Shown here one piece after another: positions 1-30,737 of a stretch of 30,737 nucleotides of DNA. The DNA is from a virus: positions 1 through 30,737 of IMG/VR virus record IMGVR_UViG_3300037065_000029, one strand, 5' to 3'. The number at the start of each line of letters is the position of its first letter. Within the stretch, counting starts at the first letter, position 1. Both the position numbers and the translations under genes were made by a program. Under the pieces are notes generated by a model, which was not told the origin of the DNA, ran no database searches, and was given only the letters and a program-made list of their open reading frames with translations.

Positions 1-52
1 GTGACCCACATTGATCGATCCCTAAAAACTGGGCCGGACCTGCGACGATACC

Positions 53-370
53 TTACGACAGATCAACGGAAGGCCATTGCCTTGACCTCGGTCTTCTCTG
101 TTCTGCTTGCTTTGTTCGCTTTCCCGCATTGCATCCGAAGTGAGCAGGGCGCAGGTTCCACCGCGCTGTCGGATGCCCGCCGTACTGGAGGTCGGTGATG
201 TGATCCACGCTCGGACCAAGCGGATGGTTGCGCCGCAACCCGAACAGGATCGGACCGCGCGCACCATGGCAGATCTCGCACACCGACCCGGGCGGGCAGA
301 CCTCCTCGACCAACACCCGCCACGCACGACCATGCCGGCCGCGCCTGGGATCCCACTCGTCGAGCGCCAT
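53..370 (-). CDS. HNH endonuclease (105 aa), packaging-associated
   Basis: This is a small HNH nuclease of the kind many cos-type phages carry beside the terminase genes, where it assists DNA cleavage during packaging. The protein has the full motif: a zinc-binding Cys pair (C31, C34), VDHI with D56-H57, then N72, H77 and C80-N81. I chose ATG 370 because GGAGGG lies 6-7 nt upstream; an in-frame GTG at 445 would add 25 low-complexity residues. It is the last minus-strand gene before the window's left end. If the ends join, it sits directly upstream of the small terminase gene, as in HK97-like phages. The family call is secure from the motif; the packaging role is inferred from position. Confidence 0.85.
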   Translation of the reverse strand: MALDEWDPRRGRHGRAWRVLVEEVCPPGSVCEICHGARGPILFGLRRNHPLGPSVDHITDLQYGGHPTARWNLRPAHFGCNAGKRTKQAEQRRPRSRQWPSVDLS

Positions 371-751
371 CGCGTGCCCTCCAGCCCGACACGGTGCGCG
401 GCGCCGCGCTGGCCACGTGGCATCCGCGGAGACCGCGGTGTGCACGTCGCTGCCTGCCGGTGGTGTCCGGTCCGGTGCACGAGCTGGAGGTGATGAGGAG
501 GGCTGGCGACGTCGGACCGCTCGACGTTCGACGGCCCCCAGGGAGAGCCCGCCAGCCCATGCACCCGGCTAGGGGGGGCGGGGCGGTCTGCATCCCCGGG
601 CAACTGCCTGACCCCGGGGAAGCACGAAGGCCCAGCCGACTGGCCGGGCCTGTTCGTAGAGACACGAGTCCCTACGTCCGTGACAGTACATGCTGCCCGA
701 CCGCGAGCGCCGTCATTGCGCCTGTCGCCCGGCGCGTCGTGTAGCGGGGTG
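371..751. other. Gene-poor interval between HNH and early operon end
   Basis: This stretch has open frames on both strands, but none has a convincing start, ribosome site or recognisable product, and their compositions (runs of Arg, Pro, Gly) look like GC-rich shadow frames. The only structure I can support is a hairpin at 628-651. The late promoter for the HNH and terminase genes could lie here, but I see no clear -35/-10 pair. Confidence 0.5.
628..651 (-). terminator. Probable terminator of the early operon
   Basis: The arms AGGCCCAGCC (628-637) and GGCCGGGCCT (642-651) form a 10-bp stem with one mismatch and a 4-nt loop. On the minus strand the hairpin is followed by a T-containing stretch (TTCGTGCTT), the usual form of intrinsic terminator in GC-rich actinobacteria. 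It lies about 100 nt beyond the stop of the last closely packed early gene (752-988), where it would separate early transcription from the HNH/terminase block. Confidence 0.55.
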
Positions 752-988
752 TCAGTGACACCCGTCGATGAACTCGCGCATCTTCTGCGCAGTGGCGAGG
801 TGGCCGTTCATCATCAGCATCATGCCGAGCTCCAGTGCGGCGTGGTCCTCGGTCTCGGGGTGCTTGCGGAGGGCGGAGACCAGCGAGGTGAACGCGTTGA
901 TCAGGTCGCCCTGCTCGACGTACCGCTGCGCCCTGGACTTGCACCAGGCAAGGTGGTCTGCGCGGGTATCGCGCTCCGTGGTGGTCAC
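752..988 (-). CDS. Conserved small actinophage protein (78 aa), function unknown
   Basis: The product is a mostly helical, charged protein with the segments ALRKHPETEDHAALELGMM and GHLATAQKMREFI. I recognise this pattern (a KHPET motif followed by LGMMLMxxGH) from a protein common in actinophage early regions, but no function has been assigned that I know of. I chose GTG 988 because AAGGAG lies 8-9 nt upstream; the frame stays open to 1069 without a better start. It is the last gene of the early run, 44 nt downstream of its neighbour at 1033, and is followed by a candidate terminator. No transmembrane segment or cysteine motif is visible. Confidence 0.75.
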   Translation of the reverse strand: MTTTERDTRADHLAWCKSRAQRYVEQGDLINAFTSLVSALRKHPETEDHAALELGMMLMMNGHLATAQKMREFIDGCH

Positions 989-1032
989 GATCGGATGCTC
1001 CTTCGGCTGGGTCGAGCGAGTGATACTAGGCG

Positions 1033-1305
1033 CTATGCCACGTTCGGCGGCGCGTCGAAGATGTGCCATACGAACGGGCCGTCCTGCACGGTGGCGACGT
1101 GTGCGCCGACGTCGGGCAGCGGGTGGCCAGTACCTCGCAGGATGAACCGGCGCTTGACCAGGGGCGCAGCGGGGTCAACTACGGCCCACACGGTCACCTG
1201 TCCAGCGTCCGAGTCGATGTCAGCGTGGATCGGCCGAGCGCCCTGGGGCATCCAGGTCTCGGGCGAATCTCCGAACGCGAGCATGAACTTCCAGATGGTC
1301 TTCAC
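1033..1305 (-). CDS. DUF7352-like phage protein (90 aa)
   Basis: The protein runs from KTIWKFML through VDPAAPLVKRRF and RGTGHPLPD to GPFVWHIFD. This is the layout of a small beta-rich family frequent in phages (DUF7352 in my recollection), where a phrase like 'GTGHP-P' is followed by 'GPFVWHVF'. Function is unknown. The GTG start at 1305 has a purine-rich GAGAGGACGAGG just upstream; the frame extends beyond but becomes Arg/Ser-rich and overlaps the WhiB gene. It sits between a WhiB gene and a small conserved protein in the early operon, so it is probably expressed early in lytic growth. Confidence 0.75.
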   Translation of the reverse strand: MKTIWKFMLAFGDSPETWMPQGARPIHADIDSDAGQVTVWAVVDPAAPLVKRRFILRGTGHPLPDVGAHVATVQDGPFVWHIFDAPPNVA

Positions 1306-1333
1306 ACCTCGTCCTCTCGTGGCATAGCGGGCA

Positions 1334-1657
1334 CTAGCTGGCGCGCGCTGAGTAGCCGTAGGTCCCCGACGAGGTCGGGTCCAGTCGCACCCGCTGCCCG
1401 GGCCGCTTCCCGCCGTACATCCCGAAGCGCTCCTTTCCGGGCATCCCGCGTTCGTCGTCCAGAGTCGCGGTGAGGCAGAACTCGATCGCCGGACAGACGT
1501 CGCAGAACTTCTTCGCGAGCTCGTACTTGAGGACACCCTCGGCCCGGCGCGGACCGGGGAAGAACGTCTCGGGGTCAGCGCCGCTGCACGCCGCACGGGA
1601 GCGCCACGTCTCGACTGTGACCGGCACTACCACGATGGCCGGCTTCGGCGTAGGCAC
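1334..1657 (-). CDS. whiB: WhiB-family Fe-S transcriptional regulator (107 aa)
   Basis: The four cluster-binding cysteines of the WhiB family are present: C24, then C52-x2-C55-x5-C61. They are followed by a turn (FGMYGG, residues 79-83) in place of the usual G-[VI]-W-G-G, and a basic tail for DNA or sigma-factor contact. WhiB proteins bind a 4Fe-4S cluster and work with the primary sigma factor. Phage copies can act as dominant regulators of host whiB genes and affect superinfection (known for mycobacteriophage TM4). The start is uncertain: GTG 1657 lies just after a 12-base homopolymer, and later Val/GTG codons are possible. The gene overlaps the 3' end of the zinc-finger gene at 1575-1919. 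Confidence 0.85.
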   Translation of the reverse strand: MPTPKPAIVVVPVTVETWRSRAACSGADPETFFPGPRRAEGVLKYELAKKFCDVCPAIEFCLTATLDDERGMPGKERFGMYGGKRPGQRVRLDPTSSGTYGYSARAS

Positions 1658-1919
1658 AGGCGGGGGGGGGGGGCACCCTGGCCGCGTTCTGGTAGCGCGA
1701 GCGTTGCCAGAGCACCTGCGCTGCGATCTCCGCCAAGCGTCGTGGGGTCATTGGTATTGGCGCGGTGCGGGCATTGGCCTCTGCTAGATCGATCCGCTTG
1801 CGGCAACGACCGCAGCACGTCTTCGACGCGACACGAACCGTTCCAGGGTGTTCTGCGCGGGGCTGGTTGATGCGGCGCATCGGCTGAGCGCAGTGGATGC
1901 AGACCGGGTAGGCGGCCAT
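1575..1919 (-). CDS. Small Cys-rich zinc-binding protein (114 aa), C-terminus uncertain
   Basis: The N-terminal half carries a CIHC motif (C7, C10) and a CCGRC motif (residues 35-39), a treble-clef or zinc-ribbon layout, followed by a helical segment (PRRLAEIAAQVLWQRSRY). After that the frame runs through a 12-base C homopolymer (minus strand), giving PPPP, into sequence that overlaps the WhiB gene by about 80 nt and looks like out-of-frame coding. The true end may therefore be near residue 85, or the homopolymer length may be wrong. It starts 1 nt after the stop of the gene at 1921-2325, so translation is probably coupled. Function unknown. Confidence 0.6.
   Translation of the reverse strand: MAAYPVCIHCAQPMRRINQPRAEHPGTVRVASKTCCGRCRKRIDLAEANARTAPIPMTPRRLAEIAAQVLWQRSRYQNAARVPPPPACAYAEAGHRGSAGHSRDVALPCGVQRR
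1662..1673. repeat. G12 homopolymer at zinc-finger/WhiB overlap
   Basis: Twelve consecutive G on the plus strand (C on the coding strand) lie inside the zinc-finger frame and just 5' of the GTG assigned to WhiB. Runs of this length are prone to polymerase slippage and to sequencing error. Confidence 0.9.
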
Positions 1920-1920
1920 G

Positions 1921-2325
1921 TCAGATCGTGCCGTGGTACCCGAAGTCGGGCAGGACGTTGCGTCCGTCCGGGCGTCCCCACAGGTGCAGGACGTGCGCGG
2001 AGAGGTTGATGTGCTTGGCGGGCGGGGCGAACACCTGGAACGCGTACCCGTTCGGCCACACGGCGTGGTGCAGCAGGACGAGGTCCGCGTAGTCGGGCAT
2101 CCGGTCCCGGCGGCTGATCGACGCGTGCCACCAGTTGCCGCCCGCGTGGTCGAACCCGCCGGCGCTGGGCGCGGGTCCGCAGGACACGATCACCGAGGCG
2201 TGGCCAGAGGCCAGCGCCGGCGGGCTGATGAACGCCCACCCGTCGTCGCCGTGCTCGAGCGGGGGACTGAACAGGTCCCGGCCGAGGCGGTTGCGGATGC
2301 CGAGCGGGTCGAACGACGTGCTCAT
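1921..2325 (-). CDS. DUF7694-like phage protein (134 aa)
   Basis: The C-terminal two-thirds has the signature WWHASISRRDRMPDY, then a conserved F/Y-AFQVFAPPAKHIN segment, HLWGR and DFG. I recognise this as a domain (DUF7694 in my recollection) found as short free-standing proteins in many actinophages. The conserved His and Asp residues suggest a fold with a polar site, but no activity is known. ATG 2325 is supported by AAGGAG 5-6 nt upstream. It lies between a zinc-finger gene and the 227-aa DUF7341-like gene in the early operon. Confidence 0.75.
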   Translation of the reverse strand: MSTSFDPLGIRNRLGRDLFSPPLEHGDDGWAFISPPALASGHASVIVSCGPAPSAGGFDHAGGNWWHASISRRDRMPDYADLVLLHHAVWPNGYAFQVFAPPAKHINLSAHVLHLWGRPDGRNVLPDFGYHGTI

Positions 2326-2363
2326 GGTTCTCCTTCGGGGTGGGGGCACAGCGGGGCCACGGC

Positions 2364-3047
2364 TCACCAGGTGACCGACCGGCGGTCGAAGGCCGCCAGG
2401 ATGATGGGTTCGGCCGTCATGATCCGGAAGTGGTTGCCGAGGACGCCGATCGTCATCTCGTCCCAGGCCGCGCCGCACGCGACGCACACCGCGGTGAGGG
2501 GTTCGGCGCGCAGCCGGATCGTGCCCCGCCGGTCGCAGGCCGGGCACGGCACGAAGGGGCGCGCCGCTGGGGAGTCCCACGTCGTGGTGACCCGGGCCCG
2601 CGCCCACCAGCGGAGCACGAACTCGTCGAGGGTCCGCCGGTCGTCGGCGCGCAGGGTCGGGGCGCGAGCGACGAGGAACGCCAGGTGCTGGTCGACGCCG
2701 CCTGGGACGAGGTGGTGCAGGATCGAGCGGACGAACGACGCCGCCTCCCGCTCGATCGAGGCCAGGGTGTCCAGCGCCTCGACGCGGATCGCCGGCTTGG
2801 ACTCGTAGCCCGGTGCGCCCGACGCCGGACCTGACGTCCCCGAGACCGCGAGCTCCAGCTGCTCGAGCAGGGACGGGTGCTCCACGACGTGTGGCCGCGG
2901 CTCCAGGCGCAGACGGTCCTCGCTGAGTACCCATGCCGTGACGTGGGTCGTGGATGGTTCGCGCAGGGCTGCGACCCGGTCCTCGATCCGCTCGCACACC
3001 ACCTGCTGCAGCGTCCGTTCGTCGAGGCGGTGCTGGGTGCTGGTCAT
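2364..3047 (-). CDS. DUF7341-like phage protein with C-terminal zinc ribbon (227 aa)
   Basis: The N-terminal half is helical. The C-terminal part has a zinc ribbon, C168-x2-C171 and C188-x2-C191, between a WWARAR segment and an EMTIGVLGNHFRIM end. This layout matches a protein commonly found next to replication genes in actinophages (DUF7341 in my recollection); the biochemical role is unknown. ATG 3047 has GAGGGG about 8 nt upstream and overlaps the stop codon of the 359-aa replication-type gene by one base (TGATG), implying coupled translation. A nucleic-acid-binding role is an inference from the ribbon and the neighbour. Confidence 0.7.
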   Translation of the reverse strand: MTSTQHRLDERTLQQVVCERIEDRVAALREPSTTHVTAWVLSEDRLRLEPRPHVVEHPSLLEQLELAVSGTSGPASGAPGYESKPAIRVEALDTLASIEREAASFVRSILHHLVPGGVDQHLAFLVARAPTLRADDRRTLDEFVLRWWARARVTTTWDSPAARPFVPCPACDRRGTIRLRAEPLTAVCVACGAAWDEMTIGVLGNHFRIMTAEPIILAAFDRRSVTW

Positions 3048-4126
3048 CAGGTGTCCCCTCGAGCGGCGGTGGTGGAGTGACCGCCCCGGCGACCACGACG
3101 ACGACGAGCGGGCGGCGGCGGCGCGGCGCTGCGAGCCGGCGCGCCCCTACCCGAGACAGACCCGTCCCGACCCGACCCGACCCGACCCGGCACATCCAGA
3201 TCCAGCACACCTGTCACCTGCGGGAATCTGACCGGACCTGACCCGGACCTGACCGGGATCTGACCGGGATCTGCCGGACGGCGCGGGCGTGCCGGGTCCG
3301 GGGGCGCCGGTTTGGCCCGCCGCGGGGTCGGGACGCCACCGGGTCGCGTCGCCGTCGCGGGTCGCACACCACAGGGTGCGGGGTCCGCGCCAGGCGCCGG
3401 CGTACCGGGCTTGACGTCCAGCTGGTCGTCGACCAGCGGGGGAGGGGTGAGGTGGTACTGAGCGAGGATCTCGTGGTGCCCGTTCAGCCACTCGCGCGTC
3501 GAGCGGTGGTAGTACGGCACCACCGGCGGCTCGAGGAGCGGCAACCTGGCATCAGCCAGCGGGACCGGTTCGTTGCCCCGCTGGGCGTTGCACGACCCGC
3601 ACGAGACGACGGACGTCTCGGCGGACCCGGGTTGGCCCGGCGGTCGGTGGTCGTAGGTGCCGGCGAGCTTGCCCTTGCGGATCCCGAGGAACCGGACCAC
3701 CTTCGCGCAGTAGCGGCACGCGTCGCCGTCCCGCAGGCGCACCAGCACGGTGATGTGCGGGTTGCCGTTGTCCTCCTTCCGTTGCTTCTCCCACGCGAGC
3801 TCCTCGGCTGTCTTGAGGTGCCAGAACTCCGGGTCGTCGAGCAGCTTGTAGACCCGGTGCCCGTCGCGGGCGTCGGCGTCGACGAGCAGCCCCGTGAACA
3901 CGCACAGGGCGATCAGGCGGTCGGTGTTCTCCCGGGTGCCACCGACCTGCCACGCGGTCCCGTAGCCCACCAGGTAGTCGGTGGTGTGCTGCGCGGACAG
4001 GCCCGCGAGGCGCGCGAAGAACCCGTACACCTCGTTCAGCGTGCGGTCGTCGGCGAGCTCGTGCTCCATGACCGCAAGCAGGCGCGGATCCATCGGCGCT
4101 GTGTCGCTGACGCGTGCCCAGACCAT
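3047..4126 (-). CDS. HNH-domain replication-type protein (359 aa)
   Basis: Residues 1-120 (MVWARVSDTAPMDPRLLAV onward) resemble the helical/winged-helix N-terminus of phage replisome-organiser-like proteins. Residues about 130-185 form an HNH/zinc module: C137-x2-C140, D159-H160, C176-x2-C179 then N180. From about residue 225 the protein is a Pro/Arg/Gly-rich, probably disordered tail. Part of that tail is encoded by tandem DNA repeats (3166-3190 and 3229-3276). A replication initiator whose gene carries iterons is the lambda O arrangement, so this is the best candidate for the phage origin-binding protein, although that remains inference. ATG 4126 has a GAGGGGGG site about 8 nt upstream. Confidence 0.6.
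   Translation of the reverse strand: MVWARVSDTAPMDPRLLAVMEHELADDRTLNEVYGFFARLAGLSAQHTTDYLVGYGTAWQVGGTRENTDRLIALCVFTGLLVDADARDGHRVYKLLDDPEFWHLKTAEELAWEKQRKEDNGNPHITVLVRLRDGDACRYCAKVVRFLGIRKGKLAGTYDHRPPGQPGSAETSVVSCGSCNAQRGNEPVPLADARLPLLEPPVVPYYHRSTREWLNGHHEILAQYHLTPPPLVDDQLDVKPGTPAPGADPAPCGVRPATATRPGGVPTPRRAKPAPPDPARPRRPADPGQIPVRSGSGPVRFPQVTGVLDLDVPGRVGSGRDGSVSGRGAPARSAAPPPPARRRRGRRGGHSTTAARGDT
3166..3277. repeat. Tandem short repeats (candidate replication origin iterons)
   Basis: Two tandem arrays lie in the 3' part of the replication-type gene. The first is a 5-bp GACCC unit repeated at about 3169-3190. The second has four head-to-tail units of 10-11 bp starting with TGACC at 3229, 3239, 3250 and 3261; the last two are identical (TGACCGGGATC), and a TGCCGG remnant begins at 3272. 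An 8-bp perfect inverted repeat with one central base (3421-3437) lies about 150 bp away. An 11-bp spacing places the units on one face of the helix, as for initiator-binding iterons. A low-complexity coding origin is the alternative. Confidence 0.55.
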
Positions 4127-4177
4127 GCGTGTGTCCCCCCTCGCTCGTTCAGATCACCACCCAGTCGCAACGGGGCA

Positions 4178-4786
4178 TCAGGGGTCACCTCCGCCCGCGG
4201 GGTCGCACGCGGGATGCGTGCGGTAGGAGGGATCGCGGGCGGCCAGGACGCCGTCCATCGGCTGGCAGCACGCCGCGCACCGCGGTCCCTCGGCGCGGCG
4301 CTTGCCCGACGTGGCCGGGCACGAGCGTGAGTGCTGGCGGTACAGCGGCTCGTCCTCAGGCGGGGACTCGTGCCCCGCGATGACGACGGCGCGCTGGCCG
4401 GCCGGAGTCGTCTTCGGCCACACCCGCCCGTCCGGGTGCGGGAACGGGTCGATCGCGAGCCGATTGCCCGCCGCGGTGATCACGACCCGCACCGCGTGAC
4501 CGCAGTCCGCGCAGGTCGACGCACCCGGCACGGTCCGCTCAGCAGCCTCGAGCAACCCCAACGCGCGCTCCCACGTCTCCACCGACGGGGCCGCCGTGAT
4601 TCCCGCGACCTTGCGGATCCGCTTGCGGCGCTCCGCGCCAGCGAACGTCCCACCGGCCATCGTCAGCTCGTACACGCGCACGCCCAGGGACGCCGCGGCC
4701 GCCGCGAGCGCCGTGGCCTTCCGCTCACGGTTCGCGGCAGCTGTCGGGGTGTGCGCGAAGTGGTCCTGCGCGCCGGCGGCGCTCAT
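4178..4786 (-). CDS. Protein with two Cys clusters (202 aa), function unknown
   Basis: The N-terminus is Ala-rich and helical. A first zinc-like cluster is C92-x2-C95 (CADCGH) with a later C156; a second is C170-x2-C173 with H191 and C194. The segment between them (NRLAIDPFPHPDGRVWP) resembles short zinc-ribbon proteins common in actinophage early regions. I cannot name a function. The ATG at 4786 overlaps the stop of the clamp-like gene (ATGA). Transcription continues into the HNH/replication-type gene 51 nt downstream, so a DNA-transaction role is plausible but unproven. Confidence 0.65.
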   Translation of the reverse strand: MSAAGAQDHFAHTPTAAANRERKATALAAAAASLGVRVYELTMAGGTFAGAERRKRIRKVAGITAAPSVETWERALGLLEAAERTVPGASTCADCGHAVRVVITAAGNRLAIDPFPHPDGRVWPKTTPAGQRAVVIAGHESPPEDEPLYRQHSRSCPATSGKRRAEGPRCAACCQPMDGVLAARDPSYRTHPACDPAGGGDP

Positions 4787-5541
4787 GAGGTCGCCTCGTC
4801 GGCGGCCGCGATGGGGGCCGCGGGTTGTTCGCCGACGAGGGGGGCGAGGTGTTCGGCCCAGGAGTCGCGCCAGGTCTGGACCTTCGCGTCGGTCTTGTGG
4901 GCGTCTGGGTCGTCGAGGCCTTCGGTGAGGGTCAGGACGCCGATGAATCGGGGGCCCGCGAGGATCACGAGGCCGCGGGGGGTGGAGGTGTGGCGGATCA
5001 CGAGGGGCGCGCCGAAGACCTTCGCGGCGGCCACGAACCGGGCCATGAGGGTCGATGACGCGCGGGCGTCGTGGCCGGTGGGGTGGGAGTCGAGCAGGAA
5101 CCGGCGGATGAACCGCGGGACGTCGGGGTAGGTGTCGACGGCGACCTGCACGATCCGCGGGACGGTGAGCGCCTTGCCCTCCATGAATGCGCCGGCCTCG
5201 GTCCACGTCACGGCCTCGTCGGTGATGTCGACGCGGAGCGACTCGTCGTCCCACATCGCCCGCTCGTCGCGCCCCGAGGGGGGCTTGAACACCGCGAGGA
5301 CGTCATGGACCGACTCGAGGGGCAGATCGACGACGGGCAGCTCGTCGGTCTGAAGGTCGTGGACGGCGACCGCGGCGACGCCCGCGGAGTACCCGTCGAT
5401 CGCGGACACCACGGCCATCGATGAGGACGCGACGGCGATCCGGATCCGCCCGAACGTGTCGTCGTCGTCCCGACCCGCGTGGGCGAGGCAGGCCGCGAGC
5501 GCGGGGCGCAGGTCGCCGCGGCGGAGCATGACCGACGTCAT
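4783..5541 (-). CDS. Sliding-clamp (DnaN)-like protein (252 aa)
   Basis: The opening LRRGDLRPALAACLAHAGRD, followed by FGRIRIAVASSSMAVVSAID, matches the first domain of beta-clamp-like proteins, where a helix is followed by strands ending in 'a-D-gy'. Later segments (LPLESVHDVLAVFKP and VDITDEAVTWTEAG) also fit the repeating helix-strand units of clamps. At 252 aa it is shorter than a bacterial DnaN (about 365 aa), as in phage versions. A clamp would tether the host polymerase III or an unseen factor; no phage polymerase is present. ATG 5541 has GGAGGG about 8 nt upstream. The family call rests on pattern only. Confidence 0.5.
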   Translation of the reverse strand: MTSVMLRRGDLRPALAACLAHAGRDDDDTFGRIRIAVASSSMAVVSAIDGYSAGVAAVAVHDLQTDELPVVDLPLESVHDVLAVFKPPSGRDERAMWDDESLRVDITDEAVTWTEAGAFMEGKALTVPRIVQVAVDTYPDVPRFIRRFLLDSHPTGHDARASSTLMARFVAAAKVFGAPLVIRHTSTPRGLVILAGPRFIGVLTLTEGLDDPDAHKTDAKVQTWRDSWAEHLAPLVGEQPAAPIAAADEATS

Positions 5542-5636
5542 GAGGGGATCCCTCCGGTGTCGCCGAGGGTTGGCCGGTCAGGGACGTTGTCGAACATGTG
5601 TTCGATGTGGTGGGAGTGCGTGGGCGCGGGCATCAT
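5538..5636 (-). CDS. Possible 32-residue translationally coupled ORF
   Basis: A short frame starts with two Met codons (5636 and 5633) overlapping the stop of the upstream WhiB gene, and its stop overlaps the ATG of the clamp-like gene. Both junctions are ATGA-type, which is how the neighbouring genes are linked. The peptide is His-rich at its start (PTHSHHIEHMFDNVP) and has no recognisable domain. It may be a real small protein or only a coupling leader for the clamp gene. Confidence 0.4.
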   Translation of the reverse strand: MMPAPTHSHHIEHMFDNVPDRPTLGDTGGIPS

Positions 5637-5995
5637 GCGGCCTGTGTGGGTCGGGTGCGGCGGCGGAGACCGCGGCGCTCGGCCTCGGTGGTTCCGCCCC
5701 AGACGCCCTGCAGGTGGCGGGTCATGGCGTAGGCCAGGCATCCGGCGACGTAGGGGCAGGTGCGGCACTCGGCCTTCGGGCCGGCGGCCGCGGCCCGGGA
5801 GGTGGGGGTGGATCCGTCGCCGTCGGGGAACCACCACTCCGGGTCGACGGCGCAGGGCTGGGTGCCGTCCATCTCGGGCAGGGGGACGACGTCGAAGACC
5901 ACGGTCTGGCGGGTGGGGCGCGGGGGCATGCGTCGGGGGCTGCGCCGGCGCAGCGGGGTGCCGGCCGGGGGGTCCGCGAGGAGGTCGCGGGTCAT
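5633..5995 (-). CDS. whiB: Second WhiB-family regulator (120 aa)
   Basis: The Fe-S cluster ligands are C48 (QPCAVDPEWWFP), C77, C80 and C86 (CRTCPYVAGC), followed by the canonical G-V-W-G-G turn (97-101) and a basic C-terminus (RRGLRRR), all in WhiB order and spacing. This copy is closer to the family consensus than the one at 1334-1657. It probably binds host sigma factor/RNA polymerase or promoters during lytic growth. Its ATG overlaps the ParB-like gene's stop (ATGA), so it is co-translated with it. Confidence 0.9.
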   Translation of the reverse strand: MTRDLLADPPAGTPLRRRSPRRMPPRPTRQTVVFDVVPLPEMDGTQPCAVDPEWWFPDGDGSTPTSRAAAAGPKAECRTCPYVAGCLAYAMTRHLQGVWGGTTEAERRGLRRRTRPTQAA

Positions 5996-7437
5996 CGGTC
6001 CACGCCCGCCTCGTCGGGGCCGGCGTTCGCGGCCGCGGTGGGTGGGGTGAGGGCGGCGCGCTCGACGTCGGAGACGGGGTAGCCGAGCTGCTCGAGCAGG
6101 CCGTACCACGCGATGGTCTCGGGGTTGGTGTGCCACCCGTTGCGGTAGTCGCGCAGGGACCGGAGCCTGGTGCCCCACTGCCCGACGCCGTGGTCGTCGG
6201 GCTGGTCCTCGAACTGCGCCGCGGCGACCGCGAGGACCGGGTACGCGGGCACGACCGAGTCGACCCAGCTCGTGAGGTCTCCGTCCCACCCGGACAGGGC
6301 CACCCACTGGCCTACGAGCTCCTCGCGCTCGCCGCCGAAGTAGCCGGTCAGGGCGGCGAACCGCGCGACCCACGTCAGGACCCACTCCGACTGGGCGTGG
6401 GTCAGCGGGTGGGCGCCGGACAGGATCCCGGTGAGGAACTCCCCGCGCAGGCGTGACGCCGCGGTGAGGGTCTCGGCGTCGGCGGTATCGGCGATCCCCT
6501 GGGCGTGGTTCTCGTCGGCGTGGTTGTCCGCGGCCGCGGTGGCGGGCGCGTCGTCGGCGCCGGCCGGGCGGTACAACGTCCACGACCGCTGGCCCTCGGA
6601 GGGCGAGGCGATCGACCCCGCCGGCAGGTCCTTCAGGGCCGTGGCCTTCACGCTCATGCCGAACGTCTGCGGCCCGAATACCCCGGCGTGCACCCAGTTC
6701 GGGTCGCTGCGCTCGACGTGGATGACCTCGATGCCCAGCGCGGTGAAGGCTTTGACGCACTTGGCGGCCGCGAGGTCCAGCTGGCGGGACCGCTCGGCCT
6801 GTTCGAGGTGCCACCGGAAGTTCACCGTGCCCAGCACGGCCGCGAGGTCGGCGGCGACCTCCGGGTCGGTGAACGGCTCGATCTTCGCGGCGTCCTCCAA
6901 CGTCGCCCGGTGCTCGTGCACCGCGAGGCGCGCCGGCTCGGGCAGGGCCCCCAGGCGCAGCCGCGAGCGCACGGTCTTCACGGAGCGGCCGGTGCGGGCC
7001 GCGATCGCGCCCGCGTCGAGGCCGAGGTCGAGGAGGCCCTGGTACCCGTCGGCTTCCTCGACGGGGGTCAGGTCGGCGCGTTGGATGTTCTCGATGAGCA
7101 TCAGCTCGAGCTGGCCGGCGACGTCGAGGTCAAGGTCGACGACGGCGGGGATTGTGGCCTGGCCGGCGAGGCGGGCCGCGGCCGCGCGGCGGTGCCCGAT
7201 GACGATCCGGTACCGGCGCGGCTGGCCGGGGCCCTGGTCGGGGTCGGGCACGACGAGGAGGTTCTGGCGGATCCCGTGGGTGCGGATCGAGTCCGCGAGC
7301 TCGCCCAGGTCGCCGAGGTCCCGGCGCGGGTTGCGGGGGTGGGGCACCAGGTCGTCGAGGTCGAGGAGAGCGGCGGTCCCGGCGGGCGGCGGGGCGGGCG
7401 TGCGCCGGGTGGTCTTCTTCGCTGTCGTGGTCGTCAT
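5992..7437 (-). CDS. ParB/Srx-fold protein (481 aa)
   Basis: Residues about 24-120 form a ParB N-terminal (ParB/Srx) domain: the N-P-R-R segment at 36-39, the CTP-binding-type GHRR motif at 81-84, and ENIQRADLTPVEEA at 116-128. A helix-turn-helix follows (AIAARTGRSVKTVRSRLRL, about 144-162). The long C-terminal half is of unknown function and contains a Trp-rich helical part. No ParA partner is encoded, so plasmid-type partitioning is unlikely. Phage ParB-like proteins are usually placed as DNA-binding or nuclease proteins in early regions. ATG 7437 has GGAAGG 6 nt upstream; in-frame sequence before it is low complexity. It is the longest early gene. Confidence 0.85.
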   Translation of the reverse strand: MTTTTAKKTTRRTPAPPPAGTAALLDLDDLVPHPRNPRRDLGDLGELADSIRTHGIRQNLLVVPDPDQGPGQPRRYRIVIGHRRAAAARLAGQATIPAVVDLDLDVAGQLELMLIENIQRADLTPVEEADGYQGLLDLGLDAGAIAARTGRSVKTVRSRLRLGALPEPARLAVHEHRATLEDAAKIEPFTDPEVAADLAAVLGTVNFRWHLEQAERSRQLDLAAAKCVKAFTALGIEVIHVERSDPNWVHAGVFGPQTFGMSVKATALKDLPAGSIASPSEGQRSWTLYRPAGADDAPATAAADNHADENHAQGIADTADAETLTAASRLRGEFLTGILSGAHPLTHAQSEWVLTWVARFAALTGYFGGEREELVGQWVALSGWDGDLTSWVDSVVPAYPVLAVAAAQFEDQPDDHGVGQWGTRLRSLRDYRNGWHTNPETIAWYGLLEQLGYPVSDVERAALTPPTAAANAGPDEAGVDR

Positions 7438-7739
7438 GGTCTGCCTTCCGTGGCCGTCGAGGCCGGATCGGTTCGGGCTGGCGCCGCCCGGTTCGGGCAG
7501 GTCGCGAAGTGGGTCAGGGCCGGGTGCTCGGACGGGGTGACGGGCGAGGCTGCCGTGACGGGGCGGCACGTCGTCCACCCCGGGGAGACCGCGTGGGACG
7601 GGCGGACCCCGGGGTCGGGGTCGAATGTCGGGTCCAGCGGGATGAACCGGCGGGCCCGGCCCTTCACGAGACGCCCCGGGATGAGCAGGACGAGGGTGAT
7701 CGGTGCGTTGCAGTCACGGCACCGCGTCTTGTGGCTCAC
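7434..7739 (-). CDS. Small Cys-containing protein (101 aa), function unknown
   Basis: The protein begins MSHKTRCRDCNAPITLVLL, with a C-x2-C pair close to the N-terminus and further cysteines later (one in TTCRP, one in ATCPN), a possible zinc knuckle. The rest is Pro/Thr-rich. GTG 7739 overlaps the previous gene's stop (GTGA), and its own stop overlaps the parB-like ATG (ATGA). I do not recognise a family with confidence. Such short proteins with an N-terminal C-x2-C are common before ParB-like genes in actinophages. Confidence 0.6.
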   Translation of the reverse strand: MSHKTRCRDCNAPITLVLLIPGRLVKGRARRFIPLDPTFDPDPGVRPSHAVSPGWTTCRPVTAASPVTPSEHPALTHFATCPNRAAPARTDPASTATEGRP

Positions 7740-8017
7740 CAGACCGCGACGATCCGGACGAGGTTCCCCGCCGCGTGCCGACCCGTGTGGTCGGTGATCC
7801 GGGTGCAGAAGTAGGGGACCTTGTCGACCGGCCACCGGGCCGCGCACTGCGTCGGCCATCCGCCGAGGGTGAAGTCCGGGACGTCCTGCTCGCCGTCCTC
7901 GAGCTCGTTCCACGACTGGTGGGCTCGGCGGAACCGGTGTGCCCAGGTGAACAGCGAGACGTCCGCCGCGTGTGCCGGGTCGCTCGCCTGGGCCGTCGTG
8001 GGCGGGGTGTCGGTCAT
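7736..8017 (-). CDS. Small protein of unknown function (93 aa)
   Basis: The protein is soluble and rich in aromatic residues (TWAHRFRRAHQSWNELEDG, WPVDKVPYFCTRITDHTGRH). The TRITDHTGRH...GNLVRIV ending resembles short actinophage proteins that I cannot name. ATG 8017 has only a weak ribosome site (AGGACGG). The stop overlaps the next gene's GTG. A 54-nt gap separates it from the upstream gene at 8072. Confidence 0.6.
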   Translation of the reverse strand: MTDTPPTTAQASDPAHAADVSLFTWAHRFRRAHQSWNELEDGEQDVPDFTLGGWPTQCAARWPVDKVPYFCTRITDHTGRHAAGNLVRIVAVW

Positions 8018-8071
8018 GGGGTGCCGTCCTGGGGTCGTCGAAACCGGGCAGAGCAGGGGGGGTGGGGGAGG

Positions 8072-8359
8072 TCAGACGGATCGCTCGCGCGCGGCCGAGG
8101 GCACGGGGGCGAGCACGACGTCGTCGTCGCGGAGCACCACGTGGAAGCCGCCGAACCACAGGTGCGTGTGGGTGACCACGACCCGGAACAGCTGGGCCCA
8201 GTTCGTCGTCTCCGGGCAGTAGAGGTCGCCCACCGTGCAGCGGTGCACGTCGGAGACCCCGCCCTTGCGGGTCGTCCCCGCGGAGGTGACCAGGACAGGC
8301 AGGCCGAGGTACGTCCCGTCGACGTCGACGACCGGGACCCGCACCAGGTCCGTGTTCAC
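8072..8359 (-). CDS. Small protein of unknown function (95 aa)
   Basis: This is a predicted beta-rich protein (VVDVDGTYLGLPVLV, LFRVVVTHTHLWFGGFHV) ending in RERSV. A single Cys lies in HRCTVGDLYCPE together with another five residues on, so metal binding is possible. GTG 8359 overlaps the stop of the 54-aa gene (GTGA). Nothing identifies a function. Its place directly downstream of the switch genes suggests very early lytic expression. Confidence 0.6.
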   Translation of the reverse strand: MNTDLVRVPVVDVDGTYLGLPVLVTSAGTTRKGGVSDVHRCTVGDLYCPETTNWAQLFRVVVTHTHLWFGGFHVVLRDDDVVLAPVPSAARERSV

Positions 8360-8520
8360 GACGGGTCCCGCTCGAGGGGGGACGCGAAGCCCGGCGGAAC
8401 CGGTGGGGTCGGCGCCGCCGTCAGCGTGAGCGCGTAACCGAACGACCCGACGATCCCCTTGAGCTGGTCGAGGGTCACCGTCCCGGGGATCCCGTCGGGC
8501 AGCGGCGTCGGGACGCTCAC
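8356..8520 (-). CDS. Short protein (54 aa), function unknown
   Basis: GTG 8520 overlaps the excisionase-like gene's stop (GTGA), and the stop overlaps the next start (GTGA). The peptide contains LDQLKGIVGSFGYALTL flanked by Pro-rich ends, so it may hold one amphipathic helix. The tight coupling on both sides is the main reason to call it. Confidence 0.55.
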   Translation of the reverse strand: MSVPTPLPDGIPGTVTLDQLKGIVGSFGYALTLTAAPTPPVPPGFASPLERDPS

Positions 8521-8789
8521 GAGCGTGCCCGCCCGCCACGCGGGGTGACCACCGTGAGGTGCCGGTCCGGCTTGGCGGCGGCCGCCTGGTGCTCGCACTT
8601 GACCCCGTCCAGGAACGCGTCCAAGCACTCCACCCGGACCAGCCAACGACCGCCCTTCACGCTCTGCGAGCCGTGCAGCTTCCCGGCCTCAAGGTCGAGG
8701 CGCACGGTGACGGGGTGCCGCTGGGATGTCGCAGCAACCTGCGCGACGTTCAGGCGTTGCGCTGGGCCGGTGCTCTCGTGGTTCGTCAT
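8517..8789 (-). CDS. Excisionase-like DNA-binding protein, lytic-operon copy (90 aa)
   Basis: The core LNVAQVAATSQRHPVTV forms the helix-turn-helix of a MerR/Xis-type winged helix, followed by a wing (GGRWLVRVECLDAFLDG). It is about 72% identical over 57 residues (41 of 57 by my count) to the protein at 10170-10409 next to the integrase; both share GGRWLVR, ECLDAFLDG and CEHQ. In this operon, directly after the Cro-like gene, it would be made in lytic growth and on induction, which fits a recombination directionality factor. A second regulator is the alternative. ATG 8789 overlaps the Cro-like stop (ATGA). Confidence 0.7.
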   Translation of the reverse strand: MTNHESTGPAQRLNVAQVAATSQRHPVTVRLDLEAGKLHGSQSVKGGRWLVRVECLDAFLDGVKCEHQAAAAKPDRHLTVVTPRGGRARS

Positions 8790-9049
8790 GGCGTGCTCAC
8801 CGGTGCGGCCGCGGCCCGCGCGGAGTGCTGCTCGATGATCTCGAACGCCTCCCCGAGCCCCAGGCCGGTGAAGCGGGTGAGGGCGGCCATGAATGCGGGC
8901 GACGGTGGGATCTCCTCGTTGCGCACCCGGACGAGCGTCGCCCTGGACGTGTTCAGCGCCTGCGCGAGCGCGTGATCGGAGGTGATCATGTGGATCTGCT
9001 TGATCCGGGCGAGCATCCCGGGCTTGAGGCGAAGCGTTAGTTCAACCAC
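8786..9049 (-). CDS. Cro-like helix-turn-helix regulator (87 aa)
   Basis: The protein carries a helix-turn-helix (DHALAQALNTSRATLVRVRN) followed by a helical segment (PSPAFMAALTRFTGLGLGEAFEII), the layout of small lambda-repressor-like proteins. It is the first gene of the minus-strand early operon and is divergent from the repressor, the position of cro. I chose GTG 9049, which has AGGGGG about 11 nt upstream; ATG 9016 is a possible shorter start, and the longer frame to 9139 lacks a ribosome site. It probably binds operators in 9050-9216 and represses the lysogeny promoter. Confidence 0.75.
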   Translation of the reverse strand: MVELTLRLKPGMLARIKQIHMITSDHALAQALNTSRATLVRVRNEEIPPSPAFMAALTRFTGLGLGEAFEIIEQHSARAAAAPVSTP

Positions 9050-9216
9050 GAGTTGTTGTACCCCCTGCTGATGAGGCCGTGTACCTCGAACACCTGTGAG
9101 CCTGCCACCGCGTTGCGCCAACTCTGACCAAACTTTCACCCCCTCACCTGGGCATTCGGGTGACAGTGCAGGTCAAACGGTTGTCGGTGTTCCAGAATTG
9201 AGGCAGTATTGCCCGC
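9050..9216. promoter_or_regulatory. Divergent immunity switch region
   Basis: This is the intergenic region between the Cro-like gene (minus) and the repressor (plus). Candidate operator elements are GTGT/ACAC arms around 9080-9094, TGAC/GTCA half-sites separated by 7 nt (9161-9175), and GGCA/TGCC around the repressor -10 (9202-9213). The early promoter on the minus strand must lie here, but I cannot call its -35/-10 with confidence. Confidence 0.6.
9181..9209 (+). promoter_or_regulatory. Candidate repressor promoter (leaderless)
   Basis: TTGTCG at 9181-9186 and CAGTAT at 9204-9209 are separated by 17 nt. Initiation about 7 nt after the -10 would fall at or next to the repressor ATG (9217), and no Shine-Dalgarno sequence precedes that ATG. 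A leaderless repressor mRNA is therefore likely, as in several actinophages. A GGCA/TGCC inverted repeat overlaps the -10, placed for autoregulation. Confidence 0.5.
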
Positions 9217-9678
9217 ATGACGACATGGCCCGAATGGATCGCGACGACACTGCCACCACGGATCACCCTCAGGTCCATCGCCCGCACGATGGGCGACAGC
9301 CACAACTCCGTCACGCGCTGGCTCGCCCGCGAGCAGCCGCCAGCCGAGTTCGTGATCCGGCTCGCGCGCGAGTTCCGCGCTGACCCGATCGAAGGACTCA
9401 TTGCTGCCGGGTACCTGCACGCTGCCGAGGCGTCTGCCGTTGGCATCGTGTTGGCGCTCCACACGGCGACGGACCTGCAGCTCGCGAACGAGACCTACGC
9501 ACGCGTGCTCCGCGGAGCGGCGGGCCCCGAGCTCACCGACGGGGAGATCGCCGCCCGCGGCCTCGCCGCGGGACAACCCTCCGCGGGGGGGGGGGGGGCA
9601 GAGAGAATAATCCTTGACGGGCCCGACTCCTCTCCCGCGGGGGGGGGGGGGGGGATTCCGGGCGGGTCGCGGGGCTGA
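9217..9678 (+). CDS. Immunity repressor, helix-turn-helix (153 aa as sequenced)
   Basis: Residues about 15-70 hold a lambda-type DNA-binding domain (LRSIARTMGDSHNSVTRWLAR as two helices, then EFVIRLAREFRADPIEGLIAAGYL). The segment to about residue 120 is helical and could mediate dimer formation. No LexA-like peptidase domain is present, so induction is not by simple RecA-stimulated self-cleavage. It heads the plus-strand lysogeny operon opposite the Cro-like gene. The last 35 residues are encoded across G14 and G16 runs and are Gly-rich, so this C-terminus is unreliable: both other frames stop just after the first run (9608-9610 and 9615-9617), giving about 130-133 aa. Confidence 0.75.
   Translation: MTTWPEWIATTLPPRITLRSIARTMGDSHNSVTRWLAREQPPAEFVIRLAREFRADPIEGLIAAGYLHAAEASAVGIVLALHTATDLQLANETYARVLRGAAGPELTDGEIAARGLAAGQPSAGGGGAERIILDGPDSSPAGGGGGIPGGSRG
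9585..9598. repeat. G14 homopolymer in repressor gene
   Basis: Fourteen consecutive G lie within the repressor frame. A gain or loss of one base would move translation into frames that stop at 9610 or 9617. Confidence 0.9.
9639..9654. repeat. G16 homopolymer near repressor stop
   Basis: Sixteen consecutive G lie 40 bp after the G14 run and share a similar upstream flank (pyrimidine-rich, ending in CGC). It is the longest homopolymer in the window and lies just before the repressor stop at 9676. Confidence 0.9.
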
Positions 9679-9727
9679 CCCAGAACGCCGGTGACTGGGA
9701 CGGCCGCGAGCGCCGTCAGGTCGCGGC

Positions 9728-10018
9728 GTGAAGCGCCCCGCCGCGGCGCCGGTGCTCGCGGATCCCGGCGCTGGGCGCAGGTGGGACGTGCAGCGACTCG
9801 GGGTCGGGAGCCAGGCGCGGTGGCGGGCCGCCCTGCTGTCCCGGTCGGGCACGCTCATCGGGTACGTCGGGGAGTACGACAACGGCTGGGGCGCGAACAC
9901 CAAGACGCACGGGCGCATGGGGCTGTGCGGGCGGGACGGGTACACCACGGCGCAGGCCGCCGCGGACGCGCTCCTGACGGCCCGTGCGGGCGCCGCCGGA
10001 CGGCGGTGGCGGGGCTGA
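9728..10018 (+). CDS. Lysogeny-operon protein of unknown function (96 aa)
   Basis: The central part (ARWRAALLSRSGTLIGYVGE, then NTKTHGRMGLCGRDGYTTA) is probably beta-rich and ends in an Ala-rich helix. I do not recognise the family. GTG 9728 has only a weak AGG upstream. The stop overlaps the next gene's ATG (TGATG), so it is coupled to the gene at 10018. Being between repressor and integrase, it may be expressed from the prophage and could be a lysogenic or exclusion factor, but nothing in the sequence demonstrates this. Confidence 0.55.
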   Translation: MKRPAAAPVLADPGAGRRWDVQRLGVGSQARWRAALLSRSGTLIGYVGEYDNGWGANTKTHGRMGLCGRDGYTTAQAAADALLTARAGAAGRRWRG

Positions 10019-10173
10019 TGGCCCGGCCGACGTCCGGCGACGAGCTCTATGCCCTCGCGCTGATGCTTGAGCGCGAGTACGCCCGCGGCGTGCTCGCCGG
10101 GCGGGCCGAGGACACCACCACCGGCGCGAGGCTCAGCACCGACACCACCACCGAAAACCTGGAGGAGCAATGA
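10018..10173 (+). CDS. Short lysogeny-operon protein (51 aa)
   Basis: The N-terminal half is helical (SGDELYALALMLEREYARGV) and the rest Thr-rich. It is joined to its neighbours by TGATG (upstream) and ATGA (downstream) overlaps, the main support that it is translated. The same frame is open further upstream, but that part overlaps the 96-aa gene and is Arg-rich shadow sequence. Function unknown. Confidence 0.55.
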   Translation: MARPTSGDELYALALMLEREYARGVLAGRAEDTTTGARLSTDTTTENLEEQ

Positions 10174-10409
10174 TCGCCAAACGTCTCATCGTTGCCGAGG
10201 TCGTCGAGATCTCCCGGCGGCACCCGATCACCGTGTATCGCGACCTCGAGTCAGGCGCGTTGCACGGCACGCAGAGCATGAAGGGCGGCCGGTGGCTGGT
10301 CCGGGAGGAGTGCCTGGACGCGTTCCTCGACGGCGATCTGTGCGAGCACCAGGGGCCGCACCCGCACCTGCGGGTCGTCGGGGCACCGGCCCGGAAGCGG
10401 GGCGTGTGA
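10170..10409 (+). CDS. Excisionase-like DNA-binding protein, integrase-operon copy (79 aa)
   Basis: Residues 5-28 (RLIVAEVVEISRRHPITVYR and following) form a MerR/Xis-type helix-turn-helix, followed by the wing GGRWLVREECLDAFLDG. It is a close paralog of the lytic-operon protein at 8517-8789. The gene is followed immediately by integrase with a TGATG overlap, the common place for xis. As it would be made together with integrase from the lysogeny transcript, it may instead be a regulator or an antagonist of the lytic copy. ATG 10170 overlaps the previous stop, with GGAGGAG just upstream. Confidence 0.75.
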   Translation: MIAKRLIVAEVVEISRRHPITVYRDLESGALHGTQSMKGGRWLVREECLDAFLDGDLCEHQGPHPHLRVVGAPARKRGV

Positions 10410-11578
10410 TGGCCTGGACGCGCACCCTGGCCTCGGGCCGGTACCAGGGCCTGTACCGCGGGCCGGACGGGAAGGTCCGCACCGCCGCCGGCGGCCCGTT
10501 CGTCCACAAGGCCAAGGCCCGCCGGGCGGCCGAGGACGCGGAGGACGACGCGCGCAAGCCGGGCTGGCGCGACCCGCAGGCCGGGCGCACGACGTTCGGG
10601 GCCTGGTGCGAGGCGTGGTGGCCGACGCGGGTGGTCGAGGAGTCCACGATGCGCTCGGACGTCGGGCGCCGCGACCTGCACCTGCTGCCGCGGTGGGGCC
10701 GGGTCGAGCTCGCCGACATCACCCGCCAGGACGTGCGCGCATGGACCGCGGAGCTGCGGGTGCGCGCTGACGGCAAGCCCCGCGCCGCGACGACCGTGCA
10801 GCGCATCGTGCACCTGCTGTCCGCGGCGCTGACCGCCGCGGTGGACGCGGAGATCCTCGTGTCCAACCCCGCGGCCCGGATGAAGGTCGGCGGCGGGCAG
10901 GTCAGCGTCGAACGGTTCCTCACCCACGACGAGTTCGACGCCGCGCTCGAGCACCTCGACGGGGCGTACCGGCGGATGGCGCTGCTGCTGGTCGGCACGG
11001 GCATGCGGTGGGGTGAGGCCGCGGGGCTGCACGAGTCGCGCGTGGACCGCGAGCGCGGGGTCGTCCAGGTCGCGGAGGTCTGGTCGATGACCGGGCGGTG
11101 CCTGAAGGCGTACCCGAAGGGCCGCAAGCACCGCCAGGTCCCCCTGCCGGAGTGGGTCGAGCTCGACGAGCCGACCCCCGGGCCGTGCGGCTACCCGCAC
11201 CCCGGGATGCCCACGTGCCGGTCCGGGCTGGTGGTCACGACCGACGCCGGCGCCGTGATGGACGAGAGCGCGTTCTACAAGCGCTGGGTGGGCGCGTGCG
11301 AGGCGGCCGGGCTCGGCCGCGTGCGCCCACACGACCTCCGACACACCTACGCGTCCTGGCTGCTGCAGTCCCGGGGGGTGTCCCTGGCCGAGGTCGGCAA
11401 GCTGCTCGGGCACGTCTCGCCAGTCACCACCCAGCGGTACGCCCACCTCGAGGACACCCCCGCCGCCGCCGTGCTCGCCGCCCTGCGGGGCCCGGGACGT
11501 GCAGCAGAAGTGCAGCAACCAGCCGCAATTCGGGGCTTTCCGGCACTACGCGTCATCGACGGCGGATTGGCTGGATAG
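10409..11578 (+). CDS. int: Tyrosine-family phage integrase (389 aa)
   Basis: The integrase catalyses site-specific recombination between attP and the host tRNA gene. It has an arm-binding N-terminal domain (residues 1-55), a core-binding SAM-like domain (about 60-160) and a catalytic domain with R200 (GTGMRWGEA), the Lys-bearing hairpin around 237-243, H308-x2-R311 (RPHDLRHTYAS), H335 (LGHVS) and the nucleophile Y344 (TQRYAHLE). A loop at 256-272 carries two Cys (C260, C270). The ATG overlaps the xis-like stop (TGATG). The final 30 residues are encoded by DNA that includes one of the attP arm repeats (11493-11517). Only the exact family subgroup is unsure. Confidence 0.97.
   Translation: MAWTRTLASGRYQGLYRGPDGKVRTAAGGPFVHKAKARRAAEDAEDDARKPGWRDPQAGRTTFGAWCEAWWPTRVVEESTMRSDVGRRDLHLLPRWGRVELADITRQDVRAWTAELRVRADGKPRAATTVQRIVHLLSAALTAAVDAEILVSNPAARMKVGGGQVSVERFLTHDEFDAALEHLDGAYRRMALLLVGTGMRWGEAAGLHESRVDRERGVVQVAEVWSMTGRCLKAYPKGRKHRQVPLPEWVELDEPTPGPCGYPHPGMPTCRSGLVVTTDAGAVMDESAFYKRWVGACEAAGLGRVRPHDLRHTYASWLLQSRGVSLAEVGKLLGHVSPVTTQRYAHLEDTPAAAVLAALRGPGRAAEVQQPAAIRGFPALRVIDGGLAG
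11493..11517 (+). repeat. Left arm-type repeat of attP (inside int)
   Basis: This 25-bp sequence is identical to 11734-11758. It contains two GTGCAGCA units whose starts are 12 bp apart, about one helical turn. The copy lies inside the integrase coding sequence, about 130 bp before the attP core. Confidence 0.75.
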
Positions 11579-11584
11579 TGCCTC

Positions 11585-11594
11585 TGACCTGCAC
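11585..11594 (+). repeat. TGACCTGCAC element, left of attP core
   Basis: This 10-mer recurs at 11696-11705 on the other side of the core and, inverted, at 9166-9175 in the switch region. It is a candidate integrase, Xis or repressor binding site. Two more copies lie in late genes (16791-16800 and 24138-24147), which weakens the case. Confidence 0.4.
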
Positions 11595-11648
11595 GGATCT
11601 ACTCCAACCAACGCCAGACTGCACCGTCCAGTGGTCCCCCGTAACGCG

Positions 11649-11690
11649 CTCATAATCCGTCGGTCGTGGGTTCAAGCCCCACCTGCCCCA
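11649..11690 (+). other. attP: attP core: 3' half of tRNA-Met(CAT)
   Basis: The sequence gives an anticodon loop CTCATAA (11649-11655), a perfect T-arm (GTGGG at 11666-11670, loop, CCCAC at 11678-11682), a 3' acceptor strand CTGCCCC (11683-11689) and the discriminator A (11690). No D-arm or matching 5' acceptor strand (GGGGCAG) exists upstream, and the 5' anticodon-stem strand does not pair fully, so this is not a functional tRNA. It is the identity segment that rebuilds the host tRNA gene on integration. It lies 70 bp after the int stop on the same strand. The exact left border of identity cannot be seen without the host sequence. Confidence 0.88.
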
Positions 11691-11695
11691 CCCTG

Positions 11696-11705
11696 TGACC
11701 TGCAC
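11696..11705 (+). repeat. TGACCTGCAC element, right of attP core
   Basis: This is a second copy of the 10-mer found at 11585-11594, placed 6 bp after the core. Together the copies bracket the core. Confidence 0.4.
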
Positions 11706-11707
11706 AT

Positions 11708-11741
11708 ACGTCCCGCCCCCCGGTTCCGGAGGGCGGGACGT
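11708..11741 (+). terminator. Hairpin after int and attP
   Basis: ACGTCCCGCCC (11708-11718) pairs perfectly with GGGCGGGACGT (11731-11741), an 11-bp GC-rich stem with a 12-nt loop. No T-run follows. It is a likely terminator of the lysogeny operon; its right arm overlaps the right arm-type repeat. Confidence 0.55.
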
Positions 11742-11758
11742 GCAGCAGAAGTGCAGCA
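11734..11758 (+). repeat. Right arm-type repeat of attP
   Basis: This is the second copy of the 25-bp direct repeat at 11493-11517, about 45 bp beyond the core. With the left copy it frames attP in the manner of integrase arm-binding sites. Confidence 0.75.
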
Positions 11759-11867
11759 GCCATCCGCACGCAGCTGCACAGCCCGCCGCTCTCGCGGGCC
11801 GAGAACGCCGCCCCGCCGACGACGTCCGGGTGCACGATGACGAGACCATCACCGCAACGAGAGGCCC

Positions 11868-12152
11868 ATGACCGTGGACGGATACATGATCGACGTCGAG
11901 TGCGACGAGCAGATGCTGCGCGTGCAGGGCAAGACGAAGGTCTCCCGGATGGCGCTGGCCGGGGCCGACCACGACAAGGGCGACGTCCTGATCCCGCGGT
12001 CCGACATCGCGAAGGTGACGTTCGAGGGCGCGAACCCCCTCAAGAACGGCAAGGTCGTCGTCACCACGACGGCCGGGCGCAAGTACCAGCTGCACTTCCG
12101 CCGCAAGCAGCAGGGAGACTTCCAGCGGCTGGCGGCCGAGCTCGGAGCCTGA
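11868..12152 (+). CDS. PH-like (DUF4429-type) protein (94 aa), lone plus-strand gene
   Basis: The sequence has the beta-strand pattern and key phrases of bacterial PH-like DUF4429 proteins: IPRSDIAKVTFEGANPLKNG, then KVVVTTTAGRKYQLHFRRK, and a C-terminal helix FQRLAAELG. ATG 11868 is preceded by GAGAGG. It is the only gene between attP and the bidirectional terminator and is transcribed away from the lysis genes, so it has its own transcript or follows int. That position, beside attP and outside the lytic operons, suits a prophage-expressed gene (lysogenic conversion or exclusion). The role is inference; the family match is moderate. Confidence 0.7.
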   Translation: MTVDGYMIDVECDEQMLRVQGKTKVSRMALAGADHDKGDVLIPRSDIAKVTFEGANPLKNGKVVVTTTAGRKYQLHFRRKQQGDFQRLAAELGA

Positions 12153-12159
12153 CGCACGA

Positions 12160-12201
12160 CCGCCGCCCCCCGGGCTCCGTGAGGAGCCCGGGGGGCGGCG
12201 G
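12160..12201. terminator. Strong bidirectional terminator
   Basis: Arms at 12160-12178 and 12183-12201 are perfectly complementary over 19 bp with a 4-nt loop (GTGA). The hairpin sits between convergent transcription units: the PH-like gene ending at 12152 (plus) and the holin ending at 12215 (minus). It would end both the lysogeny-side transcript and the long late transcript. Confidence 0.85.
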
Positions 12202-12214
12202 TGTGGGTGGGGTG

Positions 12215-12514
12215 CTACGGGGTGATCACGGCGCCGGTCGGCAACGGGGAGGCCGGGCCGGCAGTGACGGTCCCGTCCGGCCCGACGACCTGCACGACCC
12301 GGGCGGTCGGCGTCACCACCGAACGCGTCCATGCCGCACCGATCAGCGCGGACAGGCCGAGCAGGATGTCCGCGGTCCGGCCCAGCTGGTCGCCGAGCGC
12401 GGTGAAGTCCACACCCCAGACCAGGCCGAGCGTCACCAGCGCCGTGATGGTGCCGCGGACCAGGGCGGGCTCCAAGGTGAGCAGCCGCCGCCACCACGGG
12501 GTGTGGTCAACCAT
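12215..12514 (-). CDS. Probable holin (99 aa)
   Basis: The protein has a short charged N-terminus, two hydrophobic segments at about 20-36 (GTITALVTLGLVWGV) and 48-63 (ADILLGLSALIGAAW), and a hydrophilic tail with VVQVVGPDGTVTAGP. Size and topology fit small actinophage holins that form lesions in the membrane and release the endolysin. It is the last gene of the late transcript, 26 nt downstream of the endolysin. ATG 12514 has AGGAG 7 nt upstream. The two other membrane proteins at 13442 and 13848 could instead be the holin. Confidence 0.7.
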   Translation of the reverse strand: MVDHTPWWRRLLTLEPALVRGTITALVTLGLVWGVDFTALGDQLGRTADILLGLSALIGAAWTRSVVTPTARVVQVVGPDGTVTAGPASPLPTGAVITP

Positions 12515-12540
12515 TGCCGGTCTCCTAGCGGTCGAAGGGG

Positions 12541-13290
12541 TCAGAACGTCCCGGCGTTCAGGCGTCGCTGCAGCTCGCTGTACGTCTGCGGGCCCGCGAC
12601 ACCGTCCACGGCCACACCGAGGTGGCGCTGCAGCGCGCGGGTGGTGTTCGGTCCCCAGGCGCCGTCAGCGACCGCGCCGACGTGGGTCTGCAGCGCGCGG
12701 GTCGTCACCGGGCCCACGATCCCGTCAGCGGGCACTCCGAGGGCGCGCTGCAGCGCCATGCACGTCAGGGGACCGAAGTCGCCGTCCACAGCCAGGCCTG
12801 ACGCGACCGGGGCGACCGGCGGGACCGGGGACGCTCCCGCGTACGCGGGGCGCCCGTAGCCCACGATGTACGCCCGGCGCCGCTTGCGGGCCACCAGGCC
12901 ACCGTTGACCTGAGACGCGCTGAACGTGCCGCCCGTGTTGCCCTCGATGGTGTTCAGCGAGCCGTCGGAGTTCACGGACTCCACCAGGCCGACGTGGCTG
13001 ATGCCCGACCCGGAGAAGTTGTAGTAGACGACGTCGCCGCGGGCTGCGCCGGCTGTCCCCGGGTGCCACTGCCCACGGGCCTGGAACCAGGCTGCTCCCG
13101 ACGGCGTCCAGGCGTGCTTGGGGATGATGTCCGTGGCACCGGCCTGGGCTGCGACCCAGGACACGAACATCGCGCACCACGGCCCACTCATCGGGTACCA
13201 CGCCTCGAAGGTGGACGGCATCCCCCCGGGGGAGTCGTAGTAACCGACCTGGGAGGCCGCGGCTCCCAGGACCTGGTCAGCGGTGCTCAC
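12541..13290 (-). CDS. Endolysin: CHAP amidase/endopeptidase with four wall-binding repeats (249 aa)
   Basis: Residues about 1-145 form a CHAP domain with catalytic C39 (GPWCAMFVSW) and H99 (GISHVGLVES), and an acidic/Asn third residue near 116-118 (IEGN). It cleaves peptidoglycan peptide bonds. After a Pro/Ala linker (150-165) come four tandem units of about 22 residues with the pattern DGxxGPxT-ALQ-LG: VDGDFGPLT, ADGIVGPVT, ADGAWGPNT and VDGVAGPQT. These are PG_binding_1-type wall-binding repeats. No signal peptide is present, so release depends on a holin. GTG 13290 overlaps the stop of the 43-aa gene (GTGA). Confidence 0.95.
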   Translation of the reverse strand: MSTADQVLGAAASQVGYYDSPGGMPSTFEAWYPMSGPWCAMFVSWVAAQAGATDIIPKHAWTPSGAAWFQARGQWHPGTAGAARGDVVYYNFSGSGISHVGLVESVNSDGSLNTIEGNTGGTFSASQVNGGLVARKRRRAYIVGYGRPAYAGASPVPPVAPVASGLAVDGDFGPLTCMALQRALGVPADGIVGPVTTRALQTHVGAVADGAWGPNTTRALQRHLGVAVDGVAGPQTYSELQRRLNAGTF

Positions 13291-13418
13291 AACGTCGCCC
13301 CGAGGTCGGTGGCGTCCTGGGGCGGGTCCGGGAACTCGTCCTCGGGGAACACCGTCTGGACCAGTCCGCCCGGAGGAAGGGCCTCCGCCGTATTAGTCAC
13401 GTCGCCAATGTCTTCCAT
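13287..13418 (-). CDS. Small acidic protein (43 aa) upstream of endolysin
   Basis: The frame starts at ATG 13418 with AGGGG about 6 nt upstream and ends in a TGA overlapping the endolysin GTG. The product is acidic and Pro-rich (EALPPGGLVQTVFPEDEFPD) with no membrane segment. The ribosome site and the coupling overlap support translation. It matches no family I know. It may serve as a coupling leader for the lysin or as a small tail- or lysis-associated protein. Confidence 0.6.
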   Translation of the reverse strand: MEDIGDVTNTAEALPPGGLVQTVFPEDEFPDPPQDATDLGATL

Positions 13419-13441
13419 GATGTCCCCTATTCTTCGGTGTT

Positions 13442-13861
13442 CTATTCGGCGATGCGCCGGACTGCTTCGAGCTCGACGGATACGTTGTTCAGATTGATCT
13501 GCAGGTCGGCGATCGTGGCCTGCAGTTCCACGACGCGGGCCTGCAACTGGGTGACGGTGGCTTGCAGCAGGTCGTTGCGAGCGTCCTTTTCCGCCTCGCG
13601 CAGGCGTGCGTCGACGACCTCGGCCTTGAGGTAGGCGATCGTGTCGTTGCGTGCGGCCTGGGACGCGTCGAAGGCCTTCTGCAACGCGACGATCTCGACG
13701 TCCAGGGTGGTGGCCGCGGTGGCCCGGAGCTCGTAGGGCATCCGCTGCTCGGAGACCCCGTTCGCGATGGCCACCCGGCGGCGGTCCTTCAGCCAGAACA
13801 TCAGCACCGCCGGCAGGCCGAACACCGCCAAGAGGCGCAGGACGACGTCAAAGACCTCCAC
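13442..13861 (-). CDS. Membrane-anchored coiled-coil protein (139 aa)
   Basis: An N-terminal membrane segment (VVLRLLAVFGLPAVLMFWL, about 6-24) is followed by a basic stop (KDRRR) and, from about residue 45 to the end, long heptad-patterned helices (LQATVTQLQARVVELQATI). It overlaps the previous gene by 14 nt. The GTG start at 13861 is the first that leaves the membrane helix near the N-terminus; the longer frame adds Pro/Ser-rich shadow sequence. Its place before the endolysin suggests a role in lysis or envelope attachment. A spanin-like role is unlikely in a Gram-positive host. Confidence 0.65.
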   Translation of the reverse strand: MEVFDVVLRLLAVFGLPAVLMFWLKDRRRVAIANGVSEQRMPYELRATAATTLDVEIVALQKAFDASQAARNDTIAYLKAEVVDARLREAEKDARNDLLQATVTQLQARVVELQATIADLQINLNNVSVELEAVRRIAE

Positions 13862-14330
13862 GGTCGCCGTCCCCACTGTGCTCCAGGAGGGAACGCCCGG
13901 CGGAGGAAGACAGCAGCCGGGCGAGGTTGGCGACACCGAGCAGGGTGTACGTCGCGATGGCGACGAATCCGGCCCCGCCGGCGACCTGGATGACGGCCCC
14001 GACGTAGGTGAACGAGCCGACCACGACGAGCCACGAGCCGAGCCGCTCCAGGGACCGACCCAGCTCCTCCCGGTCGGTGCTCATCGCGGCCGGGCTGGCG
14101 TTGCCGATGCCGAGGCCGAGCGTCTTGGCCAGCCCGCCGAGGAACAGGGTGACCCCCCACTCGAGCGCGATCCACGCCGGGAACGCGGTGTGGATGCTCG
14201 GCGTCCAGCCCAGCAGGGACCCGCACCCGAGCACCAGTGCGAGAACACCGATGAACACCCGTTCGGGTTGTTTGATCACCGCTGACGGAAAGTGCTTCAC
14301 GATCGCGTACGCCCTGTTCGTGGAGATCAT
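13848..14330 (-). CDS. Four-helix membrane protein (160 aa), lysis-region
   Basis: Hydrophobic segments occur at about 25-42 (VFIGVLALVLGCGSLLGW), 50-68 (WIALEWGVTLFLGGLA), 97-116 and 118-138, so the protein should span the membrane three to four times. The segment NASPAAMSTDREELGRSLER is a cytoplasmic or external loop. It begins with an ATGA overlap to the tail-fibre-like gene. A holin, antiholin or membrane-modifying role is possible; similar proteins often follow the last tail gene in actinophages. No family was recognised. Confidence 0.65.
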   Translation of the reverse strand: MISTNRAYAIVKHFPSAVIKQPERVFIGVLALVLGCGSLLGWTPSIHTAFPAWIALEWGVTLFLGGLAKTLGLGIGNASPAAMSTDREELGRSLERLGSWLVVVGSFTYVGAVIQVAGGAGFVAIATYTLLGVANLARLLSSSAGRSLLEHSGDGDRGGL

Positions 14331-14941
14331 TGCTCTGCGGGGAACGACTGCCCGAGAGACAGGTTCGTGTTGTTCCCGGCCGTGCCGTATGCGGCGACGA
14401 AGACCGACCCGACCTCGGATACCGCGACGACGGCTGTTCCGGAGGTCGACGGTTGCGTGGAGGTGCGGACCAGCAACGGGCGGAACCCCGCTGGCAGGAC
14501 GAAGATCGGGCTGGGGCCAACCAGGCCGCCGGCGATGGTCCCCTTGATGAACACGATGCCGTTGATCCGGCGGTAGGCCGCGACGTCGTAGGACCCCGGA
14601 GAGAAGTTCGACCAGCTGTTCAGCAAGGCCGGCGCGACCCAGCCGGTGTCGGCCAGGGTGGGGATTGTTCGCCAGGTGGCCCCGTCGGTGGTGACCTCGA
14701 GCTCGTTCCCGGCGGTTGCGTCGGAGCGGTGGTCGTACAGGGGGTTCGCCGCGCTCGGGGTGAACCCCTCGGCCGCGAGCGCGGCCACCAGGGCCGCGCG
14801 GGCAGTGGTCGACGCGACGGGGACGACGATGCGCCCGTTGAGGGACTTGCCGAGGTTGTTCCAGTGGTCCTGGATCGGGGTCGCCGGCGTGCTGGACGGG
14901 TCGGTGCCGGGGATCGTCACGCCGGACGCGGTCGATGCCAT
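14327..14941 (-). CDS. Minor tail protein, probable fibre/receptor-binding tip (204 aa)
   Basis: The start (TIPGTDPSSTPATPIQDHWNNLGKSL) resembles the N-terminus of actinophage minor tail proteins. The C-terminal half is beta-rich (GIVFIKGTIAGGLVG, FVLPAGFRPLLV, AAYGTAGNNTNLSL), as seen in small receptor-binding domains that form trimers. It is the last tail gene before the membrane and lysis genes, the usual place of the host-contacting protein. ATG 14941 is preceded by AGAGGA. Confidence 0.7.
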   Translation of the reverse strand: MASTASGVTIPGTDPSSTPATPIQDHWNNLGKSLNGRIVVPVASTTARAALVAALAAEGFTPSAANPLYDHRSDATAGNELEVTTDGATWRTIPTLADTGWVAPALLNSWSNFSPGSYDVAAYRRINGIVFIKGTIAGGLVGPSPIFVLPAGFRPLLVRTSTQPSTSGTAVVAVSEVGSVFVAAYGTAGNNTNLSLGQSFPAEQ

Positions 14942-15011
14942 CAGGTTGGTCCTCTTTCAGCGAGTCAGCGGTCGGGGTACGCAGGGATGGGCAACGCGCG
15001 CGGGGTGCGCG

Positions 15012-15374
15012 TCAGCTGGTGGCGTCCAGGGCGCGGACCGCGAGCCGGATCAGCGCGTTCACCTGTTGGGTGAGGGCGCGGACCTGGGCGACGGCCTGGG
15101 CGGTGGTCGGCGCACCCGCCGCGAGGTAGGTCGTGTTCGCTGCGAGCGCGGTACGGGCCTGGGCTTGCAGCGTCGCGGCGTTGACGAGCTGCGCGGTCTC
15201 CGCCGGTGGGCGGACGGCCACCACGGGGGTGCCGGTGATGGGGTCGAGGGTCGTCACGGCGGCGACGACGAGCGGGACGAGGTCCCCGAGGCGGGAGTGC
15301 CACAGGGCGTGCGCGTCGAGGTCGGAGACGATGGCCCCGCACGGGGTGCAGAGGGCGTATACGAACGTTGTCAC
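15012..15374 (-). CDS. Tail-associated protein of unknown function (120 aa)
   Basis: The N-terminus has a C-x2-C pair (YALCTPCGAIV) and a His-rich stretch (DAHALWHSRLGD). The C-terminal half is Ala/Gln-rich helical (QAVAQVRALTQQVNALIRL), possibly a trimeric coiled coil. GTG 15374 overlaps the stop of the 317-aa tail protein (TAGTG). The position among tail-tip genes suggests a structural or assembly role, but no family is visible. Confidence 0.6.
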   Translation of the reverse strand: MTTFVYALCTPCGAIVSDLDAHALWHSRLGDLVPLVVAAVTTLDPITGTPVVAVRPPAETAQLVNAATLQAQARTALAANTTYLAAGAPTTAQAVAQVRALTQQVNALIRLAVRALDATS

Positions 15375-16327
15375 TAGATCGCCTTCGTGTAGTTGACCGT
15401 CAGCGCCATGCCGTCGGCGAGGGAGGTGCCCCGGACCGCGAGGTACGCGGCGCCGGTGGTGCACAGGCCCTTGTACCCGCCGGTGCGGAACGCTTCGCAG
15501 ATGGACGCGTCCAGGCCGACCTGGCCGAGGCCGGCGGGGCCCGGCCCGGACGGGGTGGGTGGGCCGGGGTACGGGGTGCCCTGCGGGGTCCCCTGGAAGA
15601 CGGGTGCGCCGGCGCCGGTGGCCAGCTGGGAGTTGACGGTCATCGACGTGATCGCCAGCGCGCCCAGGCCGACGACCTGGTCGCCGTAGACCGCGATGCC
15701 CGTCATGGGCCCCGACCCGTACTGGTTGCCCTGGTAGAGCGACGACGGGCCGCCGTACCTCGAGGTGTTCCAGCGGTCGTAGGCGGGGACTCGCGCGGAC
15801 CATGACCCGGACCAGGTCGGCAGGATCAGCGACTGGAAGGTGGCGACAGTGGGGGCGGTGGGGGCCAGTGGCGCGGCCGGCGCGGCGGGGGCGGCCGGGG
15901 GGTTGCCGAGGGGGCCCAGCACGATGCCCCCGAGCGTGGAGGCCGGGTCGAGGAAGACCGCGACGTTCCCGGAGACCGAGTACGTCGCCGACACGTGCGG
16001 CAGGACCATGGCGGTGCCGTCCACGGTGACCGTCAGGCGCGAGTTGGGTGCGTCGATGGCGGTGACCACACCGGGGCGCCAGAGGGGTGCCGGCAGAGAG
16101 ATGACCCCGGCGATGTACTGGCCGGCACCCGACCGGGCGGGGTCGCGCACCACGGCGACGACGTCGCCGACGCGGTACGGCCCCGCGATCCGGCGCAGGG
16201 TCACCGCCGACCCGTCCAGGTCGACGGTGACGCGCGCGTTGGTGGCGTCGACGGCCAGGACCTTGGCGGGTGCCCACGGCCGCTCGTCGCCGGGCTCGAA
16301 CAGAGCGGAGGCGAGGTCCGCGCTCAC
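15374..16327 (-). CDS. Minor tail protein with tandem OB-like repeats (317 aa)
   Basis: The first 115 residues contain two similar units: AKVLAVDATNARVTVDLDG to IAGVI (about 20-75), and GVVTAIDAPNSRLTVTVDG to IVLGPL (about 83-137). Each looks like a small beta-barrel of the kind found in phage baseplate hub or spike proteins. A Pro/Ala linker follows, then a beta-rich C-terminal domain (FQSLILPTWSGSWSARV and SGPMTGIAVYGDQVV) that may contact the host. GTG 16327 overlaps the upstream stop (GTGA). It would sit at the tail tip. Confidence 0.7.
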   Translation of the reverse strand: MSADLASALFEPGDERPWAPAKVLAVDATNARVTVDLDGSAVTLRRIAGPYRVGDVVAVVRDPARSGAGQYIAGVISLPAPLWRPGVVTAIDAPNSRLTVTVDGTAMVLPHVSATYSVSGNVAVFLDPASTLGGIVLGPLGNPPAAPAAPAAPLAPTAPTVATFQSLILPTWSGSWSARVPAYDRWNTSRYGGPSSLYQGNQYGSGPMTGIAVYGDQVVGLGALAITSMTVNSQLATGAGAPVFQGTPQGTPYPGPPTPSGPGPAGLGQVGLDASICEAFRTGGYKGLCTTGAAYLAVRGTSLADGMALTVNYTKAI

Positions 16328-17406
16328 AGCGGGCACCCCACGGTGATCTGCATCGCGGAGGAGTCGACCGTCAAGGGCAGTCGCACGCTCTGGACCCACC
16401 CCCGGTACGTGAGGCCATCCCACGCCAGCCCGATCGCGTCACCGCGCTGGATCCGGGGGTCGGGCGGCAGGGTGACCGTGATGACCCGCGCCTGGCGCTG
16501 GGAATCCTCCGTGATCGTGCGTGCCATCGCCTGCGCGGCAGGCACCGTGGCGAGCATCGGGGACGCCGCACGGCGCCGCACCGTCCCGTACGTGCCGATC
16601 GCGTAGGGACCGGTCGTGGTCAGGTACTCCCCCTGGATGGGGGTCGACGTCGAGGTGTCCGCCGACGAGCGGGCCACGACCGCCGAGTACCGGCCCGCGC
16701 GCGAGGAGCTGCGCGGCGCGGTCATGAGGACCCCGCCGGTGCCGTTCGCGAGAGTCAGGACCGGGGACGGGACCAGCCCGAGGGGGGGCTTGACCTGCAC
16801 GGTGCCGTCGGGGCTGGTCACGATCCGGGCCGGCCAGGAGTCCGTGAGCTCGTACAAGGCCGCGAGGCGGTCCTCGTCCCACGTGAACGACGACGGGCAC
16901 ACCCGGTCGGTGAGCACCGGGTCGATCGACACGGGGATGCCACCGGACATGAGCCGGCGGAACTCGGACCCGAACGTGCCGGCGGGGCGGGGCTGCTCGG
17001 GGCGGGCGAACTTGTCGTCCGCGACGACCTGCAGCAGACCGGTCGCGGTCACCGCGAGCGTGGACTCGTCGTCGGCCAGGTTCCAGGACTGGATCTCGAA
17101 CCAGCCCAGGGGGATCTCCCAGGCGCCACCGCGCGGGGTCCGCAGCGTCGTGATCACGAACAGGCGCTGGCCGAAGTCGGCCAGCGGGTGCAGCGGGTCA
17201 CCGACCGGGTCCCAGGAGACCCCGACGTCGGTGGTGGGCACGGTCAGGGTGATCTTCTCGGGGATCTGCTGACTGTCGGACTCCTCGAAGACGCCGGCCA
17301 CGATGGGGACCGACGCCGCCAGGAGCGACGTGCCCAGCCACGACGAGACGCGCACGCCGCGGCCCAGGTTGCCGGCCATGACCGCGTCCGGGGGACCCGA
17401 CCTCAT
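16324..17406 (-). CDS. Minor tail protein, DUF5047-like hub (360 aa)
   Basis: The protein has an N-terminal beta domain (VSSWLGTSLLAASVPIVAG, IPEKITLTVP), then TTLRTPRGGAWEIPLGWFEI and a late beta segment (ARVITVTLPPDPRIQRGD, GWVQSVRLPL). This matches the DUF5047-type minor tail protein that follows the distal-tail protein in many actinophages and helps form the tail tip. ATG 17406 overlaps the previous stop (ATGA). Family assignment is from pattern memory. Confidence 0.75.
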   Translation of the reverse strand: MRSGPPDAVMAGNLGRGVRVSSWLGTSLLAASVPIVAGVFEESDSQQIPEKITLTVPTTDVGVSWDPVGDPLHPLADFGQRLFVITTLRTPRGGAWEIPLGWFEIQSWNLADDESTLAVTATGLLQVVADDKFARPEQPRPAGTFGSEFRRLMSGGIPVSIDPVLTDRVCPSSFTWDEDRLAALYELTDSWPARIVTSPDGTVQVKPPLGLVPSPVLTLANGTGGVLMTAPRSSSRAGRYSAVVARSSADTSTSTPIQGEYLTTTGPYAIGTYGTVRRRAASPMLATVPAAQAMARTITEDSQRQARVITVTLPPDPRIQRGDAIGLAWDGLTYRGWVQSVRLPLTVDSSAMQITVGCPL

Positions 17407-18317
17407 GACGTCGCCCCGACCCAGTCGAACGCGTTGAGGTCCGCCATCGTCAGGCCCGCCCACTGGGCGTTCAGGGCGGCGAGGGTCTGGGCCGCGTAGT
17501 AGGTGTTGACGTGGGCCAGAGTCGCGATCACCAGCGGCGCGACGTCCTCGTCGGCGACCAGCGTGTACCCGAGGTCCCACCGGCGCAGGTCGCCCACCGC
17601 GCCGACCAGGTGGCGCGGTGCGGTGCGGATGCCGATCACCTCGACGGGGTCGACGTCCCGCAGCCCGACCTCGGCGCGCAGCACCACCGGGGCACCGGCC
17701 CGGACGAGCTCACGCAACGCCACGGTGTCCGCACCCGACGTCTCCGCAACGATGATCCCGGACTCGTCCCCGGCGACGTCGTAGTGCATGATCGCCCGCG
17801 CGCTGCCCGCCGGGCGGTACAGGCCCACCCTCGGCTCCTGCGCGCGGGGGTCGGCGTTGTCCTGCCAGTCGAACCCGGCGATCGTGCGCCCGTCCAGGGA
17901 CTGCAGCACCGCGTCGCCCGCGTAGGCCACGGTCACGGTCACCAGGGTCGACACGGTCGACCCGTTGTGGGTGACCGTGTAGGTGATCGGGGTGTTCAGC
18001 GGGGTGGCCACGTCGATGAGGACCAGCTGGGTGGCGGCCGCCGTGCCCGCACCTCCCTGCACGACGCGCGACCACCCAGGCGCGGACGCGGTGACCGAGT
18101 AGGGCAGCCCGACGGCGAGGCCCACCACGACGATCTGGACCGGGCGCGGCGGCGCCGACGACCCGACCAGGACGGCGGTGATGGCGAGCGCACCCGACGT
18201 CGACCACGCCTGCCCGACCAGCTGCGACGGCCCGAACACCGGCGCCGCGGGGGCGGGGGACGGCGGGAAGAACACGTTGTCGAACGGGTTGTAGCCGCCC
18301 GCGATCTGCGCCGTCAT
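17403..18317 (-). CDS. Minor tail protein, distal-tail-like (304 aa)
   Basis: This beta-rich protein starts with a Pro-rich segment (NPFDNVFFPPSPAPAAPV), followed by an Ig-like part (QIVVVGLAVGLPYSV, TPITYTVTHNGSTVSTLV) and a C-terminal region ending in TMADLNAFDWVGA. Its position, two genes after the tape measure and before the DUF5047-like protein, suggests it links the tail tube to the tip. ATG 18317 has GGAGAGGGGG upstream. Confidence 0.7.
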   Translation of the reverse strand: MTAQIAGGYNPFDNVFFPPSPAPAAPVFGPSQLVGQAWSTSGALAITAVLVGSSAPPRPVQIVVVGLAVGLPYSVTASAPGWSRVVQGGAGTAAATQLVLIDVATPLNTPITYTVTHNGSTVSTLVTVTVAYAGDAVLQSLDGRTIAGFDWQDNADPRAQEPRVGLYRPAGSARAIMHYDVAGDESGIIVAETSGADTVALRELVRAGAPVVLRAEVGLRDVDPVEVIGIRTAPRHLVGAVGDLRRWDLGYTLVADEDVAPLVIATLAHVNTYYAAQTLAALNAQWAGLTMADLNAFDWVGATS

Positions 18318-18347
18318 CTCGCCCCCTCTCCTACGCCACGACCCGGA

Positions 18348-18779
18348 TCACTCGTCGAACACCCAGTACGTCTCGTACGTCACCGCGAGCGCGCTGATCT
18401 GCCACAGCGCCAGGGCGGAGGCGACGGGGACGTTGATGCCGTTCGGGAACGTCCAGATCACCCCGGCCCCGATCGAGCCCGGCAGGACGATGCGGCGCAT
18501 GTAGTTCGAGCCGATCGTGGGGGGCGTGGTCGCGGCGATGTCCACCACGGCGGCGCCCGCACCGAGGGCGGCGTCCTCCGCGGCACCCACCGACGACGAC
18601 GTGAACGTCGCACCGACGGCGGACGGGCGGATCAGGCCCACCGTCCCGGACACGGCCGTCGAGGCGAACACCCCGATCTCGAAGACCCGGGCGTCGCGGG
18701 AGGCGCCGGTGCGCAGCTGCGCGAGCAGGCCCGCCGCGGCCGGTGTGGTCTTGCTGACGCCGATCTGGTAACGCCCCAT
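18348..18779 (-). CDS. Minor tail protein (143 aa)
   Basis: The protein is beta-rich with an internal helical part (TPAAAGLLAQLRTG, VFEIGVFASTAVSGTVGLI, YMRRIVLPGSIGAGVIWTF) and ends in YETYWVFDE. It lies directly after the tape measure and begins at ATG 18779 with AGAGG upstream. Similar short proteins with a GRYQIGV start and a 'PGSI-gaGviWtFp' segment follow the tape measure in several actinophages. It is probably structural. Confidence 0.65.
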   Translation of the reverse strand: MGRYQIGVSKTTPAAAGLLAQLRTGASRDARVFEIGVFASTAVSGTVGLIRPSAVGATFTSSSVGAAEDAALGAGAAVVDIAATTPPTIGSNYMRRIVLPGSIGAGVIWTFPNGINVPVASALALWQISALAVTYETYWVFDE

Positions 18780-18820
18780 GGTCTGGCCTCTTCCGTTCTG
18801 GGTGGTGCGGGGGTGGACCT

Positions 18821-18839
18821 GATTCCGGATTCCGGAATC
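18821..18839. other. Hairpin after tape measure gene
   Basis: GATTCCGG and CCGGAATC form a perfect 8-bp stem with a 3-nt loop, in the 78-bp gap between the tape measure stop and the next start. There is no T-run. It may be an mRNA processing or stability element. Confidence 0.5.
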
Positions 18840-18857
18840 GGGTGGGGGTGGGAGCGG

Positions 18858-20909
18858 CTACCGGCGGGGCCGGGCGAGGATCTTGGCGGCCTGGCCCGCG
18901 AGCGCGCCGGCTGTGGTGCGGGTGGAGACCTCCTGTGCGCCCGCGAGGATCGCCGCGGCGAGGGCCGCGATGTCGTCCGGGTGCAACCGCACCTGAGCGT
19001 TGTCGGCTCCGGCCGACGGGCGGCCGTTGAACGGGACGATCGAGTCGCCCTGGGCGAGGTGGCGCAGCTCGGGGCCGTTCTCGCCGACGACCGCCCAGCC
19101 GGCACCGATCGCGGTACCACCGCCGGCGAGCATGGGGATGTTCGGGGTGTCCAGGGTGAAGCCGCCGACCTGACCGATGCCCGGGACGTCGATCCCCGGC
19201 AGGCTGATCGAGAAGTTGTTCCACTTCCCGATGATCCAGTTGATGACGCCCCGGAACGAGTCCTTGACGCCGTCCCACATCCCGCTCACGGCGCCCCCGA
19301 TCCGGGCGGGCAGCCCGGAGAAGAACCCGATGATCGCGTCCCAGTTGTTGACGATGAGCCCGATGGGCGACCAGCCGAACACGGTCTTGATGTAGTTCCA
19401 GATCCCGGTCATGAGGCCCTGGAGGAAGTTCACGGTCGCGTTGAACGCCGTCGTGACGCCTCCCCACACGGTCTTCCAGGTGTCCTGGAAGAACGTCGTC
19501 TGGGTGGCGACCCAGATGATCCCGGCGACCAGGGCGGCGATCGCGACGATGACGATGCCGATCGGGTTGGCGGTCATGGCCGCGTTCCACAGCCACTGGG
19601 CCGCCGTCGCGATCCCGGTCACCACAGAGCCCGCGGTCGTCGTGGCGAACCACGCCGCGGCCGCCCCTGTCGAGACGGTCTGAGCGAGGCCGAGGGCGGC
19701 GATTCCGGCGGTGAAGACCGCGATGGGGATCGCGATCGCTCCGATGATCGGGATGTGTTCGGTGAACCATCCGCCGAAGGACCGCAGGGCGGTGACGCTG
19801 GTGGCGATGAAGGCACCGAGGGGGACGAGGCCGTTCTCGTAGACGGTGGTGATGATGTCGCGGAACCTGCCGCCGGCGCCCTCCCCGTTCGCGAACTCGG
19901 TGATGAAGCCCTTGATCGCGGGCACCGCCGTGCCGGTGATGAACGCGGCGACCTTGAGGACCGCGTCGCGCACGCCGAGGAGGAACGTGACCGCCGAGGA
20001 GTCCTCCTCGAGGTGGAACGTCTCGCGGAACGCTGTCGTGAAGTCGCCCTTGACGAGCAGGTCGAACACGGCCTTGATGCCCGTGACGAACGTGTCCGCG
20101 AACGCCTTGATGCCGGGCGCCGCCTTCGTGATCGCCCCGCCGATGCCCTCGATGGCAGGGGTCACGATCGGCAAGATCGCGGTCATGACCGTCTGCGACA
20201 GGTCCTCGAACGCACGCTGGCCGCGCTGGAGCATCCCCGGCAGGGAGTTGCCCGCCGCCTCGGCGGCGCCGCCGAACTCGGTGGAGAGCTCAGCGAGGAT
20301 GATCTTCTGCGCGCCGGCGGTGTCACCGGAGTCCTGCATGGCCTTGATGGACGCCTTCTGCCCGTCCGTGAAGGTCACGCCCACGCGGGTCAGTGCCGTG
20401 ATGCCCTTGACCGGGTCGTTCAGCGCCTTGCCGAGCAGGACCGCGGAGTCACTCGCCTCCCCGCCCATCTTCGCTGCCATGTTCGCGGACGCGACCGTGG
20501 CCTGATCGAAGATCTTGTCGGGGGTGTCGTTCTTGATGTTCGTGAACGTGAGCAACAGCTGCTCGCTCTTCACGATCGAGTCGTCCGTCTGACCGGAGTA
20601 CCCCTGGATGGAGGAGGCGAGCGCGTTCAGGCCATCCACGGACACGTTCGCCGCGTTGCCCGTGCTCTTGATGCCCGCCTCGAGCTGGGCCGTGCCCGCC
20701 GCGGCGTCCAGCGACTCGCCGACGCCGGTGTGCACGATCGCGGCGATGCCCGCCAGGGCCGCGCCGATCCCCACGGCGGCGACGCCCGCGACGGCCTTCA
20801 GGCCACCCCACTTCGTGCCCTGGTCCTCGATCGCGGACCCGATGCCCTTGATGGTGGAGGAGGCGCGGTCGTTCGCGAGGATGTCGAAGATCAGGTTCGA
20901 GGTCGCCAC
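18858..20909 (-). CDS. Tape measure protein (683 aa)
   Basis: This is the longest gene. The N-terminus (ATSNLIFDILANDRASSTI) and the segment DDSIVKSEQLLLTFTNIKN are typical of siphovirus tape measures, which set tail length. Hydrophobic helices occur at about 38-60 and in the middle third (IGAIAIPIAVFTAGIAAL, IGIVIVAIAALVAGIIWV). The C-terminus holds phrases such as AVVGENGPELRHLAQGDSIV, common in actinophage tape measures. At roughly 1.5 angstrom per residue the tail would be near 100 nm. GTG 20909 has GGAGGG about 8 nt upstream. It follows the frameshifted chaperone genes as expected. Confidence 0.95.
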   Translation of the reverse strand: MATSNLIFDILANDRASSTIKGIGSAIEDQGTKWGGLKAVAGVAAVGIGAALAGIAAIVHTGVGESLDAAAGTAQLEAGIKSTGNAANVSVDGLNALASSIQGYSGQTDDSIVKSEQLLLTFTNIKNDTPDKIFDQATVASANMAAKMGGEASDSAVLLGKALNDPVKGITALTRVGVTFTDGQKASIKAMQDSGDTAGAQKIILAELSTEFGGAAEAAGNSLPGMLQRGQRAFEDLSQTVMTAILPIVTPAIEGIGGAITKAAPGIKAFADTFVTGIKAVFDLLVKGDFTTAFRETFHLEEDSSAVTFLLGVRDAVLKVAAFITGTAVPAIKGFITEFANGEGAGGRFRDIITTVYENGLVPLGAFIATSVTALRSFGGWFTEHIPIIGAIAIPIAVFTAGIAALGLAQTVSTGAAAAWFATTTAGSVVTGIATAAQWLWNAAMTANPIGIVIVAIAALVAGIIWVATQTTFFQDTWKTVWGGVTTAFNATVNFLQGLMTGIWNYIKTVFGWSPIGLIVNNWDAIIGFFSGLPARIGGAVSGMWDGVKDSFRGVINWIIGKWNNFSISLPGIDVPGIGQVGGFTLDTPNIPMLAGGGTAIGAGWAVVGENGPELRHLAQGDSIVPFNGRPSAGADNAQVRLHPDDIAALAAAILAGAQEVSTRTTAGALAGQAAKILARPRR

Positions 20910-20925
20910 AGGATCACCCTCCGGG

Positions 20926-21479
20926 TCAGGTCTTCTTCTTGTTGGCGACCCACTCGTCCGCGCCCATCGCGAAGATCAGCCACTGGTCGAACGGGAGGTC
21001 CCACAGGGCGGCGGGGGTCAGGCCCGGCCAGACGTGGCAGATGATCAGGAGGCGGGAACGGACCGAGGCTTCGAGGGAGTCCTCGCGGGCTTGAGGGGGG
21101 CCGGCGGCAGGGCCGCGTCGGGTACCTCGCCCGGAACGGAATCCGTCCGGGCTGGCGTAGGGTCCACCTCCGCGCCGCCGGCGTCCGGTTGCGGACCCGC
21201 GTCGCCGGGCTCCTGGATGGTCTGGACGTCGGCCTCCGTCAGGTCGCCCGCCTCATCCCAGGACACGAAGAACCCGGCCGTGCGCAACGTCAGGAACATC
21301 ACCGCCTGCGTCCCGACCAGCTCGTACTCCAGGAGGTTCTTGTTCAGCTCGGGCAGCTTCCAGCCCGTGGCCATCTGGATGGCCGCGACGTGGCGGATCG
21401 CGGCCTTGTCCGGGGTGATGCCAACCAGCTCGTGGCCGGCGAACTTGGCGTCGGCGGGGCCGATGAACTTGACGCGCAC
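20926..21479 (-). CDS. Tail assembly chaperone, -1 frameshift product (about 184 aa)
   Basis: Upstream of the tape measure the -1 frame relative to the 144-aa chaperone is open to a stop at 20926-20928. It encodes a plausible second chaperone segment (EASVRSRLLIICHVWPGL, TPAALWDLPFDQWLIFA, ADEWVANKKKT). It has no start or ribosome site of its own, so it should be made by ribosomal slippage from the gene at 21045-21479, as in nearly all siphoviruses (the G/GT arrangement). The slip is most likely at the C6 run on the coding strand (plus 21095-21100, GGCCCCCCT). The exact slip codon is inferred. Confidence 0.8.
21045..21479 (-). CDS. Tail assembly chaperone, unshifted product (144 aa)
   Basis: The folded N-terminal part (MRVKFIGPADAKFAGHELVG, AIQMATGWKLPELNKNLLE, VMFLTLRTAGFFVSWDEAG) matches actinophage tail assembly chaperones that coat the tape measure protein before tube polymerisation. 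From about residue 90 it is a Pro/Ala/Asp-rich tail ending at 21045. It starts 10 nt after its upstream neighbour. A -1 slip near the end gives the longer form. Confidence 0.88.
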   Translation of the reverse strand: MRVKFIGPADAKFAGHELVGITPDKAAIRHVAAIQMATGWKLPELNKNLLEYELVGTQAVMFLTLRTAGFFVSWDEAGDLTEADVQTIQEPGDAGPQPDAGGAEVDPTPARTDSVPGEVPDAALPPAPLKPARTPSKPRSVPAS

Positions 21480-21488
21480 GGTGGTCTC

Positions 21489-22100
21489 CTATTCGAGGGT
21501 GGCGTTGTGGGTCTCGATGGCCGCGAGCGCGACCGTGATCGCGGCCTGCAGGGACGCGTTGATCCGTTCTCTGGTGCCCGGGCTGCCCGGCTCGCCGTAG
21601 GCGCCGCGGTTGAAGTACCGGGAGCCCGGCTGCTCCACCCACGGCCCACGCCCACCGAAGCTGGGGTGACGCCACGATCGGCGGTTCATCGCCCCACGCA
21701 AGTCGCCCTTGGTGGTGGCCAGGCGGACCGTGGTGCGGGACGTGCCGGCGGTGACCTTCAGCTTCAGGCCGCGCTTGATCTCCTCGCGGGTGCCACGCGA
21801 CCGGGACCGGTTCGCCTCACGGGTGATCACCTTGTCTCTCTGGTTCAGCCGCATCCGGCCGCGGGAGTCCCGCCCTGTGATCCGCGTGAACCCGGTCACG
21901 ACCCCGCCTTTTCCTTCGGCGTCGAGGATGTCGCCCATCGCCTTGATCGCGTCGTCGCCCGCGGCGCGCAGCTGCTTGCGGACCACGGTTGCGAGCTGCG
22001 GGTCGAACTCCTTCAGGTCGGTCAGCAGCCCGCGGAGGTTGCTCTTGATGTCGAAGTCGATCGCGCCCGCCCCGCCACCGGCCCGGGTGGACCGGGGCAT
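21489..22100 (-). CDS. HK97 gp10-like head-tail/tail completion protein (203 aa)
   Basis: The N-terminal half (DFDIKSNLRGLLTDLKEFD, VVRKQLRAAGDDAIKAMG) resembles HK97 gp10-type proteins, where a helix of the form 'LR-aakDA' follows a short strand. The middle is very basic (REANRSRSRGTREEIKRGL) and the C-terminus has QPGSRYFNRGAYGEPG and a helical end. Such proteins complete the head-tail joint. The gene lies after the tail tube gene rather than before it, which is less usual. ATG 22100 overlaps the tube stop (TGATG). Confidence 0.65.
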   Translation of the reverse strand: MPRSTRAGGGAGAIDFDIKSNLRGLLTDLKEFDPQLATVVRKQLRAAGDDAIKAMGDILDAEGKGGVVTGFTRITGRDSRGRMRLNQRDKVITREANRSRSRGTREEIKRGLKLKVTAGTSRTTVRLATTKGDLRGAMNRRSWRHPSFGGRGPWVEQPGSRYFNRGAYGEPGSPGTRERINASLQAAITVALAAIETHNATLE

Positions 22101-23125
22101 CAGACGGCCGCGTCGGTCGAGACGTACACCACGGTGATCGGGGGGTTCACCGTGTTGTCCAGGCCGGTGAAGTCGACCGACTGGGTGATGACCTTGCCGC
22201 CGGCCGCCGACGGCAGTCCCCCGTCGAGGTTGATGACCGGGATCAGGATCTGCAGGACGGGGTGCGCGGAGGTGCCAATGGTCGCCGGGTGGGTGAACGT
22301 GAGGAGCAGCGCCAGGTCGGTCTGGGCGAGGTACGCGTCGCGCAGGGTGATCGAGTCGTACTCCGCGGTCATCTTTCCCGTCAGCTTCGCCGCGCCGGCG
22401 ACGGCCTTGCGGGACCGCTTGCCTGCGCCGCCCAGGTTCCAGCCGCCGTCGTCGAGGCCGTTGTCCCACTTCAGGGAGAAGTCGGTGACGTTCGCGACCG
22501 TGGTGCCACCCGACGCGAGCGCCGTCGTGGTGGGAGGGGTGACGGTGCCGCCGATGACGATGGCCCCCTGGACGAACGTGAACACGTCCAGCGGGGTCGG
22601 GTAGGACGGGGCCGCGTAGGCGGGCGCGGTCTGCGCCTCCCGGGCAGTCCAGTCCGTGGTGACCTCGACGATGGCCCCGTCCTTCGCGGACAGCTCGAAG
22701 GACGTGCACATCGCGCCGAGGAACGTGATCGGCGTGGTCGCCCCACCGCCCAGCGGTGGGATGCCCTTCTGGATCGTGTACGACGCGAGCGGGTCGGTCG
22801 TGGCGGGGGTGTGGACCTGCTGGTACACGCCTGTCTGGGCCGGGACCACCGTGGAGGTCACGGTGCCGAACGCCGCGTTGAGGAAGATGCCCAGGCCCTT
22901 GATGGGGGCCTCGACGGTGATCGACCCCTCGGCGAGCTCCTTGCCCAGGGAGCGGCGGTCGGCGCGGGCGACCCGCGCACCCACACGCATCCCCTTGCCC
23001 TGGATGAAGTCCGGCTTGCGGTCCAGGGACTCGGTCAGGAACTCCACGAACTGGTCGACGACGACGGCGGTCCCGTAGACCGTCTCCTTCTTCAGACCGA
23101 TGCTGCAGTCCAGCTGGGTGGTCAT
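22100..23125 (-). CDS. Major tail tube protein (341 aa)
   Basis: The opening (CSIGLKKETVYGTAVVVDQF, then VEFLTESLDRKPDF) and VARADRRSLGKELAEGSITVE are the standard start of actinophage/HK97-type tail tube subunits. A beta-rich body follows, with a variable region and a closing strand (ITVVYVSTDAAV). It forms the hexameric rings of the tail tube. ATG 23125 overlaps the preceding stop (ATGA). The length is near the upper part of the usual range, with an insertion around 170-215 that could be an Ig-like surface loop. Confidence 0.92.
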   Translation of the reverse strand: MTTQLDCSIGLKKETVYGTAVVVDQFVEFLTESLDRKPDFIQGKGMRVGARVARADRRSLGKELAEGSITVEAPIKGLGIFLNAAFGTVTSTVVPAQTGVYQQVHTPATTDPLASYTIQKGIPPLGGGATTPITFLGAMCTSFELSAKDGAIVEVTTDWTAREAQTAPAYAAPSYPTPLDVFTFVQGAIVIGGTVTPPTTTALASGGTTVANVTDFSLKWDNGLDDGGWNLGGAGKRSRKAVAGAAKLTGKMTAEYDSITLRDAYLAQTDLALLLTFTHPATIGTSAHPVLQILIPVINLDGGLPSAAGGKVITQSVDFTGLDNTVNPPITVVYVSTDAAV

Positions 23126-23322
23126 GCGGGCTCTCCCTCGGTATCGGCAACGGTGGTGGACTCGGTGGGCTCGTCCGGGCCCGCCAGCGCCCAGTTGTCG
23201 ACCTGGGCGAGCAGGACCGCGCCGTGGACGTCGGAGACCTCCACGACCGCGCCGGCGTCGACCGTGGCGCGCAGCAGCGGTACGTCGAGCGCGCCGCGGG
23301 GAGAGACGTTGCGGATCTTCAT
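23122..23322 (-). CDS. Small connector-region protein (66 aa)
   Basis: The sequence MKIRNVSPRGALDVPLLRA, then VDAGAVVEVSD and a tail QVDNWALAG, matches a short conserved protein found between capsid and tail tube genes in many actinophages. Its role is not known to me; a head-tail joining or assembly part is likely. ATG 23322 has AGGAG 5 nt upstream. It ends with an ATGA overlap into the tail tube gene. Confidence 0.75.
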   Translation of the reverse strand: MKIRNVSPRGALDVPLLRATVDAGAVVEVSDVHGAVLLAQVDNWALAGPDEPTESTTVADTEGEPA

Positions 23323-23335
23323 GAGGGCTCCTGTG

Positions 23336-23809
23336 TCATGGCCCGGTGACCCGGACCTGCGCGGTGAACGTGGCTTCGATCTCGATCAGACGACCGGACG
23401 CGAGCTCGCCCGGGTCGGTCTGACCCGTGGAGGTGTGGCCCGTGAGGAAGCACTGACGCACGACCCCACCGAGGGTCGTGTCGGTGAACCGGACGTGATG
23501 CTCGAGGAGGCCGAGCAGCTCGTACGCCCGGTCGGACGCGACCCGCTCCTGGTCGGCGCCGCCCGGGCGGAAGATCGAGACCCACACGGTCTGGCGCAGC
23601 GTCTCCTCCCGGGACCGGTTCGTGCCCATCGGACCGGAGACCTGTTCGGCGCCGGTGTCCGCGAACGAGACGACGTCGTCCCAGTTGCCGAGCTCGTCGC
23701 CCGGGTGACCGAACGTGACGAGCACGTCCTGGCCGGCGACGAGGGCCGTCATCTGGTCCGCCAGGGCCGCCTTGAAGGCCTGCGCCGCGGTGACCGACGA
23801 CGTCGCCAT
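23336..23809 (-). CDS. Head-tail connector / tail terminator-like protein (157 aa)
   Basis: The mixed alpha/beta protein has an N-terminal helix (AAQAFKAALADQMTALV), strands (DVLVTFGHPG, TVWVSIFRPG) and a C-terminal strand (IEIEATFTAQVRV), the layout of tail terminator or stopper proteins. Order supports this: it follows the adaptor-like gene and precedes the tail tube. ATG 23809 overlaps the adaptor's stop (ATGA). Confidence 0.65.
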   Translation of the reverse strand: MATSSVTAAQAFKAALADQMTALVAGQDVLVTFGHPGDELGNWDDVVSFADTGAEQVSGPMGTNRSREETLRQTVWVSIFRPGGADQERVASDRAYELLGLLEHHVRFTDTTLGGVVRQCFLTGHTSTGQTDPGELASGRLIEIEATFTAQVRVTGP

Positions 23810-24579
23810 CAGGCGAACCCGGGTGCATGCGGCGCCGCCGCACACAGCTCGACGACGGCGCGCGGGACGGCGAACCCGAACGGGGTCGCCACGGTGTCCG
23901 CCGCGGCCGTGGTGGCGCCCGCAGCGCCCGTGCGGTGGGTGCGGGACCACAGGTGCTTGACGAGGTCCTGGGCGGCCAGGCGCAGGTTCGCGGGGATCGT
24001 CGCCGCACCGACCCGGTAGACGACCGTGACGTTGCGCGGAAGGCGACTGCCGGCGAAGAACCCGTAGATGACTCCGGCGTCCTCGTCGACGACGTAATTC
24101 GCGGGGTCGATCAGCGAGCCGCCGACCGTGACCGAGGTGACCTGCACCGGCAGGGCGGGCAGCACGATCGAGTCGCGGCCGCCGTTGGCCTTGAAGGTGC
24201 GAGCCGAGGAGATCACCGGCCCGGCGAGCAGCTCGATCATCCACGTCGCCGCCGCGACATAGAGCCCGACGTCATCGCGCTGGGAAGACGGGCCCGAGCC
24301 GATGGCCGCGATCGCGTCGTCGATCGAGAGGATGTACCGCGGGTCCGGGGGCCACACGTCGAGGATGTCCGCGACCCGGTTGCCGGCGGCCGACCAGGTC
24401 AGGACGTGCCGGCCTGGCTGGGTCGTGGGCAGCGTCGCCGTGTAGGGCGACACCGTGGCGGCCACCGTCAGGGCGGGCGTCAGCGTCGTGCCGTCGGGCA
24501 GGACGACGGCCAGCGTGGCCGCGCCCGACCCACCCGGGGACCACGACAGCGGCGCGTTCGCCCCGACGATGACCGTCAC
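23809..24579 (-). CDS. Head-tail adaptor with N-terminal Ig-like domain (256 aa)
   Basis: The first about 75 residues (LAVVLPDGTTLTPALTVAA, GRHVLTWSAAG) resemble a beta-sandwich domain. The rest (YILSIDDAIAAIG, a helix VGLYVAAATWMIELLAG, then LRLAAQDLVKHLWSRTHR) resembles gp6-type adaptor proteins that bind the portal. The fusion of the sandwich and adaptor is seen in several actinophages. GTG 24579 has GGAG 7 nt upstream. Confidence 0.65.
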   Translation of the reverse strand: MTVIVGANAPLSWSPGGSGAATLAVVLPDGTTLTPALTVAATVSPYTATLPTTQPGRHVLTWSAAGNRVADILDVWPPDPRYILSIDDAIAAIGSGPSSQRDDVGLYVAAATWMIELLAGPVISSARTFKANGGRDSIVLPALPVQVTSVTVGGSLIDPANYVVDEDAGVIYGFFAGSRLPRNVTVVYRVGAATIPANLRLAAQDLVKHLWSRTHRTGAAGATTAAADTVATPFGFAVPRAVVELCAAAPHAPGFA

Positions 24580-24580
24580 G

Positions 24581-24913
24581 TCAGGACTCCGCGCCCTCGG
24601 CCGGAGGGGTCGGGGCGTCCACCGGGGAATCGGGCGCGGCCTGTGCGGCGCGTTCAGCGGCGGCCTCGGCCTTCGCGGCCTCGGTCTCCTGGGCCGCAGC
24701 GGTGGAGGCCTTCGCGGAGCCGCGACGGCGCTTCGGCGGGGCCGTGCGGGCAGCCGCCTCGTCCGGCTCGGCGTCGGCCGAGCGGAGCCACGCCGCCAGG
24801 TGCGGGTCGCGCGCGTCCAGCTCGTCGGCGAGCACCTCGTGACTCACACCGCGGCCGGCCGCGAGCGCGAGGTAGTTCTCCTTGATGTCCGCGGAGATGT
24901 CGTCGAATCCCAT
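24581..24913 (-). CDS. Small capsid-proximal protein (110 aa), function unknown
   Basis: The N-terminal 45 residues (FDDISADIKENYLALAAG, LADELDARDPHLAAWLR) are helical; the rest is a low-complexity Ala/Glu/Pro tail with a basic PKRRRG patch. It lies between the capsid and adaptor genes, where head decoration or assembly proteins occur. ATG 24913 has AGGA upstream. I do not recognise the family. Confidence 0.6.
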   Translation of the reverse strand: MGFDDISADIKENYLALAAGRGVSHEVLADELDARDPHLAAWLRSADAEPDEAAARTAPPKRRRGSAKASTAAAQETEAAKAEAAAERAAQAAPDSPVDAPTPPAEGAES

Positions 24914-24967
24914 GGTTGTCCTGCTTTCTTCGGGGCGGTTGGTGTGTGGCGAGGGCCGGCCGCTGGC

Positions 24968-24985
24968 GCTCCGGAAGCCCGGAGC
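24968..24985. other. Hairpin after the major capsid gene
   Basis: GCTCCGG and CCGGAGC form a 7-bp stem with a 4-nt loop, 20 nt beyond the capsid stop on the minus strand. It could act as a partial terminator or mRNA stabiliser raising capsid over downstream expression. Confidence 0.5.
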
Positions 24986-25004
24986 ACCAGCTGCCGGGGC
25001 CGGG

Positions 25005-26435
25005 TCAGAACGTCGGCGCGATGAGGCCGAAGCCGCCGGCGGAGTTGCCGCCGACGAAGCCGATGGCGGTCGGGTACCGGCCGGCCGTGAAGGCGATGTA
25101 GGAGTACACGGCGAGCTTGACGGTCAGCTGGCTGCCGAGGGTCTGCTCGAAGCGCAGCTCACGGGGCATCCCGTCGCCGTCCTCCCACAGGATCAGGTCG
25201 CCGCGGCGGGCCACGAGGACCTGGTCCTCGGGGCCGGATCCGACGGCCGTCGGGATCGACGCGTCGGTGATGAACGGGAGGCCGAGGACCTCGCCGGCGG
25301 GCATCGCCGACGGGGGATCGATCGGGCCGTCCCAGTTGCCCATCGCGTTGACGGGTCCGTTGGCCTTCGGCACCACGAGCGGGCGCCCCTGGGAGTCGAC
25401 CTGGGTGACGAGCCAGTTCCACCGGCGGGGGTGGCCGATGATCAGGTCGGGGGACATGAATCGCGCGGTCTGGACCGCGTTGATCTGGCCGCCGATCTTC
25501 GTGTAGAAGGTCCCCACGGTGGCCGCGGCGACGAACGCCGACGACTGCCCGCCACCCGCGGTGGCGAAGATGCCGAGGACCTGGCCCGAGGTGCCGGTCC
25601 CGGAGAGGACCTGCTGGTCCACGGCGACGCCGTGGGCGCCGGCGAGGTCGTTGTAGATGATCGCGTCGATGCCCGCCCCGCCGCGCTCGAGGAGCTGGCG
25701 GGACACGTCCTGCTGGCCGGCGACGGTGGCCACCGGAACGACGAGGTCCGTCCAGACCTCGTCGGTGCTCGACAGCGCCGTGTTCTGCGCGGTCTGCACG
25801 GCGGCGGTCGCGCCCGTCGTGCCACGCGGCACCACGAGCGACATGCCCTCGGCGGGCAGCGGCTGGTGCTGGACGATGTTCGCCGTGGGGCGACCCGCGC
25901 GGGCGATCACGGCCGCCTGCTCGATGAGGTACTGCGGGGGCACGAGGCCACCCACACCACCGGTGGCGAGGGCCCGCTCGGACAGCTCGCCCTCGACGCG
26001 GACCTCCTGCGAGTGCCGCTCGAGGCGCACCCGCGCGGCGTAGGCCCGGGCCGAGCCCGGGTTCTGCACCGCATAGGCGTCCGCGAAGTACGACAGCCCC
26101 TGCCGGGAGGTGGTCTCGGAGTAGGTGCGGGCCTCGGCTCCGACGCGCGCGACGCCGTCGTAGCTCGGGCGGGCGGCCGCGGGGGCGACCTCGCGGGCGA
26201 GGCGGTCGGCCGCCTCGTCGGTGGCGAGCTCGGCCGCCAGGTCCGCGGCGCGGGCCTGCAGCTGGTCGACCTCGGCGTCGAGGGCGATGTTCGCCGCGCG
26301 GTGCGCGGCGACGGCCCCCTCGTCGGTGGACTCCGCCGCGCGGAGCGCCGCGAGGGCGGTGGCGTGGGTGTTGCGCTCGGTCAGCTTCGCGGCGATCTGC
26401 GTGCGGAGCTGAGCGATCAACTGGGCGAGCGTCAT
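25005..26435 (-). CDS. Major capsid protein, HK97 fold (476 aa)
   Basis: The first about 90 residues are helical and heptad-like (TLAQLIAQLRTQIAAKL, LDAEVDQLQARAADLAAEL), a fused scaffolding (delta) domain expected to be removed by the protease encoded upstream. The body has HK97-type phrases: GGLVPPQYLIEQAAVIARA, VVPRGTTGATAAVQT, VDQQVLSGTGTSGQVLGIF and a late strand region (LVARRGDLILWED). I chose ATG 26435, with GGAG 9 nt upstream; a TTG at 26450 has its purine run too close. A 132-bp non-coding leader precedes it. Confidence 0.95.
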   Translation of the reverse strand: MTLAQLIAQLRTQIAAKLTERNTHATALAALRAAESTDEGAVAAHRAANIALDAEVDQLQARAADLAAELATDEAADRLAREVAPAAARPSYDGVARVGAEARTYSETTSRQGLSYFADAYAVQNPGSARAYAARVRLERHSQEVRVEGELSERALATGGVGGLVPPQYLIEQAAVIARAGRPTANIVQHQPLPAEGMSLVVPRGTTGATAAVQTAQNTALSSTDEVWTDLVVPVATVAGQQDVSRQLLERGGAGIDAIIYNDLAGAHGVAVDQQVLSGTGTSGQVLGIFATAGGGQSSAFVAAATVGTFYTKIGGQINAVQTARFMSPDLIIGHPRRWNWLVTQVDSQGRPLVVPKANGPVNAMGNWDGPIDPPSAMPAGEVLGLPFITDASIPTAVGSGPEDQVLVARRGDLILWEDGDGMPRELRFEQTLGSQLTVKLAVYSYIAFTAGRYPTAIGFVGGNSAGGFGLIAPTF

Positions 26436-26567
26436 GATGACGCACTCCAATCTCCCCCGGAGGGGCTCAGGTGAGGTGAGGTCGCCCTGTGGCAGCAGGC
26501 GGTACCCCCAGGCCAGGTGCGTGGCGCGGCGCGGGGGTCCTTGCGCGAAGCAGCAGGAGTGGTGCGC

Positions 26568-27317
26568 CTAGTGGCGCAGAGCCACGTCCTCGTCGGTGAC
26601 GAGGGCGCGGACAGCAGTGGGTGCGAGGCGGACGCGGAGCGCGTCGAACGCCTGACGGGCGGCGGCGTCGTCGAGGCCCCGCAGGACCTCGTCGACGCCG
26701 AGGGTGCGGACGCCGGATCCGGCGGTGGCGGGGTTCGCGCCGTAGCCGACGATCGCGACGTCGCCGCGATGGATGTCGACCTCGTTGATGTGGTACTCGG
26801 TCCAGTCCGGCGACCAGAGCCCGGAGACGATCCGGAACTTGAAGCTCATCTCGTCGACCAGGCCCGAGCGGAGCTTGGGCAGGATGTACGCGACGTCCTC
26901 GTCAGCGGGATCGAGCGACGGAGCGAGGACGTGCAGCCCGGTCTCGTCCTCGGACAGGGACAGGGAACCGTTCGTGGTCCGCGCGATCCGGCGCAGGTCC
27001 ATGTGCTGCAGCACCAGCGGCACGTCGAGGCCCGCCCGGGCGAGCGTCACCGCGAAGGCACCGAAGTCGATCGACTCGGTGTACGGGCCGGCCCAGTCCC
27101 ACATCTCGTAGCCGGTGTTCGTCACCGACGCGTACCCGTCGAACGTCACCAGGGCGGTGTCGGCCGACGCGCGCAGCTGGAGGTCCCGGATCTTCGTGGC
27201 AACCCGCGCCCCGGACGTCGGGTCCTCGGAGCAGCGACGCTGCGAGGGGCGGTCCGCGGGTGCGGCGACCTTCGATCCCCGCGCTGCGGCCGCGGCGCGC
27301 ATGGTGGTCGGGTTCAT
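26568..27317 (-). CDS. Prohead maturation protease, HK97 (U35) family (249 aa)
   Basis: The serine protease has its His in LVLQHMDLRRIARTTNGS (H105) and its Ser in DEMSFKFRI (S158), in family order and spacing. It cleaves the capsid delta domain during maturation. It lies between portal and capsid as expected. ATG 27317 overlaps the portal stop (ATGA) with GGAGG 6 nt upstream. The first 40 residues are extra and Ala/Arg-rich, probably removed or disordered. Confidence 0.92.
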   Translation of the reverse strand: MNPTTMRAAAAARGSKVAAPADRPSQRRCSEDPTSGARVATKIRDLQLRASADTALVTFDGYASVTNTGYEMWDWAGPYTESIDFGAFAVTLARAGLDVPLVLQHMDLRRIARTTNGSLSLSEDETGLHVLAPSLDPADEDVAYILPKLRSGLVDEMSFKFRIVSGLWSPDWTEYHINEVDIHRGDVAIVGYGANPATAGSGVRTLGVDEVLRGLDDAAARQAFDALRVRLAPTAVRALVTDEDVALRH

Positions 27318-28495
27318 GAGGTTCCTCCGGGTGCGGTCTTGGCGGGTGAGCGGTCGGAGAGGATCTGCAGCTCGGTCATCTCCGCGATCTGCTCGGGCGT
27401 GAAGGGCGGCAGGTTGTCCATCTCGCGGGCCTCAGACGGGGCGCGGAGCTTGCCGGTGACCTGGGCCCCGAGGATCGCGGCGCGCTGCTGCGGGTCCATG
27501 CGGAGCACGGCGTCGGTGTTCAGCTTGACGAACCGCGGCTGCGGGAGGATCCGGGACAGGGCCCGCTCGCGGCGCTGGATCGCGGCACCCAGGTTCATGA
27601 TGAGCAGCTGGAGGTTGCGCTGGGTGACGTTCGCGTAGGTCACCGAGGAGCCCTGCGCGGGGGCGTCGATCATGTCGCCGGGAACCCCGAAGAACCGGGC
27701 CATATCGCCGATCGAGTAGTTCATCTCCTCGATGAACGCCGACTCCGCCGCGACGGCCTGGATCATCTTGTAGTCCCAGTCCTTGCCCGTCACGAACGGC
27801 TCGCCCGACTTCACCGTCGCGAGGAACCGCACCTTGGAGACCCTGGCCTCCTCCGGGGTGACCGTCTTCTCGGTGTTCTTCAAGATCGCGCCGGGCACTG
27901 CGCCGTTCGCGAACCAGTCCAGGGCGAACTGCTGCGCCGCGAGGTACCCGCCGATCGCCGCGGCCGCGTAGGCCACCGGGGACAGGCCCACGTGCATGCC
28001 GGGCAGGACGTGCTGGCGTTCGTGCCAGACGTCGCGCGGCAGATAGTCGGTCCGCCCGATGCGGTACTTCTGGATCAGCCCACCGCGAACCACGACGGTG
28101 ACCTCGTCCGCGGAGCGCGGCTCGATCTGCGCCGGCAGACCGGCGCCGTCCCGAGCCGTGATCAGGCCGAAGCAGTTCCCGATCCGGTCGAGATCCGTCT
28201 GGGTCGAGGCCATCCACTCGGTGATGTCCATCGGCTGGCCGTCGCCGTGCGAAGACGGGGTGACCAGCAAAGGCGGGGTCGTGACCGCGACGTTGATGCC
28301 GAGGCCCGGGACCTTTCGGTAGCAGTCGATCGGCATCATCGAGACCAGGTCCGAGCGCAACCGGATCGCCGCCCACACCGCCGAGTGCCGCAGCGCCGAG
28401 TCAGACGTCACGTTGACCGACCCGGTGCGGCCCAGCCCCCGCGCGGGGACGAGCTCCTGGTTGGTGTCCCCCAGCGCCCGACGTAGCAAGCTCAT
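27314..28495 (-). CDS. Portal protein, HK97 family (393 aa)
   Basis: Family segments appear in order: SALRHSAVWAAIRLRSDLV, MPIDCYRK, WMASTQTDLDRIGNCFGLI, a helix YLAAQQFALDWFANGAVPG, then SIGDMARFFGVPGDMI and PAQGSSVTYANVTQRNLQL. It forms the dodecameric ring for DNA passage at the portal vertex and docks the terminase. ATG 28495 overlaps the stop of the small membrane protein gene (ATGA). The length of 393 aa is normal for the family. Confidence 0.95.
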   Translation of the reverse strand: MSLLRRALGDTNQELVPARGLGRTGSVNVTSDSALRHSAVWAAIRLRSDLVSMMPIDCYRKVPGLGINVAVTTPPLLVTPSSHGDGQPMDITEWMASTQTDLDRIGNCFGLITARDGAGLPAQIEPRSADEVTVVVRGGLIQKYRIGRTDYLPRDVWHERQHVLPGMHVGLSPVAYAAAAIGGYLAAQQFALDWFANGAVPGAILKNTEKTVTPEEARVSKVRFLATVKSGEPFVTGKDWDYKMIQAVAAESAFIEEMNYSIGDMARFFGVPGDMIDAPAQGSSVTYANVTQRNLQLLIMNLGAAIQRRERALSRILPQPRFVKLNTDAVLRMDPQQRAAILGAQVTGKLRAPSEAREMDNLPPFTPEQIAEMTELQILSDRSPAKTAPGGTS

Positions 28496-28665
28496 CGTCG
28501 ACCGCCCTTCTGCTGGTGGTCGACGACCCAGGACACCCCGACAAGACCCGCGCCCGCGAGCGCGACCGCGCCCGGCGTCGACCACTGCGCGACGAACAGC
28601 GCGGCGGCCGTGACGAGCAAGACCATGCCGAAGAGATCCAGCACGGTCGTGAGGTGCTCACGCAT
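28492..28665 (-). CDS. Small membrane protein between terL and portal (57 aa)
   Basis: Two hydrophobic segments (LDLFGMVLLVTAAALFVA, about 9-26, and GAVALAGAGLVGVSWVV, about 33-49) with a short basic end (QQKGGRR) predict a two-helix membrane hairpin. ATG 28665 has GGAGG 6 nt upstream; the longer frame to 28710 lacks a site. It is an unusual place for a membrane protein, although small ones occur here in some actinophages. Function unknown. Confidence 0.65.
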   Translation of the reverse strand: MREHLTTVLDLFGMVLLVTAAALFVAQWSTPGAVALAGAGLVGVSWVVDHQQKGGRR

Positions 28666-28678
28666 CCAGGACCTCCGA

Positions 28679-30175
28679 TCAGTGCAGCGAGTCGAGGATG
28701 TTGTAGTCACTGCCGGCGAGCTGCACGAGCAGGTGCCGGGCGAACGTGACGACGTACACGGGGGTGATGTCCGTGAGCGAGCGGCCCCGCCAGAACGTCC
28801 AGGCGCCGTCGGTCGACTTCTTCACCGCCGAGAACAGGGCCGTGTTCAGGACCGGGTCGCCCGGGTGGGCGAGCTCACCGGAGAGCGCGTCGTCGTACAG
28901 GCCGCCGCAACCGTCGATCTTGTCCCGGATCGTCATCCGCTTGACGATGAAGCCGTTCGTCTCGAGCTCGGACTCCAGCGCGCCGGCCGCACCCGACCCG
29001 TCGATCGCGACCATGTCGCCGCCGAACTCCAAGCGCAGCGCTACGAGGCGGCGGACCACCCAGTGCGGCGGGCCCTGCTCGTGGTCGATGACCTCGACGT
29101 ACGCGCGCCGCCCGGGGTGGCGAGCGGCAAACCCGATCGCCGCCCAGTCGCGGTCCGGGGAGACGTCCACCGACCAGACCGGGTCGCCGGTCCAGTCGAT
29201 CGCCGCTTCCTCGAGCGCGCACCCGGCCCACGCGAGGCGCGGGATGATCGGGTCCGCGACCTTGCGCTTGGGCCACCACCCGAAGAACGCGCGGTCCCAC
29301 TCCTCGGGGTTGGCCGCGAACGACTCGCGGGCCGCGGTGAGCTTCGCTTCCGTGGTCAGGTACCCGACCGCCGGGTGGTACTTCCAGAGATTCGCCGGAT
29401 CCTCACGGTCGGCGTCGGGCGGCGCCGCGTACTCCACGAGCATCGTCCGCGACGTCCGCAAGTGCATCGGCTTGGCCGCGTCGAGCTCAACCCGCGCCCG
29501 CGCCAGCTCGAGCTTGGCCCGCAGGTACGTCGACGTGTGGTCGCCGGCCGCCGACATCACCCAGAGCTGCGAGTCCGGGACGTTCGTCATGGCCGGCATC
29601 ATCGACGCCTCGACCCGCGCGTCCTGGTGCGCGAACGCCTCGTCGATCATCCCCTTGTGCAGCTTCGGGCCGTGGCCCGAGGTCGTCTTCACCGAGTCGA
29701 TGCGCCACTTCGACCCGTTCGCGAACGCGATGTGCTCGCTGCCCGTCTTCGCGTTGAAGCCCGGCATCCCCCGGCGCTTGGCCCCCACCCGGGTGTCCAG
29801 GAACGCCCGCAGCGGGGAGTCCCGCAGGGGGATGTAGAAGTCGTTCTCCAGGCGCTCGTAGGCCATCAGCCGGTTCTGCGCGGTGTACCTGACCACCGCC
29901 TGCGGGGTGAACAAGCACGTGTCCGTGAGCTCGGCGCGCGCCTGCGTCGATTTGCCTGTCTGGCGCTGCGCGACGACCAGGACCTCGGAGTACCAGGGCA
30001 ACCCCGTCGCCGGGTCGACCTCGTGCGCGATGTCCGCAGCCATCCGCTGCCACGGGATGTACTCCTCGCCCATCTTCGCCGAGACCGCCGCCACGCGGCC
30101 GCCGGTCGTCTCGCGCGCCGGGTTGCGTTCGGTGCAGTAGAGCGGGACAGCCTCAGGCCTGGCGCCCCGACCCAC
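28679..30175 (-). CDS. terL: Terminase large subunit (498 aa)
   Basis: This is the ATPase and nuclease that packages DNA. The N-terminal ATPase has a Walker A-type VVAQRQTGKST (67-77) and a Walker B-type GMIDEAF (175-181). The C-terminal RNase H-like nuclease has acidic motifs in VDVSPDRDW (about 337-344) and MVAIDGSG (about 388-395), with a third acidic patch near 432-440 (YDDALSGEL). GTG 30175 has GGAGGG 5 nt upstream and overlaps terS by 23 nt. This type is widespread in actinophages with cohesive ends. Confidence 0.97.
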   Translation of the reverse strand: MGRGARPEAVPLYCTERNPARETTGGRVAAVSAKMGEEYIPWQRMAADIAHEVDPATGLPWYSEVLVVAQRQTGKSTQARAELTDTCLFTPQAVVRYTAQNRLMAYERLENDFYIPLRDSPLRAFLDTRVGAKRRGMPGFNAKTGSEHIAFANGSKWRIDSVKTTSGHGPKLHKGMIDEAFAHQDARVEASMMPAMTNVPDSQLWVMSAAGDHTSTYLRAKLELARARVELDAAKPMHLRTSRTMLVEYAAPPDADREDPANLWKYHPAVGYLTTEAKLTAARESFAANPEEWDRAFFGWWPKRKVADPIIPRLAWAGCALEEAAIDWTGDPVWSVDVSPDRDWAAIGFAARHPGRRAYVEVIDHEQGPPHWVVRRLVALRLEFGGDMVAIDGSGAAGALESELETNGFIVKRMTIRDKIDGCGGLYDDALSGELAHPGDPVLNTALFSAVKKSTDGAWTFWRGRSLTDITPVYVVTFARHLLVQLAGSDYNILDSLH

Positions 30176-30674
30176 TCTCGCCCTCCCCCGCCATCTGCCG
30201 CAGCAGCTCCTCCGCGTCGTCCGCGACCGGCGTCGCGCCAGCCGGGTTGTCCGTCATGCCCTTGAACCCGAGGATCGCGAGGCGACTCAGGATCTCGAGC
30301 TGACGCAGCTGGATGCCCGAGACCAGGTCGAGCCGGTCAAGCTTGCCGATCTGGTCCAGCACCCGCGCGTTCAGCCGGCCCATCAGCACCAGGTGCCGGC
30401 GCCACGCCACGGCCTCGTCGGGCTCCGCGATGTCCGCGAGCAGCGCTGCCTCGATCGGCCCCGCGGCGCACGCCATGTCGAGGGCCGGCACCGAGGCGAG
30501 CGGCTCGCGCACCACCTCGACGATCAGCGGCGCACCCGACGCCTCCGCGAGCTCGCGGCGCTTCCGGCCGGCCCGCCAGGCCGCGTTGTGCAGACGGTGA
30601 CCCTCACGGCAGACCGAGCAGTGGCACCCGCGCCGGTAGCCGGGCTGCCCGTGGTTCGTAATCTCCGACGTCAA
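30153..30674 (-). CDS. terS: Terminase small subunit (173 aa)
   Basis: It lies directly upstream of terL and overlaps its start. The N-terminus has an actinophage-type signature (NHGQPGYRRGCHCSVCREGH, with three Cys), followed by basic and helical parts (NAAWRAGRKR; WRRHLVLMGRLNARVLDQI; LRQLEILSRLAILG) suited to DNA binding and ring assembly. It would recognise cos and recruit the large subunit. I chose TTG 30674, because AGGAGG lies 8 nt upstream; GTG 30683 overlaps that ribosome site. The identity is from position and pattern rather than a unique motif. Confidence 0.78.
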   Translation of the reverse strand: MTSEITNHGQPGYRRGCHCSVCREGHRLHNAAWRAGRKRRELAEASGAPLIVEVVREPLASVPALDMACAAGPIEAALLADIAEPDEAVAWRRHLVLMGRLNARVLDQIGKLDRLDLVSGIQLRQLEILSRLAILGFKGMTDNPAGATPVADDAEELLRQMAGEGESGSGRQA

Positions 30675-30737
30675 TGGAACCACCTCCTGTGGGGCGCCAC
30701 CTGGGGGGATTCATGGCGTAGAGAAAAAATGGTTCAC
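30675..30737. other. Right end of window: candidate cos region
   Basis: This end lies immediately upstream of terS and is locally A/T-rich (a run of six A near 30724-30729). The left end (1-52) is also A/T-rich with CTAAAAACT. If the ends are joined, the junction forms TCAC|GTGA inside a 14-bp near-palindrome. This fits a terminase nicking site, although circularisation is not proven here. Confidence 0.45.

Follow-up and report, generated by a model that had tools for sequence, protein, structure and literature searches.

For a tyrosine integrase, the choice between integration and excision depends on a single small partner. Vibrio pathogenicity island-2 (VPI-2) carries two paralogous recombination directionality factors (RDFs), VefA and VefB, with one tyrosine integrase, and only VefA is needed for excision (PMC3014918). 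The small RDFs Apl of phage 186 and Cox of phage P2 act at att as well as at lytic/lysogenic promoters (PMC7498355). For phages, a partial search of the literature found no published case of two RDF paralogues with one integrase.

The window analyzed here is the whole 30,737-nucleotide stretch (positions 1 to 30,737) of IMG/VR virus record IMGVR_UViG_3300037065_000029, a 30.7-kb virus contig of 71.6% G+C. It encodes two excisionase-like proteins, P1 on the minus strand (8517-8789) and P2 on the plus strand (10170-10409), and by strand and gene order these do sit on opposite arms of the immunity switch, as the original prediction had it (Table 1). The paralogue pair is real: both reading frames are intact, 41 of 57 residues are identical in an alignment of the core from RL to CEHQ, exactly as first counted, and the motifs GGRWLVR, ECLDAFLDG and CEHQ are common to both proteins. 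BLASTP aligns them with 47/72 identities (65%, 93 bits, E 7e-32), and their DNA forms an inverted repeat of 174 nt with 78% identity (8585-8758 / 10180-10353). Whether the query was P2 or a 12-row family profile, P1 and P2 were the only family members that came up in the record.

Table 1. Positions of switch, integration operon and attachment site features in the window
Feature	Position	Strand	Description
P1	8517..8789	-	90 aa, ATG start; excisionase-like winged-helix protein in the standard place
cro-like HTH protein	8786..9046	-	leads the leftward (lytic) operon; start approximate; PHROG 9103 transcriptional repressor, E 4e-15
third TGACCTGCAC	9166..9175	-	between cro and repressor; candidate shared binding site
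immunity repressor-like HTH protein	9217..9678	+	PHROG 16278, 19579, 5301, E about 2e-9; C-terminal part doubtful (two poly-G runs)
orf96	9728..10018	+	96-aa ORF; first of the coupled int operon genes
orf51	10018..10173	+	51-aa ORF (from translation); overlaps both neighbours
P2	10170..10409	+	79 aa, ATG start; second excisionase-like protein, extra copy
tyrosine integrase (int)	10409..11578	+	389 aa; Pfam Phage_integrase E 2e-23; PHROG 1 E 4e-62
attP left arm	11497..11517	+	tandem GTGCAGCA, 11-bp spacing; inside the int 3' end; probable integrase arm sites
TGACCTGCAC left of attP core	11585..11594	+	
attP core	11648..11692	+	3' half of a CAT-anticodon tRNA; resembles phage-borne tRNA-Met genes; aligns with relatives' att sites
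TGACCTGCAC just right of attP core	11696..11705	+	TGACCTGC invariant here in four aligned phages
attP right arm	11738..11758	+	second tandem GTGCAGCA pair, 11-bp spacing

The stop codon of the cro-like gene overlaps the start of P1 (ATGA). P2 lies directly before int, its TGA (10407-10409) overlapping the int ATG that begins at 10409, and belongs to a four-gene operon of head-to-tail overlaps, orf96-orf51-P2-int, in which P2 is coupled to both orf51 and int by overlapping start/stop codons (ATGA). A ribosome-binding-site-like GGAGGAG is found just upstream of P2, at about 10161-10167. Judged by strand and gene order, P1 would be expressed in lytic growth and P2 in lysogeny. A conserved orf96-orf51-P2 cassette was sought and not found; relatives of orf96 occur in two other phage contigs, without a xis beside them.

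AlphaFold models of both proteins are winged helices, with a pLDDT of 82 for P2 and 78 for P1 and about 90 or more in the cores. The best solved fold matches of both models are BldC-DNA complexes, and BldC was also found by profile search; RacA and MerR proteins, RdfS, Pukovnik Xis, Cox of phage P2 and Tn916 Xis match with lower significance. Over these fold matches, BldC included, Foldseek gives E about 0.002-0.8 and a probability of mostly 0.7-1. Among family models, HTH_17 matches P2 with 28.1 bits (E 2.5e-6), above its cutoff of 27, and P1 with 23.4 bits (E 7e-5), below it. TIGR01764 (excise) scores P2 at 17 against a cutoff of 28.8 and has no match to P1, and PHROG 1840 (excisionase) matches P1 at E 0.0018. 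At 79 and 90 aa, both proteins are predicted to be of the small MerR-like winged-helix kind (less than about 100 aa) found among RDFs, and the same element carries a tyrosine integrase (int, 10409-11578) and an attP with a tRNA-like core and arm repeats.

Relatives were gathered by excisionase and integrase searches and comprise phage MinS1, Gordonia phages, a Microbacterium jejuense prophage locus and ~30 IMG/VR contigs; some of these records are fragments, of which the int-proximal regions were read. Each of the 30 related records searched whole with the 12-row profile has exactly one family member, compared with two in this record, which bears out for these relatives the earlier remark that most phages carry a single xis. 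Wherever both genes are in view among the relatives, the single excisionase lies on the strand opposite int, and in those read in detail it is either adjacent to a small HTH gene or separated from one by a single gene. No excisionase-like gene directly before int was found in any of ~35 related viruses, and a search of related phages for a P1/P2-type pair found none, so that the pair is unusual among these relatives. Scanning viral and genome collections with single proteins gave nothing closer, and there were no plasmid matches. Because the relatives' sole xis follows the cro-like gene and lies opposite int, as P1 does, P1 is by position the counterpart of the standard excisionase, and P2 by the same comparison is the extra copy.

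Some further features of these relatives were observed in passing. Phage MinS1 has an unannotated 79-aa excisionase-like ORF just past attP (L003:6148-6387, about 15147-15386 in the MinS1 record), the similarity of which to P2 is weak (BLASTP E 6e-4) and which is unmatched by the family profile at E 0.001. MinS1 (MZ923504.1) carries the label of a Microcystis phage, but actinobacterial phages are the group in which its integrase and excisionase fall, and the host assignment may deserve a check. A subgroup of excisionases (L031, L033-L036, L039-L041) has a different recognition helix, of TVxDACR type, which mostly goes with a ACTCCAATG-type sequence at the integrase end and hints at coupled change of protein and att.

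Trees of 32 and of 12 sequences both pair P1 with P2 (support 99/90 and 94/92, respectively), which places the duplication within the lineage of this phage; an Asp and a Phe that are rare in the family occur in both proteins. Acquisition of P2 from another phage family was also considered and is unsupported, given this sister relationship and the failure to find another xis-int pair of the family. Over 60 aligned codons, differences fall at 20 of 46 synonymous sites versus 21 of 134 replacement sites (Fisher p 4e-4), giving a dN/dS of 0.26 (NG86) or 0.10 (ML) and a dS of about 0.67-1.5. Relative-rate counts put the divergence of the two copies as about even (e.g. 4 vs 5 unique changes with L011); branch lengths in the larger tree of 32 sequences are 0.25 for P2 and 0.57 for P1. 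Synonymous change thus outweighs replacement change, and by these measures the duplication is lineage-specific and neither recent nor degenerate, with both copies under constraint. The scenario that would have undone the original prediction, a recent degenerate duplicate, is contradicted by the open frames, the constraint (p 4e-4), the even rates and the dS of about 0.7-1.5. Its suggestion that the inverted copies could allow inversion of the 1.9-kb switch by homologous recombination fared less well: the longest perfectly identical stretch between P1 and P2 is only 14 nt, which is less than homologous recombination needs, and inversion is therefore unlikely.

The wing and core residues LHGxQ, GGRW and C...H are kept in both proteins, and two adjacent recognition-helix residues differ, Arg30-Leu31 in P1 vs Tyr23-Arg24 in P2. 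By the T-x-R-R motif these residues correspond to Arg22 and Arg23 of lambda Xis, which contact DNA, both phosphate and bases (PMC7145599). In an alignment of 12 sequences the difference looked like a striking reciprocal loss of two invariant arginines; with 32 sequences the contact-type positions of P1 and P2 vary across the family, and that reading was dropped in favor of a plain difference at specificity positions. Such variation is as would be expected of positions that set specificity, and the differences between P1 and P2 may be specificity drift, since both positions vary across the family.

From the computed homology, gene order, sister relationship, uniqueness among relatives, constraint, predicted fold and recognition-helix differences, we infer when each copy would be expressed, which of them would drive excision and where P2 would act. 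Our preferred reading, held tentatively and with somewhat less than even confidence, takes P1 as the working excisionase; P2, on this view, was retained and re-specialized as a partner that acts with Int at attP, on the switch or at its own control region. P1 and P2 would then be a duplicated excisionase (RDF) of which both copies have been kept by selection, and the job of the second copy is probably new or divided. Split roles, as originally proposed for the pair, may hold and are consistent with the data: both copies are under constraint and differ at DNA-contact positions. This pair is known from one genome only.

With int and xis on opposite strands, and int on the repressor's strand in this phage and in the annotated relatives, the gene order suggests that the lysogenic direction would yield Int but no Xis, with Xis made on induction. 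P1, which follows cro in the lytic operon and keeps the ancestral place, would most likely turn Int towards excision on induction. P2, in the int operon and in the repressor's direction, would probably be translated together with Int, and its coupling to int breaks the group's usual separation of int and xis. If a fully active excisionase accompanied each Int molecule made in the lysogenic direction, it would oppose stable integration; P2 is most likely not a stand-alone excisionase because one of full strength in that place would destabilize integration. P2 would bind, in a head-to-tail array, the att region and/or the control region of its own operon, and would tune or block P1-dependent excision. 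In a more specific form that we consider rather unlikely, the two diverged paralogues, made from opposite arms of the switch, would set directionality together: P2, co-translated with Int, would occupy overlapping att sites, either alone or in mixed head-to-tail filaments with P1, as a brake on excision or a primer for it.

Many other integrative elements have a xis next to int and co-transcribed with it, and on that model, the main alternative to our reading, P2 would be a full second excisionase, forming with int a coupled excision cassette whose promoter is off in a stable lysogen; P1 would now be a regulator, or the two would be used under different induction conditions. We regard this as unlikely. 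The int operon may have its own promoter, silent in the lysogen, in which case P2 and Int could be such a cassette, and P2 could be the working excisionase, as it is intact, passes the HTH_17 cutoff with a score slightly better than that of P1, is coupled to int and sits on the shorter of the two branches in the larger tree (0.25 vs 0.57). All relatives, however, have int opposite their sole xis and, where annotated, on the repressor's strand as here, and a simple scan, which is weak evidence, found no promoter between the repressor and int.

The attachment region bears on where P2 might act. The att pairs at 11-bp spacing look like integrase arm sites, and relative L014, whose integrase is 57% identical, has the same attP layout and the same GTGCAGCA pair. 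The 10-mer TGACCTGCAC that flanks the attP core, of which TGACCTGC is the first eight bases, has one exact copy in the switch; such a copy arises in 27/20,000 shuffles of the switch region, and as a link to att binding it is only suggestive. This copy is one of the points in favor of P2 acting mainly on transcription, of the switch or of the int operon, a regulatory task that Apl (phage 186) and Cox (phage P2) have besides their part in excision, an explanation that we hold to be quite unlikely. Repression of early promoters by RDFs is established (PMC7498355), the closest fold, BldC, is that of a regulator, and the 8-mer TGACCTGC is present in the switch of L015/L038 as well. L015/L038 carries only one excisionase, however, which weakens any special tie between P2 and the switch copy of TGACCTGC. 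Nor does any direct-repeat array at helical-turn spacing stand out in 9047-9216, where the best score is reached in 10-22% of shuffles.

Across the relatives, TGACCTGC(A) recurs in attP near the tRNA-like core (L003, L014/L024, L015/L038, L023, L026, L042, L043). The phages that bear it differ in their integrase arm repeats (GTGCAGCA, TGCCCCACG and others), which points to a conserved att element; we describe TGACCTGC as a conserved element only, and do not claim it as the Xis site.

Two poly-G runs, of 14 G (9585-9598) and 16 G (9639-9654), lie between P1 and P2 at the end of the repressor gene; they may be sequencing or assembly artefacts, which would make the repressor C-terminus unreliable. 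There is also a 12-G run at 1662-1673. That the second copy is functionally redundant, as the precedent of VefB, an RDF paralogue dispensable for excision, might suggest (PMC3014918), or that this virus contig of unclear provenance joins two related phages at the poly-G runs, is improbable, given that both copies are constrained, that gene order across the runs is as in relatives and G+C is 71.7% vs 71.6% on their two sides, and that P1 and P2 are sisters while no relative has a xis beside int, so that joining two ordinary phages would not give the position of P2.

Members of this phage family keep the integrase on one arm of the switch and its partner on the other; in the present phage, the gene for a diverged sister of that partner overlaps the integrase gene. 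If P2 does oppose or tune P1, the locus would be a natural example of RDF duplication followed by a division of roles, and, as far as the literature searched shows, a two-RDF switch undescribed for a phage integrase. Two purified 9-kDa proteins and a single att site would be enough to test the idea of split roles. If true, the pair would also offer a possible part for the control of integration vectors in actinobacteria.

The nearest systems in overall layout are the Gordonia phages Vendetta and Banquo, phage MinS1 and the Microbacterium jejuense prophage locus, which, like this phage, have int and the repressor on one strand and a cro-like gene and xis divergent from them; unlike it, they have one copy of xis and none directly before int. 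As predicted for P1 and P2, lambda Xis, Pukovnik Xis, RdfS and Tn916 Xis are winged-helix RDFs of tyrosine integrases, from which P1 and P2 differ in their low sequence similarity and in that each of those integrases has one RDF. BldC of Streptomyces (PDB 6AMA/6AMK), the closest solved fold, is a MerR-like winged helix that binds direct repeats head to tail and is 30-35% identical to P1 and P2 over about 53 residues; in contrast to them, it is a chromosomal developmental regulator without a link to an integrase. In the case of Apl and Cox, the latter among the fold matches above, one protein does both jobs, as against two copies here, where dual action is hypothetical. VefA and VefB resemble P1 and P2 as two RDF paralogues in one integrative element, but they are 46% rather than 65% identical, belong to an AlpA-like family, lie far apart on the island and are not coupled to the integrase gene.
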